Source: an uncultured Faecalicatena sp. (GTDB lineage: Bacteria; Bacillota; Clostridia; Lachnospirales; Lachnospiraceae). From it: a stretch of 64,000 nt of DNA. Position numbers and translations under genes: made by a program. Position 1 is the first letter of the stretch. The number at the start of each line of letters is the position of its first letter. Shown piece after piece: positions 1 through 64,000 of this stretch. The notes below the pieces were generated by a model. The model saw only the letters and a program-made list of their open reading frames with translations, was not told the DNA's origin and did no database searches. The DNA lies in the NCBI GenBank assembly GCA_948468385.1, contig CAOKHZ010000002.1, positions 153,300 to 217,299 on the forward strand, read 5' to 3'.

Positions 1-872
1 TGGAAATCCGCGTACTTTATGTCAGCAGTTACGTGGTCATGAATTCTTTGATGGTGCTGATTGTCTATCTGGCGAATAGAAGGTACGTACAAAATCAGCT
101 GGAGAAAGAGGACAAGATAAAGAAATGGATTCCTCTGATGCTTGCCGGGGGGGGAAGCGAGGGCGGTCTTGATGGCAAGATGGGCGAATTTACAAAATAT
201 TCTGCCATGTTCGAGAAGGGGAATTTTTCCGGGAAACAAGTGGACAAGGAGAATGCGTTTATTTTGGACGATGGATTGAAAGAGAGCTTGAAAGCGATGG
301 GCGTCTGGGAGGAGGAAGATCCAAACCTTAAGAAGGCCGGGAGCATTCAGGCAATGATTTCCATATCGTTCAACTTTGTCAGCGTGACGTTGTCCGTCAT
401 TTTGTTGATGGTGAACCCGTTATTTTGTTATATCGTGTTTTTGGCGAAATTCGTGTTGGAGGCGATTGGCAAAAGAATCGTGGAAATCGTGCTGATGCCG
501 TCACAAAGTGGGCAGGTTTCGCTAGAGGAGAAGCAGGCTTTGACCGCGTCTGCGCAGATTCCGCCTGGTGTTGGCCGGGGGGCTGAAACGGTACCGCTTT
601 CGAAAGACTGGATGGAATTATTGAAGGAAGAACGAAGGCGAAGGGAACAAGAGCGCAGGCGGGTGTCGGAGCGCATGCAGAAGGAGCGCGAGGACGCGCG
701 CAGGGCAAGGGAGAGAATGCATACCGAACGCGAAAGGGCGAAAGAGGATTCCAAAAGGACAAGGGAAGACCGCGGCAAGGCACAAAAAAAGCAGGGCGTA
801 CAAGAAACGGCGCACGAGTGCAAGGACAATGACGATATGCGGGGGAAGGGACAAGGCTGTGGCAGAGGATAA
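1..872 (+). CDS. Membrane protein with charged coiled-coil tail (5' partial)
   Basis: The reading frame is open to the left edge, so the true start lies outside the window. Visible are a hydrophobic segment at the very start, a soluble part of about 85 residues with a Gly-rich stretch, a second hydrophobic region of about 45 residues (SVTLSVILLMVNPLFCYIVF) that could cross the membrane once or twice, and a roughly 75-residue tail dominated by Arg, Lys and Glu (ERRRREQERRR) that should form a long helix or coiled coil. The stop lies inside the next gene, a histidine kinase without its own sensor or membrane part, so this protein may be its sensor or anchor. The family is not recognised. An 8-G tract lies at 147-154. 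It is certainly a gene; its role is inferred from context only. Confidence 0.6.
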   Translation, partial: EIRVLYVSSYVVMNSLMVLIVYLANRRYVQNQLEKEDKIKKWIPLMLAGGGSEGGLDGKMGEFTKYSAMFEKGNFSGKQVDKENAFILDDGLKESLKAMGVWEEEDPNLKKAGSIQAMISISFNFVSVTLSVILLMVNPLFCYIVFLAKFVLEAIGKRIVEIVLMPSQSGQVSLEEKQALTASAQIPPGVGRGAETVPLSKDWMELLKEERRRREQERRRVSERMQKEREDARRARERMHTERERAKEDSKRTREDRGKAQKKQGVQETAHECKDNDDMRGKGQGCGRG

Positions 873-2601
873 GGATTATAATGTAAGCGGTGACGAATAC
901 GAGGACGAGAACGAATACGAATACGAGGACGAGAACGAAAACGGGCGCGGGTACGAAAACGAGGATGAGTATGGTAACCAGGATGGGGACAAGTCTGACG
1001 AGATTGCACGTCTTTTGAAAGAGAACCGCAAGCTGCAAGAAGCGCTCGGCGACGCGAAGTCAGCCAGCAAGGCGAAGGACGTGTTTCTCTCGAACATGTC
1101 CCATGATATCCGTACGCCCATGAACGCGATCATGGGAATGACCACCATCGCTTTGTCGCATATTGACGAGAGGAACCGCGTCATGGATTGCCTGAGCAAG
1201 ATACAGACGGCCTCGTCCCACCTGATGAGCCTGATTAACGACGTGTTGGACATGTCCCACATTGAGAGCGGGAAAATGACGATTCATAAGGAGCCGTTCT
1301 CGTTGCCGGACGTTTTTCATGACGTGGTGGTCATCGTGCGGCCGCAGGCAGAGCAGAAAAAGCAGACGCTCAAATTTGAAATCGAGGATATTCGTGAGGA
1401 AGAGCTTGTAGGCGACGCGCTTCGGATCAGGCAAGTCTTGGTCAACATCATTGGAAATGCCGTAAAATATACGCAGGCGGGTGGTGACATCCACGTCATT
1501 TTACGGCAGCTTCCGGGAGGGACGAAAGAAGAGTCCGTTTTTGAGTTTGTATGCCAGGACAATGGGATGGGCATGAGCGAGGAATTTCTCGCCCGCGTAT
1601 TTTTACCGTTCGAGCGGGCAGGAAACACCACCCAGAGCAAGATCGAGGGAACGGGTCTGGGCCTTGCAATTTGCCACCGTCTGGTGGAACAGATGGGCGG
1701 GGCGATTCGGGTGGAGAGCCGCCTCAGGGAAGGGTCTCGTTTTACGGTGTCGATTCCGTTTAAGGGTCAGAACGCGCATGAGAATCAAAAATATTTCTCT
1801 GGCGAGACGGTGTTGGTGGTGGAGGATGACGAGGGTCAGGCGAAGAAAATTTCGGGATATTTGCAAGATGGCGGCTTGAAGCCGCAAGTCATCGGCAAGA
1901 GCGTGGACGCGGTGACGTTTCTTACGGAGGCGCTTTACGAAGGAAAGTGTCCCCTTGCCGTCTTGTTAGGCGAAAACATGGGCGGGGCGTACGCACTTGA
2001 CGTGGCGGCTTGTCTGCGCCAGATTGCCGGCAAGGGACTTCCAATCCTTCTCGTGTCGGAGGTGGATTGGCCTCAGATGGAATATCGGGCGGCTCGTGCC
2101 GGAATAAATGGCTTTGTTCCGTGTCCATTGTTTCGCAGCCGGCTGCTTTCTGCCATTCGCAGATTCGCGGCAGATGGAGGCCAGGATTCCGCCAGTGGCA
2201 TGGAAGGGGCAGATTATAGTGGAAAACGTTTCTTGCTTGCGGAAGACAACCTGCTCAATCAGGAAATTGCCATCGAACTGCTCTCTGACATGGGAATCAC
2301 CATCGAGGCGGCCGACAATGGTGAGGAGGCGGTAAAGATGTTCACGGCATCCAAGCCTGGCTATTATGACTTGATTTTGATGGACATTCAGATGCCGGTG
2401 ATGGACGGTTACGAGGCGACCCGCCGTATTCGTGCCTTGGATCGCGAGGACGCCAGGGACATCTGCATCGTGGCCATGACGGCGAACGTGTTCGCGGAGG
2501 ATGTCAGGCGGTCTCGTAGGGCGGGAATGAATTTTCATCTTGCCAAGCCCATAGACGTCAAGAAAATTGAGGAAGTGTTGCAAAAACAAGGATTTTCATG
2601 A
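859..2601 (+). CDS. Hybrid sensor histidine kinase with two receiver domains, no sensor
   Basis: The GTG at 859 is preferred because GGGGAAGG lies about 9 bases upstream; an ATG at 829 in the same frame has a poorly placed ribosome site. The N-terminus is a Glu/Asp/Tyr/Asn-rich repeat tract, then a short coiled coil. HisKA follows, with H-box SNMSHDIRTPMNA (His about 82). The HATPase has N-box NIIGNAVKY, G1 DNGMGM and G2 GTGLGLAI. Receiver 1 keeps the early acidic pair (VVEDDE) but where the phospho-Asp should be it reads AVLLGENMGG, so it is probably a pseudo-receiver. Receiver 2 is intact (LILMDIQMPVMDG, Asp about 509; TAN; K in LAKP). There is no transmembrane segment. It overlaps the upstream membrane protein by 14 bases and precedes an HD-GYP-like gene, suggesting one signalling operon. 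The signal is unknown. Confidence 0.88.
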   Translation: MAEDKDYNVSGDEYEDENEYEYEDENENGRGYENEDEYGNQDGDKSDEIARLLKENRKLQEALGDAKSASKAKDVFLSNMSHDIRTPMNAIMGMTTIALSHIDERNRVMDCLSKIQTASSHLMSLINDVLDMSHIESGKMTIHKEPFSLPDVFHDVVVIVRPQAEQKKQTLKFEIEDIREEELVGDALRIRQVLVNIIGNAVKYTQAGGDIHVILRQLPGGTKEESVFEFVCQDNGMGMSEEFLARVFLPFERAGNTTQSKIEGTGLGLAICHRLVEQMGGAIRVESRLREGSRFTVSIPFKGQNAHENQKYFSGETVLVVEDDEGQAKKISGYLQDGGLKPQVIGKSVDAVTFLTEALYEGKCPLAVLLGENMGGAYALDVAACLRQIAGKGLPILLVSEVDWPQMEYRAARAGINGFVPCPLFRSRLLSAIRRFAADGGQDSASGMEGADYSGKRFLLAEDNLLNQEIAIELLSDMGITIEAADNGEEAVKMFTASKPGYYDLILMDIQMPVMDGYEATRRIRALDREDARDICIVAMTANVFAEDVRRSRRAGMNFHLAKPIDVKKIEEVLQKQGFS

Positions 2602-2684
2602 TTTTTGCCGGCAACGGCAGAAGCGGAGCGTGGAATTGCCACGGCGACCATGGCAAAAAAACTGTGCGGGAGGGGGGAGTGCGC

Positions 2685-4574
2685 ATGCAGTCCTATCAAA
2701 AGGAGTATGTTGAAAATTTACGTTCCGTTGCCGAACTGACGGCGGTTAGGCCTGTGGAAGGCATGTCGTTTACATCATGGTATCGGAACCTGCAAACAAA
2801 TTGGGCGCAAGCCGCGAAAATATGTGTTCGCAGCATGGAAATTCTACGTACTGAGTTTCGCCAGACGATTGACAATCTTTTTTCCGAGGGCGGAGAAGAC
2901 CTCGAAGGGTTGGAGGAATTTGCCGCCGCCTTGGTTTGCAACGGGGATTATCTGGATTCAGGTCTCTACTGTACCATCCATCAGGCACTTTTAAGCTTTT
3001 ATCGTACGAGGAAGATGCGTGACGGCATCATCCGCGAACTCTATTTCAAGGGGATGGGGCTATACTCCCAGACGAAGATGCTGTTTGGCATAGATCATCC
3101 GGTGTTGGATGCCTTTGACCAGCGTTTTCGCATGTGTTTTGCAGAGGCAGGGGCATATCGGAAGTATTTTGACGAGATTGAGTCCGAGGAGACGAAGGGA
3201 TACATTATTCGTGCCATGGCGAACGTGTCTCTGGGACGGTTTCAGAATAAAAGCGATAAGATTGCCATCGTCCGCCGTACCATCCAGGTTTTGAGTGACG
3301 ATTGGTATAAAGAACTTGCGCCGGGGCTTCCCTGGGATCGTTTTTTGTACCTGACCCATCAGCAGATGGTTTCCGGGCGTGCTTTGTTTTGCACGGATTT
3401 TACACCACAGGATTTGGCCGACTTGATGGAATCGAGCCATGTTCTCTATAACGAGCAGTTAGAGAGCGTCGAGCGGGATGGCGGCAAGCCGAATCCGCGC
3501 TTTTTCTGGCCTTATTGTGAAATGGAGTACATGTGTGGCCTGACGACGATTCAGGAAATGCTGGGCAAGCTGGAGATGCTGATTGAGCAGGCGAGCGAGG
3601 ACGACCAGTCCGTTGACGGCATGTACGCGCAGATTACGTTGCCGATGACCTATTGCAGCATTTTGGAAGAATTCGCGGATGAAGATTTTATGAATCGAAG
3701 CTTTGCGAATCAACACTTCACGGGGAGGGACTTGATTTGGAATAAGAGGGAATATTTGCAAAGGCTGAACGAGCGGGCATTTTGGTATGTCGGCGGTCTG
3801 CCGGCAGATCAGGGTCACGCCTTTTATCTGAACCAGTTCATTTCTGCTTACATCGAGTTGGACGGTTGTCCGCCGTATGATCAGGTGCTTCTTACGGTAC
3901 TTGGCAAGTGCACCCCGGACATTTACGTGCGTTCATGGATGATAGCCAAGGTGGCCGTGGCCATTTGTGAGACGGTGATGGAGGACGAGCCGCAGATTTT
4001 TGACGGCGTTCCGGCAGTGGCAAATGCGTGTGGCGTAGATGCCAAGCGAACGGCCGCGTTGCAATTCGTTCAAAAGGGCGGGATGCTTCATGATGTGGGC
4101 ATTCTTCCTTTTTACCATATACATTCGATTCGCAATCGCGAGTTGTTTCAGGAGGAACTGGAGCTGTTGCGGCTGCATACGTGCGTGGGGTGGGAAATGT
4201 TGAAAAAACGAAAATCCACGCGGGAGTACGCGGATTTGGCCTTGGGACATCATGCCTGGTACAATGGCGCGAAAGGGTATCCGGACGAGTACAAGCGCAG
4301 GGAGAGTCCGTGCCGTTGCGTGGTGGACCTCATTACCCTTGCGTCCTTTCTGACTCGGGAAATGGACTCGGACGGATTGTTCTACCGAACGGACGGCATG
4401 TTCGACGAGGCCATAGCCGAAGCCGTGCGGGAAGAGGGGCACAGGTTTTACCCGCCGCTCACCGTGAGCCTGCAGAATATGGAATTACAAAAGAAATTAC
4501 GGGAAATTTTTCGGAATGGCGTGAAGGAGGCGTGCCGACGGCTTTATGATGGGAAATATGGTATAGATGAATAA
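2685..4574 (+). CDS. HD-GYP-like signalling protein
   Basis: The ATG at 2685 follows AGGGGGGAG at 2671-2679; the frame is open further upstream but has no good ribosome site there. The protein has 629 residues. The first 400 or so are helical and unrecognised, with no membrane segment. The C-terminal part is an HD domain: GGMLHDVGI (His469-Asp470), a downstream HTCVGWEML histidine, then LGHHAWYNGAKGYP. This order matches HD-GYP phosphodiesterases, which hydrolyse cyclic dinucleotides. The usual HHExxDGxGYP motif is altered, so metal binding or activity may differ. It follows the hybrid kinase by 83 bases and may be its output protein. The HD assignment is firm; c-di-GMP hydrolysis is inference. 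Confidence 0.75.
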   Translation: MQSYQKEYVENLRSVAELTAVRPVEGMSFTSWYRNLQTNWAQAAKICVRSMEILRTEFRQTIDNLFSEGGEDLEGLEEFAAALVCNGDYLDSGLYCTIHQALLSFYRTRKMRDGIIRELYFKGMGLYSQTKMLFGIDHPVLDAFDQRFRMCFAEAGAYRKYFDEIESEETKGYIIRAMANVSLGRFQNKSDKIAIVRRTIQVLSDDWYKELAPGLPWDRFLYLTHQQMVSGRALFCTDFTPQDLADLMESSHVLYNEQLESVERDGGKPNPRFFWPYCEMEYMCGLTTIQEMLGKLEMLIEQASEDDQSVDGMYAQITLPMTYCSILEEFADEDFMNRSFANQHFTGRDLIWNKREYLQRLNERAFWYVGGLPADQGHAFYLNQFISAYIELDGCPPYDQVLLTVLGKCTPDIYVRSWMIAKVAVAICETVMEDEPQIFDGVPAVANACGVDAKRTAALQFVQKGGMLHDVGILPFYHIHSIRNRELFQEELELLRLHTCVGWEMLKKRKSTREYADLALGHHAWYNGAKGYPDEYKRRESPCRCVVDLITLASFLTREMDSDGLFYRTDGMFDEAIAEAVREEGHRFYPPLTVSLQNMELQKKLREIFRNGVKEACRRLYDGKYGIDE

Positions 4575-4590
4575 AAAAGTAGCGTTTCAC

Positions 4591-5056
4591 CATCTTGCTG
4601 GCCAGGTTGTCCACCGTGGAGACCATGCTGTCAATACGCCTGCCGCTCTGCCATTCCACCAGGTCGTCGACGTTGTTGTGGTTGGTGTTGAACATGATGA
4701 ACGCGACCGTCACGCCGATTGCGAAGGTGATGGTGTTGAGATAAATGGCACCGGTCGAGTAGGGGGCGAGGATGAACCAAATCTTGCCCACGATCATGAT
4801 GGCGGCGCTGAAAATCATCATGTTCCTGCGGCCGAGCATCTTGTCGAGCGGCACGGTCAGGATGGTGGCGACGATGGCGACAATCAGGTAGACCGCCATG
4901 ATGATCGTGGCGGCACCCGTACTGCCCATGATGTAGGTCGCATAGTAATTGATGGTGCTCATGATCAGCATGTTGATCACGCCGTAGCAGATGATGTAAA
5001 GCATGTTGAACACTCAGGAGCGGCAGCCGAACAAGATCTTCACGATCTTTAGGAAA
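4591..5056 (-). pseudogene. GPH-family sugar:cation symporter remnant
   Basis: On the minus strand about 140 residues resemble the middle of a glycoside-pentoside-hexuronide (MelB-type) symporter: several hydrophobic helices, VPLDKMLGRRN in a cytoplasmic loop, and NVDDLVEWQSGRR, which matches the family's conserved D-x-x-EW-x-TGRR segment. An in-frame TGA at 5014-5016 separates this from upstream codons that still read like family sequence (PFLKIVKILF). Both the N-terminal half and the last helices are missing; the right part runs into the 3' end of the HD-GYP-like gene. This is a dead fragment, not a short transporter. Confidence 0.75.
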
Positions 5057-5061
5057 GGTAC

Positions 5062-5154
5062 GTGCAGCCGATTATTGACGGCGTGGAGAGCGGATATATC
5101 GAGGAGGCGAGATTAAGAAGGAACGTGTGCAGGATACTGGAAGCGGTACTGTAA
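5062..5154 (+). pseudogene. Possible tail of a GH3 glycosidase gene
   Basis: A 30-codon stretch ending in TAA reads DGVESGYIEEARLRRNVCRI. This resembles the end of clostridial GH3 beta-glucosidase domains, which have a GxITRxELQRNAxNICRFL-like segment. Nothing upstream supports a complete gene, and the neighbouring sequence is a transporter remnant on the other strand. The match is short, so the assignment is tentative. From here to 5205 I see nothing else. Confidence 0.3.
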
Positions 5155-5205
5155 AAGATAGTTTGCTGATGAGAATGAGGGGGGTACACCATGTGGTATT
5201 TTCGC

Positions 5206-5211
5206 TATAAT
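5206..5211 (+). promoter_or_regulatory. Possible -10 element of small gene
   Basis: A perfect TATAAT lies 40 bases before the small protein start. No good -35 hexamer is found at 16-18 bases upstream, so this is a partial promoter call. Confidence 0.4.
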
Positions 5212-5251
5212 ATAGACAAATCATTTCAAATGTCGAAAGGTGGTGAAAAAC

Positions 5252-5434
5252 ATGACCGAGGAAGAGATGGTGCAAAAAAATGTTGAGGAATTTTCCCGGC
5301 TGCAAGATTACATGGTTTCAACTGACAAAGAATCAGAAGGCTATAAAAAAATGAAACGGCGTTACATTGAATTGAAAGTTATTTTGACGGCTTCTGGTAT
5401 AAATTTGACGGAAATCGACTATATAAAGGAATAG
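5252..5434 (+). CDS. Small acidic/helical protein of unknown function
   Basis: Sixty residues starting MTEEEMVQKN and ending TEIDYIKE. The ATG at 5252 has AAAGGTGG 8 bases upstream; the frame also has two GTG codons at 5240 and 5243 that would fall inside this ribosome site. The sequence is amphipathic with a hydrophobic centre (LKVILTASGINL), and has no signal peptide or membrane segment. A TATAAT lies upstream and a strong terminator overlaps the stop codon, so it is a compact single-gene unit. It looks real because of this complete signal set, but I do not recognise the family. Confidence 0.65.
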   Translation: MTEEEMVQKNVEEFSRLQDYMVSTDKESEGYKKMKRRYIELKVILTASGINLTEIDYIKE

Positions 5435-5488
5435 GCAAAACCTATTCCTTTTTGGTTTGCGCGCCATGGGCGCGCTCTTGCCTATTTT
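5425..5488. terminator. Bidirectional terminator region
   Basis: An 11-bp stem (AAAGGAATAGG with CCTATTCCTTT, 5425-5435 and 5441-5451) is followed by T residues and overlaps the TAG of the small gene. A second GC-rich palindrome (GCGCGCCATGGGCGCGC) follows, and TTGCCTATTTTTT at 5478-5490 can also pair with AATAGGCAA at 5430-5438. The region can stop transcription from the small gene on the plus strand and from DUF2804 on the minus strand. Confidence 0.8.
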
Positions 5489-6514
5489 TTAATACCGATT
5501 ATGTACTTTTTCGGCAAAGCAGAGCAAATTTTTGACATCAAGTACGGTTCCGTCATCAAGTACGGCCTTGCCGTTCATGCGGCCAAACACTTGGTGCTGG
5601 TCGGAAGAGATGAGCTTAAAATCCATGTTGGCACTGCGGTCGATGATGGGTATGAAATCCATCTCGAAACGGCCGTCGCTGGAGGTAAAGGTCCACGGCT
5701 TGGTGTAGTCGTCAGCAGGAATGTGGAATGTAACGTCATCCAGCTTGTGTCCCACGCCATCGTAAAACAAAATGTTTTCGCTGGCACTTGTGCGGTCGCT
5801 GAAGCCGTAACCCAAGTTGAAGCCAAAAGGCTTTCCACCCACGATGCCGTTGCCGCTGCCCCAGTACCAGGTGTTGTCATACGTCCACACGCCGCGTCCC
5901 CAGTCAAGTGTGCCAAAGTCCGTCTCGGGATGGAACTGGTACATTTTATCCCCATAAATGACTTTGCCGGAAGCGCGCATGCAGTTGATTTTTTGGTTAT
6001 AGTAAAAGCACCTTGGGTCTTCTTTCCATGGTGTGGCAATGACGAGCGAATCCATCGGCGGCTGTTCCAGCACAATGTCACAGCGCAAATCCTTCGCCCC
6101 GTCAAAATTTTTGAACTTACAACGGATGTGGCGTTTGCCAGATTCGGCGACAAATTGTAGCGCCAACCGGTCTTTTTTGCGGTAGGCGCTCCGTCCGCCG
6201 GAGGAATCCGCAGGCATGTGAAGTCTTCCCATCGGGAAGGCGGTGACAAGGGATTCCGTATGTTCCCGAGGAGTCGTAAAGTCCAAAAACGACGCGCTTT
6301 GCAGGCCAAAGTAGCCGTTGTCGGAAATGGTAAAAGCCACGCCGAAATCCTGGGCCAATATCAGGTAGTAGTCCCATTCCTTGATACGAAATTTCGGCAC
6401 CTTGACATCCGACCGGTCATACTGCCAGTTGAGGCGGCGGGCCCAGCCCGGTTCGATAATATGGCCGTATTCATCAAGCAGGCGGTGTGTGGTGGTGACT
6501 TCGTGGTTTCTCAT
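5489..6514 (-). CDS. DUF2804 family protein
   Basis: This protein of 341 residues starts MRNHEVTTTHRLLDEYG; the ATG at 6514 follows GGAGG by 8 bases, so the longer upstream frame is not used. The pattern is that of DUF2804: an N-terminal H-x-L-L-D-x-x-G segment, a repeated beta-rich body, NCMRASGKV in the centre, then DWGRGVWTY and WYWGSGNG, conserved aromatic/Gly blocks. It has no signal peptide or membrane helix. The family is beta-sandwich-like and has no established biochemical role. It lies 47 bases downstream of the NADAR gene on the same strand and may be cotranscribed with it. Confidence 0.85.
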   Translation of the reverse strand: MRNHEVTTTHRLLDEYGHIIEPGWARRLNWQYDRSDVKVPKFRIKEWDYYLILAQDFGVAFTISDNGYFGLQSASFLDFTTPREHTESLVTAFPMGRLHMPADSSGGRSAYRKKDRLALQFVAESGKRHIRCKFKNFDGAKDLRCDIVLEQPPMDSLVIATPWKEDPRCFYYNQKINCMRASGKVIYGDKMYQFHPETDFGTLDWGRGVWTYDNTWYWGSGNGIVGGKPFGFNLGYGFSDRTSASENILFYDGVGHKLDDVTFHIPADDYTKPWTFTSSDGRFEMDFIPIIDRSANMDFKLISSDQHQVFGRMNGKAVLDDGTVLDVKNLLCFAEKVHNRY

Positions 6515-6561
6515 GTGTGATACCTCCATTTCAATGAGCTTAGCGTCCGTTTTTTGGACGC

Positions 6562-7065
6562 TTACGTGCGATGTAGCATCTGTTCCCGAACTTCCATGAG
6601 GGCAAATCCAAGCAGGTTTTGTCCCCGCCATTTGCCCATGGAAAATCTGTCATCATCGTGCATGCCAAGTCCGATGCCCCAAATGCGATCCATTACGGCA
6701 CATTCTGCCAGGACGCAGGTTCCCGTTTCCAAAAGCATTTTTCGTAGTGCCTCGTTTTGTCTGAATTTTTCCAACAAGCCGTTATACACGATGACCTGGC
6801 GCATTCCGCCCCATATGACGTCGTCATAATCAGCGACCTTTCGCCCGAGGGCCTTTATTTTTCCGACGTTATCCGTAGACATTATCTCGTCCGCAACCGG
6901 CTTGTCGTCAAACAGGCGTGCCTTGCGATACATCATATATTGCTCCATGGAGGAAAAGGACACGCCGTCTGCCTGAAAGTCTGATAAATACCAATTGCTT
7001 AAGTATCCGTTGGCTTCGTCGGGGTTATGAAAGCATATTATTTTTTTGCTTGACAAGTTACTCAC
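6562..7065 (-). CDS. NADAR domain protein (YbiA/DUF1768-like)
   Basis: This protein has 167 residues and a GTG start (AAAGG just upstream, tight spacing). It shows the NADAR pattern: FHNPDEANGYLSNW at the start, FSSMEQYMMYRKA with the conserved Glu-Gln and the helix after it, then ALGRKV, a W-x-x-x-R segment and a final MGKWRGQNLLGFALMEVRE. This family includes YbiA-type N-glycosidases acting on riboflavin precursors and enzymes that remove ADP-ribose from guanine. The length is that of a single-domain member. The neighbour is DUF2804; no toxin or ADP-ribosyltransferase gene is adjacent, so a housekeeping riboflavin-damage role and a nucleic-acid repair role both remain open. Confidence 0.85.
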   Translation of the reverse strand: MSNLSSKKIICFHNPDEANGYLSNWYLSDFQADGVSFSSMEQYMMYRKARLFDDKPVADEIMSTDNVGKIKALGRKVADYDDVIWGGMRQVIVYNGLLEKFRQNEALRKMLLETGTCVLAECAVMDRIWGIGLGMHDDDRFSMGKWRGQNLLGFALMEVREQMLHRT

Positions 7066-7139
7066 CTACCTTTCTTATGGCCAAATTCAATTCTAAATCA
7101 TGTAGTCCATGGGATTCATGATAGGCATGCTTTTTATCC

Positions 7140-7167
7140 ATTATAATGGAAATTACAGAAAAATCAA
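7140..7167 (-). promoter_or_regulatory. Promoter of NADAR gene
   Basis: On the minus strand TTGATT, a 16-base spacer and TATAAT point toward the NADAR start. The -10 lies within a perfect 14-base palindrome (TCCATTATAATGGA, 7137-7150), which could also serve as an operator. Confidence 0.5.
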
Positions 7168-7400
7168 TGGTTATTGTATTGTTTGCGAATTCGCAGCTGT
7201 TTGGGCGTCCTCCCGTGAAAAATAACGCATCAAGAAGTGCCGTTACGGAATTGGAATAATATTTGAACAAAATAACGATTAATTTAAAATGTTTGCATGA
7301 GAAGTAAAGTATAATTTGTAGGAAAAGAAACTTGGTGGAGCCGGGTCAAAGACGTGATTCTGGCTGGACGAAAGGCAAAAGGCGAAAGGAGATTTTTATC

Positions 7401-7613
7401 ATGGCAAAATTTACATTAGAAACACCTATCAAGGACTTGATGGCGGACGAGAGGGCGGTCGCGGCGATTAATTCCGTGGCGGCGGGGCTGGCGGACAACG
7501 CGATGCTCAAAGAATTGCCGATGACGTTGAAACAAGTGGCGAAGTTTGCCAATGGAATGCTGAGTGACGAGACGCTGGCAAAGATTGAGGCGGCTTTGGC
7601 AGAAATCGAATAA
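7401..7613 (+). CDS. 70-residue protein related to glycosidase C-terminal tails
   Basis: The ATG at 7401 follows AAAGGAG by about 9 bases. The sequence has three parts: TPIKDLMADERAVAAI, a middle helix, and MTLKQVAKFANGMLSDETL followed by a final helix ending AALAEIE. The same order is seen at the end of the GH78 enzyme in this window (TPIRELLENRQVKEAL, then SMREISLKF, then QLDQLDEMLRQF), and the last part at the end of the GH2 enzyme (STLKQMAKLITPELI). It is thus a free-standing version of a module fused elsewhere to glycosidases. It is probably all-helical and cytoplasmic. Function unknown. A perfect terminator follows immediately. Confidence 0.75.
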   Translation: MAKFTLETPIKDLMADERAVAAINSVAAGLADNAMLKELPMTLKQVAKFANGMLSDETLAKIEAALAEIE

Positions 7614-7620
7614 GGTGTAG

Positions 7621-7668
7621 AAAAAACATTTGTCATGGCGTGGAATTCCACCTTGACAAATGTTTTTT
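7621..7668 (+). terminator. Rho-independent terminator
   Basis: AAAAAACATTTGTCA (7621-7635) pairs perfectly with TGACAAATGTTTTTT (7654-7668), giving a 15-bp stem ending in a T run, 8 bases after the preceding stop codon. Confidence 0.92.
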
Positions 7669-7681
7669 TATGGAATAAAAT

Positions 7682-7696
7682 TGAAAACGGTTCTCA
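7682..7696. promoter_or_regulatory. Probable Zur/Fur-type operator
   Basis: TGAAAACGGTTCTCA is a 7-1-7 inverted repeat with one mismatch per arm (TGA-x-AAC, centre, GTT-x-TCA). This is the architecture of Fur-family boxes. It lies 45 bases before the Fur-family gene that starts the zinc-uptake operon, so autoregulation by zinc is the simple reading. Confidence 0.65.
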
Positions 7697-7740
7697 TATT
7701 GAGGGCGATAAAATGACGAATCGAATGAAAGGAACGAAAC

Positions 7741-8163
7741 GTGATGCGAGTCAGGTATCAGACGAAACAACGTGAGGAAATATTGTCTTATCTGGAATCA
7801 GTGAACGGGCGGCATGTCACTGCCCAGGAAATTTGCCAGTACTTTGAGAAAGACGGCGTGTCCGTGGGGACGGCGACGGTTTATCGCCAGCTTGAGCGGC
7901 TGATGGGCGAGGGACTGGTGCAAAAGTATGTCATTGACGAGAAAAGCGCCGCTTGTTTTGCATACATTGATCGGAAGAAAAGCTGCCATCGCCCGGCTTG
8001 TTTTCATTGTAAGTGTGAAACGTGCGGTCGGCTGATTCATTTGGATTGCAAGGAACTGGAAGAGATTCAAAAGCATATGCTGCAAAAGCACGGGTTCGCA
8101 TTGGATTCGTTTCGAACGGTGCTTTATGGAACTTGTGAGCGGTGTCGGGAAGCGCGCGTGTAG
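7741..8163 (+). CDS. zur: Fur-family metalloregulator, probably Zur
   Basis: This protein of 140 residues begins MMRVRYQTKQREEILSYL. GTG at 7741 and ATG at 7744 are both possible behind AAAGGA at 7728-7733. The N-terminal winged helix has ATVYRQLERLMGEGLV, the Fur recognition helix. The C-terminal half carries the structural zinc site CETC and CERC, and a His/Cys cluster (CHRPACFHCKC) for the sensory metal. It is directly followed by a zinc-type ABC importer and preceded by a Fur-like box, which points to Zur rather than Fur or PerR. As in the family, it should repress the importer when zinc is abundant. Confidence 0.88.
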   Translation: MMRVRYQTKQREEILSYLESVNGRHVTAQEICQYFEKDGVSVGTATVYRQLERLMGEGLVQKYVIDEKSAACFAYIDRKKSCHRPACFHCKCETCGRLIHLDCKELEEIQKHMLQKHGFALDSFRTVLYGTCERCREARV

Positions 8164-8173
8164 GAGGAAGAAC

Positions 8174-9427
8174 ATGTTTTTAAGGAATGATGCGTGTCGA
8201 GTCAGGAAGTGGATTGTCCGCGTATTGTGCGTTGTGCTGTTGGCGGCCGGCCTTGCCGGTTGTGGCTCGGGAAACGGGCGTGTTTCGGGCGAATCGCGTG
8301 GAATGGATGGGACGAATGAGATGCAAGGTGACGCGGACGAAACGGGAGTGGGAGCGGACTTGCCCATTCGTATCGTGGCGACGGTTTTTCCCGCTTACGA
8401 TTGGACACGGGAAATTTTGGGAGTGCAAAACAAGGATGCAGAATATAAAAATACAGAATATAAGGATATAGAATATAAGAATGCAGAATTTAAGGACGTG
8501 GAATTGACGCTCTTGTTGGACGGTGGTGTGGACATGCACAGCTATCAGCCGACAGCGGACGACATTATCCAGATTGCCACTTGCGACGTGTTTATTTACG
8601 TGGGCGGGGAATCTGACCAGTGGGTGGAGAAAGTGTTGGCGGCGGCGGTCAATCCCGACATGGTCGTCATAAACCTCCTCGACGTGCTTGGCGATGAAGT
8701 GAAAGAGGAAGAAGTCGTGGAAGGCATGGAGTCGGGACATGGCCATGGAGAAAATGTTGAGTCGGCGCAAGGGCGAGAAGAGGGGATGTGGGATGTCGAT
8801 GACATGGAGCATGAAGAAAGTATGGAACAGGAAGATGGATGGGAGCATATAATAGAAGATATTTTTGCGAAAGACGAGGGAGAAGCGGAGATGGACGAGC
8901 ATGTCTGGCTTTCCGTCAAAAATGCAAAGACGTTGTGCACCCACATTGCCTCGGAGATTGCCAAGGTTAATCCCGTACATGCAAAAAAGTACGAGGAAAA
9001 CGTGAAAATTTATCTCGACAAGCTGGACGAGTTGGATGTGGTGTTTCAAGACACGGTGGCGGAAGGCGAGAAGAATACCTTATTGTTTGCGGATCGTTTT
9101 CCGTTTCGCTATTTGACGGATGATTATGGATTGGAATATTTTGCCGCCTTTCCCGGTTGCGAGGCGGAGACGGAAGCCAGTTTTGAGACGGTTACGTTTT
9201 TGGCGGAGAAGGTGGATGAATTGGAATTGTCTTATGTGTTGACGGTGGAGGGGTCCGACCAGAGAATTGCAAAAACCGTGATATCCGGGACAAAGGAAAA
9301 GAACCAGGACATCCTCGTGATGGACTCCATGCAGTCGGTGACGAGGGAGGACGCGGAAAACGGGGCGACATATCTTTCGATAATGAAAGAAAATCGGAAA
9401 GTGTTGGAGCGGGCGTTGTCAGAGTAA
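8174..9427 (+). CDS. znuA: Zinc ABC transporter substrate-binding lipoprotein ZnuA
   Basis: The ATG at 8174 follows AGGAGG by 6 bases. Residues 1-30 form a lipoprotein signal with lipobox LAGC, so the protein is anchored outside the membrane. It then follows the cluster-A binding protein plan: ATVFPAYDWTREILG, DMHSYQPTADDI (metal-ligand His), VFIYVGGESDQWVEKVL, an acidic/His loop with GHGHGE and DEHVWLSV (ligand His), and FADRFPFRYL. The loop with His and many Glu/Asp is typical of zinc rather than manganese proteins. An unusual feature is five tandem copies of a 5-residue unit (like DAEYK, NTEYK, DIEYK) inserted between REILG and VELTLLL. The genes zur, znuC and znuB flank it. Confidence 0.92.
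   Translation: MFLRNDACRVRKWIVRVLCVVLLAAGLAGCGSGNGRVSGESRGMDGTNEMQGDADETGVGADLPIRIVATVFPAYDWTREILGVQNKDAEYKNTEYKDIEYKNAEFKDVELTLLLDGGVDMHSYQPTADDIIQIATCDVFIYVGGESDQWVEKVLAAAVNPDMVVINLLDVLGDEVKEEEVVEGMESGHGHGENVESAQGREEGMWDVDDMEHEESMEQEDGWEHIIEDIFAKDEGEAEMDEHVWLSVKNAKTLCTHIASEIAKVNPVHAKKYEENVKIYLDKLDELDVVFQDTVAEGEKNTLLFADRFPFRYLTDDYGLEYFAAFPGCEAETEASFETVTFLAEKVDELELSYVLTVEGSDQRIAKTVISGTKEKNQDILVMDSMQSVTREDAENGATYLSIMKENRKVLERALSE
8432..8506 (+). repeat. 15-bp tandem repeat inside znuA
   Basis: Five consecutive 15-base units starting at 8432, 8447, 8462, 8477 and 8492 (first unit AAGGATGCAGAATAT) differ at few positions and keep frame. They encode a repeated acidic/Tyr/Lys pentapeptide. The last unit has merged into conserved znuA sequence. 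Confidence 0.9.
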
Positions 9428-9524
9428 CGAAAATCGGGCGGTGCAAAACAACTCATATGAGTGAAAATCGGCGGCGCGTCTGCATATTAGAAAAACGAGA
9501 CGCCTTGAGAGGAAAGGAAGAAAA

Positions 9525-10226
9525 ATGGCACAGATTGCATGTCAGAATTTGACATTGAAATATGATGGGAAAGTCATTTTGGAGGATTTAAATTTTACCG
9601 TGCGGGCAGGAGACTATCTTTGCATCGTGGGGGAAAATGGTTCCGGCAAATCGACGTTGATGAAGACGCTTTTGGGGCTTCATGCGGAGTACGAGGGGAA
9701 ACTGGAGACGGGAGACGGACTTTTGGCCAGCGAAATTGGATATTTGCCGCAACAAACAATTGTGCAGCGGGATTTTCCGGCATCGGTCAGGGAAATCGTG
9801 CTCTCCGGCTGCCAAGGGAGGTGCGGCTTTCGGCCATTTTACACGAAAGAGGAAAAAAATCTGGCGAAAAGGAACATGGAGCGCATGGGCGTTCTTGAGT
9901 TTGAAAGGCGGTGTTATCGGGAACTTTCCGGCGGGCAGATGCAGAGGGTCTTGTTGGCACGGGCCTTGTGCGCGACGCAGAAGGCACTTCTTTTGGACGA
10001 GCCGGTTTCGGGTCTGGATCCGAAGGTGACGGTGGAAATGTACCAGTTGATTGCGAGGCTGAACCGCGAGGATGGAATTACGATATTGATGGTGTCCCAT
10101 GACATCGCGGCGGCGGTAAAATATGCCAGCCATATTTTGCATATCGGTGAAACGGTATTTTTCGGGACGAAGCAGGAATATCTGGCCAGCGGCGTTTACC
10201 GGAAGTTCTATGAGGCGGAGGTGTAA
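9525..10226 (+). CDS. znuC: Zinc ABC transporter ATP-binding protein ZnuC
   Basis: This protein of 233 residues starts MAQIACQNLTLKYDGK behind AGGAAAGGAAG. Walker A is GENGSGKST, the Q-loop is YLPQQ, the signature is LSGGQMQRVLLARAL, Walker B is ALLLDEPVSGLDP and the switch His is in VSHDI. Length and motifs match the ZnuC/MntB family that energises metal import. It ends 4 bases before znuB. A gap of 97 bases separates it from znuA, with no clear terminator or promoter, so zur-znuACB is probably one operon. Confidence 0.93.
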   Translation: MAQIACQNLTLKYDGKVILEDLNFTVRAGDYLCIVGENGSGKSTLMKTLLGLHAEYEGKLETGDGLLASEIGYLPQQTIVQRDFPASVREIVLSGCQGRCGFRPFYTKEEKNLAKRNMERMGVLEFERRCYRELSGGQMQRVLLARALCATQKALLLDEPVSGLDPKVTVEMYQLIARLNREDGITILMVSHDIAAAVKYASHILHIGETVFFGTKQEYLASGVYRKFYEAEV

Positions 10227-10229
10227 AAA

Positions 10230-11078
10230 ATGTTGGTTGAGTTGTTTGCGAAAATTGCTTGGTATTTGCAGTATCCGTTCGTTCGTTACGCGTTAATCGT
10301 CGGAGTGTTGATTGCGTTGTGTTCCTCCTTGTTAGGGGTGACGCTGGTGCTGAAACGGTTTTCCTTTATCGGGGACGGGCTTTCCCACACGGCGTTCGGG
10401 GCAATTGCCGTCGCCTCGGTATTGAATTTGCAAAACGACATGGTGTTCGTGCTGCCAGCCACGATTGTCTGTGCGGTGCTTTTACTGCGAACGGGAAAGA
10501 ACGCGAAAATCAAGGGGGACGCGGCGGTCGCCATGATATCCGTCGGGGCGTTGGCCGTCGGTTATCTTTTGATGCACCTATTTTCCACGTCATCCAATCT
10601 GTCGGGTGACGTGTGTGGCACCTTGTTTGGTTCGACATCGATTCTCACGTTGACGAGGGGCGAGGTATGGCTGTGCATCGTTCTATCCGTGCTCGTGGTG
10701 GGCTTCTTTTTGTTTTTTTACCACAAGATATTCGCGGTGACGTTCGACGAGGACTTTGCCAGGGCGGGCGGGACGAACACCGGCGCGTATAATTTGCTGA
10801 TTGCCATAATCATTGCGGTCATTATCGTGCTGGCAATGAACCTGGCAGGGTCGTTACTGATTTCGGCATTGGTAATTTTTCCGGCATTGTCGGCGATGCG
10901 GGTGTTCAAAAGCTTTTGGTCGGTGACAGTGTGTTCTGCCATCGTGTCCGTGTGCTGTGCCTTGATTGGGATGCTTGCCGCCATTTTGGCCGGAACGCCG
11001 GTGGGGGCCACGATCGTGGTCGCGGATATCGCGGCATTCGCGGCGTTTTATTTGGCGGGAGGGATGATGGCAAAATAA
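10230..11078 (+). CDS. znuB: Zinc ABC transporter permease ZnuB
   Basis: This is a 282-residue integral membrane protein with about eight hydrophobic segments. The ABC-3 family signature is visible: SLLGVTLVLKRFSFIGDGLSH near residue 35, and FDEDFARAGG followed by NLAGSLLISALVIFPALSA in the second half. The start codon sits 3 bases after the znuC stop, with GGCGGAGG in the end of znuC. It forms the membrane channel of the importer. Confidence 0.93.
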   Translation: MLVELFAKIAWYLQYPFVRYALIVGVLIALCSSLLGVTLVLKRFSFIGDGLSHTAFGAIAVASVLNLQNDMVFVLPATIVCAVLLLRTGKNAKIKGDAAVAMISVGALAVGYLLMHLFSTSSNLSGDVCGTLFGSTSILTLTRGEVWLCIVLSVLVVGFFLFFYHKIFAVTFDEDFARAGGTNTGAYNLLIAIIIAVIIVLAMNLAGSLLISALVIFPALSAMRVFKSFWSVTVCSAIVSVCCALIGMLAAILAGTPVGATIVVADIAAFAAFYLAGGMMAK

Positions 11079-11230
11079 AAATGCGGAATGCCCATTATCA
11101 TGCGCGTCCTATTAGTACACGCTTTACGTTACTTTTCACGGCGGCCGCCCTTTTCCGAGAAATTCAAAGATATTTCTAAAAACTGTTGTTGAAATAAAAA
11201 TCTGTGATATAATATCCATGAAAGCAAAGA

Positions 11231-11346
11231 GCAGTGCCAAAACAGAGAATGTCGAATTGTCTGCTTGCAGACAAATTCGACAGACTCTGTTTTGATAGGG
11301 CGAAAGCCCGTGACCGAGAAAACCGAAGGTTTTCGAGGTGCATTGC
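11231..11346 (+). other. Folded intergenic element upstream of phosphatidyltransferase gene
   Basis: GCAGTGC at 11231-11237 can close with GCATTGC at 11340-11346. Inside are three hairpins: a long one (AAAACAGAG at 11239-11247 with CTCTGTTTT at 11285-11293, enclosing a TGTCGAATT...AATTCGACA stem), GGGCGAAAGCCC, and GAAAACCGAAGGTTTTC. A closed multi-helix junction of this kind suggests a structured leader or a mobile palindromic repeat. I do not recognise a known riboswitch. The part from 11079 to 11230 holds a GTTACTTTTCACGG half-palindrome at 11124-11140 and nothing else. Confidence 0.5.
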
Positions 11347-11391
11347 TATACAAATATGGTCATTTACAGTAATGAGAAATGGGGAAGCGGG

Positions 11392-11958
11392 ATGCATTTA
11401 AGTAAGAAGGATATTCCAAATTGTATTACAAGCGTGAGGATTGCGGGAGCGGTTGCCTTGTTTTTTGTGGAACCGTTCTCCTTATTATTTTACGTCATTT
11501 ATACCGCGTGCGGAGTCACCGACGTGTTTGACGGGTATGCCGCGAGGAAGCTTGAAGCGGTCAGCGAGTTCGGCTCGCTGCTTGACAGCATTGCCGATTT
11601 GGTGTTCTACGCGGTAATGCTTATTTACGTGATTCCGCATTTGTGGAAACGTGTTCCGAAGGAAATTTGGCTTGTGGTGGGAGTTATCATCGCGCTGCGG
11701 GTGATATCATATTTGACCGCGTGGGTGAAGTACCATCGCTTCGCGTCACTTCACACGTACGGAAACAAGATCACCGGGGCGTTCGTGTTTTCCCTGCCGT
11801 ACCTGATTTTGATTCTGGACAATACACGGGTTTGCGTGGCAGGGTGTGTCATTGGGATTTTGTTTACGCTTGAGGAATTGTGGATTCATTTGAAGTCGGA
11901 ATCCTACAATCCGAAAATGAAGACGATATTGTATCTTTTGCGGGATTCTAAAAAGTAA
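11392..11958 (+). CDS. CDP-alcohol phosphatidyltransferase
   Basis: The ATG at 11392 (MHLSKKDIPNCITSVRI) has GGGGAAG upstream; the frame is open earlier but runs through the folded element. The protein has 188 residues and several hydrophobic helices. The family motif D-G-x(2)-A-R-x(8)-G-x(3)-D-x(3)-D is present as DGYAARK, EFGSLLD and SIAD. Such enzymes transfer a phosphatidyl group from CDP-diacylglycerol to an alcohol (glycerol phosphate, inositol, serine) at the membrane. It is shorter and more divergent than a typical PgsA, so the acceptor is not determined. No lipid gene is adjacent. Confidence 0.88.
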   Translation: MHLSKKDIPNCITSVRIAGAVALFFVEPFSLLFYVIYTACGVTDVFDGYAARKLEAVSEFGSLLDSIADLVFYAVMLIYVIPHLWKRVPKEIWLVVGVIIALRVISYLTAWVKYHRFASLHTYGNKITGAFVFSLPYLILILDNTRVCVAGCVIGILFTLEELWIHLKSESYNPKMKTILYLLRDSKK

Positions 11959-12104
11959 GGGCAAAGTCGCGACGTGGCGGGATATTTGCGCAAATGTGTG
12001 AATTTGTGATATTGTCGGAAGAGGAAAGCGAGTGGTTGTAGCGTGCACAGAGTGTTGATGCTGTTGGCGCACCGCACCGTTACATTGTAATAGGTTGACG
12101 TTAA

Positions 12105-12150
12105 AAAACGAGTACCAGAAAAATGCGAGGGCATTTCTGGTACTCGTTTT
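12105..12150 (-). terminator. Terminator of decayed minus-strand gene
   Basis: AAAACGAGTACCAGAAA (12105-12121) pairs with TTTCTGGTACTCGTTTT (12134-12150), a 17-bp stem. The longer T run (six) is on the minus strand, just downstream of the AAA-ATPase fragment; on the plus strand it could also end the phosphatidyltransferase transcript. Confidence 0.8.
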
Positions 12151-12170
12151 GGGAGAAGGTAAAACTTCCA

Positions 12171-12266
12171 TCCATCAGCCGCCATGGACTTCCCAAATCT
12201 TCGCGGACAACTGACGCAAATATTTTTTTGCAGAGTGTTTAAAACGCAGTTCGCTCTCTCTATTAG
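12171..12266 (-). pseudogene. AAA-ATPase/nuclease gene fragment
   Basis: About 32 codons on the minus strand read NCVLNTLQKNICVSCPRRFGK, then SMAADG. The intact homologue at 28631 reads NAILNTRQKFVCVSRPRRFGKSM at the same place, which is the P-loop region. Nothing else of the gene remains on either side. Confidence 0.7.
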
Positions 12267-12381
12267 GATTATACTATAAAATTCCCTAGAAAACAAGGCT
12301 TGTAGTGTATTCTGGATGGTGCTATACTCATCTCCACCACTAGTGTTAAAGGCGGGCAGGTTCAGGATGGGAGGATGTTTT

Positions 12382-12912
12382 ATGGATAAAAATTGGATGG
12401 CTTTGCTGCAAGGGAAAAACCAGTTAGGAGAGGTGTTAAAGACCAATCAGGAAACACAAGTATTCGGGCTTGTTTTGAGTGAGTCGGACGCGGAACTGAT
12501 TTTGCAGGAGCGGGGGAACACGTTGCGAGAGCAGAAGCGCGTGGAGTTTGGAGAGGGAATCGTGACAAAAATCATTTATGAGTTTTGTGATTCCCAATAT
12601 ATCAGCCAGTCCGACTATGTCCAGACCATTGTTCGGTTGCAGGAAATATTTTATATGTATAAAAATGAAATGCAAGACGAGATTTCCGACGACGAGCTCT
12701 TGCATTTTATGAAGGAGCAGTTTGAAACCATCTGTTTTGGTGATTTGGAATATTTGGAAGGGACGTGTCTTTCCAATTTCGCGCAGGCGGTTCGGGCGGG
12801 ATATCAAGGGCAAGGATGTTTTGGGGAAAGAGGCGAGTATCGGAAATTTGACGAGGTGGAGCGATGGGATTATAGGCTGTATCTGGAGGCCTTGCAGGAA
12901 CTTTTTGGGTGA
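12382..12912 (+). CDS. DUF6323-like protein
   Basis: This protein of 176 residues starts MDKNWMALLQ; GGGAGG at 12369-12374 gives good spacing to ATG 12382. The sequence contains LTEADA-like text (LVLSESDAELILQERGNTLREQKRVEFGEGI), then YEFCDSQYISQSDYVQT, and an acidic C-terminal helix ending LYLEALQELFG. From memory this agrees with DUF6323, a family found in Firmicutes beside DUF6179; the naming should be treated as probable. There is no signal peptide or membrane helix. The stop is separated from the next gene's ribosome site by only a few bases, so the pair forms one transcription unit. Confidence 0.7.
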   Translation: MDKNWMALLQGKNQLGEVLKTNQETQVFGLVLSESDAELILQERGNTLREQKRVEFGEGIVTKIIYEFCDSQYISQSDYVQTIVRLQEIFYMYKNEMQDEISDDELLHFMKEQFETICFGDLEYLEGTCLSNFAQAVRAGYQGQGCFGERGEYRKFDEVERWDYRLYLEALQELFG

Positions 12913-12933
12913 ATGGAGATGGAGGAGTTGAAG

Positions 12934-13911
12934 ATGGAATATACCATGGAAGAATTGGTGCCAATCGTGGGCAAGCTGGCAGAAAAATATACCGCGTTTG
13001 AAAGTACGTCCGTCACTTATGAAAAGGCCGAACAATTGATGGAAGCCGTCTTGTATTGTGTCCGCGAGGTGGAATTGTCCGGGCGGGAGCAGGAGTGCGG
13101 GGATGGCAAGGCAGCGTTTGAAAACAAGGACGCAGGGCGTAAAGGCGCAGAAATCGGGGAGGGGGAAGTGTTGCCGGCAAAGTCCGAAGAGCAGAAAATG
13201 TCGGCGCAGAAAGCGTATGAACTCGGGGCGGTTCTCGTGGAGAAAAAGGTGAAACGCACGTTGGCGTTATATAATGAACTGTCAACCGATTTTGCCTATT
13301 ATGAGAATCATTGTCTGTACGACGTTTTCGTGAAAGGGATGCCGGAATTTTTCAAATGGTATGACGTAAAATTCAATCCGCAGGACACGATTTTGACGTT
13401 GGATTATCCGGTGCCAAAAGACCTTTCCAAATTTACCGGAATTGACGAAATTTATGCGTATTTGAACTGCATTCGTTTGGAACAAGCGTTTTTAAAAAGA
13501 TTTCCGGAAGAATATGTGGTGAGGGTATCGTCAAAGTGGGACGAAATGGAAAATCTCTGCGAGATAATTTTTTTGGACGTGTCAGGACATGTCCTGGCAG
13601 GTAAACCCATGTCGGAGCGGGAGTTTTCGGAGGAGGATTATCAAAAAATCAAGGGGGCATTTTCGGAAAATGGCCGACAAGAAATATGCGGTTGGCTGAA
13701 ACAAGCGATAAAGACTTTTTTGGAGAAAGATTACGAGGGGGAAGTGAAAAACGAGAATAATTCGATATGCGAGGAACGTGAGAAAAGTGCAGGATATAGG
13801 AGCAATGTGTTGAGTGAGGAATTGTATGGGTATTTTGCGGATTGCGTGGAGAACATTGTCGTCCGGCTAAAAAACGCCGCGGATAATGGCGTGCTGGGGG
13901 ACGTGCTATGA
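12934..13911 (+). CDS. DUF6179-like protein
   Basis: This protein of 325 residues starts at ATG 12934 (MEYTMEELVP) behind GGAGGAG; an in-frame ATG at 12913 abuts the previous stop but has no ribosome site. The N-terminal region carries a charged low-complexity stretch (about residues 50-85). The middle has LYNELSTDFAYYENHCLYD and GMPEFFKWYDVKFNPQDTI, conserved blocks I associate with DUF6179. The C-terminal part is helical. No enzyme motif or membrane segment is visible. It is paired with the DUF6323-like gene, which supports a joint role that is not known. Confidence 0.68.
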   Translation: MEYTMEELVPIVGKLAEKYTAFESTSVTYEKAEQLMEAVLYCVREVELSGREQECGDGKAAFENKDAGRKGAEIGEGEVLPAKSEEQKMSAQKAYELGAVLVEKKVKRTLALYNELSTDFAYYENHCLYDVFVKGMPEFFKWYDVKFNPQDTILTLDYPVPKDLSKFTGIDEIYAYLNCIRLEQAFLKRFPEEYVVRVSSKWDEMENLCEIIFLDVSGHVLAGKPMSEREFSEEDYQKIKGAFSENGRQEICGWLKQAIKTFLEKDYEGEVKNENNSICEEREKSAGYRSNVLSEELYGYFADCVENIVVRLKNAADNGVLGDVL

Positions 13912-13935
13912 TATTGGAGGAGTTTTAGGTTTTGT

Positions 13936-13994
13936 AAGCGAGCCTGCAATGCCGAACTCCTTATTTTCATGTGGCCATGAATGGTAACATTTCC
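13936..13994. repeat. Partial copy of the 28307 palindromic element
   Basis: GCGAGCCTGCAATGC and ACTCCTTATTTTC at 13938-13970 match, with few changes, the right half of the palindrome at 28307-28403 (GCAAGCTTGCAATGC, ATTCCTTGTTTCC). A GTTAC arm in the form TGAATGGTAAC follows. As at 28307, it stands upstream of an AAA-ATPase gene copy. Confidence 0.6.
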
Positions 13995-14018
13995 ATATTC
14001 GTGAAAAGTAAATCCGTC

Positions 14019-14047
14019 TTGACAAAGAAAGTGACTTGAAGGATAAT
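14019..14047 (+). promoter_or_regulatory. Sigma-A promoter of AAA-ATPase copy
   Basis: TTGACA, a 17-base spacer and GATAAT. The same promoter with the same spacing stands before the intact copy at 28557-28585, so promoter and gene have stayed together through duplication. Confidence 0.8.
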
Positions 14048-14095
14048 GTTTCTTAAATAAAATGGCTTGAAAGATTTTCTGAGGGGAGGTGTCCT

Positions 14096-14390
14096 ATGGG
14101 AATTTATTTGAATCCAGGGAACAAAGGGTTTTGGGAGTCGATTCGTTCGAAAATATATGTGGATAAGACGGGGCTCATTGCGTGTACGAACGAACTTTTG
14201 AATACGGAAGAAAAATTTATCTGCGTCAGCAGGCCCAGGCGTTTTGGAAAGTCTATGGCATTGAAAATGCTCACGGCATATTAAATCGCGTGAATTTTGC
14301 AGGGCTGGGGAAAGGGCATTACCGAGTCGTCATTCGCAAGCTGCAGGAAAAGGCATATATTTTGAAAGTGTTTCATACAATATTGTAGAA
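14096..14390 (+). pseudogene. Truncated AAA-ATPase/nuclease gene
   Basis: The ATG and GGGGAGG ribosome site are intact. The first 62 codons (MGIYLNPGNKGFWESIRSKI onward, with VSRPRRFGKSMALKML) match the start of the full-length gene at 28631. A TAA follows immediately after TAY. About 100 bases of unassigned sequence come next, then riboswitch territory, so the ATPase core and nuclease domain are deleted. It may still make a short peptide containing the P-loop. Confidence 0.8.
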
Positions 14391-14407
14391 GAAAAGCCGA
14401 TTTGGGT

Positions 14408-14436
14408 TTGACATGAATGGGGATTTATGGTAATCT
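14408..14436 (+). promoter_or_regulatory. Sigma-A promoter of mntP transcript
   Basis: TTGACA, a 17-base spacer, and TAATCT, lying just before the Mn2+ riboswitch. Confidence 0.75.
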
Positions 14437-14442
14437 TTATCG

Positions 14443-14604
14443 AAGATAAGGGAGTAGTCGGCGCGGTATACGCGCGGTATATCAACATGCTGGCGAGAGC
14501 CTGGTATACCTTAATTGATGAGACTTACGAATGGCGATTACGTTGCTGTACGTGGGTCTTCTTGCGTGATTGGGAAGCAGATACAGTGATGTGTCTGCTT
14601 CCTT
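14443..14604 (+). ncRNA. yybP-ykoY (Mn2+) riboswitch with expression platform
   Basis: The leader opens with AAGGGAGTAG, the family's conserved start, then a CGCGGTATACGCGCG hairpin, TATCAACATGCTGGCGAGAGC and CCTGG, the internal-loop elements of this class. AGACTTACG near 14521 pairs with CGTGGGTCT near 14551. A 12-bp hairpin (GGAAGCAGATACA with TGTGTCTGCTTCC, 14573-14603) follows, with a weak T tract, and can act as the switch. This riboswitch class binds Mn2+ and typically turns on mntP, which is exactly the next gene. The assignment rests on motifs and context, not on a covariance search. Confidence 0.78.
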
Positions 14605-14681
14605 GTGTTATGGGAAACTTTGTTTCCTGCCATTTATGGTCAATGCTCAACATGAAAAAGGAAATGAGGAGGAAATGCAAA

Positions 14682-15266
14682 ATGGGATTGATTGAGTTGT
14701 TTTTGGTGGCGGTGGGGTTGTCAATGGACGCGTTTGCGGTGTCGGTCTGCAAGGGGCTGGCGATGAAGAGGGTCAGCGTCAAAAACGTGCTGCTCTGCGG
14801 CGTGTGGTTTGGTGGATTTCAGGCGTTAATGCCGATAATCGGGTACATATTGGGAGCGCAATTCGAGGTGTATATCAATGCGATCGCGCCATGGATCGCG
14901 TTTGTCCTATTGGCGGTGATTGGAGGGAACATGATTTGGGAATCCTTTAAAGAGGAGGAAGAGGCAAATGCCGGCCTGGATATAAAAACCATGTTTTTGA
15001 TGGCGGTGGCGACCAGCATTGACGCGATGGCGGTCGGTATCACCTTTGCCTGCGTGCCGGTCACGATTATAAGTGCCGGGAGGTTTTTGAACACGTTTCT
15101 CGGCGCGGTGCTGATTGGCCTGACGACGTTTATCCTTTCGTGCATTGGCGTGAAAGTGGGAAATGGGTTTGGCGCCCGTTACCGGGCGCGTTCGGTGCGC
15201 GTCGGCGGCGTGATATTGGTATTGATAGGCCTGAAAATATTGTTGGAGCACTTAAATATATTTTGA
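14682..15266 (+). CDS. mntP: Manganese efflux pump MntP
   Basis: The ATG at 14682 (MGLIELFLVAVGLSMDAFAV) follows GAGGAGG by 9 bases; the longer open frame upstream is riboswitch sequence. The protein has 194 residues and six hydrophobic segments in two repeated halves. Each half starts with the family motif: VGLSMDAFAVSVCKG and VATSIDAMAVGITFA, whose Asp residues lie in the membrane and are needed for Mn2+ export. The upstream Mn2+ riboswitch supports the substrate assignment. Confidence 0.93.
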   Translation: MGLIELFLVAVGLSMDAFAVSVCKGLAMKRVSVKNVLLCGVWFGGFQALMPIIGYILGAQFEVYINAIAPWIAFVLLAVIGGNMIWESFKEEEEANAGLDIKTMFLMAVATSIDAMAVGITFACVPVTIISAGRFLNTFLGAVLIGLTTFILSCIGVKVGNGFGARYRARSVRVGGVILVLIGLKILLEHLNIF

Positions 15267-15361
15267 CCGATGTTGAAACCTATGATAGAATCTAGTTGGT
15301 GAAATCAAGCATGATATAGGGCGCGATGTCGAATGCCGGAAAGCATATTTTGGGGGTATAA

Positions 15362-16246
15362 ATGATGGGACAAGTCATTCGAATTGGCAGCCGGGAGAGT
15401 CGTCTGGCGGTCATTCAGGCCAAGCTGGTGGCGCGGGAAATTAAGAAAGAAAACCCGGACTTTGAAATAGAATTGGTGACGATGAAGACAACGGGGGATA
15501 AGGTTTTAGACCGTGGTCTGGAGGAAATTGGTGGAAAAGGATTGTTCGTCAAAGAACTTGATCAGGCACTTTTGGATGGCAGGATTGACATTGCCGTTCA
15601 TAGCTTGAAGGACATGCCGATGCGGATTGATAAGGATTTGCCGATTCTGGCTTACTCCGGGCGGGAGGACGCGAGGGACGTGTTGATTTGCAAGCCGTTG
15701 GAAGAGTTTGACGGCGGGGGCGTCATTGGAACGTCCAGTCGCCGCCGCAAAATCCAGTTGCAGAGATTGTATCCGAGGGCCTCGTTTCGCGGAATTCGTG
15801 GAAACGTGCAGACCAGGCTTCAAAAGCTTGCCGAGGAAGGGTATGACGCGACGGTTTTGGCGGCGGCGGGGCTTTTCAGGCTTGGCATGGAGGCGGTCAT
15901 TGGACGCGTGTTCGAGGTGGAAGAGGTGGTTCCGGCGGCGGGACAAGGCATTTTGGCGGTGCAGGGGCGAGCGGACGGTGATTATGCTTTTCTTTCCCCC
16001 ATCAATAATCGGCAGAGTGAGTGGGCGGCATTGGCCGAGCGGCAGTTCGTGGCCGCGTTGGATGGCGGCTGCACTTCCCCGGTGGCGGCGCACGCGAGGG
16101 TTCGTGGAAGAGAATTGTGGCTGACGGGGTTATACTATGAAGACGGAAGTGACGAATATTTTACGGACACGCTGAGCGGGGACGTGGAGCAGGCACGGGA
16201 ACTTGGCGAAATGCTGGCGGTGCGGATGAAGCGAAGGAGCAGGTGA
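15362..16246 (+). CDS. hemC: Porphobilinogen deaminase HemC
   Basis: This enzyme joins four porphobilinogens into hydroxymethylbilane. It has 294 residues, near the usual length, starting at ATG 15362 or 15365 behind GGGGG. Visible motifs are IRIGSRESRLAVIQA, TTGDKVLD, GLFVKELDQALLDG, AVHSLKDMP (catalytic Asp region), GTSSRRRKIQL, RGNVQTRLQKL and DGGCTSPVA, whose Cys (about 238) carries the dipyrromethane cofactor. It begins the tetrapyrrole operon; the next gene supplies the two following steps. No hemA, hemL or hemB is in the window. Confidence 0.95.
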   Translation: MMGQVIRIGSRESRLAVIQAKLVAREIKKENPDFEIELVTMKTTGDKVLDRGLEEIGGKGLFVKELDQALLDGRIDIAVHSLKDMPMRIDKDLPILAYSGREDARDVLICKPLEEFDGGGVIGTSSRRRKIQLQRLYPRASFRGIRGNVQTRLQKLAEEGYDATVLAAAGLFRLGMEAVIGRVFEVEEVVPAAGQGILAVQGRADGDYAFLSPINNRQSEWAALAERQFVAALDGGCTSPVAAHARVRGRELWLTGLYYEDGSDEYFTDTLSGDVEQARELGEMLAVRMKRRSR

Positions 16247-16333
16247 AGCACTGGCGGCGTGGATGAGGCGGAGGAATTGCGGGAGCACGCTGCTTTCTGT
16301 CAAAAAAGGTCAGGGCGAGAGGAATCGGGAAGG

Positions 16334-17875
16334 ATGGAAATTCAAAAAATGTTCGAGGAGACGAGGCCCGGCAGGGTCTGGCTGGCCGGGGCGGGACCTG
16401 GTGACGCGGGACTTTTGACGGTGAAAACAAAGGAATTGATGGGGAGCGCGGACGTCATCGTCTATGACGCGTTGATTGGCGTTGAGATTTTGTGCCAATT
16501 ACCGGCGGATAAGGAATTGATTTTCGTGGGAAAACGGGCGGGGCATCACGCGGTGGAGCAAGAGGAAATCAACCGTATTTTGCTTGAAAAGGCAATGGAA
16601 GGTAAGAACGTGCTGCGCTTAAAGGGCGGCGATCCGTTCGTGTTTGGGCGAGGGGGCGAGGAGTTGGAACTGCTCGTAGAAGAGGGCGTTCCGTTTGAAA
16701 TCGTTCCCGGCGTCACCTCCGCGACGGCGGTTTTAGCTTACGCGGGAATTCCATTGACGCATCGGGATTATGTCTCGTCGTTCCATGTGATTACCGGACA
16801 TCCGAGGAAAGACGGCACTTCGCGCATTGATTATCCGGCGTTGGTGAAAATGGGTGGGACGCTGGTGTTTTTGATGGGACTTTCCAAGCTGGAGGAAATC
16901 TGCGGGGGGCTTTTGCATGCCGGGATGCGCGCCGACATGCCCGCGGCGGTTCTGGAACGGGGAACGAGTGCGAGACAACGAAATATCGTATCGGATATCG
17001 GCCACCTTCCCGCACGGGCAAGGGACGCGAAAGCGGCGACTCCCGCCATCATCACGGTGGGGGAGGCATGTTCTTTGTCCTCGGAATTTTGCTGGACGGA
17101 AAAAAGAATCCTTGGTGGCAGGCAGTTTATTGTCACAAGGCCTAAAAGGCAAGGGGAGGACTTGGCACGGCGTTTGCGGACGCTGGGAGCGCAGGTGTTG
17201 GAAATCCCGGCAATCGAGACGGTTCCCGTTCGATTCAATGCGGCGTTTGCAGAAAGCGTGGAGAGGTTCGCCAACCGTGAGGGGGAGGCGTGGCTTGTCT
17301 TTACCAGTCCCGCGGGAGTGCGCACGTTTTTTGCCGAAATGATGGAACAAGGCCTGGACGTGCGGAATATTTTTCGCAAGAAGGCGGAAGTAAAGCTGGC
17401 CGTAATTGGCAGCGCCACGCGGGACGCTTTGCGGGAGTACGGACTCGCGGCAGATTTGATGCCGCCGGTTTATGACAGTGAAAATCTGGGGAAGGCTTTG
17501 GCGCGGGAAGCGGCGGAAGGCAGCGAGATTTTAATCGCGAGGGCGGCACAAGGTTCGAAGAATTTGATTCCCCCACTTGAAAATGCCGGGCTTAAGGTGA
17601 CGGATCTTGCCTTGTACGAGACGCGTTTTTTGAGTCACGGGTGGTGCCGCGAGCCGGTTCTTGCGGCCTTGAAGGCAGGGGAGGTGGACGGCGTCATATT
17701 TACCAGCGCGTCAACCGTGAGGGGATTCGCCCGGGAATTTTGGCCGGAGCGGGTCTTGGCTTTCTGCATCGGGGAGCGGACGGCGTGCGAGGCGAGGAAG
17801 TACGGGATGGAAACCGTGGTGGCGAAGGAAAATTCCGTTGACGCGGTGGTGGAAATGATTTGTGAGGGGAAATGA
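16334..17875 (+). CDS. cobA-hemD: Uroporphyrinogen-III methyltransferase / uroporphyrinogen-III synthase fusion
   Basis: The N-terminal part is a SUMT methyltransferase: VWLAGAGPGDAGLLTVKT, VIVYDALIG, LRLKGGDPFVFGRGGEE, PGVTSATAV and HVITGHP. It makes precorrin-2 from uroporphyrinogen III with S-adenosylmethionine. The second half is a HemD synthase (FIVTRPKRQGEDLARRL, VFTSPAGVRTFF, VDGVIFTSASTVRGF), which closes hydroxymethylbilane to uroporphyrinogen III. The fusion is common in clostridia. The start is uncertain: the frame is open from 16259, and ATG 16334 has AGAGGA 11 bases upstream; about 513 residues result. It lies directly after hemC and 18 bases before the dpp genes. Confidence 0.93.
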   Translation: MEIQKMFEETRPGRVWLAGAGPGDAGLLTVKTKELMGSADVIVYDALIGVEILCQLPADKELIFVGKRAGHHAVEQEEINRILLEKAMEGKNVLRLKGGDPFVFGRGGEELELLVEEGVPFEIVPGVTSATAVLAYAGIPLTHRDYVSSFHVITGHPRKDGTSRIDYPALVKMGGTLVFLMGLSKLEEICGGLLHAGMRADMPAAVLERGTSARQRNIVSDIGHLPARARDAKAATPAIITVGEACSLSSEFCWTEKRILGGRQFIVTRPKRQGEDLARRLRTLGAQVLEIPAIETVPVRFNAAFAESVERFANREGEAWLVFTSPAGVRTFFAEMMEQGLDVRNIFRKKAEVKLAVIGSATRDALREYGLAADLMPPVYDSENLGKALAREAAEGSEILIARAAQGSKNLIPPLENAGLKVTDLALYETRFLSHGWCREPVLAALKAGEVDGVIFTSASTVRGFAREFWPERVLAFCIGERTACEARKYGMETVVAKENSVDAVVEMICEGK

Positions 17876-17893
17876 CGAAGGGGGGATGGCGGC

Positions 17894-18826
17894 ATGGCAT
17901 CGTATATGTTCAAACGTATTTTAACAGGCGTTTTTTCTCTTTTCGTGTTGGTGAGCGCCGCTTTCTTCCTGACCCGGCTGATGCCGGGAAGCCCGTTCGA
18001 GGTGGGAAATTCCTTGCCGTCTGTGCAGGCGGAGATTGAGCGGGAGTATGGCCTGGACAGGCCGCTTTTGGAACAGTATTTGCATTATCTTTCCAATCTC
18101 TTGCGCGGAGATTTGGGAATTTCATACAAAAAGCCCGGTGTCGCCGTCACGGACGTGATTTGGCGGGCGTTTCCGGTGACGTGTAAAATCGGAAGCCTGG
18201 CGGTACTATGTTCATTGGTCGTGGGAAGTGTCTTGGGAATCTGGCAGGCCGTCACGAAGAGGGCGGCGGTTTACAATGGGATTTTTTTTGTGACGATACT
18301 GGGGAGCGCGGTTTTGAATTTTGTGTGGGGCTCCCTTTTTGTCTGGCTGTTCGGAGTGAAGCTGAAAGTGCTGCCCGTCGTGGGAACCAGTGATTGGAAA
18401 AGCTTCTTATTGCCGGTACTGACAATGGCGATTTATCCGACCTGCGTCGTGGCACGCTTGATGCGAAACGGTTTTGGGCGGGAAATGCGGAAGGATTATG
18501 TCGTGCTGGCCAGGGCGAAAGGGTTGGGGACGATGTGGATTGTCGGCGTGCATATTTTGAAGAACGCGTGCCTGCCGGTGTTACAATACATGGGACCGGC
18601 GGCAGCCTTTTTATTGACGGGAAGCTTCGTGGTGGAAAGTATTTTCAACATACCGGGGCTGGGACGGGAGTTCGTAAATTCCATCGCGAATCGGGACTAT
18701 ACGTTGATTTTGGGATTGACGGTGTTCATGGGCGCGGTCGTAATCGGATTGAATCTTTTGACCGACCTTTTATGTGCGTGGCTAAGTCCCACGACGCGTG
18801 TCGGCATGACGGGGGCGGGGGAATGA
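17894..18826 (+). CDS. Dpp/Opp-type ABC transporter permease (DppB)
   Basis: This 310-residue membrane protein starts MASYMFKRILTGVFSLF. It has an N-terminal helix with FFLTRLMPGSPF, typical of DppB, an extracellular region with YGLDRPLLEQYLHYL, and the inner-membrane permease motif LMRNGFGREMRKDYVVLARAKGL (EAA-like loop). The end, NSIANRDYTLILG, also fits the family. It follows cobA-hemD by 18 bases and overlaps the next permease by ATGA. The transported solute is not fixed by sequence: the family moves peptides, nickel, haem or 5-aminolevulinate. Confidence 0.92.
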   Translation: MASYMFKRILTGVFSLFVLVSAAFFLTRLMPGSPFEVGNSLPSVQAEIEREYGLDRPLLEQYLHYLSNLLRGDLGISYKKPGVAVTDVIWRAFPVTCKIGSLAVLCSLVVGSVLGIWQAVTKRAAVYNGIFFVTILGSAVLNFVWGSLFVWLFGVKLKVLPVVGTSDWKSFLLPVLTMAIYPTCVVARLMRNGFGREMRKDYVVLARAKGLGTMWIVGVHILKNACLPVLQYMGPAAAFLLTGSFVVESIFNIPGLGREFVNSIANRDYTLILGLTVFMGAVVIGLNLLTDLLCAWLSPTTRVGMTGAGE

Positions 18827-19650
18827 GAAGGAAGATGTTTTTGACGGGCTGCGTGTTGTTGGCCGTTTTGATGACGTTGGCGGTACTGGTTCCCGCATTT
18901 AGCCCGTATTCTTATTCGGAACAAAATGCCGGGCTTCGCAATTTGAACCCGTCCCTTTCCCATTGGTTTGGGACGGACCGGTTCGGAAGGGACTTGTTTA
19001 CCCGGGTATGGTGCGGGGCAAGGCTGAGTTTATGCATTGGATTGGGAAGTGCCGCGATTTGCGGGACGCTCGGTATGGCGTTTGGAGCCGTGGCGGGATA
19101 TTTTGGCGGTTTGGCGGATTGTCTCGTGATGCGCGCGGCGGACGTGGCAGATGCCATCCCTTCTTTGTTGTACGTGGTATTGCTTACATTGGCGCTAGGC
19201 GCGAACGTGCAGACCATGATACTTGGCATTTGCATTTCGGGATGGAGCGGGACGGCGCGCATGGTGCGCGGCGAAGTCATGCGTTTAAGGACAAGCGAGT
19301 TCGTGCAGGCGGCAAGGCTGACGGGGGCGTCCTCGTGGCGCGTCATCTGGTATCATTTATTGCCGAACGCCATGGGGGCATTGATTGTCAGCCTGACATT
19401 TTTCGTCCCGAAGGCGATTTTTACGGAGACCTTTTTAAGCTTTGCGGGGGTGGGAATCGCGGCACCGGCGGCAAGCCTGGGGGCGTTGGTCTGGGAAGGG
19501 CGGCGGCAGCTGCGCCTTTATCCGGGGCAGATGCTGTACCCGGCATTCGTGCTGTGCCTGCTGGTCGTGGCATTGCATTTAATCGGGGCGGGACTGGAGG
19601 AAGGCGATATTGAGTCTATTGAAAGTCGAGAATTTGAGCGTACAATTTGA
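18823..19650 (+). CDS. Dpp/Opp-type ABC transporter permease (DppC)
   Basis: The ATG at 18823 overlaps the stop of the first permease (ATGA); the frame is open long before but that is a shadow. The protein has 275 residues: N-terminal helix, then PFSPYS-like text (AFSPYSYSEQN), LSHWFGTDRFGRDLFTRV (the family's periplasmic TDxxGRD motif), and LRTSEFVQAARLTGASSWRVI as the EAA loop. The last 41 bases overlap the ATPase gene, showing tight translational coupling. Confidence 0.92.
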   Translation: MRRKMFLTGCVLLAVLMTLAVLVPAFSPYSYSEQNAGLRNLNPSLSHWFGTDRFGRDLFTRVWCGARLSLCIGLGSAAICGTLGMAFGAVAGYFGGLADCLVMRAADVADAIPSLLYVVLLTLALGANVQTMILGICISGWSGTARMVRGEVMRLRTSEFVQAARLTGASSWRVIWYHLLPNAMGALIVSLTFFVPKAIFTETFLSFAGVGIAAPAASLGALVWEGRRQLRLYPGQMLYPAFVLCLLVVALHLIGAGLEEGDIESIESREFERTI

Positions 19651-21526
19651 TGCGGGTGACAAGGTGGTGAATGCGGTGGACGCGGTTTCCCTATCCGTGG
19701 AGCCGGGGGAAATCATTGGCCTCATCGGACGGTCCGGATCTGGGAAAAGCACCTTGACGCGGGCGGTGATGGGACTTTTGCCATCGAATGCCAATGTCAT
19801 GTATGATCGCTTGGAGTTGGATGGCGGGGTGAAAAATGCGGCGATGGTGTTCCAAGATCCGCTGACGTATTTGAATCCCAGTTTGAAAATAGGATGGCAG
19901 TTAAAAGAGACGATTCGCCGTCATTTGGAAAACAAAGAAGACAAAGAAAGCAAGGAAGGCATAGAAGACGGGAGCGGGGAGAACTGCTGGGCGCGGGCGG
20001 TAAGAAAGGTTCAGCCGTTGTTGGCGCGATGGAAGGACCGTGCGGAAGTGGACGAGATGGCGGCGGACTTGTTGGAGACGGCGGGCATTCGTCGGGCGGC
20101 GGACGTGCTTGACAAGTATCCGTTTGAATTGTCCGGCGGGCAGAGGCAGCGAATCGTATTGGCGATTGCCTTGGCTTGTCGGCCGAAACTTTTGATTGCC
20201 GATGAGCCGACGACAGCGTTGGACGCGACCGTGCAGCGGCAGATTTTGACGAGGCTAAGGCGCATTGCAAAGGAAATGGACATGGCCGTTTTGCTTGTCA
20301 GCCATGATTTCGGGGTCATTGTTTCCATGGCGGAGCGTGTGCTGGTCATGCACGAAGGAAAAATCGTGGAATCGGGAACGCCTTGGCAGATTTACGAGGA
20401 GCCGCGGGAAGAGTGCACAAAAAGGTTGGTGGAACATGCCAGGGCCATGTCGGCGGCGGGAAAGATTGAAAAAGGAAAGTGCGGCATAGGAATGAGCGGC
20501 ATCGTGCGGGAAGGAGAAGTGAAAGGGCATGTGACGCAAAAATGTTCCATGGATGTTTTACGGGTAGAGCATTTATCCAAAGTGCATGCGGATAGAAAAT
20601 CATTCGGCGTGGACGACGTTTCGTTTGCCATTGGGGCTGGGGAATGCTTTGGCCTGGCGGGTGAGAGCGGTTGTGGAAAAACGACGTTGGCGCGGATGAT
20701 TTGCGGGTTGGCAACTCCTGGCGGTGGGGAGATTTATTACCGGGGAGAACGGCTTGCATCCATTGGGCAAGGACGAGATAGGGAACAAATCCGGCAAATC
20801 CAGATGGTGTTCCAGGATCCTTATGCGTCGCTCAATCCTTGCCACACGGTGGGATGGACGCTTGCGGAGCCGCTCATTCTAAACGGGGAGACTTCCTGCA
20901 AGACGCGGGAGGTGCTGATTGCGAAAATGCTGGAAACGGTGGGGCTGGCGGCGGAGGACGCGAAGAAGTATCCGTTTGAATTTTCCGGTGGGCAGAGACA
21001 GCGTATCGCAATCGCCAGGGCGTTATTGTCCGAACCACAGATTTTAGTGCTCGACGAGCCGGTTTCCGCCTTGGACACGACGACGCAGAGTCAGATTTTG
21101 GAACTGTTTTCGCGTGTGCAAAAGGAACGGGGACTTTCGTACCTTTTCATTTCCCATGATTTGCAGGCCGTGCGGCGGATGTGCCGGAGGATGGGCGTGA
21201 TGTATGCCGGGCGCATCGTGGAGTTGGGAAATACGAAGGATATTTATAACGAACCTTGGCACCCTTATACGAAAATGCTTCTCCAGTCCGTCTTGCCGTC
21301 AAATCCGAGAAAGGCAAGAAGGAATCGAGACGTTTTGTGGGCGTGCGAGGAAGAAGCGGGACAAGGGTGGACGAAAGGGTGCCCGTTTGCCGGGCATTGC
21401 GGGTACGTGATGGAATGCTGCCGGAAGACAAAACCACCAACGCGCCGTTTTCCAAATCGCGAGGTGGCTTGCTTTCTTTATTCTGAAAAGCACATGGGGA
21501 AAGGGAACGCGAGGGCGCAGGTATGA
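19610..21526 (+). CDS. Fused double ABC ATPase (DppD-DppF)
   Basis: The TTG start at 19610 is supported by GGAGGAAGG at 19596-19604. The protein has 638 residues and two complete nucleotide-binding domains. Domain 1: GRSGSGKST, VFQDPLTYLNP, LSGGQRQRI, LLIADEPTTALD. Domain 2: GESGCGKTT, VFQDPYASLNP, FSGGQRQRIAIARAL, ILVLDEPVSALD. The C-terminus has the oligopeptide-transporter tail (HPYTKMLLQSVLP and a Cys-rich segment CPFAGHCGYVMECC). Domain 1 has a charged low-complexity insertion (NKEDKESKEGIEDGSGE) after the Q-loop. Fusion of the D and F subunits replaces the two separate genes of most Dpp systems. Confidence 0.93.
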   Translation: MSLLKVENLSVQFDAGDKVVNAVDAVSLSVEPGEIIGLIGRSGSGKSTLTRAVMGLLPSNANVMYDRLELDGGVKNAAMVFQDPLTYLNPSLKIGWQLKETIRRHLENKEDKESKEGIEDGSGENCWARAVRKVQPLLARWKDRAEVDEMAADLLETAGIRRAADVLDKYPFELSGGQRQRIVLAIALACRPKLLIADEPTTALDATVQRQILTRLRRIAKEMDMAVLLVSHDFGVIVSMAERVLVMHEGKIVESGTPWQIYEEPREECTKRLVEHARAMSAAGKIEKGKCGIGMSGIVREGEVKGHVTQKCSMDVLRVEHLSKVHADRKSFGVDDVSFAIGAGECFGLAGESGCGKTTLARMICGLATPGGGEIYYRGERLASIGQGRDREQIRQIQMVFQDPYASLNPCHTVGWTLAEPLILNGETSCKTREVLIAKMLETVGLAAEDAKKYPFEFSGGQRQRIAIARALLSEPQILVLDEPVSALDTTTQSQILELFSRVQKERGLSYLFISHDLQAVRRMCRRMGVMYAGRIVELGNTKDIYNEPWHPYTKMLLQSVLPSNPRKARRNRDVLWACEEEAGQGWTKGCPFAGHCGYVMECCRKTKPPTRRFPNREVACFLYSEKHMGKGNARAQV

Positions 21527-23349
21527 ATGAAATGTCAAGGGGATGGAACATGAAATGCAGGGGCAGAATGTCGCGAGTGATAGTACTTTTATGGGTGGTT
21601 GGAATCTTGTGCGCCGGCTGTGGTCAGGCGGGCGGGGCGTGGCAAGGTGGGTCAAGCGAGGTAGATGAGTCCGGGCAATCCGTGGGTGACGGCACGAAAA
21701 AGGAAATCATTGTGGCAACGAGCAGTGAAAGCGGCGGGCTTGACCCGGCGGGAAATATAGCACTGACGTATCTTACGTATTCCGTGGCGGCACTCGACGA
21801 ATTGCTTACGTATGACGAAAATGGCGAGATTGCCTACCGGGCGGCGGTCGGTTACGAGGTGAACGACGACTTTACCGTGTGGACGTTTCATTTGCGTAAA
21901 AATGCGCGCTGGTCGGACGGGAGCGTGGTGTGCGCGGCCGACTTTGTCAATACGATGACGCGCGCCTTGAAGCCGGAGAGCGGCAGCGGTTACGTCAATT
22001 ATTTGTTTCCCATTCAAAACGCGGAGGCGATTTATCAGGGCGAGGCCGAGATGGAAAGCCTGGGCGTGGAAACGCCGGATCCATATACGTTAATTTTTCA
22101 TTTGGAAAGGCCTTGCGTTTATTTTCTGGATTTACTGCGTTTGCCGGTCTATACTCCGTCTTCTGCGAAATACGCCGTGGCGACGGATGGCCGTTGGGAT
22201 AAAAATCCAGAGACGAGCGTGTCAAACGGTCCGTTTTTTCTGGCAGAATACGTGCCAGAGCAGTATTTTGTGTTGGAAAAGAATCCGTATTATTGGAATG
22301 CGGACGCGATGTGGCTGGAGCGGATGACGTTTCGTTTCTTTGACAGTCAGGAAGCGATGGCGGTCGCCTACGAGAGCGGGGCGGTGGACGTGGCGTGCGG
22401 CGTACAGTCCATCATGGCGGAGGCGTATGACGGAAAGGAAGATCTTTTGATTACCGACATGATTGCCACGCGCTACATTTATCTGAATTTAAACGTAAAA
22501 CCGCTTGATGACGTGCGGGTGCGAAAGGCTTTGAGCCTGGCGGTTCATAGGGATGAGTTGTGCGAGATGGCGGGCGCGGAGGCGGAACCGACCGATCATT
22601 TCATTGCCAAATACATGGTAAATAAGGCGACCGGAAATTATTATGTGGAGGAAGTGGCGGGATTGTCCTCAGGGGGAAACGAGGAGGGGACGCCCCCGTC
22701 TTCTGAAGAAAACGTGGAAGGGATGGACACGTCCTTCGAGGAAAATGAGGAAGGGATGGACACGTCCTTCGAGGAAAACGTGGGAGGGACGGACACGTCC
22801 TTCGAAGAAAACGTGGCAGAGGCGAGGCGGCTCCTCGCCGAGGCGGGATATCCGGGTGGGAAAGGCTTCCCGAAGCTTGTATACAAGTATCCGTCCTTGG
22901 AATTGGACGCGGACGTGGCACAGATTTTACAAGAACAGTGGAAACAGAATCTAGGCATAGAGGTGGAACTGCAGGCGCAGGAATTGCAAGTCAATTATAG
23001 TGAGCGCAAGGCGGGAAAATTTGATTTGTGCCGGATGAATTGGACGGCCGATTTTGCAGATCCTTACACATATTTGTCCATGCTTTTGTCAAATTCCCCT
23101 TACAATTGCAGTGGCATTTGTGACGCGCGTTATGACGTCCTCGTGCGGCGGTCGGATGCGGAGACGGACGCGAAAAAGCGTGCGGAGCTGGTGGAACAAG
23201 CGGAAATGCTGGCGGTGGGGGAAGCGTGTTACGTGATTCCGTTATTTTCCGTGAAAAACGTGAATTTGGTTCGGCCCGGCATCAAGGGAATCACGCAGAT
23301 TCCGGCAACCGGGGCGTTAGAATTGCGTCATGCGTGGCGTGAAGAGTGA
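21523..23349 (+). CDS. Dpp/Opp family solute-binding lipoprotein
   Basis: The ATG at 21523 overlaps the previous stop (ATGA); an in-frame ATG at 21550 has AAGGGG upstream and may be the main start. A hydrophobic signal ends in lipobox CAGC, so it is an external lipoprotein. The body is SBP_bac_5: LDELLTYDENGEI, FTVWTFHLRKNARWSDGS, FVNTMTRAL, PVYTPSSAKYAV and ATRYIYLNLNVKPLDDVRVRKALSLAVHRDEL. The residue pattern does not identify the ligand. Four 33-bp repeats (acidic, EGMDTSFEEN-like) interrupt the domain near residues 387-430. Placement inside a tetrapyrrole operon hints at a tetrapyrrole, precursor or nickel ligand. Confidence 0.9.
   Translation: MNEMSRGWNMKCRGRMSRVIVLLWVVGILCAGCGQAGGAWQGGSSEVDESGQSVGDGTKKEIIVATSSESGGLDPAGNIALTYLTYSVAALDELLTYDENGEIAYRAAVGYEVNDDFTVWTFHLRKNARWSDGSVVCAADFVNTMTRALKPESGSGYVNYLFPIQNAEAIYQGEAEMESLGVETPDPYTLIFHLERPCVYFLDLLRLPVYTPSSAKYAVATDGRWDKNPETSVSNGPFFLAEYVPEQYFVLEKNPYYWNADAMWLERMTFRFFDSQEAMAVAYESGAVDVACGVQSIMAEAYDGKEDLLITDMIATRYIYLNLNVKPLDDVRVRKALSLAVHRDELCEMAGAEAEPTDHFIAKYMVNKATGNYYVEEVAGLSSGGNEEGTPPSSEENVEGMDTSFEENEEGMDTSFEENVGGTDTSFEENVAEARRLLAEAGYPGGKGFPKLVYKYPSLELDADVAQILQEQWKQNLGIEVELQAQELQVNYSERKAGKFDLCRMNWTADFADPYTYLSMLLSNSPYNCSGICDARYDVLVRRSDAETDAKKRAELVEQAEMLAVGEACYVIPLFSVKNVNLVRPGIKGITQIPATGALELRHAWREE
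22681..22812 (+). repeat. 33-bp tandem repeat inside binding-protein gene
   Basis: Four in-frame 33-base units start at 22681 (diverged), 22714, 22747 and 22780. The last three share GGGA-GGACACGTCCTTCGA with single-base changes. Each encodes 11 residues of the form EGMDTSFEEN plus one. Confidence 0.92.
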
Positions 23350-23387
23350 AGCAATACGCTGGTATAATTACAAGGAAAGGGATTATC

Positions 23388-24026
23388 ATGGCATATTTTC
23401 CGATGTTTGTAGATATTTCCGATAAAAAGATTTTGGTCGTGGGTGGCGGAAAAGTGGCTGCCAGACGGATAAAGACGCTCCGTTTGTTTACGGACGAGGT
23501 GACGGTTTTATCCCCGCGTTTGTGTCAGGAGTTGGAGCCGTTGCCCGAAGGCGTGAACTGGATTGCGAGAGAATATGGAGCGGAGTGCTTGTCATTGGCG
23601 GGCGTGGCGGTGGGCGACGAGGCGGCACTGCCAGAATCGAATGCGGAGATGGGAGAGGTGGCCGTACTGCCGGAATTGGATGCGGTGGTGCAAGATGACG
23701 CCGAATTAATGGAAGTGGATGTCGCGCTGGCGGGGAAGGATTTCGTGCTGGCGGCCACGAATCGGCGTGAAGTAAACAAGAAGATATTTGAGGACTGCCG
23801 ACTTTTGGAGGCACATGAAGGGCGCAAAATCCTGGTAAATTGTGCGGATGACAAGTCGCATTGTGATTTCTTTTTCCCGGCGGTTGTACAGTCGGACGAG
23901 ATTACGGTGGGAATTAATTCGGGCGGGAGAAATACGAAAAAAGTGAGGGAAATAAGAGAAAAGGTGGAGGAGGTGCTAAAAGACAACATGGATAGGAAAA
24001 TGCTGTTGGAAAATAGGCATCCTTAA
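23388..24026 (+). CDS. Precorrin-2 dehydrogenase / sirohaem synthase domain (CysG-B type)
   Basis: The ATG at 23388 (MAYFPMFVDISDKKILVVGG) follows AAGGAAAGGG; the frame is open 14 codons earlier. It has the Rossmann GGGKVAARRIKTL, VTVLSP, FVLAATNRREVNKKIFEDC and LVNCADDKSHCDFFFPAVVQ, all typical of Met8/CysG-B. It oxidises precorrin-2 to sirohydrochlorin with NAD and may insert iron. The 212-residue length includes an unusual Glu/Ala/Val/Leu-rich insertion with two similar units (ALPESNAEMGEVAV, VLPELDAVVQDDAEL) where most homologues go straight from the core strand to FVLAATN. It closes the hemC operon. Confidence 0.9.
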   Translation: MAYFPMFVDISDKKILVVGGGKVAARRIKTLRLFTDEVTVLSPRLCQELEPLPEGVNWIAREYGAECLSLAGVAVGDEAALPESNAEMGEVAVLPELDAVVQDDAELMEVDVALAGKDFVLAATNRREVNKKIFEDCRLLEAHEGRKILVNCADDKSHCDFFFPAVVQSDEITVGINSGGRNTKKVREIREKVEEVLKDNMDRKMLLENRHP

Positions 24027-24058
24027 CAAGGGAATGGGTGGCTCATACGAGGTCGTTC

Positions 24059-24084
24059 ATCCCCGATCTTTTTGGGGATTTTTT
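24059..24084 (+). terminator. Rho-independent terminator of hem/dpp operon
   Basis: ATCCCC (24059-24064) pairs with GGGGAT (24074-24079), followed by six T residues. It lies 33 bases after the precorrin-2 dehydrogenase stop. Confidence 0.85.
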
Positions 24085-24109
24085 GTATTTCCCTGATTTT
24101 CTTGTGGCA

Positions 24110-24138
24110 TTGTAAAAAATTCTATGTTAAAATATATA
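24110..24138 (+). promoter_or_regulatory. Promoter of hydCBA
   Basis: TTGTAA, a 17-base AT-rich spacer and TATATA, 48 bases before the hydC start. Both hexamers deviate modestly from consensus. Confidence 0.55.
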
Positions 24139-24185
24139 CAATCGTGCGTTTTTGATTGTTCAATTCTAATGAAGGAGGTCTGAGA

Positions 24186-24680
24186 ATGGCTGAGAAAAAA
24201 CAGACTGTTCCGTTTCAAGGAACGGAGGAACAAGAGGCGGCATTAAAAAAAGTGATTGCCGACTTGCAGGATGACAGGGGGAAGCTGATGCCGATTCTGC
24301 AGAAAGCCCAGGATATTTATGGTTATCTGCCGATGGAAGTTCAGAAGATGATTTCGGACGAGACGGGGATTCCTCTGGAGAAGATTTACGGGGTGGCTAC
24401 GTTTTATTCACAGTTTAGCTTAAACCCAAAGGGAAGGTATCGCATTTCCGTTTGTTTGGGAACCGCGTGTTACGTGAAGGGGTCGGGCGACATTTATAAC
24501 GCCCTGATGGAGAAGCTGGGTATTGTCGGCGGAGAATGTACGCCGGACGGAAAGTTTTCACTGGACGCGTGCCGTTGCGTGGGCGCGTGCGGACTTGCCC
24601 CGGTCATGATGATTAACGACGAGGTGTACGGACGGCTGACGGTCGACGACCTTGACGACATTTTGGCAAAATACGAGTAG
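24186..24680 (+). CDS. hydC: Bifurcating [FeFe]-hydrogenase subunit HydC (NuoE-like)
   Basis: The ATG at 24186 follows AAGGAGG. The protein has 164 residues and a thioredoxin-like [2Fe-2S] domain: ILQKAQDIYGYLP at the start, GVATFYSQFSLNP, then the four cluster cysteines in VCLGTACYVKG and CRCVGACGLAP. This is the small electron-transfer subunit of the trimeric hydrogenase that couples NADH and ferredoxin oxidation to H2 formation. It is 14 bases from hydB in a three-gene cytoplasmic complex operon. Confidence 0.94.
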   Translation: MAEKKQTVPFQGTEEQEAALKKVIADLQDDRGKLMPILQKAQDIYGYLPMEVQKMISDETGIPLEKIYGVATFYSQFSLNPKGRYRISVCLGTACYVKGSGDIYNALMEKLGIVGGECTPDGKFSLDACRCVGACGLAPVMMINDEVYGRLTVDDLDDILAKYE

Positions 24681-24694
24681 AATGGAGGTGCGGT

Positions 24695-26539
24695 ATGAGA
24701 ACTCTTGAAGAATTGCAGGAAGTAAGGGAAAGGGCGAAGGCAGAGAAAAAAGTCTGTAGTTATCGTGTCCATGTGTGCGGGGGTACGGGCTGTACTTCGT
24801 CGGGAAGTCCCAGGATTATAGAAAAGCTGAAAGAAGAAATCAAGGCCAATGGTCTTGAGGATGACGTGGAAATCGTAAAGACCGGATGTTTCGGACTCTG
24901 TGCACTTGGTCCAATCATGATCGTGCATCCGGAAAATGCGTTTTACTCCATGGTAAAGGAAGAAGACATTCCGGAGATTGTCAGGGAACACCTGAAAAAC
25001 GGAAACGTGGTGAAGCGTCTCTTATATGAGGAGACGACGAAGGCGGATCACATTTTGCCGTTGGAGGAGACGAATTTTTATAAGAAGCAGCATAGGGTGG
25101 CACTTCGCAATTGCGGCGAGATCAGCCCGGAGCATATTGAAGAATACATAGGCAGGGACGGTTACATGGCCCTTGGCAAGGTGCTGACGGAGATGACCCC
25201 GCAGCAGGTGATTGAGCTGGTGACGGCGAGCGGACTGCGCGGACGCGGCGGTGCCGGTTTCCCGACCGGCATGAAGTGGAAATTTGCCGCGGCCAACGAG
25301 GCGGATCAAAAGTACGTCTGTTGTAACGCCGACGAGGGAGACCCGGGCGCGTTCATGGATCGTTCCGTGTTGGAAGGCGATCCGCATGTCGTTTTGGAGG
25401 CCATGACGATTGCCGGTTATGCCATCGGGGCTTCCCAAGGATATATTTACGTGCGTGCGGAGTACCCGATTGCGGTACAGCGTTTGGAAATTGCCATTCG
25501 CCAGTCGCGCGAGATGGGGCTTTTGGGCAAGGACATTTTCGGCAGTGGATTTGATTTTGACATCGAACTGCGTCTCGGCGCGGGCGCGTTCGTCTGCGGC
25601 GAGGAGACGGCGCTGATGACTTCCATCGAAGGAAATCGCGGGGAGCCGAGACCGAGGCCGCCGTTCCCGGCACTCAAGGGCTTGTATGAGCGGCCGACGA
25701 TTTTAAATAACGTGGAAACCTATGCCAACATTCCGCAGATTATTTTGAACGGCGCGGAGTGGTTCGCGGGGATGGGAACCGAAAAATCCAAGGGAACGAA
25801 GGTATTTGCCCTTGGCGGAAAGATTCACAATACTGGTTTGGTGGAAGTGCCGATGGGAACGACCTTGCGGGAAATCGTGGAGGAAATCGGTGGCGGCGTA
25901 CCGAACGGCAAGAAGTTCAAGGCCGCGCAAACCGGCGGTCCGTCCGGCGGATGTATTCCGGCCGAGCATTTGGACGTGCCGATTGATTATGACAATCTGA
26001 TTGCCATTGGATCCATGATGGGTTCCGGCGGACTGATTGTCATGGACGAGGACACTTGTATGGTGGACATTGCTAAGTTCTTCCTGGAGTTTACCGTGGA
26101 CGAGTCTTGTGGAAAATGTACCCCGTGCCGTATCGGTACGCGGCGTATGCTGGAGATTTTAGAGAAGATTACAAAAGGTCAGGCAACGATGGATGACCTC
26201 GACAAGTTGGAGGAACTTTGCAACCACTTGAAATCCAATTCGCTGTGCGCGTTGGGACAGACGGCTCCGAACCCGGTCATCTCGACGTTGCGCTATTTCC
26301 GTGACGAATACATTGCCCACATCGTGGACAAGAAATGTCCGGCCGGCGTCTGCAAGGATTTGTTGCAGTACAAGATTGATGCAGACAAGTGTAAAGGATG
26401 TACGCTATGTTCAAGAGTCTGTCCGGCGGGAGCGATTGTCGGCAGCGTGAAGGAGCCGCACATGATCAATCCGGAGAAGTGCTTAAAGTGCGGCGCATGT
26501 ATGGAAAAATGCCGATTTGGCGCAATTTACAAAGAGTAA
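24695..26539 (+). CDS. hydB: Bifurcating [FeFe]-hydrogenase subunit HydB (NuoF-like)
   Basis: This protein has 614 residues in the usual domain order. First comes a [2Fe-2S] thioredoxin-like domain (VCGGTGCTSSGS, TGCFGLCALGP). Next is the FMN/NADH-binding core (GLRGRGGAGFPTGMKW, NADEGDPGAFMDR). A [4Fe-4S] ligand set follows (ESCGKCTPCRIGTRR, SLCALG), then two C-terminal [4Fe-4S] ferredoxin motifs (CKGCTLCSRVC, CLKCGACMEKC). It binds FMN and NAD(H) and is the site of electron bifurcation in known HydABC enzymes. It lies between hydC and hydA with short spacers and strong ribosome sites. Confidence 0.95.
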   Translation: MRTLEELQEVRERAKAEKKVCSYRVHVCGGTGCTSSGSPRIIEKLKEEIKANGLEDDVEIVKTGCFGLCALGPIMIVHPENAFYSMVKEEDIPEIVREHLKNGNVVKRLLYEETTKADHILPLEETNFYKKQHRVALRNCGEISPEHIEEYIGRDGYMALGKVLTEMTPQQVIELVTASGLRGRGGAGFPTGMKWKFAAANEADQKYVCCNADEGDPGAFMDRSVLEGDPHVVLEAMTIAGYAIGASQGYIYVRAEYPIAVQRLEIAIRQSREMGLLGKDIFGSGFDFDIELRLGAGAFVCGEETALMTSIEGNRGEPRPRPPFPALKGLYERPTILNNVETYANIPQIILNGAEWFAGMGTEKSKGTKVFALGGKIHNTGLVEVPMGTTLREIVEEIGGGVPNGKKFKAAQTGGPSGGCIPAEHLDVPIDYDNLIAIGSMMGSGGLIVMDEDTCMVDIAKFFLEFTVDESCGKCTPCRIGTRRMLEILEKITKGQATMDDLDKLEELCNHLKSNSLCALGQTAPNPVISTLRYFRDEYIAHIVDKKCPAGVCKDLLQYKIDADKCKGCTLCSRVCPAGAIVGSVKEPHMINPEKCLKCGACMEKCRFGAIYKE

Positions 26540-26554
26540 GGGAGGTTATGGAAG

Positions 26555-28297
26555 ATGGGAAATGTGAATTTGAAAATTAACGGGCTCGACGTGAGTGCAC
26601 CCGCAGGTTCCACCATTCTTGAGGCGGCGAGATTAGCCGGAATCAAGATTCCGACCCTTTGCTTTTTGAAGGATATCAACGAGATTGGTGCCTGCCGTAT
26701 GTGTATCGTGGAAGTGAAGGGCGCGAGAAACCTTGTGGCGGCCTGCGTGCATCCGGTGAACGAGGGGATGGAAGTACGGACGAACACGCCGGAGCTTCTC
26801 GAGGCGAGAAAGCGTACTCTGAAGCTGATTTTGTCCGACCATGACAAGAAATGTCTTTCCTGCGTGCGCAGCGGAAATTGTGAGCTTCAGGAGTTGTGTC
26901 AGGAGCTTGGCGTGGACGACGAGAATTATTTCGAGGGCGTGAAGAATGAGTACGAACTTGACACGAGCGCGCCGCACATGATTCGTGACAATAATAAATG
27001 TATCCTTTGCCGTCGGTGCTCTGCAGTCTGCGAGAAGTCGCAGGCCGTGGCGGTCATCGGCCCGAACAACCGTGGATTTGCCACTTTCATTGGTTCGGCA
27101 TTTGACATGGGATTGGGCGAGACGAGTTGCGTGAACTGCGGCCAGTGTATCGCGGCATGTCCGACGGGCGCCTTGTATGAGAAGGATTTCAATGACGAGG
27201 TATTGAAGGCCATTGCGGATCCTGAGAAACATGTCGTGGTACAGCCGGCTCCGTCCGTGCGCGCGGCACTTGGCGAGGAGTTTGGCTACCCGATGGGAAC
27301 GGACGTGGAAGGAAAGATGGCGGCCGCCCTTCGCAGGATTGGCTTTGACAAGGTGTTTGACACCGATTTCAGCGCGGACTTGACGATTATGGAAGAGGCG
27401 CATGAGTTCCTTGACAGGGTGAAGAACGGCGGAGTACTGCCGCTGATGACGTCATGTTCACCGGGATGGGTGAAATATTGCGAGCATTATTATCCGGAAT
27501 TGACGGAGAATCTGTCAAGCTGCAAGTCCCCGCAGCAGATGTTTGGGGCGATTACGAAGACGTATTACGCGGAGAAGATGGGAATCGACCCGAAGAACAT
27601 TGTCTGCGTGAGCGTGATGCCTTGTACGGCGAAGAAGTTCGAGCTTGGACGCGACGACCAGAACGCGGGCGGTGTGCCGGACGTGGACATTTCCATTACC
27701 ACGAGAGAGTTGGCGAGGTTGATTCGCAAGTGCGGCATTGATTTCAGAAGCTTGCCGGACGAAGGATTTGACGACCCGTTGGGAGAGTCTACCGGAGCCG
27801 GAGTCATTTTCGGCGCGACGGGCGGCGTGATGGAGGCGGCGCTTCGTACCGCGGTAGAAACGCTGACCGGAAAAGAATTGGAGAATGTCGAGTTTACGGA
27901 AGTGCGTGGAACGGACGGCATCAAGGAAGCAACCTATCATGTGGCGGGAATGGATGTCAACGTGGCGGTGGCATCGGGACTTTCTAATGCGCGGGAAGTG
28001 ATGGAGCGCGTGCGTTCGGGCGAGGCGAACTACCACTTTATCGAAATCATGGGATGCCCGGGCGGCTGTGTCAACGGCGGCGGCCAACCGCAGGTGCACG
28101 CGGACGTGAGAAACTTCACCGACGTGCGTGCCATCCGTGCGAAGGTGCTCTACGACAACGACGCGGCCAAGACATTGCGCAAGTCGCATGAAAATCCGTC
28201 CATCAAGAAGTTGTACGATGAATATTTGGGCGAGCCGGGGAGCGAGAAGGCACATCATATCCTGCATACGACCTATGTCAAGAGGACGATAAATTAA
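26555..28297 (+). CDS. hydA: Bifurcating [FeFe]-hydrogenase catalytic subunit HydA
   Basis: This protein has 580 residues. The N-terminus has a [2Fe-2S] domain (GACRMCIVEVKGARN), a His-Cys3 site (HDKKCLSCVRSGNCELQ) and two [4Fe-4S] motifs (CILCRRCSAVC, CVNCGQCIAAC). The H-cluster domain follows with L1 TSCSPGWVKYCE, L2 VMPCTAKKFE and L3 MGCPGGCVNGGGQP. L1 reads TSCSP rather than the TSCCP of monomeric enzymes; from memory this occurs in other trimeric enzymes, so I do not call it inactive. With HydB and HydC it makes H2 from NADH and reduced ferredoxin, disposing of fermentation electrons. A large palindrome follows the stop. Confidence 0.95.
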   Translation: MGNVNLKINGLDVSAPAGSTILEAARLAGIKIPTLCFLKDINEIGACRMCIVEVKGARNLVAACVHPVNEGMEVRTNTPELLEARKRTLKLILSDHDKKCLSCVRSGNCELQELCQELGVDDENYFEGVKNEYELDTSAPHMIRDNNKCILCRRCSAVCEKSQAVAVIGPNNRGFATFIGSAFDMGLGETSCVNCGQCIAACPTGALYEKDFNDEVLKAIADPEKHVVVQPAPSVRAALGEEFGYPMGTDVEGKMAAALRRIGFDKVFDTDFSADLTIMEEAHEFLDRVKNGGVLPLMTSCSPGWVKYCEHYYPELTENLSSCKSPQQMFGAITKTYYAEKMGIDPKNIVCVSVMPCTAKKFELGRDDQNAGGVPDVDISITTRELARLIRKCGIDFRSLPDEGFDDPLGESTGAGVIFGATGGVMEAALRTAVETLTGKELENVEFTEVRGTDGIKEATYHVAGMDVNVAVASGLSNAREVMERVRSGEANYHFIEIMGCPGGCVNGGGQPQVHADVRNFTDVRAIRAKVLYDNDAAKTLRKSHENPSIKKLYDEYLGEPGSEKAHHILHTTYVKRTIN

Positions 28298-28306
28298 AGG
28301 ATGCAA

Positions 28307-28403
28307 GTTACTTTTCACGGGTCGTGGGAAACAAGGAATCTAGCGTTATGCAAGCAAGCTTGCAATGCTTAATTCCTTGTTTCCCCACCCCGTGAAAAGT
28401 AAC
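28307..28403. repeat. 97-base near-perfect palindromic element
   Basis: GTTACTTTTCACGGG at the left end is the exact complement of CCCGTGAAAAGTAAC at the right. Inside, GAAACAAGGAAT pairs with ATTCCTTGTTTC and the centre is GCAAGCAAGCTTGC. There is no T tract, so it is more like a mobile palindromic repeat than a simple terminator. The right half recurs at 13936-13994 and the end motif at 11124-11140. Confidence 0.85.
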
Positions 28404-28462
28404 CGGGTACAAAATATAGAAAGAAAATGGAAGGAATGTCGAAAGACGGATAATTCCAGAAA

Positions 28463-28496
28463 GGGGAGCAGTGGCTTATGTAAGTTACTGCTCCCC
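28463..28496 (+). terminator. Hairpin, possible terminator
   Basis: GGGGAGCAGT (28463-28472) pairs with ACTGCTCCCC (28487-28496), followed by TATTACTATT. The strong stem with a poor T tract makes termination plausible but not certain. Confidence 0.55.
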
Positions 28497-28498
28497 TA

Positions 28499-28526
28499 TT
28501 ACTATTCACAGCCAGATGAATAGTAA
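28499..28526. repeat. Short GTTAC-type palindrome
   Basis: TTACTATTCA pairs with TGAATAGTAA around an 8-base loop. The arms resemble the ends of the 28307 and 53194 palindromes (GTTAC-NN-TTCA). Confidence 0.6.
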
Positions 28527-28556
28527 CACTCCCCTGATTTTATGGGGAAAGCCATC

Positions 28557-28585
28557 TTGACAAGGAAAAAGACATGGTAGATAAT
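28557..28585 (+). promoter_or_regulatory. Sigma-A promoter of AAA-ATPase gene
   Basis: TTGACA, a 17-base spacer and GATAAT, matching in sequence and spacing the promoter at 14019-14047. Confidence 0.85.
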
Positions 28586-28630
28586 GTTACTTGGAAATAA
28601 TCTGAAAATTTTTGAAGGGGAGGTGTTTTT

Positions 28631-30232
28631 GTGGGGAGTTATTTGAATCCGGGAAGCAAAGGGTTTGAGGAGTCGATTCGTTCGGAAATTTATGTGGACA
28701 AGACGGAGCTTATTGAAAAAATAAATGCGATTTTGAATACCAGGCAGAAATTTGTATGTGTGAGCCGCCCAAGACGTTTTGGAAAATCCATGGTGGAGGA
28801 TATGTTGGTCGCATATTATGAGCGGGATGAGGATTCTTCGAAATTGTTCGATAAACTGATAATCAGTCGGAGCAAATCATATCGAACACATTTGAACCAG
28901 TATGATGTCATCAAGGTTAACATGCAAGATTTTTTAAGCACGACCCAAAGTGTGGAGGAAATGCTAAGAAAGCTCAATAAATATCTGATTTATGATTTGA
29001 CGGAAGAGTTTGAAGAGGTGCGTTTTCGGGACGAAGCCGACTTGATTCAAGTGATGAGGGATGTTTTTGCAAAAACGCGGCACTCCTTTATCGTGTTGCT
29101 TGATGAATGGGACTGTCTTTTCAGGGAGTACAAACAAGACGTGGAGGCGCAGAGGAAATATCTTGACTTTTTGCGTGCATGGTTAAAGGATAAGGATTAC
29201 GTGGCATTGGTTTATATGACGGGCATCTTGCCAATTAAGAAATATGGCTCCCATTCTGCGTTGAACATGTTTACCGAATATTCCATGACGGATCCGGGAA
29301 ATCTGGCCGAATATTTCGGGTTTACGGAACGTGAAGTAAAGGCATTGTGTGCAGAATATAAGATGAGTTTTGAGGAAGCGAAAGCATGGTATGACGGGTA
29401 TCACTTGGTTACGCATACGAAGGATGGGGACGTGTGCCATTCCATGTACAGTCCGAAGTCCATGGTGGACGCGATGACCAGGTACAGATTTGGAACATAT
29501 TGGAACCAGACCGAGACATATGAGGCACTAAAGGTGTATATCCAAATGAACATGGATGGTTTGAAGGACGCCGTGGTCAGGATGTTGGCGGGCGAGAAGG
29601 TTCGCATCAATACAAAGACGTTCGAGAATGACATGACGACGTTCGCAACGAAAGACGACGTGTTGACGCTTTTGGTACATCTAGGGTATTTAACATATGA
29701 CAGCGTGTTGGAGACCGTCATGATTCCGAACAAGGAAGTGTCACAAGAATATGTGAACGCAATTACTACCATGGATTGGCACGAGGTGGCCAATTCCGTG
29801 GAAAATTCCAGAAAGCTTTTGGAATCATTGTGGGCGATGGATGAAAAAGCGGTGGCGGACGGGGTTGACCGTGCGCATAAGGAGGTTTCGATTCTTCAAT
29901 ATAATGATGAAAATGCTCTTAGCTGTACGATTAATCTGGCGTTTTATTTTGCCAGGGAGTACTATACGATTATTAGGGAATGTCCAGGCGGGAAAGGATT
30001 TGCGGATATTTGTCTTATTCCTCGAAAATTGCATGTGGACAAGCCGGCAGTAATTATTGAACTTAAGTGGGATAAGGAAGCGTCCGGCGCGATTGCACAG
30101 ATTAAAAGGAAAGATTATGTGGATGCCGTGAAAGATTATCGTGGAAACATGTTGCTTGTAGGGATAAATTACGATAGAAAATCAAAGAAGCATGATTGCG
30201 TGATAGAGAAAATTGAGGATTATGGAGCGTGA
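28631..30232 (+). CDS. AAA-ATPase-like / PD-(D/E)XK nuclease protein (PF09820-DUF1703)
   Basis: The GTG start follows AAGGGGAGG. The protein has 533 residues. The N-terminal half is the AAA-ATPase-like domain: YLNPGSKGFEESIRSEIYVD, the P-loop-like VSRPRRFGKSM, and Walker B IVLLDEWDCLFRE. The C-terminal part has the PD-(D/E)XK arrangement FADICLIPRK then AVIIELKW, with catalytic Asp, Glu and Lys in place, followed by a basic helix (AIAQIKRKDYVDAV). The family is abundant and multi-copy in Lachnospiraceae and Bacteroidetes, and its role is not settled. Two decayed relatives lie at 12171 and 14096. This copy appears intact. Confidence 0.88.
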   Translation: MGSYLNPGSKGFEESIRSEIYVDKTELIEKINAILNTRQKFVCVSRPRRFGKSMVEDMLVAYYERDEDSSKLFDKLIISRSKSYRTHLNQYDVIKVNMQDFLSTTQSVEEMLRKLNKYLIYDLTEEFEEVRFRDEADLIQVMRDVFAKTRHSFIVLLDEWDCLFREYKQDVEAQRKYLDFLRAWLKDKDYVALVYMTGILPIKKYGSHSALNMFTEYSMTDPGNLAEYFGFTEREVKALCAEYKMSFEEAKAWYDGYHLVTHTKDGDVCHSMYSPKSMVDAMTRYRFGTYWNQTETYEALKVYIQMNMDGLKDAVVRMLAGEKVRINTKTFENDMTTFATKDDVLTLLVHLGYLTYDSVLETVMIPNKEVSQEYVNAITTMDWHEVANSVENSRKLLESLWAMDEKAVADGVDRAHKEVSILQYNDENALSCTINLAFYFAREYYTIIRECPGGKGFADICLIPRKLHVDKPAVIIELKWDKEASGAIAQIKRKDYVDAVKDYRGNMLLVGINYDRKSKKHDCVIEKIEDYGA

Positions 30233-30309
30233 TGAAATCAGGTTGAAAAGAGAGGGGGCCGTGCGACGGCTCCCTCAAATGTCAAGTATAAGGTTTGTCA
30301 AATGAAAAA

Positions 30310-31464
30310 CTACCACAAATAACTTCCGTCTAGTTTTGCTTGCCGCATAACAGATTCAAGATCTGCCGGTGTCCATTCGTGTTCCTCCCACGGTTCTTCC
30401 ACGGATTCTATATAATCCCCATTTTCATCAAAGGTGGGAATGTAGAATCGCAGTCCGAACTCGTCTTTTGCGTCCTCGATGGTTATGGTCATAGTCTTTG
30501 GTTCCAAGCCCGATAGGTAGGTTTCGATATTGTATTCATAAGTGATATATTCAAGGTTGTCAATGGTTGCCAGCAAAAGAGCCGCGTAGCCTTTCATTTT
30601 CATTTCTGTCATCGTCTTGTCAGAAATGTGCACATCCGATTTCAGGATGATTTTCCAACCGTAAGGTTCCTCGTCAGTCAGTAGTTCATTTTCAAAATCT
30701 CCTAGTACTTCCTTCATTCCCAGTGCCTGCACACTTCGATTGTTCGCTGGCATGTCTCCCACGAATTCATGACGTGCATGGAAGACGGCGGAGATGCGAG
30801 GGGAAATGTTCGTTTCATGATCCCAAACAATTTGGTCACCTATATAGATGCGGGTAAGTCTATTTTGGGGTTCATAGGTGTTTTGTAATTTATCTTGCGT
30901 GGAAAGAGAGCTGGCGAGCACGCCCCTAAATGTGATTCGCAGGATACCGCCTTCCTCTTCTTTGTAAGAAATGCTGGACAAGTTTTTGGCACTTGATAAA
31001 CAAAAGATATCATAAACACGTACTGTGCCAGAAGCAGAAACGCCTACATGGCAACGCACTTCTTGTGGGGAAAGCTCGTCACCTATCACAAATAGTTTCA
31101 ACCCGACGAGGCATATAACCACGGCTAATATGGCTGCGACACTTAAGAAAATCTTTTTCTTCGTTTTCTTTTTCACGGTTTTTAGAAAGTCGATTTCCCT
31201 TGATGGTATTTCGGTGTTTGCAATATTTTCCGTCTTCTGCATTCGTTGCATCTTCTCCGTGCAGGTCTTGCAATTATCAAGGTGTCTTTCAACTGCTTCG
31301 TTCGTTATCTTACTGGTCAGTTTGTCCATATAAGATGGCAATAAATCTTGTACTATCTCGCAACTTAAATTGTTTTTTGAATTATTTTCGGGTGTTGCCT
31401 TAGAGGTATCATTTTCTAACGCATCATTTTTTTGTGTTTCACTATTTTGTGGTTTATCGTTCAT
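30310..31464 (-). CDS. Anti-sigma factor with zinc-finger and one membrane helix
   Basis: This protein of 384 residues starts MNDKPQNSETQKND. The N-terminus is polar and disordered, then CEIVQDLLPSYMDKLTSK, HLDNCKTC is the zinc-binding anti-sigma motif (H-x3-C-x2-C). A single transmembrane helix follows near residues 107-127 (IFLSVAAILAVVICLVGLKL) after a Lys-rich stretch, then a large outer domain of unknown fold. It overlaps the sigma gene by 11 bases, the usual arrangement. It should hold the sigma factor inactive at the membrane until an outside signal arrives. Confidence 0.88.
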   Translation of the reverse strand: MNDKPQNSETQKNDALENDTSKATPENNSKNNLSCEIVQDLLPSYMDKLTSKITNEAVERHLDNCKTCTEKMQRMQKTENIANTEIPSREIDFLKTVKKKTKKKIFLSVAAILAVVICLVGLKLFVIGDELSPQEVRCHVGVSASGTVRVYDIFCLSSAKNLSSISYKEEEGGILRITFRGVLASSLSTQDKLQNTYEPQNRLTRIYIGDQIVWDHETNISPRISAVFHARHEFVGDMPANNRSVQALGMKEVLGDFENELLTDEEPYGWKIILKSDVHISDKTMTEMKMKGYAALLLATIDNLEYITYEYNIETYLSGLEPKTMTITIEDAKDEFGLRFYIPTFDENGDYIESVEEPWEEHEWTPADLESVMRQAKLDGSYLW

Positions 31465-31960
31465 CCTTTTCGAGCTCCTTTCCCAATTTTTCTTTTCCGC
31501 GGTAATAGTTCACGCGTGCCCAGTTTTCCGTCTTTCCCATGACATCCCCGATTTCTCGGAAGGAACAGCCCCCGAAAATCCGCAGATACATGATTTCCCG
31601 GAACGGTTCCGGGCAGTCGTGCAATTTTTTCAGCAAGTCTACCCGTGCCAGTTGATTCAGAACCTCGGATTCCGCCGATTGCGTGGCGTTGCCCGGGGAA
31701 TCCGCCGTCTCCCAATCCTGCACTTGCGGATGTTTGCGGCGGTAGACGGCCAATTGGTTCTTGGCAATCGCACACAGCCAGGTGCGGATTTTGCAGGAGC
31801 CGTTAAACCGTTCTGGGTGCAAAACCGCCTGGTAAAAGGTTTCCTGCGTCAGTTCCTCCGCGACATCCGCGTCGTGCGTCAGGGAATATAGATATCGGTA
31901 GACGGCCTGCGCGTGCCGCTGGTATATTTCTTCCATGGATTGTCTTTCGTCCTCGATCAT
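31454..31960 (-). CDS. ECF-type RNA polymerase sigma factor
   Basis: This protein has 168 residues when started at ATG 31960 (MIEDERQSMEEIYQRHAQAV) behind AAAGGGGG. A longer frame to 32011 is excluded because it would begin within a few bases of the predicted promoter. Region 2 has AVYRYLYSLTHDADVAEELTQ and FYQAV with the -10 recognition helix (KIRTWLCAIAKNQL). Region 4 has PEPFREIMYLRIFGGCSFREI, the -35 binding helix-turn-helix. It is coupled to the membrane anti-sigma gene. Confidence 0.92.
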   Translation of the reverse strand: MIEDERQSMEEIYQRHAQAVYRYLYSLTHDADVAEELTQETFYQAVLHPERFNGSCKIRTWLCAIAKNQLAVYRRKHPQVQDWETADSPGNATQSAESEVLNQLARVDLLKKLHDCPEPFREIMYLRIFGGCSFREIGDVMGKTENWARVNYYRGKEKLGKELEKDER

Positions 31961-32015
31961 GGCCTCCCCCTTTGTTTGAGTTTTGTTTGTGACAATACAC
32001 TTGGCCTTCATGTAT

Positions 32016-32043
32016 TAATACGAAAAAAATGCGGTTCGTTACA
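32016..32043 (-). promoter_or_regulatory. Probable ECF self-promoter
   Basis: On the minus strand TGTAAC, 15 bases with a T run, then CGTATTA. This is the -35 AAC / -10 CGT form of ECF promoters, just upstream of the sigma operon, suggesting autoregulation. Between 32044 and 32276 I see only AT-rich sequence with a small TAGTAAA/TTTACTA hairpin. Confidence 0.6.
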
Positions 32044-32330
32044 GATAAAAGTAAAATTTTTGAAATTTTGTATTTTGGCGGGTTCCAAATATAAATGGGA
32101 ATTCATATGTCGGCATCGTATTTCAAGTATAGAACAAATGGGGGATTGTGGCAAGGTGTGAAAATGGGAACTATCGTTTGAATAATAGTAAATGTTTTTT
32201 ACTATGGATATTGTAATTGAGTATGAAAGTGACGGGAAATTCCAGGGTGGAAACGGATTGAAAAAGTGCAGGAGATATGGTAGGATGGAATTGGAAAATA
32301 TACGAAGGAAAGTTGAGAAGAAAAAGTATC

Positions 32331-34757
32331 ATGGTTGATTTACTGGAGCATTTAAATGAGAAGCAGAAGGAGGCGGTGCTCGAGACGGAAGGATACGTCC
32401 GGGTCATTGCCGGTGCGGGCAGCGGGAAGACGAAGCTGCTTGTGAGTCGTTATGCCTATTTGGTGAAGGATTACGGAATCGAGTCCTCCAACATTTTGTG
32501 CGTAACGTTTACGAACAAGGCGGCGGGGGAGATGAAAAAGAGGATCCGGGCCTTGATAGGCGACGGGCATGAGTTTGGCCTGATTTGCACTTATCATGGG
32601 TTCTGCAATCGCTTGCTTCGGGAAAATCCAGAAAAATTGTTTCTCGATAAACAGTTCCAGATTATCGACGCGCACCAGCAAAAGGCCATTTTGGGTGAGA
32701 TTTACCAGAAATTTGAGTTGAAATTGGATTATGCCAGTTTTGAAAGCATTTTGCGTAAGATTGGCTATGCGAAGAGGGACATGGCATATGTCAGGCGGCT
32801 GTGCAATCCGAAGCCTTGCCAGATTTTGGATAAGATTGAGGGGCGGGATGACCGCATTATAGAAGAATTTTTACAAAGGCAGAAGGCAACGTACTCTTTG
32901 GATTTCCACGATTTAATTTCATTTGCCATTTATTTGCTGGAGACGGACGAAGAAGTACGAAAGAAATGGCAGAATCGGTTAAACTATATTATGGTGGACG
33001 AGTTTCAGGATAGTTCCTCCGTGGAAATGCGGTTGGTGGATATTTTGTCCGGGCAATATGGAAATTTGATGATTGTCGGCGATCCGGATCAAAATATTTA
33101 TGAGTGGAGGGGATCGGACGTGAAGCTGCTGGTGGATTTTGACAAGGAGCACGAACCGACCAAGACTATCATATTGAATCAAAATTATCGCTCTACGCCG
33201 CAGATTTTGCAATGTGCGAATACATTGATTGAGAAGAACACCCTGCGTTTGAAGAAGGACTTGTTTACAAGAAATCCGTCCGGCGCTCCGGTCATGCATT
33301 ACCATTCCAGAAATGATTTGGAAGAGATGGATCAAGTGATTGCCAATATCCAAAAACTACGTGAGACAGAAGGGTTTAAATATTCTGATTTTGCAATTAT
33401 TTACCGTTCCAGTTTTTTGTCTCGGATTGCCGAGAAAAAATTAGTGGAAAAGAATATTCCATATGAGATTTTTGGCGGGGTACGTTTTTATCAGCGAATG
33501 GAAATTTTAGACATGCTGGCGCATTTGAAGCTGATTGCGTTTGGGGACGATGTGTCGTTTCGGCGAATCGTGAACAAGCCACGCAGGAAGTTTGGCCGCG
33601 TGAAGATGAATCATTTGGACACGCTGCGGGAGCAGGAGAACGATGATACATTGTTGGCCATACTTTTGCGTCATTTGGAAGACAAAGAGTTTCAAGGCAG
33701 TGACGTTGCCGTGTTTGTACACTTTATTGAAGAAATGCAAGGAAAATATAAGGAAATGCGCATTCACGACATTGTCAACGAGGTGGCCAAAAAGACCGGA
33801 TATGAAACTTATATTCGTGAGTTGGGGGACGAGGAGCGTTTGGATAATCTGGCAGAGTTCAAACGGATTTCTAATGAATTTGAGCGTGAATTTGGCGAGG
33901 ATTTGAGCCTGGAGCAATTTTTACAGCAGATTGCGCTGCAGTCGAACGAGGATGACAGTGGGTCGAAGGATAAGGTTAAGTTGATGACCATTCATTCTTC
34001 GAAGGGACTTGAATTTCCAGTGGTATTTATACTTGGGTTCACGGAAGGCGTGTTTCCCTCGGCGAAGACGATAGGGGATAGGAAAAACTTGGGGCTAGAG
34101 GAAGAGCGCAGGCTTTGTTATGTGGCGATTACACGCGCGGAGAAGCATCTGTTTTTGATGGAGTCCGAGGGCGAGTCGGAGAACGGCATGAAGAAACTCG
34201 TGTCTCGTTTTTTGGATGAAATCGGGGAAAAGAATTACGTGCGGATTGGCCACGTGCCGGAAAAATTGATGCAGGAGAGCAGGGAATACACGGCGAAGCT
34301 AAACAACGGGATTTTGACTGCCGAGTTGGTCGAGGCCGCCATCGCGTCGGGCGGAAGGAACGTCGGGTCGGAAGTGGAACACCATGTATTTGGCAAGGGC
34401 GTTATCGAGGAAGTGGATGAAAAACGGGGAAGCTATCTGATTATGTTTGAAAAGCTGGGGCAGAGGCGGAACATTTCGATGGGATATTTCATGAAGGAGC
34501 ATGTGGATGTGCGGCAGAGGGTGTATGTCGCGCCAGATCAACAAAATGCTAAGTGCAGAGAAAAGGTTACGACTAAACGAATGGGTGCTGCGCAGAAAAA
34601 AGAGATTGTGTCAGAATCGGGTTGGCTACTGCAGGAAAGTATGCCAAAGGAGACTGTCACGGAAGATGTAAAAGGGGAAATGGAACAAGTTGAGCAGAAT
34701 GAAAATACGATGGATAGTGTTTTTGTGGAATTGGATAAGATAGAGGAGAGGAAATGA
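32331..34757 (+). CDS. UvrD/PcrA/Rep family superfamily 1 DNA helicase
   Basis: This protein has 808 residues from ATG 32331 (MVDLLEHLNEKQKEAV), the normal family start; the frame is open 18 codons earlier with AGGAG before ATG 32277. Motifs: I GAGSGKTKLL, Ia TFTNKAAGEM, II MVDEFQDSS, III GDPDQNIYEWRGSD, IV LNQNYRST, V MTIHSSKGLEFPVV, VI LCYVAITRAEKHLFL. It unwinds DNA with 3'-5' polarity in repair or replication restart. The C-terminus after about 680 has the short Tudor-like segment GSEVEHHVFGKGVIEEV typical of PcrA-like proteins, then a Glu/Lys-rich tail. Given its divergence it is probably a second UvrD-type protein rather than pcrA itself. Confidence 0.9.
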   Translation: MVDLLEHLNEKQKEAVLETEGYVRVIAGAGSGKTKLLVSRYAYLVKDYGIESSNILCVTFTNKAAGEMKKRIRALIGDGHEFGLICTYHGFCNRLLRENPEKLFLDKQFQIIDAHQQKAILGEIYQKFELKLDYASFESILRKIGYAKRDMAYVRRLCNPKPCQILDKIEGRDDRIIEEFLQRQKATYSLDFHDLISFAIYLLETDEEVRKKWQNRLNYIMVDEFQDSSSVEMRLVDILSGQYGNLMIVGDPDQNIYEWRGSDVKLLVDFDKEHEPTKTIILNQNYRSTPQILQCANTLIEKNTLRLKKDLFTRNPSGAPVMHYHSRNDLEEMDQVIANIQKLRETEGFKYSDFAIIYRSSFLSRIAEKKLVEKNIPYEIFGGVRFYQRMEILDMLAHLKLIAFGDDVSFRRIVNKPRRKFGRVKMNHLDTLREQENDDTLLAILLRHLEDKEFQGSDVAVFVHFIEEMQGKYKEMRIHDIVNEVAKKTGYETYIRELGDEERLDNLAEFKRISNEFEREFGEDLSLEQFLQQIALQSNEDDSGSKDKVKLMTIHSSKGLEFPVVFILGFTEGVFPSAKTIGDRKNLGLEEERRLCYVAITRAEKHLFLMESEGESENGMKKLVSRFLDEIGEKNYVRIGHVPEKLMQESREYTAKLNNGILTAELVEAAIASGGRNVGSEVEHHVFGKGVIEEVDEKRGSYLIMFEKLGQRRNISMGYFMKEHVDVRQRVYVAPDQQNAKCREKVTTKRMGAAQKKEIVSESGWLLQESMPKETVTEDVKGEMEQVEQNENTMDSVFVELDKIEERK

Positions 34758-34849
34758 ATACTTGAAGTTGGACGGGCATATCGTCGTGCTTTATCATCTT
34801 GACATGATTTGAAAATGGATGGTAAGTGCGTTTAAACGAACATAATCCA

Positions 34850-34877
34850 GAGAGAGGGGAGCGATTTTCCCTCTCTC
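34850..34877 (+). terminator. Hairpin after helicase gene
   Basis: AGAGAGGG (34851-34858) pairs with CCCTCTCT (34869-34876) around GAGCGATTTT. There is no T tract, so termination is uncertain. Confidence 0.5.
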
Positions 34878-34881
34878 ACGA

Positions 34882-34959
34882 TTAATCTTCATAATGCCCT
34901 TTACAAGAAAGAATTTCCATGATGTTTCCGTTAATCCGATATATCAGTCTAGTTAATAC
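34882..34959 (-). pseudogene. YoeB/Txe toxin C-terminal remnant
   Basis: The last 25 codons read TRLIYRINGNIMEILSCKGH then YED. YoeB-type mRNA interferases end in HRLVYRI...I-SC-xHY, so this is their active C-terminal end. Upstream codons on this strand are no longer toxin-like and no antitoxin gene is present. From 34960 to 35080 nothing else is visible. Confidence 0.6.
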
Positions 34960-35095
34960 CAAGTTCTTGACATGAGAATACTTCGATGTTAGAATAAAAG
35001 TAGTTCGGCAATCGAAATATTTTAAAAACCAGATATGATTTGCATGGAATCGGGTTGTCGAGGTTATAAGAAATGTCAAGTTATGGGGAGTTGTC

Positions 35096-35593
35096 ATGGA
35101 GTGGAAGGAACAAGGCGCGCAGGCCGATGTGTTTGAATTTATCTTTGAGTATGTCGAGGAAGTGAAGGAATTGCTCTCGTCCGATTTGTGGGAGAATATT
35201 TTCCTCAATTGTTCCAAAAATGAAGTCTTGATTTTCTGGCTGCTTTACCGGAAGCGCGAAGTGAACATGACGGAGATTGCGGATTACATTCACGTTCCAT
35301 TAAACACGGCGACGGGGATTGTCAATCGGATGGAGAAGAGCGGGTTTATCGTGCGGACGCGTTCTCGTGAAGATAAGAGGGTCGTCCTAATCGAATTCAG
35401 CGAGAAGGGCATGGCACAGTTTGAAAAGCTGGTTCAAGAGCTGATGCATTATGGGATGAAGGTGTTTGGCAGTCTGACGAAAGAGGAGATGGAACTATTT
35501 TACAAGGTGGCGGGCAAGGTCAAGGATGTGTTGCGTGAAGAGCGCAAGGCAGAAAAACCTGCTAAGAAAGTGCGGAAAATCACGATTGAATAG
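35096..35593 (+). CDS. MarR-family regulator next to ArsA-like pair
   Basis: This protein has 165 residues; ATG 35096 follows GGGGAG. The winged helix-turn-helix is clear: FWLLYRKREVNMTEIADYIH, LNTATGIVNRMEKSGFIVRT, then the wing DKRVVLIEFSEKG. Helices before and after would form the dimer interface. The C-terminus is Lys-rich. The next gene starts 112 bases downstream after an inverted repeat, so it probably represses the ArsA-like genes. The ligand is unknown. Confidence 0.9.
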   Translation: MEWKEQGAQADVFEFIFEYVEEVKELLSSDLWENIFLNCSKNEVLIFWLLYRKREVNMTEIADYIHVPLNTATGIVNRMEKSGFIVRTRSREDKRVVLIEFSEKGMAQFEKLVQELMHYGMKVFGSLTKEEMELFYKVAGKVKDVLREERKAEKPAKKVRKITIE

Positions 35594-35605
35594 GCAAGGG
35601 AAAAG

Positions 35606-35622
35606 GGCAGCAGTGTGCTGCC
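35606..35622 (+). terminator. Small hairpin after marR
   Basis: GGCAGCA pairs with TGCTGCC around GTG, followed by TAAAATTC. This could attenuate or end the marR transcript. Confidence 0.4.
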
Positions 35623-35635
35623 TAAAATTCAAGAA

Positions 35636-35674
35636 AATAATTCGAATCACGAACTATTCGGAAGTAGAATTATT
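35636..35674. promoter_or_regulatory. Candidate MarR operator before ArsA-like operon
   Basis: AATAATTC (35636-35643) is the complement of GAATTATT (35667-35674). CGAA and TTCG half-sites lie between. It lies between the MarR stop and the ArsA-like start. The promoter itself is not obvious. Confidence 0.5.
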
Positions 35675-35705
35675 TAGAAAGTTTGAATGTTGAAAGGAGT
35701 ATGGG

Positions 35706-36899
35706 ATGAAGCGGATTTATATTTTTACCGGAAAGGGCGGCGTGGGAAAGAGCAGCATTGCCACGGCACATGCCATTAAAAGCGCAGGAGAGGGCGTAAG
35801 GACGCTACTTGTCAGCACGGACATGGCGCACAACCTGGGGGATATTTTTGGACGGAAGCTGGGTGCGGACATTGAGACGATTTCCCGGAATCTGGACGTT
35901 TATGAGATTGCCCCGGAGTACGTGATGGAGCATGAGTTCCCGGAGATAGGAAATTATCTGGGGTATCTGCTGTCGGAAGAAATTGACGGAAGCAACGGGT
36001 TACAAGAGTTATGCATGATTCCCGGGATGGAAGAACTGTTTTCCTTGCTAAGAATTGCGGAAATCTATGACAAGGAAGATTATGAGAGAATTATCGTGGA
36101 TTGTGCTCCTACGGGGGAAACGTTGTCGCTATTAAAGTTTCCCGAACTGCTTTCGTGGTACATGGAAAAGCTGTTTCCCATTGGGAAGGTGGGTGTAAGG
36201 ATATTAGAGCCCATCTCGAAAGCGGCGTTCAAGGTCGAGATGCCGAACAAGGCGGCCATGAATGATATCGAGAAGTTATATGTAAAGTTGGCAGGGCTGC
36301 AGGAACTTTTGAAAAACAGGGATGTCACCAGTATCCGGATCGTGACCACGCCGGAAAAGATGGTCGTGGAGGAGACGAAGCGCAATTATATGTATATGAA
36401 TCTTTACGATTTTAACGTGGATGGGCTTTATATCAATCGGATTTTGCCAAAGGACATTGGAAATCCCTTTTTTGAGCAATGGCTTGACATTCAGCAGGGG
36501 TACATTTCGCTTTTGAAGGACACGTTTGCGGCACTGCCCATTTATGAAGTCCCCTGGTATGACGAGGAGCTTAAAGGGAGGGAAAATATTGAGCGGATCG
36601 TGGCGGACGTATTGGCGGATGACGAGGTATTTGCGGCGAGAGTCATTGCGGAAAGGGAGTGCTTCCGGCAAGTCGGGGATGGATACCAGTTGGAGGTTTT
36701 TTTGCCCGGCGCGAAGAAGGAGGAGATTGATTTATATCAGGCGGCCACGGACGTTGTCATAAAGGCGGGGAATTTCAAACGAAACATTCCGCTTCCGAAC
36801 ATTCTTCGAAGTTACGAGGTGGCAGGTGCGAAATTCGAGGAAGGAAAATTGCGGATTCGATTTGAAAAGGTATGGGAAGGAAGTGGCGAGCATGCATGA
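35706..36899 (+). CDS. ArsA/Get3-like ATPase 1 with Hsp20-like C-terminus
   Basis: This protein has 397 residues; ATG 35706 follows AAAGGAG. The deviant P-loop GKGGVGKSS starts at residue 8, with STDMAHNLGD (switch I) and IIVDCAPTGETLSLLKFPE (switch II, the family's D-x-APTG-x-T). Between them is MIPGMEELFSLLRIAE, conserved in this group. The last 80 or so residues (VFLPGAKKEEIDLYQ...GAKFEEGKLRIRF) form an ArsA_HSP20-type beta domain. No ArsB, ArsR or metal-binding Cys triplet is present, so arsenite export is unlikely. Relatives handle membrane proteins (Get3) or unknown clients. It overlaps the small downstream gene by 8 bases. Confidence 0.9.
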   Translation: MKRIYIFTGKGGVGKSSIATAHAIKSAGEGVRTLLVSTDMAHNLGDIFGRKLGADIETISRNLDVYEIAPEYVMEHEFPEIGNYLGYLLSEEIDGSNGLQELCMIPGMEELFSLLRIAEIYDKEDYERIIVDCAPTGETLSLLKFPELLSWYMEKLFPIGKVGVRILEPISKAAFKVEMPNKAAMNDIEKLYVKLAGLQELLKNRDVTSIRIVTTPEKMVVEETKRNYMYMNLYDFNVDGLYINRILPKDIGNPFFEQWLDIQQGYISLLKDTFAALPIYEVPWYDEELKGRENIERIVADVLADDEVFAARVIAERECFRQVGDGYQLEVFLPGAKKEEIDLYQAATDVVIKAGNFKRNIPLPNILRSYEVAGAKFEEGKLRIRFEKVWEGSGEHA

Positions 36900-37215
36900 G
36901 GAAATGTTGTGTAGGGTGAGAATGGCGGCGGAATACCAGAAAAAGGCGGTTCGTGCCTTGTTTTCTGAAAAAATGAACGAGCATATTGACGTGATTGAGC
37001 GGGAAGTAAAGTTGATGGCGGCGGAAGCGGCCGTGGATTTTTTAAGAAGGTGCGCCATGAGAGGCAGAAAGAAAGCAGATGGCTATGACGGAAAAAGGGG
37101 GTGGGATGATAAAAGGGGCGATGACAGCAGGAAGCGAGAGGATGATAGCGGAAAAGGAGGCAATTGCAATGGGACAACGAGAACTGCAAGAACAAAAAAA
37201 GTGGAAATTCTGTAG
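36892..37215 (+). CDS. Small helical protein between two ArsA-like ATPases
   Basis: The ATG at 36892 lies inside the end of the ArsA-like 1 gene, behind GGGAAGGAAG, so translation is coupled. The protein has 107 residues: about 55 residues of amphipathic helix (MHEEMLCRVRMAAEYQ, then AVRALFSEKMNEHIDVIERE, AAEAAVDFLRRC), followed by a hydrophilic Gly/Asp/Lys/Arg tail. It has no membrane segment. The family is not recognised. Its position suggests an adaptor or regulator of the ATPase pair. The tail could be variable sequence without function. Confidence 0.65.
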   Translation: MHEEMLCRVRMAAEYQKKAVRALFSEKMNEHIDVIEREVKLMAAEAAVDFLRRCAMRGRKKADGYDGKRGWDDKRGDDSRKREDDSGKGGNCNGTTRTARTKKVEIL

Positions 37216-37251
37216 GCTACATGTCAGCTTTAGATAAAGAAAGGAAATAAA

Positions 37252-38409
37252 GTGATGAGAATTATCATATACACGGGCAAGGGCGGCGTGGGGAAGACGA
37301 GCATGGCCGTGGCGACCGCTTGCAAAATCGCGAAGGACGGGAAAAGGGTGCTTGTCATGAGCACGGATCAGGCGCACAGTTTGAAGGATTCTTTTGACGT
37401 TAAAATTGGCCGGGAACCGACGCGGGTGGCGGAACGGCTGGACGCGATGGAAATTGACACCGTATACGAGAGTGAGAAATGCTGGGGAAATTTGCAGGAT
37501 TATTTGAAACAGCTTCTCACCTTGAAGGGTGGAAGTGGGATCGAAGTGGAAGAACTGTTGGTATTTCCCGGGCTGGAGGAGTTGTTCTCCATGTTTCGGA
37601 TTTTGGACATGTACGAAAGCGGGGAATACGACACGCTCGTCGTAGATTGCGCGCCCACGGGCGAGACGTTGGCATTGCTTAAATATCCGGAACGACTGTC
37701 CGGGCTGATTCGGCGGGTGCTGCCGATTGAAAAGGCGGGAGTGAAGACCGTGGGCGTGCTATTGGAAAATCTGATGAAACTGCCGATGCCAAAGGACGCG
37801 GTGTTCGATGACATTGAGTACTTAATGGATAAAATGCTACGGCTGCAAAAGCTTCTGCTAAATCAGAACGTCGTGAGCCTGCGCGTGGTGACCACGCCGG
37901 AAAAGATCGTGATAAGCGAGGCAAAACGAAATTTTACGTGCCTTTATTTGTATCATTACAACGTGGACGTGGTGATTGTAAATCACATTTACCCGCAGGA
38001 AGCGATGGAGGGGTATTTTAACAAATGGAAGAGATTGCAGGAGGAGGGACTGCGGGAGATACGAGAAAGTTTTAGCGAGGTGCCGCGCATTTATGTGGAA
38101 TTACTGCCAAAAGAACTTCGGACGTTAAACGTGTTGGAAGAGGTGGGGGACTTGATGTTTTCGGAGTGCAATCCCAATGACGTATTGTTCCAAAAGGAGA
38201 TTTATCAGGTGGATGGCGAGGCGGGAAGCCTTAAAATTTATTTGCCGTTTGCCGAGAAAGAGGAGCTTGGCCTTGAGAAGGATGGAAATGAGCTTGTGGT
38301 AGGCGTGAAAAATGAGAGCCGGAGATTCCCCGTACCTGTAGGATTTGTGGGGAGGGAGATTATCGGGGCGAAGTGGGAGGAAGGGTATTTGAAGATTATG
38401 TTTGCGTAG
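37252..38409 (+). CDS. ArsA/Get3-like ATPase 2 with Hsp20-like C-terminus
   Basis: This protein has 385 residues; GTG 37252 and ATG 37255 both lie behind AAAGGA. It matches ATPase 1 along its whole length: GKGGVGKTS, MSTDQAHSLKDSF, FPGLEELFSMFRILDMYE, LVVDCAPTGETLALLKYPE, VVTTPEKIVISEAKR, and a C-terminal Hsp20-like domain (IYLPFAEKEELGL, GAKWEEGYLKIMF). Both P-loops and switch motifs are intact, so both should bind ATP. The two have diverged clearly (different loops at residues 70-90), which fits a heterodimer rather than a recent duplication. Confidence 0.9.
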   Translation: MMRIIIYTGKGGVGKTSMAVATACKIAKDGKRVLVMSTDQAHSLKDSFDVKIGREPTRVAERLDAMEIDTVYESEKCWGNLQDYLKQLLTLKGGSGIEVEELLVFPGLEELFSMFRILDMYESGEYDTLVVDCAPTGETLALLKYPERLSGLIRRVLPIEKAGVKTVGVLLENLMKLPMPKDAVFDDIEYLMDKMLRLQKLLLNQNVVSLRVVTTPEKIVISEAKRNFTCLYLYHYNVDVVIVNHIYPQEAMEGYFNKWKRLQEEGLREIRESFSEVPRIYVELLPKELRTLNVLEEVGDLMFSECNPNDVLFQKEIYQVDGEAGSLKIYLPFAEKEELGLEKDGNELVVGVKNESRRFPVPVGFVGREIIGAKWEEGYLKIMFA

Positions 38410-38552
38410 CACCGTATCTGATTTGTAGTTTCTTTTTTATCTGATGCTTGCGGGGATGCAAAGTGCCGCCATCTGTACGTTATTGTGGGAATAAATGGCG
38501 TACCGCCTGGTCGAAAAGTAAAATTTGTGCTAATACACGAAAAAATTATTCT

Positions 38553-38581
38553 AAGACAAAAGGGCAGAATTTTATTATAAT
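38553..38581 (+). promoter_or_regulatory. Promoter of GH2 gene
   Basis: AAGACA, a 17-base spacer and a perfect TATAAT, 31 bases before the ATG. The stretch 38410-38552 otherwise holds only a weak GCCAT/ATGGC inverted repeat. Confidence 0.65.
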
Positions 38582-38612
38582 AGATACAACAAATCAGAGT
38601 AGGAGGCAGTTT

Positions 38613-40865
38613 ATGAAAAAGCATATGAAATGCATGGAACAGTGGAAATTCGTGAAAGAGGATGTCGGCATCGGGGCAAGGTGGGATGACGCGGGACTCG
38701 GGGAGACGGTGGATTTGCCTCATACCTGGAACGCGGTGGACGGCCAGGATGGAGGCAATGATTATTATCGGGGAAAGTGTTGGTATGCGAAGAAACTCCC
38801 GAAGATAGAACTGGGGGAAGAGGAAGAACTATGGATGGAATTTCGCGGCGTGGCGATGATGGCGGCCGTCTATGTGAATGGGCAATTGGCGGGAACGCAT
38901 GACGGGGGCTATTCCACATTTCGGGTAAACCTTACTCCCTTTTTGGCGGAGGAAAACCTGGTCGTGGTTTCCGCCGATAACGGCGCGGTGCGTACCGTCT
39001 ATCCCCAGAAAGCGGATTTTACGTTTTACGGCGGCATTTACCGGGACGTTTCTTTGATTCAGGTACCAAAGGCACATTTTGCGCTGGGTTATTATGGCGG
39101 CCACGGCGTAAAGGTGACGCCGAAGGTGGAAGAGGGGCGCGCGGCAGTGACGGCGGAGGTCTGGACGGAAAACGTGTCGGAAGGGACGGCGGTGGTCGTG
39201 GCCGTTCTGGATGCGGACGGAAACGTCGTCGGAAAGGGTACGGCATCCGTAAGTGAGAATTATGCGAAGACGGAATTGACAATCGAAAACGTGCATTTGT
39301 GGGACGGAAGAGAAGATCCGTATTTGTATACATTGCGTGCCAAATTGGAAGGGGAGGACGCGGACGTTGTGGAGACGAAGTTCGGCTGCCGTACCTTTTT
39401 CGTGGATCCGCAGAAAGGATTTTTCTTGAACGGAAGGTCTTACCCGCTCTGCGGCGCGGCGCGCCACCAGGACCGGCAGGGGGTCGGAAACGCCCTTACG
39501 CCCGAAATGCACGAGGAGGACATGCAGCTTTTGCTGGAGATGGGAGCCAACACGATTCGGCTGGCGCATTATCAGCACGACCAGTATTTTTATGATTTGG
39601 CCGACAAGTACGGCATGATTGTGTGGGCGGAGATTCCGTATATCACGGAGCACATGCCGGAGGCGAGGGAGAATTCGATTTCCCAGATGACGGAGCTTGT
39701 CGTGCAAAATTACAATCACCCGTCCATCATCTGCTGGGCACTTTCCAATGAAATTACGGGGACGACCGGCGTGACGGACGACCTGGTGGAAAACCATAGG
39801 ATTTTGAACGACTTGTGTCACAAGCTGGATGCGTCCAGGCTGACGACGATGGCGCATGTATTCATGCTGAATCCGGAGGACGCGCTGGTGACGCTGCCCG
39901 ACATCCGTTCCTATAATCTGTACTATGGCTGGTACGTGGGCGAGATGGAGGACAATGACAGTTGGTTTGACAGCTATCATGAGAAACATCCCGACATCGT
40001 GATGGGACTTTCGGAGTACGGAGCGGATGCGAATCCGCAGTATCAGGGGCCGAATCCGGAGAAAGGCGACTGGTCGGAGCCTTACCAGGCGTTGTATCAT
40101 GAGCACATGCTGGAAATGTGGAGCAAGCGTCCCTATATCTGGGCGATGCACGTGTGGAACATGTTTGACTTTGGCGCGGACGGGCGCGACGAGGGCGGAA
40201 AGCCCGGACAGAACCAAAAGGGACTCGTGACCTTCGACCGGAAGATAAAGAAAGACGCGTTTTACATATACAAGGCATATTTGTCAAAAACACCGTTCGT
40301 GCATCTGTGCGGCAGCAGGTACGTGGACAGGAGTGAGGACGAGACGGAGGTCAAGGTGTACTCCAACCAGCCTGCCGTGACCTTGTACGTGGACGGCAAG
40401 GAGGCAGGAACGTTAAAGGCGGACAAGGTGTTCAAATTTAACGTGGCACTGCAGGGAGAGCATGTGATTGAGGCGAAAGCGGGAGACTGTACCGACGTTA
40501 TGACGATCCGCAAGGTGGAAAAAGCCAATCCGGATTACCGCAAAGAAGGCGGTGAGGTGGTGAACTGGTTCGACCGGGATGACGAAATCGTCAGGGAAGG
40601 TTATTTTTCCATTAAGGACAGCATGGGCGACGTGAAGGCGAATTCCGAGGCGATGGCGGTGTTTGACGAATTGATTTCCCCGATTCAGGCGAAGATGGTG
40701 GAAGCTTACGGGGACGTGGCGAAGAGCATCCAGATTCCGGAGGAGATGCAGAAAATGATGGATCGCATGAGCGTGGAGAGCACGTTGAAGCAGATGGCGA
40801 AGTTGATTACGCCGGAGCTGATTCACAAATTAAACAGCAGGCTGAATCAGATTCGCAAAGATTGA
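38613..40865 (+). CDS. GH2 family beta-galactosidase/glucuronidase-like enzyme
   Basis: This protein has 750 residues; ATG 38613 follows AGGAGG by 6 bases. There is no signal peptide, so it acts in the cytoplasm on imported oligosaccharides. Domain order: sugar-binding jelly roll (DLPHTWNAVDGQDG, YYRGKCWY), immunoglobulin-like domain, then the TIM barrel with LCGAARHQDRQGVG, the acid/base Glu in ICWALSNEITG (about 379) and the nucleophile Glu in MGLSEYGAD (about 468). A DUF4982-like domain follows. The final 90 or so residues are an extra helical tail ending in STLKQMAKLITPELIHKLNS, related to the small protein at 7401. Substrate specificity among GH2 activities cannot be read from sequence. 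Confidence 0.92.
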   Translation: MKKHMKCMEQWKFVKEDVGIGARWDDAGLGETVDLPHTWNAVDGQDGGNDYYRGKCWYAKKLPKIELGEEEELWMEFRGVAMMAAVYVNGQLAGTHDGGYSTFRVNLTPFLAEENLVVVSADNGAVRTVYPQKADFTFYGGIYRDVSLIQVPKAHFALGYYGGHGVKVTPKVEEGRAAVTAEVWTENVSEGTAVVVAVLDADGNVVGKGTASVSENYAKTELTIENVHLWDGREDPYLYTLRAKLEGEDADVVETKFGCRTFFVDPQKGFFLNGRSYPLCGAARHQDRQGVGNALTPEMHEEDMQLLLEMGANTIRLAHYQHDQYFYDLADKYGMIVWAEIPYITEHMPEARENSISQMTELVVQNYNHPSIICWALSNEITGTTGVTDDLVENHRILNDLCHKLDASRLTTMAHVFMLNPEDALVTLPDIRSYNLYYGWYVGEMEDNDSWFDSYHEKHPDIVMGLSEYGADANPQYQGPNPEKGDWSEPYQALYHEHMLEMWSKRPYIWAMHVWNMFDFGADGRDEGGKPGQNQKGLVTFDRKIKKDAFYIYKAYLSKTPFVHLCGSRYVDRSEDETEVKVYSNQPAVTLYVDGKEAGTLKADKVFKFNVALQGEHVIEAKAGDCTDVMTIRKVEKANPDYRKEGGEVVNWFDRDDEIVREGYFSIKDSMGDVKANSEAMAVFDELISPIQAKMVEAYGDVAKSIQIPEEMQKMMDRMSVESTLKQMAKLITPELIHKLNSRLNQIRKD

Positions 40866-40913
40866 CGTCGGTTTGGCCATACCGGGTCAGTGGTAATGGA
40901 CTGAAAGTAACTC

Positions 40914-40946
40914 CGGTGTACAGATTGTGTTGCCATCTGTACACCG
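40914..40946. repeat. CGGTRTAC palindromic repeat, copy 1
   Basis: CGGTGTACAGAT (40914-40925) pairs with ATCTGTACACCG (40935-40946). The loop strand reads GATGGCAACA on the minus strand, as in the copy at 63521, which lies in opposite orientation. A second longer inverted repeat (CGGGAAAGGGA with TCTTTCCCG) spans 41033-41093. Confidence 0.75.
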
Positions 40947-41118
40947 ACGCTACATAGTGCCGTTATGTGTCTTTTGACGAGCCGACCCTGCTGCATGCGG
41001 AGTTTTTCGTGTATCAATAAGTGGTAATAAGAGCGGGAAAGGGAAGTAATCCAATGCATTAGATGGATGACATTGGAGACGGTCTTTCCCGTTCTTTGTT
41101 TTAATCAATACGTTAGCG

Positions 41119-41148
41119 TTGACAAACCCACATGTGGGATAGTATTCT
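41119..41148 (+). promoter_or_regulatory. Promoter of ktr/hydS operon with palindromic operator
   Basis: TTGACA, an 18-base spacer and TATTCT. The spacer contains CCCACATGTGGG (41127-41138), a perfect 12-base palindrome placed to block RNA polymerase, so a repressor site is likely. I see no ydaO-type c-di-AMP riboswitch here. Confidence 0.65.
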
Positions 41149-41235
41149 ATTATAGAGAAATTGCCGGGGTGCAAATTATGTAATGGTTTGTAAAGGGTTG
41201 CATCTAATGAGGCATGGCAAGGAACGAAAAGAACG

Positions 41236-42573
41236 ATGAAAAAATGGAAATTAAGCCGGCTGACGCAGATGCTGGTTTTGGGATACACGTTGATTATATT
41301 GCTGGGGGCGGGGCTTCTGATGCTGCCGATTTCCACTCGTGAAGGAGTGAGAACCCCGTTTATGGACGCGTTGTTCACGGCCACCTCCGCGGCTTGCGTG
41401 ACGGGACTGGTGGTACGTGACACGTACCAGTACTGGTCTACTTTCGGGCAGTGCGTGATTATCAGCATCATCCAGATTGGCGGTCTGGGATTTATGACGA
41501 TTGGCGTGTTTTTTGCCACGCTTTTTAGAAGGCGCGTGGGACTCTGGATGCGTGGGACGATGCAGGAGAGCGTGAACGCCCTGCAGCTTGGCGGCATCGT
41601 GCGCCTGACGAAGTTCATCATCAAGGGGACGTTTTTAATCGAGGGAACGGGAGCGGTTCTTTTGACCTTGTGTTTCTGGCGAAAAATGAATTTTGGCAAG
41701 GCCTTGTTTTACGGAATCTTCCACTCCATCTCGGCGTTTTGTAACGCGGGATTTGATTTGATGGGGGAAGGGGAGGCGTATTCCTCGTTCACGGCATATT
41801 ATGATGACTGGCTTGTCAACCTGGTGCTGATGGCACTCATCATTCTCGGTGGCCTGGGTTTTTTTGTGTGGAGCGATTTGAAGCAAAATAAATTACAGTT
41901 TCGCAAGTACCGCCTGCATACGAAGCTGGTGGTCTTGACGACGGCGGTGCTTCTGGTGGCGGGGACGGTCTTGCTTTTTATTGCGGAACAAGATTACACG
42001 CTTAAGGACATGCCGCTAGGGAGTCAGATTTTGTGTTCCATGTTCGGTTCGGTGACGGCCAGGACGGCCGGGTTTAACACGGTGGACACGGCGGCGTTAT
42101 CGGACAGCGGGAAGATGATTACGATGATTTTGATGTTCATCGGCGGCAGCCCCGGTTCGACGGCAGGCGGCATCAAGACGACGACGTTTTTGGTGTTGAT
42201 TGTTTATGTGATTGCCAGCCTGCAGCAGAAAAAAGACTGCAACATTTTCGGGCGCAGGTTGGACGACGGCAGTATTCAAAAGGCGAGTTCCGTTTTGTGT
42301 ATCAACTTGTTCGCGGCCGTGGCCGCCATCGTGATTATCAGCGGGGCGCAGGTGCTGCCGTTGACGGACGTGCTGTTCGAGGTATTTTCGGCGATTGGCA
42401 CGGTCGGCATGACAACCGGGGTGACGCGGGAGATGACCACGGTTTCCAAAATCGTACTCATCTTTTTGATGTACTGCGGACGGGTGGGAAGCTTGACGTT
42501 CGCGTTTTCCCTGCGGGGACACAAGGTGGACGCGGCGGTGAAGCAGCCGGTGGAGCAAATCATGATAGGGTAG
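41236..42573 (+). CDS. ktrB: Potassium uptake membrane subunit KtrB
   Basis: This protein has 445 residues and about eight membrane helices with the four pore-loop repeats of the Trk/Ktr family: AACVTGLVVRD, HSISAFCNAGFDL, TARTAGFNTVD and FSAIGTVGMTTG. The Gly of each pore motif is present, and GGSPGSTAGGIKTTT precedes the third loop region. KtrB lets Na+- or proton-coupled K+ in and is gated by KtrA. ATG 41236 follows AAGGAACG. It is 16 bases from ktrA. Confidence 0.94.
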   Translation: MKKWKLSRLTQMLVLGYTLIILLGAGLLMLPISTREGVRTPFMDALFTATSAACVTGLVVRDTYQYWSTFGQCVIISIIQIGGLGFMTIGVFFATLFRRRVGLWMRGTMQESVNALQLGGIVRLTKFIIKGTFLIEGTGAVLLTLCFWRKMNFGKALFYGIFHSISAFCNAGFDLMGEGEAYSSFTAYYDDWLVNLVLMALIILGGLGFFVWSDLKQNKLQFRKYRLHTKLVVLTTAVLLVAGTVLLFIAEQDYTLKDMPLGSQILCSMFGSVTARTAGFNTVDTAALSDSGKMITMILMFIGGSPGSTAGGIKTTTFLVLIVYVIASLQQKKDCNIFGRRLDDGSIQKASSVLCINLFAAVAAIVIISGAQVLPLTDVLFEVFSAIGTVGMTTGVTREMTTVSKIVLIFLMYCGRVGSLTFAFSLRGHKVDAAVKQPVEQIMIG

Positions 42574-42589
42574 AAGGAGAGCAAAAGAC

Positions 42590-43237
42590 ATGAAATCGGT
42601 TTTAATTATCGGCCTGGGAAGGCTGGGGCATCATCTTTGCACGGAGATGTCAAAATTGGGAAATGAAATCATGATCGTGGACGAGGACGAGGAGCAGATG
42701 CGCGATTTGTTGCAGTATGCCACGCTGGCGCGGGTCGGGGATTGTACGGACATCGAGGTGTTAAAGAGCCTCGGGGTGGGAAATTATGACTTGTGTTATG
42801 TTTGCATCGGATCGAATTTCCAGAGCAGCCTGGAGATTACCAGCCAGTTGAAGGAATTGGGGGCGAAGTACGTGGTCAGCAAGGCGAACCGCGACTTGCA
42901 GGCGAAGTTCCTTTTGCGCAACGGAGCCGACGAGGTGATTTACCCGGATCGGGACGTGGCCGAGCGTCTGGCCGTGCGGCACAGTGCCAATCATATATTT
43001 GACTATATCGAGTTGACGGAGGAGTATTCGATATACGAGATTCTTCCGGCGAAGCAGTGGGTAGGGAAAAGCATTTTGGAATTGGACGTGCGCAAACGTT
43101 ACCATGTCAGCATCGTCGGGATCAAGCAACATGGGGAACTGATGATCATGCCCCCGGCGAACCGGAAGATGGAGGCGGACGACCATTTGATGGTGATCGG
43201 GAAAAAAGAGGACGTTGATCAAATATTGGATATGTGA
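42590..43237 (+). CDS. ktrA: Potassium uptake regulatory subunit KtrA
   Basis: This protein has 215 residues; ATG 42590 follows AAGGAG. The RCK/TrkA-N Rossmann motif is GLGRLGHHLCTEM, followed by VDEDEEQMRDL and VGDCTDIEVLKSLGV; the C-terminal RCK_C domain ends with ADDHLMVIGKKEDVDQ. It forms the cytosolic ring that binds ATP/ADP (and in many Firmicutes c-di-AMP through RCK_C) to gate KtrB. Its stop is 10 bases before the sensory hydrogenase start, so both share a transcript. Confidence 0.94.
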   Translation: MKSVLIIGLGRLGHHLCTEMSKLGNEIMIVDEDEEQMRDLLQYATLARVGDCTDIEVLKSLGVGNYDLCYVCIGSNFQSSLEITSQLKELGAKYVVSKANRDLQAKFLLRNGADEVIYPDRDVAERLAVRHSANHIFDYIELTEEYSIYEILPAKQWVGKSILELDVRKRYHVSIVGIKQHGELMIMPPANRKMEADDHLMVIGKKEDVDQILDM

Positions 43238-43247
43238 GGATGAGAAG

Positions 43248-44957
43248 ATGAGAGTTATTGATTTTACGGATGCAAAATGTAGGCATTGTTACAAGTGTGT
43301 GCGCCACTGCATGGTGAAGGCGATTTCCGTGAAGAATTCGCAGGCGCACATCATGGAGGATCACTGTATTCATTGTGGAAAATGTATGGAAATCTGTCCG
43401 CAGAACGCGAAAACGTTTTCCAGTGACATGGGACGCGTGAAGCGGTATTTGAAAAAGGGGGAAAAGCTGGTGATTTCCATCGCGCCTTCGTATGTCGGCG
43501 TGTTGGAGTTTGACCGTCCCGGCCAGGTGGTGGACGCCCTCTTGAAACTGGGATTTGCCGAGGTGCGTGAGACGGCCGAGGGCGCGGCGATGGTGACGGA
43601 AGAGTACAAGAGGTTGATTCGTGAAAAACAGATGCCAAACATCATCACGACCTGCTGTCCGAGCGTGAATGACCTGATTGAGAAATATTATCCGGAGTGT
43701 GCGCCGTTCATGGCTCCGGTCGTGTCCCCGATGGTCGCTCACGGGCGTTATATTAAGAAATTGTACGGCGAGGACACGAAGGTGGTCTTTTTAGGGCCGT
43801 GCATTGCCAAGAAGCAAGAGGCCGAAGGGGACGAGCGGGTGGCCGGGGCAATTGACGCCATTTTGACATTTGAGGAGCTGGCCGAGTGGCTGGAAGAGGA
43901 GCACATCAATATTCACGAATGCGAAGAGAAGCCGATGGGGAATCCAGACCCGATGATTAATCGGCTTTATCCGGTCGGCGGAGGCGTGGTGCAGTCCGTC
44001 ATCACCGGGGAAGAGGCGGATACATACCAAAAGGTTTTCGTGGACGGATTGGAAAACTGTATGGAGATGTTGGAGTGCATTCGGAAGGGGGAACTTCAGA
44101 ATTGCTTTATCGAGGCCAATGTCTGCGAGGGCGGATGCGCGAAGGGGCCGGCCTCGGCGAGGTGGAATACGTCTTACGTGAAAGCGAAGGTAAGGATTGC
44201 CAAAGAGGTGGCTCATGAGGCGATGCGTAATCTTCCCGGGATGAGCACGGAGGAAATGAAAAAGGAATTCAGGGATCGTTCCTTGCAGGAAGAGATGCCG
44301 AGCGAGGAGCAGATTCGGGAAATTTTAAAATCGACCGGGAAATTTTCTGCAAAGGACGAGTTAAACTGCGGAGCCTGCGGGTATTCGACTTGCCGTGAAA
44401 AGGCGATTGCCGTTTATCAAGGAAAGGCCGAGTTGGAAATGTGCATGCCCCATGCGCTGACGCAGGCGGAGTCCATGTCAAATGTCGTGCTGGACACGAC
44501 TCCGAACATGATTTACGTCGTGGACGGCGAACTGCGTATCCGTGAATGTAACAGGAAAGGGCAGGAACTTCTTGGGGTTGGCCGCAAGGAAGCCCTGGAG
44601 CGCTATATCTTTGAATTTATGGACGCGGAGGATATCGAGGAGACGCTCCGCACGAGGGAGCCGGTGAGAAATAAAAAGATACGGCTGGAACACGAAGGAC
44701 TGACGGTGGAGGAGTCCATCGTTTATATTGAAAATCTGGATTCGGTGCTGGTGATATTCCGGGACATTACCCGCGAGGAGAAAATCAAAGAACAACATTA
44801 TAATTTGAAGTTAGAAACAATGGAGATGGCGCAGAAGGTCATTGACAAGCAGATGATGGTGGCACAGGAAATCGCCGGACTTTTGGGCGAGACGACGGCC
44901 GAGACGAAGGTGACGCTGACAAAGCTTAGGGATTCTGTGCTGAACGAAGAGGAGTAA
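43248..44957 (+). CDS. Sensory [FeFe]-hydrogenase with PAS domain (group C, HydS-like)
   Basis: ATG 43248 (MRVIDFTDAKCRHCYKCVRH) follows GAGGATGAG. The protein has 569 residues. Two [4Fe-4S] motifs (CRHCYKCVRHC, CIHCGKCMEIC) precede an H-cluster domain with diverged but ligand-bearing motifs: L1 TTCCPSVND, L2 LGPCIAKKQEAE, L3 ANVCEGGCAKGP. Next comes a Cys cluster (CGACGYSTCREKA, EMCMPHA), then a PAS domain (LDTTPNMIYVVDGELRIREC) and a coiled-coil end. This layout is that of sensory rather than catalytic hydrogenases, thought to sense H2 or redox state. The next gene is a PP2C-type phosphatase, the partner expected for this group. Confidence 0.9.
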   Translation: MRVIDFTDAKCRHCYKCVRHCMVKAISVKNSQAHIMEDHCIHCGKCMEICPQNAKTFSSDMGRVKRYLKKGEKLVISIAPSYVGVLEFDRPGQVVDALLKLGFAEVRETAEGAAMVTEEYKRLIREKQMPNIITTCCPSVNDLIEKYYPECAPFMAPVVSPMVAHGRYIKKLYGEDTKVVFLGPCIAKKQEAEGDERVAGAIDAILTFEELAEWLEEEHINIHECEEKPMGNPDPMINRLYPVGGGVVQSVITGEEADTYQKVFVDGLENCMEMLECIRKGELQNCFIEANVCEGGCAKGPASARWNTSYVKAKVRIAKEVAHEAMRNLPGMSTEEMKKEFRDRSLQEEMPSEEQIREILKSTGKFSAKDELNCGACGYSTCREKAIAVYQGKAELEMCMPHALTQAESMSNVVLDTTPNMIYVVDGELRIRECNRKGQELLGVGRKEALERYIFEFMDAEDIEETLRTREPVRNKKIRLEHEGLTVEESIVYIENLDSVLVIFRDITREEKIKEQHYNLKLETMEMAQKVIDKQMMVAQEIAGLLGETTAETKVTLTKLRDSVLNEEE

Positions 44958-45030
44958 GGCGTGAAAACGCGGGGGCTCCGCGCAGTGGTGATGGCGGGGC
45001 GCGATGACGCAACGGCGACAGGAGGAAATC

Positions 45031-46206
45031 ATGAGCGTAAGTATTGACGTGGCTTATAAAAGCTTGAACAAACATGACGAGGAGCTTTGCGGGGACAAGG
45101 TGGAAATCGTCAAGACCGACGATTCGGACATCCTGATTTTGGCGGACGGGATGGGCAGCGGCGTGAAGGCCAATATTTTGGCCACGCTGACTTCCAAGAT
45201 ATTGGCGACGATGATGCACGAGGGGGCGGCGATTGAATCTTGCGTGGAGACGATTGCCAAGACGCTTCCCATTTGCCAGGTGCGAAAGGTGGCCTACGCG
45301 ACGTTTAGCATTTTACAGATTTTTCACGACGGAACGGCCTATTTGGCGGAGTTTGACAATCCGGACTGCGTGTTCGTCCGCGACAGGCAGATTGTGAAAT
45401 ACCCCTATACGACGCGGGAAATCGAGGGAAAACAGATTCACGAGTATCGCTTTACGGTCAAGCAGAATGACTGTTTCGTGTTGATGAGCGACGGCGTCAT
45501 TTACGCCGGGGCGGGGGAAATCCTGAATTTGCAGGGATGGACGTGGGAAAATATGGCGGATTATACGTTGCAGTGCACGAAAAAGACCATGTCGGCCGCA
45601 CGTCTGGCGGCGATGCTTTCCCAGGCCTGCGACGACCTTTATATTCAAAAGCCGGGGGATGACACGACGGTGGCCGTGGCGCGGGTGATTGAGCGCAAGG
45701 TGGTGAACATTTTCACCGGGCCGCCGAAGTCCAAGGAGGACGACGAGAGGCTCATGGGCGAGTTCATGCAGGCGGAAGGGAAAAAGGTGGTGTCCGGTGG
45801 TACCAGTTCACAGATTGCCGCCCGCTATTTGCATAAGGAGATCATAACGAAGGTTAGCGAGACGACCCCGGGCGTGCCTCCAATGGCGTTTATCGAGGGG
45901 CTGGATTTGGTGACGGAGGGCGTGCTGACGATGGGTAAGGCGTTAAAGCTTCTCAAGCGGTACCAGGACGCGGACTTCGACGCAGATTTCTTTGACGAAC
46001 TCGATGCCGATAACGGGGCGGCCAAATTGGCGAAGCTTTTGATAGAGGAGTGTACGGAATTAAACCTCTTCGTCGGCACGGCCATGAATGAGGCACATGT
46101 GGAGAGCGAGCTGACGTTTGACCTTAGCATGCGCATGAACCTGGTGGAGCAATTGCAGGCGGTCGTGGAGAAGATGGGGAAGGGCGTGAAGGTAAAATAT
46201 TACTAG
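45031..46206 (+). CDS. SpoIIE/PP2C-type serine phosphatase
   Basis: ATG 45031 (MSVSIDVAYKSLNKHDE) follows AGGAGG; 391 residues. The PP2C metal-binding motifs are visible: ILILADGMGSGVKAN, CFVLMSDGVIYAG, and GDDTTVAVARV near residue 215. After the phosphatase core comes an unrecognised helical domain of about 160 residues. It lies 73 bases after the sensory hydrogenase gene, and such phosphatases are known companions of group C hydrogenases, so it probably turns the H2/redox signal into dephosphorylation of a partner. Confidence 0.88.
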   Translation: MSVSIDVAYKSLNKHDEELCGDKVEIVKTDDSDILILADGMGSGVKANILATLTSKILATMMHEGAAIESCVETIAKTLPICQVRKVAYATFSILQIFHDGTAYLAEFDNPDCVFVRDRQIVKYPYTTREIEGKQIHEYRFTVKQNDCFVLMSDGVIYAGAGEILNLQGWTWENMADYTLQCTKKTMSAARLAAMLSQACDDLYIQKPGDDTTVAVARVIERKVVNIFTGPPKSKEDDERLMGEFMQAEGKKVVSGGTSSQIAARYLHKEIITKVSETTPGVPPMAFIEGLDLVTEGVLTMGKALKLLKRYQDADFDADFFDELDADNGAAKLAKLLIEECTELNLFVGTAMNEAHVESELTFDLSMRMNLVEQLQAVVEKMGKGVKVKYY

Positions 46207-46240
46207 AGCGTTTCTTAGGTCATTGGCGAGGAAAAAAAGC

Positions 46241-46807
46241 ATGGGAAAAGCATTATCTGAAATGACATTGGAAGAGCTGTGGCAATTGTTTCCTATATTT
46301 TTGGTGGAACCCAGTGACCGGTGGGCATCCTGCTATGACAAAATGGAAGCCATGTTAGAGGAAATACTTTCTGAATGTCCGGTTGAAAGAATCAGTCATA
46401 TCGGGAGTACGGCGGTATATGGAATATGGGCGAAGGACATTGTAGATGTACTGGTTGAGCTGTCAGCGGGGTCTGACATGGAAGCGGCGGCACGGAAGAT
46501 GGAAGAAAACGATTTTATCCGAATGTCCTCGGGAGAAGGACGGATTTCCCTTAACCGTGGATATACCGAAGAAGGATTTGCAGAAGACGTGTACCATGTG
46601 CATCTTCGTTATGTTGGTGACAACGATGAATTATATTTCAAGGATTATTTGAACGAGCATGTACAAGTGGCCAGAGAGTATGAAGCCATGAAGTTAAGGC
46701 TGTGGAAGTTGTATGAACATGATAGAGATGCCTACACGGATGCAAAGACGGAATTTATAAAAAAATGGACGGGCGAGGCGAAGGAAAAATATTGTGGCAG
46801 ATATTGA
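46241..46807 (+). CDS. GrpB/UPF0157 nucleotidyltransferase-fold protein
   Basis: This protein has 188 residues; ATG 46241 (MGKALSEMTLEELWQLFPIF) follows GAGGAAAA. The family motif is clear: ISHIGSTAVYGIWAKDIVDV with the GS and D of a nucleotidyltransferase fold, HVHLRYVGDNDELYFKDYL, and AREYEAMKLRLWK. The family is of uncertain substrate and is often fused to dephospho-CoA kinase; here it stands alone. It starts 34 bases after the phosphatase and may ride on the same transcript. Confidence 0.88.
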   Translation: MGKALSEMTLEELWQLFPIFLVEPSDRWASCYDKMEAMLEEILSECPVERISHIGSTAVYGIWAKDIVDVLVELSAGSDMEAAARKMEENDFIRMSSGEGRISLNRGYTEEGFAEDVYHVHLRYVGDNDELYFKDYLNEHVQVAREYEAMKLRLWKLYEHDRDAYTDAKTEFIKKWTGEAKEKYCGRY

Positions 46808-46933
46808 GGCGTGATAGTGATGAATAGCTGATTTGCGGCTGGCCTAAGAATAAAACAAAATAAATATAACCATCCTCCGATTATCATTCATTAGGGAGGA
46901 TATTCAAAAATCAGGGTTGGTGAGAAAATAAAA

Positions 46934-47584
46934 ATGAAAACAAAGATAGCTTCGCCGAGAGTACCATCCCAATTGGTGCCGGTGGAAGATTTACAAGCGT
47001 TGAAGGATTCGCCGGAGGATGTTCGAATCACGGGAGTTATGTTACGCGAGGAATGTGTGACGGGGCAGGATTATTATGGGGTGGATGTAGAGAAATCCCG
47101 TTTTGAGAAAAGTAAATTTATAGATTGTGATTTTGAAAAGGCGTCTTTTGTAGACGTAATCTTTGAAAATTGCGATTTTTCAAACAGTCATTTCGCGAAA
47201 GCGTATTTCAGTCGATGTGAATTCAGAAATTGTAAATGTCTGGGAACCGTTTTTAATGAAGCAGTAATGAAGCATGTTAAGATTGCGGGGAGCACATTAA
47301 AATACGCGAGCCTGAATGATGCAAAATTGGAATCTGTGGAGATGAATGACTGTGACATGTCGGAAAGTTCCATTTCGGAGACAATTCACAAAAATTGGAC
47401 GGCCAGCAAATGTCTGTTCGTGGGGACAAATTTCTTTCATACGAAATTGAAAAATTTTGATTTTACAAGCTGTGAACTGGCAAATATAATCATTTCCGAT
47501 ACGTTGGAAGAAATTCGCGGGATAAAGATTACGGCAATCCAAGCGTTGGAGGCAGCCAGATTGCTGGAAATGAAAGTGGAGTAA
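46934..47584 (+). CDS. Pentapeptide repeat protein
   Basis: This protein has 216 residues. From about residue 50 to 180 it follows the A(D/N)LXX pattern with Phe/Leu at the centre: SRFEK SKFID CDFEK ASFVD VIFEN CDFSN and so on, which folds as a right-handed square beta-helix. Several units use Cys instead of Asn. Members such as Qnr and MfpA mimic DNA and protect gyrase; most have no known role. The start ATG 46934 has only a weak ribosome site (GGTTGGTGAG). No neighbour points to a function. Confidence 0.88.
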   Translation: MKTKIASPRVPSQLVPVEDLQALKDSPEDVRITGVMLREECVTGQDYYGVDVEKSRFEKSKFIDCDFEKASFVDVIFENCDFSNSHFAKAYFSRCEFRNCKCLGTVFNEAVMKHVKIAGSTLKYASLNDAKLESVEMNDCDMSESSISETIHKNWTASKCLFVGTNFFHTKLKNFDFTSCELANIIISDTLEEIRGIKITAIQALEAARLLEMKVE

Positions 47585-47686
47585 AAATCCGGTGGGCGTT
47601 TTCCAATTGCCGTGATACAATATGAAGATTGTAATGACATAGATGTTTGGTTACCGATTATCAAATCGGTATTTGAGGAGGAATTC

Positions 47687-47826
47687 ATGCTTGATATTAA
47701 AATAAGTCAGTTATTCTATGGCAACGAAAAAATATTATGACAGATGCAGAGCTGGCGGAGGCGTTAAATGGGCATAGCATTTGCATGTCATTCAGGCAAG
47801 ATAGAGAACGAGAAAGATGCGAATGA
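47687..47826 (+). pseudogene. Frameshifted small gene remnant
   Basis: A strong GAGGAGG is followed by ATG 47687 and 17 codons (MLDIKISQLFYGNEKIL), ending TGA; a second ATG at 47737 overlaps by ATGA and gives MTDAELAEALNGHSICMSF before stopping at 47826. A perfect ribosome site before such a short product suggests a broken gene, or a short leader peptide. No family is recognised. Confidence 0.35.
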
Positions 47827-48091
47827 GTTGTTTTTAAAGGCATTTGATGAATGGCGTTCCCTTGATGAGAAGTTTATAAAGACGTTACAAAAGTGTTTGA
47901 CACAGAATACTTATGATACACGCGGATGGCAGTTGGGAGAACTCCCGGGGGAATTCAAACATCATGATTATGTGACGGGAAGAGAGGAAATCGGTGTCGC
48001 GCCGGAAGACGTCGGGGAGGAATTGGAAGAACTATTTTCAGAACATGAAGATGTGCCAGACAAGACTTGGAACCGCTTCAAGATTTTTTAA
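47768..48091 (+). CDS. Small acidic protein of unknown function
   Basis: This protein of 107 residues starts MGIAFACHSGKIENEKDANE. ATG 47768 follows GGCGGAGG by about 6 bases. The sequence is acidic towards the end (VAPEDVGEELEELFSEHED) and has no membrane segment or signal peptide. It overlaps the end of a broken reading frame in another frame. The family is not recognised; in size and charge it resembles immunity-type proteins, but no toxin is adjacent. Confidence 0.45.
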   Translation: MGIAFACHSGKIENEKDANELFLKAFDEWRSLDEKFIKTLQKCLTQNTYDTRGWQLGELPGEFKHHDYVTGREEIGVAPEDVGEELEELFSEHEDVPDKTWNRFKIF

Positions 48092-48155
48092 AGGAACAAA
48101 CGGTGAAAACATGGGAGAAGCAGATAGCGCGTATGGGGTAAAAGTGATTTAAACT

Positions 48156-48422
48156 ATGATGTTGGTAGAAATTGAGTATTACAAAGAAAAAGTGCTTTTA
48201 TATGGAAAAAAGAGAACTTATGCGGAGTTTCGCAGACAGATGGAAGAGATTGAAGCCATCTATGACAAGACGGAAGATAATTTTGTCGCGTTGCTTGGCA
48301 GAAGGCATGGTTTGACCGTGATAGGGTGTGACATGGTGGATGAGGATATGGTTCCCGTATATGTTTATGACCGGGATACGGAAAAGGCATATCGGGTGTC
48401 TGGTTATGCAGAAGAAGGGTAG
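48156..48422 (+). CDS. Small protein of unknown function
   Basis: This protein of 88 residues starts MMLVEIEYYKEKVLLYGKK. The ribosome site is weak (GGGG about 17 bases upstream). It has a beta-alpha-beta look with RTYAEFRRQMEEIEAIYD as a helix, and ends VYVYDRDTEKAYRVSGYAEE. I recall similar small proteins in Lachnospiraceae but cannot name the family. It ends 7 bases before the GNAT pseudogene. Confidence 0.5.
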   Translation: MMLVEIEYYKEKVLLYGKKRTYAEFRRQMEEIEAIYDKTEDNFVALLGRRHGLTVIGCDMVDEDMVPVYVYDRDTEKAYRVSGYAEEG

Positions 48423-48429
48423 AAATAAA

Positions 48430-48640
48430 ATGTTTATTAGAGAGTATCAATCAGCGGATTGTAAGGAATTGACAGAGCTTTTTTATAGCACGGTTCACAC
48501 AGTAAACGCGAAAGATTATACGAAAGCGCAATTAGACGTATGGGCGACAGAATAGGTGGATTTGGAAAAGTGGAACTAGTCACTTCAAGAGCATTTTAGT
48601 ATTGTGGCGGTTGATAGTGATGTCATCGTAGGATTTTAAT
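48430..48640 (+). pseudogene. GNAT acetyltransferase gene with two amber stops
   Basis: The start reads MFIREYQSADCKELTELFYS, the usual N-terminus of a GNAT protein, through VNAKDYTKAQLDVWATE. An in-frame TAG follows, then VDLEKWN, a second TAG, then SLQEHFSIVAVDSDVIVGF and TAA. Both TAG positions would suit a CAG (Gln) codon. The acetyl-CoA binding half is missing. From 48641 to 48989 I find no supportable gene; the sequence is AT-rich. Confidence 0.75.
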
Positions 48641-48989
48641 TTTGTTATGATAAAGGAGCGGTAATTTTCAATTTGCCGGATCGGGGCGTATGAAGAAAAA
48701 GTGCTCTATATTATGAACAATGCTTATTATATAATATCATGCCATTCGCGCCGGTTAGAAAGAATTCGAAATACATGGACTTCTTGCGGATGAGCTTGTA
48801 TAACGAAAACCACACCCATTGCCAATATTACCTAGACAATATTCTCTGGGGAGATTGTAATGCAATTAGCGAAAATACATGCCATAATCAAAGAGCATAC
48901 AATTGTTGCAACTACCGAGCGTTTTTCCATCCAACAGCAGTAGAAATAATGCCTATAATCACTTTTGATAAAATTTTTTTCATTTAGGC

Positions 48990-49020
48990 TTGACTCTCAC
49001 ATTATGGTATACTCTAAACT
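48990..49020 (+). promoter_or_regulatory. MerR-type promoter with 19-base spacer
   Basis: TTGACT and TAAACT are separated by 19 bases, the overlong spacer characteristic of promoters that MerR regulators activate by twisting DNA. The MerR gene starts 41 bases downstream, suggesting autoregulation. Confidence 0.6.
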
Positions 49021-49061
49021 GTAACCAGAGCTCGGGAACACACATATGTGAGGTAGGAACA

Positions 49062-49880
49062 ATGTTAAAAATAGGAGATTTTTCAAAACTGTCAAGAATC
49101 AGTATCCGCATGTTACGGCATTATGATGAAATCGGAATCCTTCACCCGGAATGCGTGGACGATTTTACGGGTTATCGCTATTACAGCGAGTCGCAGCTTC
49201 CACAAGCGGGGAGAATTCAGGCCTTAAAGGGACTGGGGTTTCGGCTTTCCACGATCAAGGACAGCTTTGACAGGGATGGTGATGCGCGGGAGGTGGAGGG
49301 CATCCTGCTTGCGAAGCGAAAGGAATTGGAAGTGGAGGCCATGGAAATTCGGCAGAAGATACAGTATATTGACAGTACGTTGAAATGGTTGAGAAAGGAT
49401 GGTAATTTCATGGACTACAATGTTACGTTAAAAACGGTGCCGGAGAGGTATGTCGCAAGCGTGCGGCAGGTGATTCCCGCCTATAATCAGGAGGGGATGC
49501 TGTGGGAATTGATGTGTCGGGAGCTGGAACCGCAGAAAGTACAGAACGCGGTGCCGGACTATGGCATGGCCATTTTCCACGACGAGGGGCATCGGGAGCA
49601 TGATCCGGACGTGGAAATCCAGGTTTCCGTGGTGGGAAAATACAAGGACACGGAGCATGTCAAATTTAAGACCGTGCCGCCAATCCAGATTGCTTCGGTC
49701 ACATATAAGGGCAGCTATGAGGAAATTACAAGGGTGAACGAGGCGGTAGCAAACTGGATTGTGGAAAATGGGTATGATTTCGACGGGAAGTCGTTTTGCA
49801 TTTACCACGTGGCACCCAATCAGGCGGCCAGTTCAAAAGACCTGGTTACAGAAGTCTGCTTTCCGGTAAAAAAGAACTAG
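49062..49880 (+). CDS. MerR-family regulator with GyrI-like effector domain
   Basis: ATG 49062 (MLKIGDFSKLSRISIRMLRH) follows AGGTAGGA. The N-terminal MerR helix-turn-helix continues with YDEIGILHPECVDDFTGYRYY, then a coiled-coil dimerisation helix, giving 272 residues in all. The C-terminal half (from about residue 125, DYNVTLKTVPERYVASVR) is a GyrI/BmrR-type ligand-binding fold with VTYKGSYEEI and HVAPNQ near the end. Such regulators sense lipophilic cations or drugs. No efflux gene is adjacent on this strand. Confidence 0.9.
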   Translation: MLKIGDFSKLSRISIRMLRHYDEIGILHPECVDDFTGYRYYSESQLPQAGRIQALKGLGFRLSTIKDSFDRDGDAREVEGILLAKRKELEVEAMEIRQKIQYIDSTLKWLRKDGNFMDYNVTLKTVPERYVASVRQVIPAYNQEGMLWELMCRELEPQKVQNAVPDYGMAIFHDEGHREHDPDVEIQVSVVGKYKDTEHVKFKTVPPIQIASVTYKGSYEEITRVNEAVANWIVENGYDFDGKSFCIYHVAPNQAASSKDLVTEVCFPVKKN

Positions 49881-49903
49881 AGAAATGGCATGGCCATTTG
49901 AGA

Positions 49904-49925
49904 GGCGCCCCTTCGGGGGCGTCTT
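49904..49925 (+). terminator. Rho-independent terminator after MerR gene
   Basis: GGCGCCCC pairs with GGGGCGTC around a TTCG tetraloop, followed by TTTC. It lies 24 bases after the merR stop. Confidence 0.75.
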
Positions 49926-50043
49926 TCATTTCACGGCATCTGGAAAGCATTTCACGACAAGTGTCGTTTTGCGGCTTGCAAGCTTTGGAGAGTAGTGTTA
50001 CTATTTTAATGGGTTTTTATGATAAAAACCAGGAGGGGACGAA

Positions 50044-50775
50044 ATGATTCGTATTGCAATTTGTGATGATGAAGCATACATGTCCGACCGTATACGGACG
50101 ATGGCGGTTGATTTTTTCCGTGGAAAAAACATGGAGGTAGAAATCCGGCGGTTTTCCTGCGGCGAGGATTTATTGAAATATGACAAGCAAGTGGACATTT
50201 TGTTTTTAGACATTCAGATGAGGGGTATGGACGGCATGGAAACCGCGAGAAAGTTGCGTGAGCGCAAGTTTCGGGGATTTTTGATTTTCATAACCGTCCT
50301 TGGAGAAATGGTGTTTGAGTCTTTCGAGGTGCAGGCGTATGATTATCTGGTGAAGCCGGTCGAAAAACGGCGTTTTGAAAGGACGATGGAGCGGCTCGTC
50401 GCTTCCATGCAAAAGGCCGGAGAGGCCAGTTTGCTGGTCCAAAAGGGACACGAAAGCCGTATCATTTCTTTGGAGGAGCTTGTTTTTTGCGAAATCATTG
50501 ACCGAAAAATATATCTGCACCTGGCATCATCGGAAGTCATTGATTATTATGAACGGCTTGAAAATCTGGAAGCAAAGCTGGACGATAAGTTTTTTCGATG
50601 CCATAGGAGCTACCTGATTCATTTGAAATATTTAAAAAGCTATAAGAATGGGGTGGCGTATATGGAGGGCGGGAAGGAGATTCCCGTGTCGCGGCTCAGG
50701 CGCAAGGATTTTTCCAATGTCGTATTACAGTATATGAAAAACATGATGATGCCAGGGTCAAAAGGTCATGTGTGA
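50044..50775 (+). CDS. LytTR-type response regulator (AgrA-like)
   Basis: This protein has 243 residues; ATG 50044 follows GGAGGGG. The receiver has ICDDEAYM, the phospho-Asp in ILFLDIQMRGMDG (about 57) and YLVKPV with the conserved Lys. The C-terminal LytTR domain has ISLEELVFCEIIDRKIYLHL, FFRCHRSYLIHLKYLKSYKN and EIPVSRLRRKDF, typical for DNA binding at direct repeats. With the downstream GHKL kinase it forms an AgrC/AgrA-like two-component pair. No AgrB/AgrD peptide genes are seen nearby. Confidence 0.92.
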   Translation: MIRIAICDDEAYMSDRIRTMAVDFFRGKNMEVEIRRFSCGEDLLKYDKQVDILFLDIQMRGMDGMETARKLRERKFRGFLIFITVLGEMVFESFEVQAYDYLVKPVEKRRFERTMERLVASMQKAGEASLLVQKGHESRIISLEELVFCEIIDRKIYLHLASSEVIDYYERLENLEAKLDDKFFRCHRSYLIHLKYLKSYKNGVAYMEGGKEIPVSRLRRKDFSNVVLQYMKNMMMPGSKGHV

Positions 50776-50990
50776 CATGCTTGCATGTCAATACATGACT
50801 TTGGAACCCGTAAAACACCGAAAAGCAGCTATTTTTCGTAGAAAAATGAGCGGATTTGAGGTGTTTCAGGATGGCGGGAGCACGAAGTGCGTAGCAATCC
50901 GTGGGCAACATCAAAACATGTGAGAGTTTTTGCTGCAATTTGCGGCCTGAACGGCCGCGGATGGTAATGAATCTTTTGCATATGGGGGTA
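50773..50990. repeat. Palindrome-rich spacer between regulator and kinase
   Basis: TGACATGC-TT-GCATGTCA (50773-50790) overlaps the regulator stop codon. AAACACC (50813-50819) pairs with GGTGTTT (50860-50866), with ATTTTTC-GTA-GAAAAAT inside, and GCGGCC-TGAAC-GGCCGC lies at 50942-50958. No gene fits here. It may be an intergenic repeat or control differential expression of the pair. Confidence 0.6.
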
Positions 50991-50996
50991 TGTAAA

Positions 50997-52334
50997 ATGG
51001 CCGAGTATATCAATTTTTTTAATGTGTATATCATGGGAAGCGTTGAAATACTTTTCCAGTTTTATTTTTTTTCCAGGATTTTAAAGAGGAAGGTAAGACA
51101 TCTTTGTTATTTCTTGTTTGCGGTATGCGCGACTGCGCTCATCCTTGCTGTTCCGGTCACTACGATTATTGGATTTGGGGGGCTTGTCCTTTTGCTTGCG
51201 GTAGGCGGGATTTGGATTTGCGGTGCGGATTTTAAGTCTTCGCTTTTATATGCGGCATTGGTGGTTGAGATTATGCATCTTTGCTATGGAATCGCGAAGT
51301 CCCTGCTTAATCTTTTATATCCGCTGATGTCTTCTGCCGTTTTTTATGATGAGGCTGGCATGGTGTATATGCTGGTCAGCGAAATGGCGGCAGTGATGTT
51401 GGCAGGGGCTTGTTATTGTATAATATATCGGTATTTTTCCTATCATACTTTCGAAGAAATCCAATATATGTTTTTGGTTTTTATTCCGATTTTGATGATA
51501 TTTTTTATGGGTGAATATATCAGTTTCATTGAATTTCACTGGCAGATCATAGAGGATGACGGTACCGCGAGATATCTGGTCAGTCATGGGGAGATGCTCG
51601 TCATACAGCTTTTAGGAATCGTTAGCTTGTTCTGCATTTTGTTCGCTTATAAGAAACTGCTGCAGAGCTTTCATCTCAGCACGGAACTGTCACTGTTGGA
51701 GCAGGAGGAACGTTCCCTGAACCAGTACGTGGAAGAGGCGAAGAACCATTATGAAAAAACAAAGTCGTTCCGCCATGATGTCAAAAACCACATCACGGTG
51801 GTGAAGGATCTTTTGCAAAATGGAAAGGTGGAGCAAGCACTGGGATATATTCGGGACATGGAAGACATGGCGGAGGAATTGTCATTTCCGTGCAGTACGA
51901 ATAATCCGGTGGTGGACATCCTGGTGGGAAACAAGCTGGGAATCGCGAAAAGCATGGGAATCGACATCCATTGTTCGCTCCTTTTGCCATACCCATGCGG
52001 TTTGCGCGACATTGACCTATGCATTATCTTGTCAAATGCATTGGACAATGCCATCCATGCGTGTAAGAACATGGATGCCGACGCGGAAAAGTACGTCCGC
52101 GTGTCGGGGCGCATGCAGGGTGACTTCCTCCTGATGGAAATTGAAAATGCTTTTCAGGGGGACGGAACGTTTAAAAAGGGAACCGGCTTGGCGAACGTAA
52201 AGGCCGTGGCGGAAAAATATCATGGGGCGATAAGCGTGAAAACGCAAGGTGCGGCATTTGTCCTCCATGTGCTGCTTATCATTCCACGGCAGGAGGAAGA
52301 AGGTGATTCACGGCAAAAGGATAAATTGGTATGA
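50997..52334 (+). CDS. GHKL sensor histidine kinase (AgrC-like)
   Basis: ATG 50997 (MAEYINFFNVYIMGSVEILF) follows GGGGGT; 445 residues. Six or so membrane helices fill residues 1-235. A coiled-coil stretch (LSLLEQEERSLNQYVEEAKN) leads to the phospho-acceptor SFRHDVKNHITVVKDLL. The GHKL ATPase has the N-box IILSNALDNAIHACKN and a G-box GTGLANVKAVAEKYHG. The architecture is that of quorum-sensing AgrC or related peptide-sensing kinases. It is 221 bases downstream of its regulator, an unusually long gap for such a pair. Confidence 0.9.
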   Translation: MAEYINFFNVYIMGSVEILFQFYFFSRILKRKVRHLCYFLFAVCATALILAVPVTTIIGFGGLVLLLAVGGIWICGADFKSSLLYAALVVEIMHLCYGIAKSLLNLLYPLMSSAVFYDEAGMVYMLVSEMAAVMLAGACYCIIYRYFSYHTFEEIQYMFLVFIPILMIFFMGEYISFIEFHWQIIEDDGTARYLVSHGEMLVIQLLGIVSLFCILFAYKKLLQSFHLSTELSLLEQEERSLNQYVEEAKNHYEKTKSFRHDVKNHITVVKDLLQNGKVEQALGYIRDMEDMAEELSFPCSTNNPVVDILVGNKLGIAKSMGIDIHCSLLLPYPCGLRDIDLCIILSNALDNAIHACKNMDADAEKYVRVSGRMQGDFLLMEIENAFQGDGTFKKGTGLANVKAVAEKYHGAISVKTQGAAFVLHVLLIIPRQEEEGDSRQKDKLV

Positions 52335-52482
52335 TAGGGATTGGGGAGCTAACGGTGAGAAGAGGGAGAAACATCGTAGGATTTGGGGATATCGATAAGG
52401 CGAAGATATTTATTCCCGCGGGCAACGAGCCAAGCGGCCATGCTTGCATGGACATTTGGCGACTGCCGCGAGGGTGCAATAC

Positions 52483-52615
52483 CCCGCAGCTTGCTGTGTA
52501 TTCAAGTCATGATGCCCCGTAGCTTGCTGCAGGGTATTTCACTTTGATGGCGGCGTTTTTTTACGTGTTGTCCGCAATGTCTTTTGATATTGCAGCGGGG
52601 TATTACACTGCCATT
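52483..52615. repeat. Cluster of TACCCCG palindromic repeats
   Basis: Three related units occur: ATACCCCGCAGCTTGCTGTGTATT near 52483 (arms partly decayed), ATGCCCCGTAGCTTGCTGCAGGGTAT near 52512, and a reverse unit GCAGCGGGGTATTACACTGCC near 52592. The consensus is a hairpin of TACCCCGYAGC with GCTGCRGGGTA. Between 52335 and 52482 no gene is supported. Confidence 0.6.
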
Positions 52616-52979
52616 TGGATGCGGTTTTTTTGAATATAATCCGTGATGGTAAGCCCCACTTCTGTCTTGAACTGATTCGACAGATAGTTGGGGCTTACGT
52701 TTTGTGCTTTCGCAATGTCAGCGGTGGAAAGAGGGGCGTATAGGTGCAGATGAATATAAAGAACCGCATCCCGTATTGTTTTTGAAATCGGAGAGGGAAG
52801 TCTCGGCCTCGCGAAAAATATTCTGAGAGGGTGAGCGCATGATTTTGCCATATCGAATCAGTGCGTCCATGGCCTCGTCTTGATTTCCCCGGCCTATTGC
52901 GTTTGACAAGGCGTTTTCCGCTTGATATCGCTGGTCGATTGCTTGTAGTTCTTCGTTCGTATAGAGCATTTTAAAGGAA
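52603..52979 (-). pseudogene. AraC-family regulator remnant
   Basis: On the minus strand one frame gives MLYTNEELQAIDQRYQAENA and ALSNAIGRGNQDEAMDALIR, like the N-terminal linker of AraC regulators of this family. Another frame gives the start of the C-terminal helix-turn-helix: TIRDAVLYIHLHLYAPLSTA, DIAKAQNVSPNYLSNQFKTE. The middle and the second helix-turn-helix are missing and a frameshift separates the parts, so this is a broken gene. Confidence 0.75.
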
Positions 52980-52982
52980 ATG

Positions 52983-53186
52983 ATGGAAGAGAAAAGGCGG
53001 CAGACGGCCGGTGATGACAATGAGACAAAAGGGCTACAGAATGCGGGAGATAAAGGTGCAAATGAGCAAATGATGAAAAGTTTAAATAGCATTCCGCTGC
53101 AGCAATTGATGAAACTGGGTGGAATCAAGCTGGAACCGGGAGCACTGATAAAACTGAACCGGGAATTTAATAGGATAAAAAAATAA
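52983..53186 (+). CDS. Small protein resembling the glycosidase helical tail
   Basis: This frame of 67 residues starts at ATG 52983 (a second ATG at 52980), behind AAAGGA at close spacing. After a polar stretch with Asn/Gly/Asp it reads MMKSLNSIPLQQLMKLGGIK and LEPGALIKLNREFNRIKK. The pattern (L-x-Q-L, spacer, helix, N-x-x-F/L-x-x-I) is like the ends of the GH2 and GH78 enzymes here. It may be the surviving tail of a deleted glycosidase or a free-standing module like the one at 7401. It overlaps the AraC remnant closely. Confidence 0.4.
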   Translation: MEEKRRQTAGDDNETKGLQNAGDKGANEQMMKSLNSIPLQQLMKLGGIKLEPGALIKLNREFNRIKK

Positions 53187-53193
53187 GGTTGGT

Positions 53194-53234
53194 GTTACAA
53201 TTCAGCCCGCGTTGGCGCGGCGCTGAACTGTAAC
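53194..53234. repeat. GTTAC-type palindrome
   Basis: GTTACAATTCAGC (53194-53206) pairs with GCTGAACTGTAAC (53222-53234), with a GCG-rich inner stem. It lies just after the small tail-like gene and has arms similar to those at 28307 and 28499. Confidence 0.7.
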
Positions 53235-53384
53235 AGGTTGGTGAAAAAGTGTAAGTGAAAGCGAAAAAGTGCATGTACGGGAGTGGAAAACCATGCTATA
53301 CTAATCATCAGGCTTGACAGATGGAAGCCGAATTGTCCTTATCATTGGCAGAGCCATCAAAAATACAAGAAATGGAGAGCGATT

Positions 53385-54956
53385 ATGAGTAAAAAGCAAG
53401 GATTCAACCCGTATCTGCCGTCTTATGAGTATATTCCGGACGGGGAGCCGCACGTATTTGGAGAGAGGGTTTATATTTATGGTAGTCATGACCGTTTTGA
53501 CGGAGCGGAGTTTTGCTTAAATGACTATGTCAGTTATTCTGCCGACGTGCATGATTTGACGGACTGGCGGTACGAGGGCGTGATTTACAAGGGAGTGCAA
53601 GACCCGCGTAATCAGGACATTCCGGCGGACGCGCCGGCGGCAAAGCCTGGATTTTGCGCGAAGCAGGATTTTGAGCCGAAGGATTTGAACGCCCCGGGGA
53701 TTTGTCCGATGTTCGCACCGGACGTGGTGCGTGGGGTGGACGGAAAATATTATCTGTATTATTGCCTGGATCCCTATCCGGAAACCTGCGTGGCGGTTTG
53801 CGACACCCCGGCGGGAGCTTATGAATATCTCGGCATGGTGAAGTATGCCGACGGCACGATTCTAGGACGGCGCGAGGGTGATTATATCACGTTCGACCCG
53901 GGCGTCTTTGTCGATGATGACGGGGAGATATACCTTTACGTGGGAAATGGGCCGATTCGCGCGGAGCAGGAGGACGGGACGAAGCATTCGCAGGTGATGA
54001 GGCTGGAAGCCGACATGCTGACCATCAAGGGGGAGCCGAAGAAGCTGATGCCGTCCATGACGGAGAGCGAGGGGACAAGTTATGTTGGCCATGAGTTTTT
54101 CGAGGCCAGTTCCATTCGCAAGGTCGGCGGAAAGTATTATTTTGTTTATTCTTCCATCAACAGTCATGAATTGTGTTACGCGGTAAGCGACAAGCCGGAT
54201 GAGGGGTATGAGTATGGCGGGACGCTGGTCGACATCGGTGACGTGTACCTAGATGGGCGTGACGCGAAAGACGCGGTCAACCATTTGGGAAATACGCACG
54301 GCGGTATGGAATGTATCGACGGGCAGTGGTACATTTTCTATCATCGGCAAAGCAATCGGACAAATTATAGTCGCCAGGGTTGCGCGGAGAAGATTTACTT
54401 TGATGAAAACGGGAAAATCCATCAGGCGGAGGTGACATCCTGCGGTATGAACGCGGGCCCATTGAAAGGAACAGGGGCATATCCGGCCTACATCTGTTGC
54501 GCGTTGCGCGCGAAGGAGGGGGTTACGTTTTCACATCCGTTGGCGATGCAGATGAAATTCCCGTATTTGACGCAGGATGGGGGAGATATCGAGCCGGAGG
54601 ACGAGCGGGCGAGGATGGATTCGGAAACGCCGGTGCAGTACATAAAAAATATGACGGACGGCTCCGTGGCCGGGTACAAGTATTTTCGGTTCGAGAACAC
54701 GAAGTCTATTACCATTACCATGCGCGGCGAGGCGAAAGGAAGCGTGGAAGTGGTCGCCGTGCCGAAGGGGACGGTGCTTCGCGAGCGTTATGCAGACATG
54801 CAGGGGACGGTATGCGGCAGCGTGGAGATTGAAGTGGGCGCGGAGGTCTGGACGGAATTTACCGGCGCGGTGCAACTTCCGGCCGGGGAATGCGCGTTGT
54901 ATTTGCGCTACGTGGGAGAGGGAAATGTTGACTTGTTGAAATTTGTGTTGGAGTAA
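53385..54956 (+). CDS. GH43-like glycosidase with C-terminal carbohydrate-binding domain
   Basis: ATG 53385 (MSKKQGFNPYLPSYEYIPDG) follows GGAGAG by 5 bases; 523 residues. The five-bladed propeller of GH43 is recognised by NPYLPSYEYIPDGEPHVF, RVYIYGSHD, ICPMFAPDVVRGVDGKYYLY, EASSIRKVGGKYYFVYSS and THGGM. The acidic catalytic residues probably include the Asp of APDVV and the Glu of FEASS. The last 120 or so residues are a beta-sandwich resembling CBM6-like modules (FRFENTKSITITMRGEA). There is no signal peptide, so it is cytoplasmic. GH43 members act on arabinosides or xylosides; specificity is not readable. Confidence 0.9.
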   Translation: MSKKQGFNPYLPSYEYIPDGEPHVFGERVYIYGSHDRFDGAEFCLNDYVSYSADVHDLTDWRYEGVIYKGVQDPRNQDIPADAPAAKPGFCAKQDFEPKDLNAPGICPMFAPDVVRGVDGKYYLYYCLDPYPETCVAVCDTPAGAYEYLGMVKYADGTILGRREGDYITFDPGVFVDDDGEIYLYVGNGPIRAEQEDGTKHSQVMRLEADMLTIKGEPKKLMPSMTESEGTSYVGHEFFEASSIRKVGGKYYFVYSSINSHELCYAVSDKPDEGYEYGGTLVDIGDVYLDGRDAKDAVNHLGNTHGGMECIDGQWYIFYHRQSNRTNYSRQGCAEKIYFDENGKIHQAEVTSCGMNAGPLKGTGAYPAYICCALRAKEGVTFSHPLAMQMKFPYLTQDGGDIEPEDERARMDSETPVQYIKNMTDGSVAGYKYFRFENTKSITITMRGEAKGSVEVVAVPKGTVLRERYADMQGTVCGSVEIEVGAEVWTEFTGAVQLPAGECALYLRYVGEGNVDLLKFVLE

Positions 54957-55064
54957 AGGACAATTTATGGTGAAAGTTTGATGTTTTATGGTAAAATCAT
55001 ATTTTTCGCGAAAAGAGATTGTACATTGCAAAGGAATCCAGTAAAATATATCCAAGATTGGTGG

Positions 55065-55139
55065 TGCCGTGCGCTTTTACGCTGCCGTTTCGGTTCGTGC
55101 TAAACGTGTGCCACTGGCACACGGCACCGTCGCACGGCA
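55065..55139 (+). other. Structured leader before GH78 gene
   Basis: TGCCGTGCG (55065-55073) pairs with CGCACGGCA (55131-55139). Inside, CGTGTGCC (55105-55112) pairs with GGCACACG (55116-55123). GGTGCCGTG can alternatively pair with CACGGCACC, so two folds compete. It stands 72 bases before the GH78 start. Between 54957 and 55064 I see no gene. Confidence 0.5.
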
Positions 55140-55210
55140 TTTGTTTCAAAAGTGACGGTGGCAGACGGCGGCCGTCATGTAATGATGAAAGAAAGTGAGG
55201 ATTTTACCAG

Positions 55211-57982
55211 ATGAAAATTTATGACTTGCAGGTCAATCATTTGACGAATCCGCTCGGTTTTTTGATGAAGCGGACGGTGTTTTCCTGGAAAGTGAAAGAG
55301 GCGTCAGGAAAGAAGCAGGCGGCCGCCCGCATCGTCGTGTCAGCGGACGAGGGACAAAAGAACGTGCTTTTTGATTCCGGTTGGGACGAGGCGGCAGACA
55401 GTTTAGGTTACAAGGCGGAAGTGGAACTGTCCGCAAGGACGCGCTATTTCTGGAGCGTGGCAGTGCGCACGGATGCCGGGGAGGAAGAGACGAGCGAGGT
55501 GCAGTGGTTCGAGACTTCCAAGATGGACGAAGCTTGGGCGGCCGAGTGGATTAGCTGTAGCAATGAGGAGACGCGCCTGCCGATTTTCGAGAAGGAAATC
55601 CATTTGGAGAAAGCGGTGGCTTCGGCCAGGTTATACATTTGTGGGTTGGGACTTTATGAAGCTTCGTATAACGGAAAGCGTGTCGGCGGCGAATATCTGA
55701 CCCCGTATAGTAATGATTATAACGAATGGGTGCAGTACCAGACCTATGACGTGACGGAGGAACTTGGCCAGGCGGGGACGTTTTCGGTGATGCTGGGCAA
55801 TGGTTGGTACAAGGGACGTTTCGGTTTTTCTTCACGGGAGGAGAAGGGCTTTTATGGCGATTCCTATAAATTGATTGCGGAACTGCGGATTGCCTATGTG
55901 GACGGCAGCGAGGAAGTCGTTGGCACGGATGATGGCTGGAACGTGCGCAGGAGTAACATTACTTATGCGACTCTTTATGACGGGGAGCATAGGGACGACA
56001 CGCTTCCCGGGCTTCCGGTGGAGAAGGCGGTTTCATGCGAGGCTCCAAAAGGTGCGCTGACCGCGCGGATGAGCCTGCCGGTTACGATTCATGAGACGTT
56101 CGCGCCGGTGGAATTGATTCACACCCCGGCGGGTGAGACGGTGCTTGATTTGGGGCAGGAAATTACCGGTATTTTTAAACTTCGGGTGAATGAGCCGAAG
56201 GGGACGACGATTCACGTCCAGACCGGGGAAATTTTGCAGCAAGGAAATTTTTATAATGACAATTTGCGCACCGCGAAGTCTGAGTACTACTACGTGTCAG
56301 ACGGAACGGAAATCGAGTTGGTTCCGCATTTCACGTTTTACGGGTACCGTTATGTGAAAATCGAGGGAATCACGGATTTGAAGAAGGAGGATTTCACGGG
56401 TATCACCTTGTACAGCGACATCACGGACAAGGGTACGATGAGAACGGGACATGGCTTGCTGAATCAGTTTTTGTCCAACGTGCGTTGGGGACTGAAGGAC
56501 AATTTCGTGGACGTGCCGACGGACTGTCCGCAGCGTGACGAGCGCATGGGCTGGACGGGAGACGCGCAGGTGTTCTCGCCGACGGCGACCTATTTGGAGG
56601 ACACGTATGCCTTTTATGCGAAGTATCTTTATGACATGAAGCAGGAGCAGAAGTCAAAGGACGGCAAGGTGCCGGACGTGATTCCGTCTTGTGGCGTGGA
56701 CAGTTGTGCCTGCGTGTGGGGCGACGCTTCCTGCATCATTCCATGGAATCTGTACTTGTTCTACGGGGACAAGAGCATTTTGGAAGACCAATATTCCAGT
56801 ATGAAGGACTGGGTCGATTATATTCGCAAGGTGGACGGGGACGACCACGGCTGGAGACGCGTATTCCATTATGGTGACTGGCTGGCGCTCGACCACCCGA
56901 ACATGTCGGCGGAGCAGGTCTTAGGCGGCACGGACGAGGAATTCATCGCCAACGTGTACTATGCGGTGAGCGCGGAGTTGGTGTCCAAGGCGGCGGCCGT
57001 ACTTGGACATGAAAAAGAGGCGGCTGAGTATAAGAAATTGTCAGAGGAGCAGTTTGCCGAGGTTCGCAAGGAGTATTATAGCGTGACCGGGCGGTGCTGC
57101 ATCAAGACGCAGACCGCGTTGCTTCTGACGTTGAAATATCATCTTTCTGACAATGTCGAGTATACGAGAAAGACGCTTCGCAAATTGTATGTGGAGAATG
57201 GCAATAAGTTAAAGACCGGATTCGTTGGCACGCCGCTGATGTGCAACATCTTGTCCGATAATGGAATGGAAGACATCGCGTGGAAACTGTTGCTTAACGA
57301 GGATTATCCCGGGTGGCTTCGTGAGGTGAAGCTGGGTGCGACCACGGTCTGGGAGCGGTGGAACAGCGTGTTGGATGACGGAAGCATTTCCGGAACGGGC
57401 ATGAACAGCTTAAATCACTATTCTTATGGTTCCGTCGTGGAATGGATGTATCGTCATGTGGCGGGCATCCAGGCGACTGCGGGGACGCTTGGCTTTAAGG
57501 ATGTCACGTTCACGCCAAGCTACCACTGGGATATAAAAGAGCAGGAGACGTCATACGATTCTCCGGCCGGATTGTATAGAAGCGCGTGGAAGATTTTGGA
57601 TGAGGAGCATGTAGAGCTTACGATGGAGGTGCCGTTTGGCTGCAGTGCCAAATTGCAGTTGCCGTTAGCGGACTCGTCCGTGTGCGAGGATAGGAAAAAT
57701 CCAATGTTTGCCGACGTGAGAGATGGTGTTTGCCATTTGGAGCCGGGGACATATACGGTTTCCTACCAGACGATAAAACCGTTGAAACAAAAGTATAGTA
57801 CCAATACCCCGATTCGGGAACTTTTGGAAAATAGGCAGGTCAAGGAAGCGTTGTCCAAGGTGATGCCGCTTGACTTGATACCGTTGCAGTACCAGTCCTA
57901 TTCCATGAGGGAAATTAGCTTGAAGTTTGGTTCAGACGAGGGGCAGTTAGATCAGTTGGACGAGATGCTAAGGCAGTTTTGA
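55211..57982 (+). CDS. Alpha-L-rhamnosidase, GH78
   Basis: This protein has 923 residues, in the usual size range. It starts MKIYDLQVNHLTNPLGFLMK, followed by WKVKEA and an Ig-like domain, then the sugar-binding beta-sandwich (RLYICGLGLYEASYNGKRVG). The (alpha/alpha)6 barrel carries VPTDCPQRDERMGWTGDAQ, the GH78 catalytic signature with the general acid Glu, then WERWNSVLDDGS with a second Glu. It hydrolyses terminal alpha-L-rhamnose. There is no signal peptide. The last 65 residues (TPIRELLENRQVKEALSK onward) are an added helical tail of the type found free-standing at 7401. The ATG has GTGAGG somewhat far upstream. Confidence 0.94.
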   Translation: MKIYDLQVNHLTNPLGFLMKRTVFSWKVKEASGKKQAAARIVVSADEGQKNVLFDSGWDEAADSLGYKAEVELSARTRYFWSVAVRTDAGEEETSEVQWFETSKMDEAWAAEWISCSNEETRLPIFEKEIHLEKAVASARLYICGLGLYEASYNGKRVGGEYLTPYSNDYNEWVQYQTYDVTEELGQAGTFSVMLGNGWYKGRFGFSSREEKGFYGDSYKLIAELRIAYVDGSEEVVGTDDGWNVRRSNITYATLYDGEHRDDTLPGLPVEKAVSCEAPKGALTARMSLPVTIHETFAPVELIHTPAGETVLDLGQEITGIFKLRVNEPKGTTIHVQTGEILQQGNFYNDNLRTAKSEYYYVSDGTEIELVPHFTFYGYRYVKIEGITDLKKEDFTGITLYSDITDKGTMRTGHGLLNQFLSNVRWGLKDNFVDVPTDCPQRDERMGWTGDAQVFSPTATYLEDTYAFYAKYLYDMKQEQKSKDGKVPDVIPSCGVDSCACVWGDASCIIPWNLYLFYGDKSILEDQYSSMKDWVDYIRKVDGDDHGWRRVFHYGDWLALDHPNMSAEQVLGGTDEEFIANVYYAVSAELVSKAAAVLGHEKEAAEYKKLSEEQFAEVRKEYYSVTGRCCIKTQTALLLTLKYHLSDNVEYTRKTLRKLYVENGNKLKTGFVGTPLMCNILSDNGMEDIAWKLLLNEDYPGWLREVKLGATTVWERWNSVLDDGSISGTGMNSLNHYSYGSVVEWMYRHVAGIQATAGTLGFKDVTFTPSYHWDIKEQETSYDSPAGLYRSAWKILDEEHVELTMEVPFGCSAKLQLPLADSSVCEDRKNPMFADVRDGVCHLEPGTYTVSYQTIKPLKQKYSTNTPIRELLENRQVKEALSKVMPLDLIPLQYQSYSMREISLKFGSDEGQLDQLDEMLRQF

Positions 57983-58021
57983 ACGAAAGCAACTTCCTTG
58001 TTGGTTGAGTCACGTTCAGTA

Positions 58022-59272
58022 CTATTTTTCGACAAGGGTCTTTCGGTACTGTGTTGGCGTCACGCCCATGACTTCGTGAAAGACGGCGGAAAAATGGCTG
58101 TATGTGGAGTAATGCAGCCGTTCCGCGATGGCGCTTATGGAATCGTTGGTGGTATGAAGGAGCATGGCGGCGTACTGTATTTTTTGGCGGCGCACATAAT
58201 CAGGCAGGGACATATTTGTTTCTGCCTTGAATTTTCTGCTGAGATAGTAGGCACCATAGCCGCAATTCGCCGCCAATGCCGGAAGTGACAAGTCTTCCTC
58301 CGGGTGTTGGTGGATGTAAAGGATGCAATCCTCTATTTCGGAGGAGTAGTGTCTGGCCCTGGTTTGCGCGTCTTGCACCAGTTTTAGAAAATCCGTGTAG
58401 AGAGACTTGCACAAGGCGTTTAGTTCCATGGCGGAACGCTCGGACTCGGCGGCGTGAATGTACTTGTCCGCGAGCGGATAGGCAGCCTCCGGGGAAACGC
58501 CGCCCTCGATGGAGGCATTGGAAAACTGGAAGGCGAGGAGAATCAGCGTGTCCTTCATCTGCCGAAGCGGGACGCTGATACACGCGGCGTTGGTCGGGAG
58601 CATTGCGCGCAGGACATGGGGGCTTTGGGCTTCCGTCAGGAAGATTCCCTTGCGTAGGGAATCCGTGATGCCGTTCAAACGGGTATAAATGTCCCGATAG
58701 AGGAATGGCGCGGTGGCCTTGATTTCATCCAATCCGGAATCTACCAGGGAATTTAAGGAATCGGCAGGTAAATATTTCCCGTTGACGCAGAAATGTAACA
58801 TGAGGGCAAGTTGGTCAAACTGATTGTGAAAAACTACCGGAAGTCCTTGCATTGCCTTTAAGAATAAATGTCGGGAATGGAAACTCATGCCCTTTTTCTC
58901 ATATTCCTTGAAAAAATTGTCGGTCTCATTTATGTCAAGAAAAGTATGGAGAACCGGACCAAGCAGGTGGATCTGTGTCAGTTCGCCATGGGCTTTCTCA
59001 AGCACGGCGTACCAGGACAAGCCGTTGTAAGTACCAACGGCGTAAGGCGCGTCTTCCACGCGGGCATATTCCGTGATGCGCTCATGGAAACCGCAGCTTA
59101 GGAAAAAGTTGTGAAATAGTGATTCTTCGTCTTTGAGAATCTTGTCGGGCGCGTTTGACGGCTGGCTCCAAGAAGCGTCATATGTCCGGCAGTAGAGATT
59201 TCCGATACAAGGCAGCAGTTCTCTGAACGTATTGAGGCGTTGATTCGTCTTATCATCTGATTTGCACATCAT
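58022..59272 (-). CDS. AraC-family regulator with ligand-sensing N-terminal domain
   Basis: The minus-strand ATG at 59272 (MMCKSDDKTNQRLNTFREL) follows AAAGGAAAGGA; 416 residues. The N-terminal 290 or so residues contain no known motif beyond a PocR-like look. The C-terminal AraC pair of helix-turn-helices is clear: SLPALAANCGYGAYYLSRKF and ISAIAERLHYSTYSHFSAVF, then VMGVTPTQYRKTL. It lies between GH78 and GH43, divergent from GH43, so it probably controls these genes in response to a sugar. Confidence 0.9.
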   Translation of the reverse strand: MMCKSDDKTNQRLNTFRELLPCIGNLYCRTYDASWSQPSNAPDKILKDEESLFHNFFLSCGFHERITEYARVEDAPYAVGTYNGLSWYAVLEKAHGELTQIHLLGPVLHTFLDINETDNFFKEYEKKGMSFHSRHLFLKAMQGLPVVFHNQFDQLALMLHFCVNGKYLPADSLNSLVDSGLDEIKATAPFLYRDIYTRLNGITDSLRKGIFLTEAQSPHVLRAMLPTNAACISVPLRQMKDTLILLAFQFSNASIEGGVSPEAAYPLADKYIHAAESERSAMELNALCKSLYTDFLKLVQDAQTRARHYSSEIEDCILYIHQHPEEDLSLPALAANCGYGAYYLSRKFKAETNMSLPDYVRRQKIQYAAMLLHTTNDSISAIAERLHYSTYSHFSAVFHEVMGVTPTQYRKTLVEK

Positions 59273-59335
59273 GAAAGTCCTTTCCTTTCCGCTTGGCGTG
59301 GGAATGCGAGTGAAAATCTTTTTCAAGTTGTTTCC

Positions 59336-59364
59336 ATTTTACCAAAATCCGATAATGAAAGCAA
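59336..59364 (-). promoter_or_regulatory. Promoter of araC-type gene
   Basis: On the minus strand TTGCTT, a 17-base spacer with TGG before it, and TAAAAT. It points into the AraC gene and shares its spacer with the divergent GH43 promoter region. Between 59365 and 59498 I see only a GAATGTACATTTG palindrome-like site (59380-59392) as a possible AraC target. Confidence 0.65.
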
Positions 59365-59498
59365 GTATTTGAATGTACATTTGTATGCGGCCAAGGTAAG
59401 ATAAGGGCATAGTAAAAATGTATATGTTCCGTGCGCGAGAAACGGAAGGGGTGGCTCGTTCCTGATATCTCGGCAGGGGAGAAATGGAGGACGAATCA

Positions 59499-61409
59499 AT
59501 GAACGTATTTTGCAACCCGGTTAATTTTAGCTACAAGTATCAGTTTAACAAGCAGGAGGATGGCAGTATTTTGGCTTCGCGGGAATCGGCCGACCCATCG
59601 ATGATTTTGTTCAAGGGGAAATATTATATTTTCCCATCGATGACGGCGGGATTTCTTTATAGCGACGATTTGGCGCATTGGGACTTCCATCCGACGAGCC
59701 ATTTGCCGATTTATGATTATGCGCCGGACGTGAGGGTGGCGGGAAATTATTTGTATTTTTGTGCTTCCAGTCATGAGCACGGGGTGCATTACCGCACCAC
59801 GGATCCGTTTGGTGACGAATATGAACAGATAGACGGGGCGTTTCCGTTCTGGGATCCGAACCTTTTGGTTGATGATGACGGGCGATTTTACTTTTACTGG
59901 GGGTCTTCCGTGACGGAGCCGCTTTACGGCGTGGAGCTTGATTCGCGGACGATGCAGCCGATTGGGGAAAGGAAGGAACTTTGTGCCATTGATACGGAAG
60001 TAAAGGGCTTTGAGCGCAATGGCGAGAATCATGTGCCGAGCCGCACGCCGGAGCAAATCGAGATGATTCTGGCGGGAATGGAAAAGTCGGGCGTTCCCGA
60101 GTCGGTCAGAGAAGCGGCGCGTGGATATATCATGGAACTTTCCTATATGGAGGGAGTCTGGGTCAACAAGCACGGCGGGAAATATTATCTGCAGTATGGT
60201 ACGCCGTCCTCGGGTCACAATATATACGGGGACGGAGTTTATGTGAGCGACCAGCCGCTGGGGCCGTTTACATTGGCGCGGAATAACCCTTATTCATACA
60301 AACCGGGTGGATTTTTGCCGGGCGCGGGACATGGTTCTACGATGGAGGATAAAGACGGCGACGTATGGCACATTTCCACGATGCGCATTTGTAAGAACCA
60401 TAATTTCGAGCGGCGCATTGGGTTGTGGCCGGCCGGGTTTGACGCGGACGGGGAGCTGTTTTGTAACCAGAGGTATGGCGACTGGCCGATGGACGTGGAG
60501 AAATTAAAGGAAAATCCGTGGGCCGACCCACAGTGGATGTTGCTTTCTTATAAGGCGAAGGCAAGCGCGTCATCGGTGGCCGATTCGCAGAGCGTGATGG
60601 ATCAGGAAGCGATGATGCTGGGGAAAAGTGCTTCGATTGTCACGACGTACACGGCGGACAACGCGGTCGATGAAAACGTCCAGACATGGTGGAAGGCAGC
60701 CACGGCAGAGGGCGGACAGTGGATCGCGCTTGACTTGGGAAAGGTGATGGACGTGCATGCCGTTCAGGTGAATTTTGCCGATGACGGGTTGAGACCCGAA
60801 TTGCCGGAAGGGTTTTCGCTGACGGGAGCATTGATGCAGGAGCGTTGGATTGACCCAGTGGCGCAAAGGACGAGGTGGCTCTTGGAAGGTTCCGTGGATG
60901 GAAATGATTGGTTTGTAATAGAGGACAAGCGCGAGGCGGATACGGATTTACCACATGACCTGGTCGTGATGGAAGAAGGGCGTGAACTTCGACATGTCCG
61001 CCTGACCGTCACGGAGTTGCCTTATGGGCAGGCGGCCTGCGTTTCCGGCCTGCGCGTGTTCGGCCTTGGCGACGTGGCGCTTCCGAATCAGGTAAAAAAC
61101 GTGCGGGCGACCTTGCGTACGCCGCTTGATTTGGATGTCGCATGGGAGGATGGCGGATGTGCTTCGAAGTTGCCGGAGGAGGCAACCAAGATGAATGAAG
61201 AGCCGTCGGCGGGTGACTTGAAAGCGGCGGGGGCAACGGGCTATGTCGTGCAATGGGGCTTCTCGCCGGAGAAATTGTATCATAGCTACATGGTGTTCGA
61301 GCCGAAAGCATCGATTGGCGGTCTTGTGAAAGGACAAGACGTGTACTTGAGAGTGGACGCGTTTAACGAAAGCGGAATTACGGAAGGGGAGGTTATGCGG
61401 GTTCGGTAA
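59499..61409 (+). CDS. GH43-like glycosidase with CBM32-like and Fn3-like domains
   Basis: ATG 59499 (MNVFCNPVNFSYKYQFNKQE) follows GGAGG by 8 bases; an ATG at 59484 has AGGGGAG too close. The protein has 636 residues. The GH43 propeller has SADPSMILFKGKYYIFPSM, WDPNLLVDDDGRFYFYWG and YMEGVWVNKHGGKYYL, giving Asp, Asp and Glu in the family's order. It is followed by an F5/8C-type domain (NAVDENVQTWWKAATAEGGQ, then WIALDLGKV) and a C-terminal Fn3-like segment (KNVRATL). It is cytoplasmic. Predicted to remove arabinose or xylose side chains. It faces the AraC gene. Confidence 0.9.
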   Translation: MNVFCNPVNFSYKYQFNKQEDGSILASRESADPSMILFKGKYYIFPSMTAGFLYSDDLAHWDFHPTSHLPIYDYAPDVRVAGNYLYFCASSHEHGVHYRTTDPFGDEYEQIDGAFPFWDPNLLVDDDGRFYFYWGSSVTEPLYGVELDSRTMQPIGERKELCAIDTEVKGFERNGENHVPSRTPEQIEMILAGMEKSGVPESVREAARGYIMELSYMEGVWVNKHGGKYYLQYGTPSSGHNIYGDGVYVSDQPLGPFTLARNNPYSYKPGGFLPGAGHGSTMEDKDGDVWHISTMRICKNHNFERRIGLWPAGFDADGELFCNQRYGDWPMDVEKLKENPWADPQWMLLSYKAKASASSVADSQSVMDQEAMMLGKSASIVTTYTADNAVDENVQTWWKAATAEGGQWIALDLGKVMDVHAVQVNFADDGLRPELPEGFSLTGALMQERWIDPVAQRTRWLLEGSVDGNDWFVIEDKREADTDLPHDLVVMEEGRELRHVRLTVTELPYGQAACVSGLRVFGLGDVALPNQVKNVRATLRTPLDLDVAWEDGGCASKLPEEATKMNEEPSAGDLKAAGATGYVVQWGFSPEKLYHSYMVFEPKASIGGLVKGQDVYLRVDAFNESGITEGEVMRVR

Positions 61410-61440
61410 CGCGTGGCAGGAAAAAAGAAGTAACGGGTAA

Positions 61441-61484
61441 AAGCTGACAAAGAATCTTGACATTTGATTTTTGTCAGCTTTTTT
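61441..61484 (+). terminator. Rho-independent terminator after GH43
   Basis: AAGCTGACAA (61441-61450) pairs with TTGTCAGCTT (61471-61480), followed by TTTTTT. It closes the GH43 transcript. Confidence 0.88.
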
Positions 61485-61542
61485 GCATGATTTGTCCAGT
61501 GAACAAGGGTGAAGAGGTCATAAGTTTGTTGATTTTCACGGC

Positions 61543-61591
61543 TTGACAAAAGTCCGAAATCGGAATAAAATATAGATAGTCCGATTTCGGA
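61543..61591 (+). promoter_or_regulatory. MarR-MATE promoter with paired operators
   Basis: TTGACA, a 17-base spacer and TAAAAT. TCCGAAATCGGA (61553-61564) fills the spacer and its exact complement TCCGATTTCGGA (61580-61591) lies just past the -10. Two matching sites overlapping and flanking the promoter make repression by the MarR gene downstream very likely. Confidence 0.82.
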
Positions 61592-61627
61592 TTTTTGCGC
61601 TTGTGAGTTGTGGAGGTGGTAATAACG

Positions 61628-62104
61628 ATGGAACAGAATGGGATGGAGCGAAAGCTTTCAGAATATAACGATATTTGGAAGGAAAATGAGGAAATTTACC
61701 GGGTGGCGGCAAAGCGGCTTGGCTTGCCGGAAGGGGCGTTTTGGATTTTGTATGCGTTGCGCGAGGCGGGGCGGGAGATGACCCAGAGCGAGGTCTGCCA
61801 AGCCATGTATGAGCCGAAGCAGACGGTCAATTCCGCATTGAAGAAGCTGGAACGTGATGGCATTATTGAACTGTTGGAAATGAAGGATAAGCGCAGCAAG
61901 CGGTGCCATTTGACGGAAAAAGGAAAGTATCTTGCAGAGGGGACGGTGGACAAAGTGATTGCTGCCGAGAGAAGGGCGTTAGCGGACATGGAGGAAGAGG
62001 AGATGGCGGTCTTTTTCAAATTGTTCCACAAGTTTACGGGATTATTACGTGAAAATGTGAATGCCGAATTAGATTGCCGCGGGAGCATTGTGATAGAAAG
62101 GTAG
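61628..62104 (+). CDS. MarR-family regulator of MATE exporter
   Basis: ATG 61628 (MEQNGMERKLSEYNDIWKEN) follows GGAGGTGG; 158 residues. The winged helix-turn-helix reads FWILYALREAGREMTQSEVC, then YEPKQTVNSALKKLERDGII as recognition helix, and DKRSKRCHLTEKGKY as wing. It is 10 bases before the MATE gene and downstream of two operator copies, so it is the obvious autorepressor of this drug-export operon. Confidence 0.92.
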   Translation: MEQNGMERKLSEYNDIWKENEEIYRVAAKRLGLPEGAFWILYALREAGREMTQSEVCQAMYEPKQTVNSALKKLERDGIIELLEMKDKRSKRCHLTEKGKYLAEGTVDKVIAAERRALADMEEEEMAVFFKLFHKFTGLLRENVNAELDCRGSIVIER

Positions 62105-62114
62105 GAAGTTTTAA

Positions 62115-63446
62115 ATGGCTATACAGTTATCAGATCATTTTACGTATAAGAAAATATTACGGTTTTGTTTGCCGTCCATCATCATGATGATATTTACTTC
62201 GATTTATGGGGTGGTGGACGGATTGTTCGTTTCAAATTTTGTCGGCAAGGTTCCGTTTGCCGCCATCAACCTGATCATGCCGTTCATCATGATAATCGGC
62301 GGCATCGGCTTCATGATAGGCACGGGCGGCAGCGCCTGGGTGGCAAAGACGTTGGGCGAGGGAAACCGGGATGGGGCGAACCGCTATTTCACGATGATGG
62401 TAAAGTTTACCGTACTTTGTGGCGCGGGTTTTTCTTTATTGGGAATTGTTTTTTTGCGTCCGATTTGCCGCTTGCTCGGGGCTACGGACGCCATGTTGGA
62501 GGATTGTGTCGTTTACGGCACGATTTCGCTGGCGTTCAACACGGCCTTCATGATGCAAAGCTTGTTTCACACGTTTTTCACGACGGCGGAGAAACCTAAA
62601 CTTGGGTTGGCGGCGACGGTGGCGGCGGGTGTTACCAACATGGCTTTGGACGCGTTATTCATCGTGGTTTTCAAATGGGGTGTCGCGGGAGCGGCGTTGG
62701 CCACCGGGCTTAGTGAGTGCATCGGGGGACTTTTGCCTTTGTTTTATTTTCTGCGTCCGAACGGAAGCCTTTTGCGTCTTACGAAAGCCAAGCTGGAGGG
62801 CAAAATATTATGGAAAGCCTGCACGAATGGTTCATCGGAGTTGATGACGAACATTTCCGGGTCGCTCGTGAGCATGCTTTATAATTTTCAGCTTTTGCGT
62901 TTTGCAGGGGAAAACGGAGTGGCGGCTTACGGTGTCTTGATGTATATCCAGTTTGTGTTTATCGCGGTTTATATAGGCTATACGATTGGAACGGCCCCGG
63001 TCGTGGGATACCATTATGGGGCGGGAAACCACGGCGAGTTAAAAAGCCTGCTTTCGAAAAGCATTTTACTGATGGGCGCGACGGGTGTGGTGATGATGTT
63101 GCTCGCGCGGATTTTGGCCGCACCGTTGGCAAATGTTTTTGTTGGATATGACGCGGAACTTTTCGAGATGACGAGATATGCGTTTCAGATATTCTCTTTC
63201 GCGTTCGTTTTGTCGGGCGTCAATATTTTTACGTCTTCGTTCTTTACGGCGTTGAACAACGGAGGCGTGTCGGCTGCAATCTCGTTTTTGCGAACGCTCG
63301 TGTTTCAGATGCTTTCCGTCCTGGTACTGCCGATGATTTTGGGGCTTGACGGAATCTGGTGGGCCATCACGGTGGCGGAAGTGTTCGCGTTTTTGATATC
63401 GCTGACGTTCTTGTTTGTAAAGCGGAAGAAGTATCATTATATGTAG
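62115..63446 (+). CDS. MATE-family multidrug efflux transporter
   Basis: This protein has 443 residues and 12 hydrophobic segments; ATG 62115 follows AGGTAGGAAG. Family features: YGVVDGLFVSNFVGKVPFAA in the first helices, GTGGSAWVAKTLGEG (MATE motif of Gly-rich loop), and the mirrored second half with GTAPVVGYHYGAGNHGELKS. It exports cationic compounds using a Na+ or H+ gradient. The MarR regulator upstream is part of the same operon. Confidence 0.93.
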   Translation: MAIQLSDHFTYKKILRFCLPSIIMMIFTSIYGVVDGLFVSNFVGKVPFAAINLIMPFIMIIGGIGFMIGTGGSAWVAKTLGEGNRDGANRYFTMMVKFTVLCGAGFSLLGIVFLRPICRLLGATDAMLEDCVVYGTISLAFNTAFMMQSLFHTFFTTAEKPKLGLAATVAAGVTNMALDALFIVVFKWGVAGAALATGLSECIGGLLPLFYFLRPNGSLLRLTKAKLEGKILWKACTNGSSELMTNISGSLVSMLYNFQLLRFAGENGVAAYGVLMYIQFVFIAVYIGYTIGTAPVVGYHYGAGNHGELKSLLSKSILLMGATGVVMMLLARILAAPLANVFVGYDAELFEMTRYAFQIFSFAFVLSGVNIFTSSFFTALNNGGVSAAISFLRTLVFQMLSVLVLPMILGLDGIWWAITVAEVFAFLISLTFLFVKRKKYHYM

Positions 63447-63520
63447 AAAACGTTGGCTTTGTTCAGGGAACTGCGTTCCGGCGTGCGCGTTTGTACATTG
63501 AAGTGGTAATGCAGTGGTGA

Positions 63521-63562
63521 CATCGGTATACGGATGGCAACATAGTTATTTGTATACCGATG
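63521..63562. repeat. CGGTRTAC palindromic repeat, copy 2
   Basis: CATCGGTATAC (63521-63531) pairs with GTATACCGATG (63552-63562); the loop begins GGATGGCAACA. On the opposite strand this matches the copy at 40914-40946. The spacer 63447-63520 holds nothing else. Confidence 0.7.
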
Positions 63563-63621
63563 CCAATTCACTCTTTTGTTAAAAGCGGATAAATATTCTT
63601 AAAATGTCTTGTGTCACGGAA

Positions 63622-64000
63622 TCATGCATAACTTGCCATCAAATGTCCTATTTGTTCGCCGTGCGTAGTAAGTTCGGCACGGTGGGAACAAAGAATCTTG
63701 TCGTGCGCCTCTAACTTTTCTTGTAGTTTATAGTAGAGGCTGAAAAGATTATTCATGTGTTCAGAATCCATCCGCGTCACTTGGTAAAAAGGGTAGATGG
63801 CATCCATCTTTCGCTCCAGTTTCTCAATCTTCTTGAGGTTGGCGTTGCTGTATCGTTCCATCTCGTCTAACATAAGCTTTTCGCTCTCGTGGACGGTTTT
63901 TGCGACGTGGCTCTTCATGCGCTCCTCGCTGGCGCAGATGGAGTCTGCGACGTGGCTCTTCATGCGCTCCTCGCTGGCGCAGATGGAGTCTGCGACGTGG
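63622..64000 (-). CDS. Coiled-coil protein with 15-residue repeats (5' partial)
   Basis: The minus-strand frame is open to the right edge, so the start is outside the window. The visible part begins with at least two identical 15-residue units (HVADSICASEERMKS) and a diverged third (HVAKTVHESEKLMLD), followed by a long helix (MERYSNANLKKIEKLERKMD) and ends with EQIGHLMASYA. All of it should be coiled coil, with no membrane segment in view. The family is not recognised. Confidence 0.7.
   Translation of the reverse strand, partial: HVADSICASEERMKSHVADSICASEERMKSHVAKTVHESEKLMLDEMERYSNANLKKIEKLERKMDAIYPFYQVTRMDSEHMNNLFSLYYKLQEKLEAHDKILCSHRAELTTHGEQIGHLMASYA
63911..64000 (-). repeat. 45-bp tandem repeat at window edge
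   Basis: Two identical 45-base units at 63911-63955 and 63956-64000, with a diverged unit just to the left and probably more outside the window. They are in frame with the coiled-coil gene. Confidence 0.93.

Follow-up and report, generated by a model that had tools for sequence, protein, structure and literature searches.

A conserved clostridial gene unit of a MarR-family regulator, two Get3-type ATPases with alpha-crystallin domains and a small helical protein with a shared C-terminal tail

Many Clostridia carry a set of four genes whose repressor and small helical protein share a C-terminal docking tail of the type seen in small heat-shock proteins (Hsp20), beside two ATPases whose alpha-crystallin domains (aCDs) could in principle receive such a tail. 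The unit lies in a 64,000-nucleotide stretch of DNA from an uncultured Faecalicatena species (the window). On balance, and with some reserve, we favour a Get3-like chaperone that accepts the tails of other proteins at its aCD, in trans, and which is autoregulated by its own tailed repressor; docking, heterodimer formation, repression, the direction of the feedback and the clients are what we infer here. The evidence for this reading comes from the conservation of the unit, the distribution of the tail and the operator-like sites around the MarR gene.

A four-gene unit and its relatives

The genes and domains of the unit are as follows:

35096..35593, + strand: MarR-family regulator, 165 aa (PF01047, E 5.3e-13)
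35706..36899, + strand: ATPase 1 (A1), 397 aa, Get3/ArsA type with C-terminal alpha-crystallin domain (PF02374, E 7.8e-74; PF17886, E 7.7e-24)
36675..36863, + strand: alpha-crystallin (HSP20-like) domain of ATPase 1, residues 324-386 (PF17886, ArsA_HSP20, E 7.7e-24)
36892..37215, + strand: small protein, 107 aa (conserved family, 70 aligned)
37255..38409, + strand: ATPase 2 (A2), 384 aa, Get3/ArsA type with C-terminal alpha-crystallin domain (PF02374, E 2.5e-77; PF17886, E 3e-16; TIGR00345)
38227..38403, + strand: alpha-crystallin (HSP20-like) domain of ATPase 2, residues 325-383 (PF17886, E 3e-16)

All four genes were found where an earlier, sequence-only reading of this DNA had put them. The regulator has a winged-helix domain (PF01047, 49.1 bits against a cut-off of 24.6). 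That reading had also described two ATPases with intact GKGGVGKS/T, switch II and an Hsp20-like C-terminus, and this holds for both: PF17886 is present in each, as are complete GKGGVGKS/T and DCAPTGET motifs, which show little or no variation in the alignments of 62 A1 and 59 A2 sequences (70 for the small protein; each alignment includes the window's own sequence and holds fewer sequences than there are loci).

A search with ATPase 1 as the query, to which an A2 without an A1 would be invisible, retained 80 related loci, and 77 of these hold all four genes in the order MarR, ATPase 1, small protein, ATPase 2. Because of this shared order chance is excluded, and the unit is real and conserved. 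The same-order co-occurrence that the sequence-only reading had proposed to look for is thereby borne out, as are the retention of the small gene (78/80) and the adjacency of an ATPase pair (ATPase 2 in 79/80). The three exceptions differ in kind: in L059 the match begins near a contig end and MarR is not seen; in L050 A1, A2 and MarR are all there and no small ORF was found; and L027 lacks both the small gene and ATPase 2, its ATPase 1 being out of frame with its own start. A conserved wider operon was not found, the commonest cluster of neighbouring ORFs (at least 110 aa, inside the fetched flanks, both sides and both strands) occurring in 19 of the 80 loci. Among open-licence PubMed Central papers, none on the four-gene unit was found. 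A role in anti-phage defence was rejected on the PADLOC result, in which A1 and the small protein had no match and A2 and MarR had only partial ones, of at most 23.6 bits.

In a tree taken without cyanobacterial or plant sequences, A1 and A2 fall into two separate clades, each a single one, which looks as after one duplication. A1-A2 distances are also the most correlated pair within the unit (r 0.886 over 74 loci). Joint inheritance, separate clades and correlated distances fit an obligate heterodimer, the first half of the proposal of a heterodimer with an adaptor made from the sequence; co-inheritance is in itself no proof of contact. It is rather doubtful that the two ATPases are instead separate homodimers that serve different clients and are co-transcribed for convenience. 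Their active sites are complete in both cases and single-ATPase units do exist, making up 15 of 24 further aCD-ATPase loci, but among the 80 relatives A1 stands without A2 only in L027, where it is out of frame, and several subclades recur in the A1 and A2 trees.

The second half of that proposal fared less well. The small protein itself is as described, a coupled helical protein of 107 residues: its gene begins within the last 8 nt of ATPase 1, which the two frames share, and AlphaFold2 predicts helices at residues 2-23 and 26-60, i.e. a helical hairpin (residues 2-60) followed by a disordered linker and a tail. Foldseek gave no match to this fold at E ≤10, and comparison with solved sequences gave nothing below E 0.45. 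Bridging unlike ATPases is nevertheless unlikely to have been its original job, because 11 of the 15 single-ATPase loci also carry a small tailed ORF at the corresponding place (V/I/L-x-I/V end, a loose test); in most of those that were read the N-terminal sequences are related. The small protein has diverged in the single-ATPase loci, with an unclear tail in L134, a very short protein in L135 and an interrupted one in L126.

A C-terminal tail shared with small heat-shock proteins

Two of the four proteins end in closely similar peptides:

35564..35590, + strand: C-terminal tail of the MarR protein, KKVRKITIE, with an I-x-I motif (all 75 distinct tails have I at -4 and -2)
37192..37212, + strand: C-terminal tail of the small protein, TKKVEIL, with a V-x-I motif (79/79 by the loose test, 77/79 by the strict test)

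When C-termini were tested for [KR][VI]xI followed by up to three residues, the basic [V/I]-x-I tail was present in 79/79 MarR proteins and 79/79 small proteins (78 loci plus the window) as against 1/588 neighbouring ORFs (0 for the strict and 1 for the loose form of the MarR motif). The linker that precedes the small-protein tail is variable, and the motif is kept regardless. Stand-alone clostridial Hsp20 proteins end in the same way, with tails such as GRKIDIQ, NRIEIK and GRRIDIN: 15/20 pass the test used for MarR and the small protein, and a [V/I]-x-[I/V] ending is found in 20/20 compared with 30/588 neighbours. The 20 proteins, every one of them above the PF00011 cut-off, were drawn from the first 22 PF17886 places with a short frame. 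In solved small heat-shock proteins, such an I-x-I-type tail occupies a hydrophobic groove that lies between beta4 and beta8 (PMC4823740).

The tail also goes with the aCD across loci. MarR is present in 22 of the 24 further aCD-ATPase loci, and the I-x-I motif in 22/22 of those MarR proteins; the MarR tail is retained in single-ATPase versions, and in most of them so is the operator-like palindrome described below. By comparison, neither a match to a MarR profile built from the unit's own MarR nor a small ORF of the loose type was found at any of 14 ArsA/Get3 loci without an aCD, a set of single-domain frames of 299-339 aa from which fused ArsA frames of 576-608 aa were left out. Counting against our preferred explanation are L050 with its missing small gene, L130, which has no MarR, L127, an aCD-ATPase locus with neither MarR nor small protein, and the diverged small proteins of the single-ATPase loci.

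Under the chaperone reading, the unit would be a Get3-like ATPase chaperone or targeting factor, probably an A1-A2 heterodimer and, in the single-ATPase form, a homodimer. The C-terminal aCD of each ATPase would be a docking site acting in trans, into which the small protein and MarR would plug their basic [V/I]-x-I tails, much as small heat-shock proteins use theirs to dock in the beta4-beta8 groove of an adjoining alpha-crystallin domain. In the small protein, the working part would then be the helical hairpin, brought to the ATPase or kept there as a client adaptor, a plug or a regulator of the cycle. One point counts against docking: in Get3d the aCD is packed against the dimer interface of Get3, at the Get4 site (PMC10248533), so that the groove may not be free.

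Alternatively, the tails may not be ligands of the ATPases at all and could serve as a degradation tag, as a contact to nucleic acid or membrane, or in self-association of MarR and the small protein. That both tails are basic and sit on the two non-ATPase members would suit such a role, which we nonetheless judge unlikely, given that Hsp20 proteins from the same class have a docking tail of identical pattern (15/20) and that MarR and the tails accompany the alpha-crystallin domain. A degradation tag read at a free C-terminus fits poorly, moreover, with small-protein tails that extend beyond the motif (KKVDIDFSN, RKVSIDFS), as for a groove-binding strand rather than for recognition of a free end. 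There is also no sign of a wider tag system in the genome of the window, where the strict pattern with a final D/E yields the unit's MarR as the only true tail, a second match reading TGG in place of a stop.

A genome-wide family of tailed clients was considered and rejected on the same final-D/E search. A looser pattern is uninformative in this genome (89+67 matches, and 65+51 when the pattern was reversed as a control), and in eight other genomes the counts are near control except in G255 (24 against 9), partly through one repeated word.

Operator-like palindromes and a proposed feedback

Upstream of MarR and in the gap between MarR and ATPase 1, the following sites were identified:

34967..34995, + strand: promoter-like site of the MarR gene, TTGACA, 17 nt, TAGAAT, with TG ahead of the second hexamer (11/12 consensus matches)
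34977..34999, no strand: operator-like palindrome, upstream site 1, covering the spacer of the promoter and its second hexamer (13/18 positions)
34999..35021, no strand: operator-like palindrome, upstream site 2 (15/18 positions; 1 mismatch in the own-genome search)
35636..35658, no strand: main operator-like palindrome, AATAATTCGAATCACGAACTATT, in the MarR/ATPase 1 gap (the sole 0-mismatch site in the genome)
35652..35674, no strand: second overlapping palindrome, 16 bp on from the main one (13/18 positions)

The promoter-like site is the best of nine from a consensus scan (shuffles: mean 4.9, sd 2.2). Ahead of ATPase 1, the 23-bp palindrome reaches 15-17 of 18 positions in 80/80 sequences (79 loci plus the window), compared with at most 12 in shuffled copies (one each). 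In 79/80 a further site stands 16 bp from the best one with a score of at least 10 (at least 12 in 38/80), and 61/80 upstream regions have a further site, scoring at least 12, at a distance of 22 bp from their best one. The inverted repeat AATAATTC/GAATTATT of the sequence-only reading is present, but its arms are really the outer halves of the two overlapping 23-bp palindromes at 35636-35658 and 35652-35674. Neither the tail common to the small protein, MarR and clostridial Hsp20 nor exact operators or autoregulation figured in that reading; in our assessment the shared tail and the palindrome matter more than the points it raised.

Sites with 0-1 mismatch are confined to the unit in its own genome. 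With up to three mismatches there are 26 operator-like sites as against 14 for the reversed pattern, and there may therefore be further targets elsewhere in the genome. A remote regulon was considered and rejected: beyond the three unit sites, 2-3 mismatches are seen at 23 places, the reversed pattern giving 14, and two of the three that were read lie inside open frames. The third, where two 3-mismatch sites stand 16 bp from each other (G000:C2:94652-94690) at the start of two divergent ORFs, may be a further target. Across eight other genomes, up to two mismatches gave 19 matches in total against 14 for the control; six of the eight have sites at the unit, whereas G174 and G208 have them elsewhere only, a relaxed scan giving 15/18 sites within the unit in both. 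Both comparisons, 26 against 14 and 19 against 14, weigh against our preferred explanation.

MarR would repress the unit through the 23-bp palindromes, over its own promoter and ahead of ATPase 1, and its tail would compete for the aCD sites, such that expression would track the free docking sites on the ATPase. More broadly, and more tentatively, the aCD fused to Get3-type ATPases may be a receptor for small-heat-shock-type tails on other proteins, with the clostridial repressor reading free docking sites by mimicking a docking peptide; we give this idea a somewhat less than even chance, and it might extend to Get3d of chloroplasts and cyanobacteria. Such a feedback, if real, would give a chaperone a new means of controlling the repressor of its own genes. 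Two candidate aCD ligands can now be named by a short, nearly invariant and easily mutated motif, and the operator-like sites offer a simple reporter, in ordinary anaerobic bacteria.

Comparison with known systems

The ATPase of the ArsA arsenite pump belongs to the same P-loop family as A1 and A2. The unit differs in having separate chains of 384-397 aa, and no pump or other arsenic gene lies among the seven neighbours scanned, in agreement with the absence of an arsenite pump and ArsR noted from the sequence. Both ATPases are far below the cut-off of the ArsA model TIGR04291 (565 positions), at 95.7 (A1) and 88.8 (A2) against 650 bits. Arsenic resistance was rejected on these scores, the chain layout and the neighbours. 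A more general possibility is a conventional MarR-type detoxification or stress operon that senses a small molecule, with the ATPases energising unlinked export or metal/metalloid defence and the likeness of the tails a side effect. MarR proteins usually bind small ligands, the catalytic motifs are intact in both ATPases and there is room for further operator-like sites in the genome; yet such an operon seems improbable, as the unit contains no pump or transporter, none is common to most loci, and the ArsA scores are low. ArsA has an arsenite-binding cysteine triad. Within the A1 alignment the only conserved cysteine is the one in switch II (61/62; position 103 is Gly in 57/62), and within the A2 alignment there are that one and two more (Cys132 in 59/59, Cys229 in 56/59 and Cys23 in 47/59).

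A1 and A2 pass TIGR00345, the model of the Get3/TRC40/ArsA subfamily, with 229 and 226.1 against 135 bits, and their closest solved sequence is the archaeal 3zq6. They differ from Get3/TRC40 in the extra aCD and in the near absence of CxxC (1/62 A1, 0/59 A2). This zinc motif is not universal in Get3, being missing in Get3d and AtGet3a (PMC10248533).

Two unlike bacterial Get3-like ATPases are also known from Mycobacterium tuberculosis, where BagA/BagB (Rv3679-Rv3680) were solved in one entry (PDB 6bs3). The unit's ATPases fall far below the BagA/BagB models, with 28.6-47.3 bits against cut-offs of 400 and 521. BagA and BagB are said to form a heterodimer.

The likeness to Get3d (NosGet3d/All4481, AtGet3d) lies in the combination of a Get3 fold with a C-terminal alpha-crystallin domain, PF17886 being found in A1 and A2, at 22-23% identity; the structural alignments of A1, the one ATPase aligned in this way, to 8egk and 8elf reach residues 389 and 388. 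With 151.6 and 129.2 against 325 bits, the unit's ATPases are below the cut-off of the Get3d NosAFP equivalog NF050088. Get3d was described from photosynthetic bacteria and plants, with the role of its aCD unclear and its partners to be found (PMC10248533). Our unit instead has its hosts among Clostridia and elsewhere in their phylum, and its ATPase is accompanied by a MarR and a small protein that both carry tails, which makes the question of aCD function and of new partners, as that paper frames it, directly testable.

Finally, both elements of Hsp20 proteins with an I-x-I tail recur in the unit, the alpha-crystallin domain as well as a tail very like that of clostridial Hsp20. In the unit, however, the tails belong to MarR and the small protein and the domains to the ATPases, to which they are fused.

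The four-gene unit and its conservation

The unit consists of two ATPases, a small protein encoded between them and a MarR regulator at its head.

Genes of the unit (window coordinates)
35096-35593, + strand: MarR regulator, first gene of the unit
35706-36899, + strand: A1, Get3/ArsA-type ATPase, 397 aa, second gene
36892-37215, + strand: small protein, 107 aa, its start overlapping the end of A1
37255-38409, + strand: A2, second ATPase, 384 aa, fourth gene

Among the Pfam and NCBIfam profiles, both A1 and A2 match ArsA_ATPase and, at the C-terminus, the alpha-crystallin (HSP20-like) domain ArsA_HSP20 (PF17886), and they are the only full ATPases of this kind in their genome, where a third match is weak. 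The small protein has no match in either collection. The seven scanned neighbours are unrelated genes, with a UvrD-type helicase directly before the unit and a family 2 glycosyl hydrolase, then TrkH and TrkA, directly after it. Near the unit, PF09820 and PF08011 mark a predicted AAA-ATPase with a PD-(D/E)XK domain (window 28631-30232).

Scanning genome contigs with A1 yielded 199 relatives; the 80 best (58-95% identity, nearly all Lachnospiraceae) were kept. Being the closest ones, with near-duplicates among them (L021/L022, L006/L007), these 80 are not independent. The MarR gene lies upstream in 79/80, the small gene is present in 78/80 and A2 in 79/80, with the complete order MarR-A1-small protein-A2 in 77. 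The exceptions are L059, whose match begins near a contig end, L050, where A1 leads straight into A2, and L027, which lacks the small gene and A2 and whose A1 is out of frame with its start.

In the small protein, residues 2-23 and 26-60 are predicted to form a helical hairpin (pLDDT mostly about 90), with a low-confidence linker and a C-terminal tail after it; over the whole chain, pLDDT averages 73.6. Five residues are invariant across 70 sequences, four of them in the hairpin (A12, A19, H31, E38) and one, I106, in the tail. Foldseek returned no match, and comparison with solved structures no convincing sequence match.

C-terminal tails and the alpha-crystallin domain

MarR and the small protein end in a common type of tail, that is, basic residues followed by [V/I]-x-I and mostly one residue more. 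Isoleucine occupies positions -4 and -2 in all 75 distinct MarR tails; in 75 distinct small-protein tails, Lys is found at -5 in 72, Val/Ile at -4 in 74 and Ile at -2 in 73. A strict test ([KR][VI]xI plus one residue) is passed by 79/79 MarR proteins (L046, with undetermined bases, excluded), 77/79 small proteins and 0/588 neighbouring ORFs; a loose test, in which as many as three residues may follow the motif, is passed by 79/79, 79/79 and 1/588, respectively. The linker preceding the small-protein tail is little conserved, which argues for separate selection on this tail.

Stand-alone Hsp20 proteins of the same class (20, all above the PF00011 cut-off) provide a comparison. Every one of them ends in [V/I]-x-[I/V], as opposed to 30/588 neighbours, and 14 pass the strict and 15 the loose test (e.g. 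GRKIDIQ, NRIEIK and GRRIDIN). They thus have the tail type in common with the unit, in which, however, the domain resides on the ATPases and the tail on MarR and the small protein. The A1 and A2 chains mostly finish in or shortly past the last strand of the domain, through which a few A2 ends match a looser tail test. According to PMC4823740, the [V/I]-x-I motif of small heat-shock proteins binds the hydrophobic beta4/beta8 groove of a neighbouring alpha-crystallin domain. Because the stand-alone proteins end alike and the motif binds this groove, the tails point at the alpha-crystallin domain of the ATPases.

A survey of 293 genomes of the class for strong ArsA_HSP20 matches on long frames identified an ATPase pair in nine, the unit's own among them, and a lone ATPase in another eight; the small-protein profile matched in eight genomes, each with a pair. 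The phylum-level set of 299 genomes gave nine with strong matches, namely the unit's own, one further pair (G453) and otherwise single ATPases, one with an extra broken copy. Of 25 loci fetched from both sets, 24 hold a whole ATPase. The remaining locus, L138 (G556:C1:1929500-1937500), retains at 3234-4095 the C-terminal part alone of a second alpha-crystallin Get3 gene of its genome.

MarR adjoins the ATPase in 22 of these 24 further loci, and all 22 MarR proteins end in I-x-I, two (L125, L133) without a basic residue directly preceding. By comparison, the MarR profile matched nowhere in the stretches fetched for 14 ArsA/Get3 loci of the class without the alpha-crystallin domain, although that profile was built from the unit's own MarR and a very different one could escape it. 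The MarR association therefore follows the domain.

The small protein is present in all nine paired loci among the 24. In this wider set, some small-protein tails extend beyond the motif (KKVDIDFSN, RQVEVDFN, RKVSIDFS). In 11/15 single-ATPase loci, a small ORF of 50-160 aa lies where the ATPase gene ends and itself finishes in V/I/L-x-I/V, a loose test that 50/588 neighbour ORFs also pass; the identical search at the 14 genes without the domain found none. Most of the single-ATPase small ORFs that were read have related N-terminal sequences. The ORF is diverged or shortened in L134 and L135, interrupted in L126 and absent from L127. At L130, a single ATPase with the domain (3440-4937) has no MarR match and is followed by a 104-aa ORF ending TRRKIEIE, so the small-protein tail can occur without the regulator.

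Genome G255 contains four copies of the 18-bp word AAAATTGATATAGAATAG (KIDIE-stop in translation) within 500 bp and two more at other places; they are either repeated DNA or small ORFs of one tailed family.

Copies of the 18-bp word
G255:C19:39135-39632, also C7 and C55: AAAATTGATATAGAATAG

Operator-like palindromes

Between MarR and A1 lies a 23-bp palindrome, AATACTTCGNNNNNCGAAGTATT. All 80 sequences (the window plus 79 loci) have it, matching 15-17 of its 18 fixed positions, against a maximum of 12 in one shuffled copy per stretch. A second copy overlapping at 16 bp has at least 10 of 18 in 79/80 and at least 12 in 38/80. Upstream of MarR, a site scores at least 13 in 74/80, and in 61/80 a partner site 22 bp away scores at least 12; in the window, these sites overlie a promoter-like site with 11/12 consensus positions. 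At the 13 single-ATPase loci with MarR, the best site reaches at least 14 before the ATPase in eight and upstream of MarR in 12, the latter compared with 11-13 in 20 shuffles.

In the unit's own genome, sites with 0-1 mismatch occur at the unit only, and up to 3 mismatches yield 26 sites versus 14 for the reversed pattern; three places outside the unit were read. In eight other genomes, up to 2 mismatches give 19 sites in total, little above the control (14), the listed sites lying at the unit in six and solely elsewhere in G174 and G208. Judging by these counts, the regulator probably acts chiefly on its own unit, and it may have further targets. The own genome also has a pair of weak operator-like sites (L159 2153-2191; G000:C2:94652-94690) where two divergent ORFs begin; they show the 16-bp spacing found in the unit.

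After the MarR stop and ahead of the main palindrome comes a GC-rich hairpin, GGCAGCA-GTG-TGCTGCC (window 35606-35622), perhaps an attenuator or processing hairpin; GGCAGC/GCTGCC words are enriched at this place in relatives (e.g. AGGCAGC in 36/80).

Proposed mechanism and relation to known ATPases

From the observed linkage, tails and palindromes, we infer, as the most probable scheme, one of docking, repression, feedback and client handling. A Get3-type, ATP-driven cycle of opening and closing would act on a hydrophobic client, while the small protein would use its tail to dock in the alpha-crystallin domain and would offer its hairpin to the ATPase. The MarR repressor would dock through the same plug: free docking sites could capture or stabilise it, and once they were filled its state would shift, with expression following. 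Feedback of either sign would be compatible with the sequence.

No paper on the unit was found among open-licence PubMed Central papers. A1 and A2 match TIGR00345, which places them in the Get3/TRC40/ArsA subfamily, but both fall short of the models for ArsA, BagA, BagB and NosAFP. Two other Clostridia, at L147 (3177-4947) and L152 (3040-4819), have adjacent ArsA/Get3 ATPases of about 300 aa each that lack the alpha-crystallin domain; these pairs are a second type of paired Get3-like ATPase, one that is untailed. The architecture of A1 and A2 is that of Get3d, whose alpha-crystallin domain is described, in PMC10248533, as unique to Get3d and as having arisen first in photosynthetic bacteria, its role being called unclear and its partners still needed. 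The clostridial unit broadens this picture of Get3d and supplies candidate partners.
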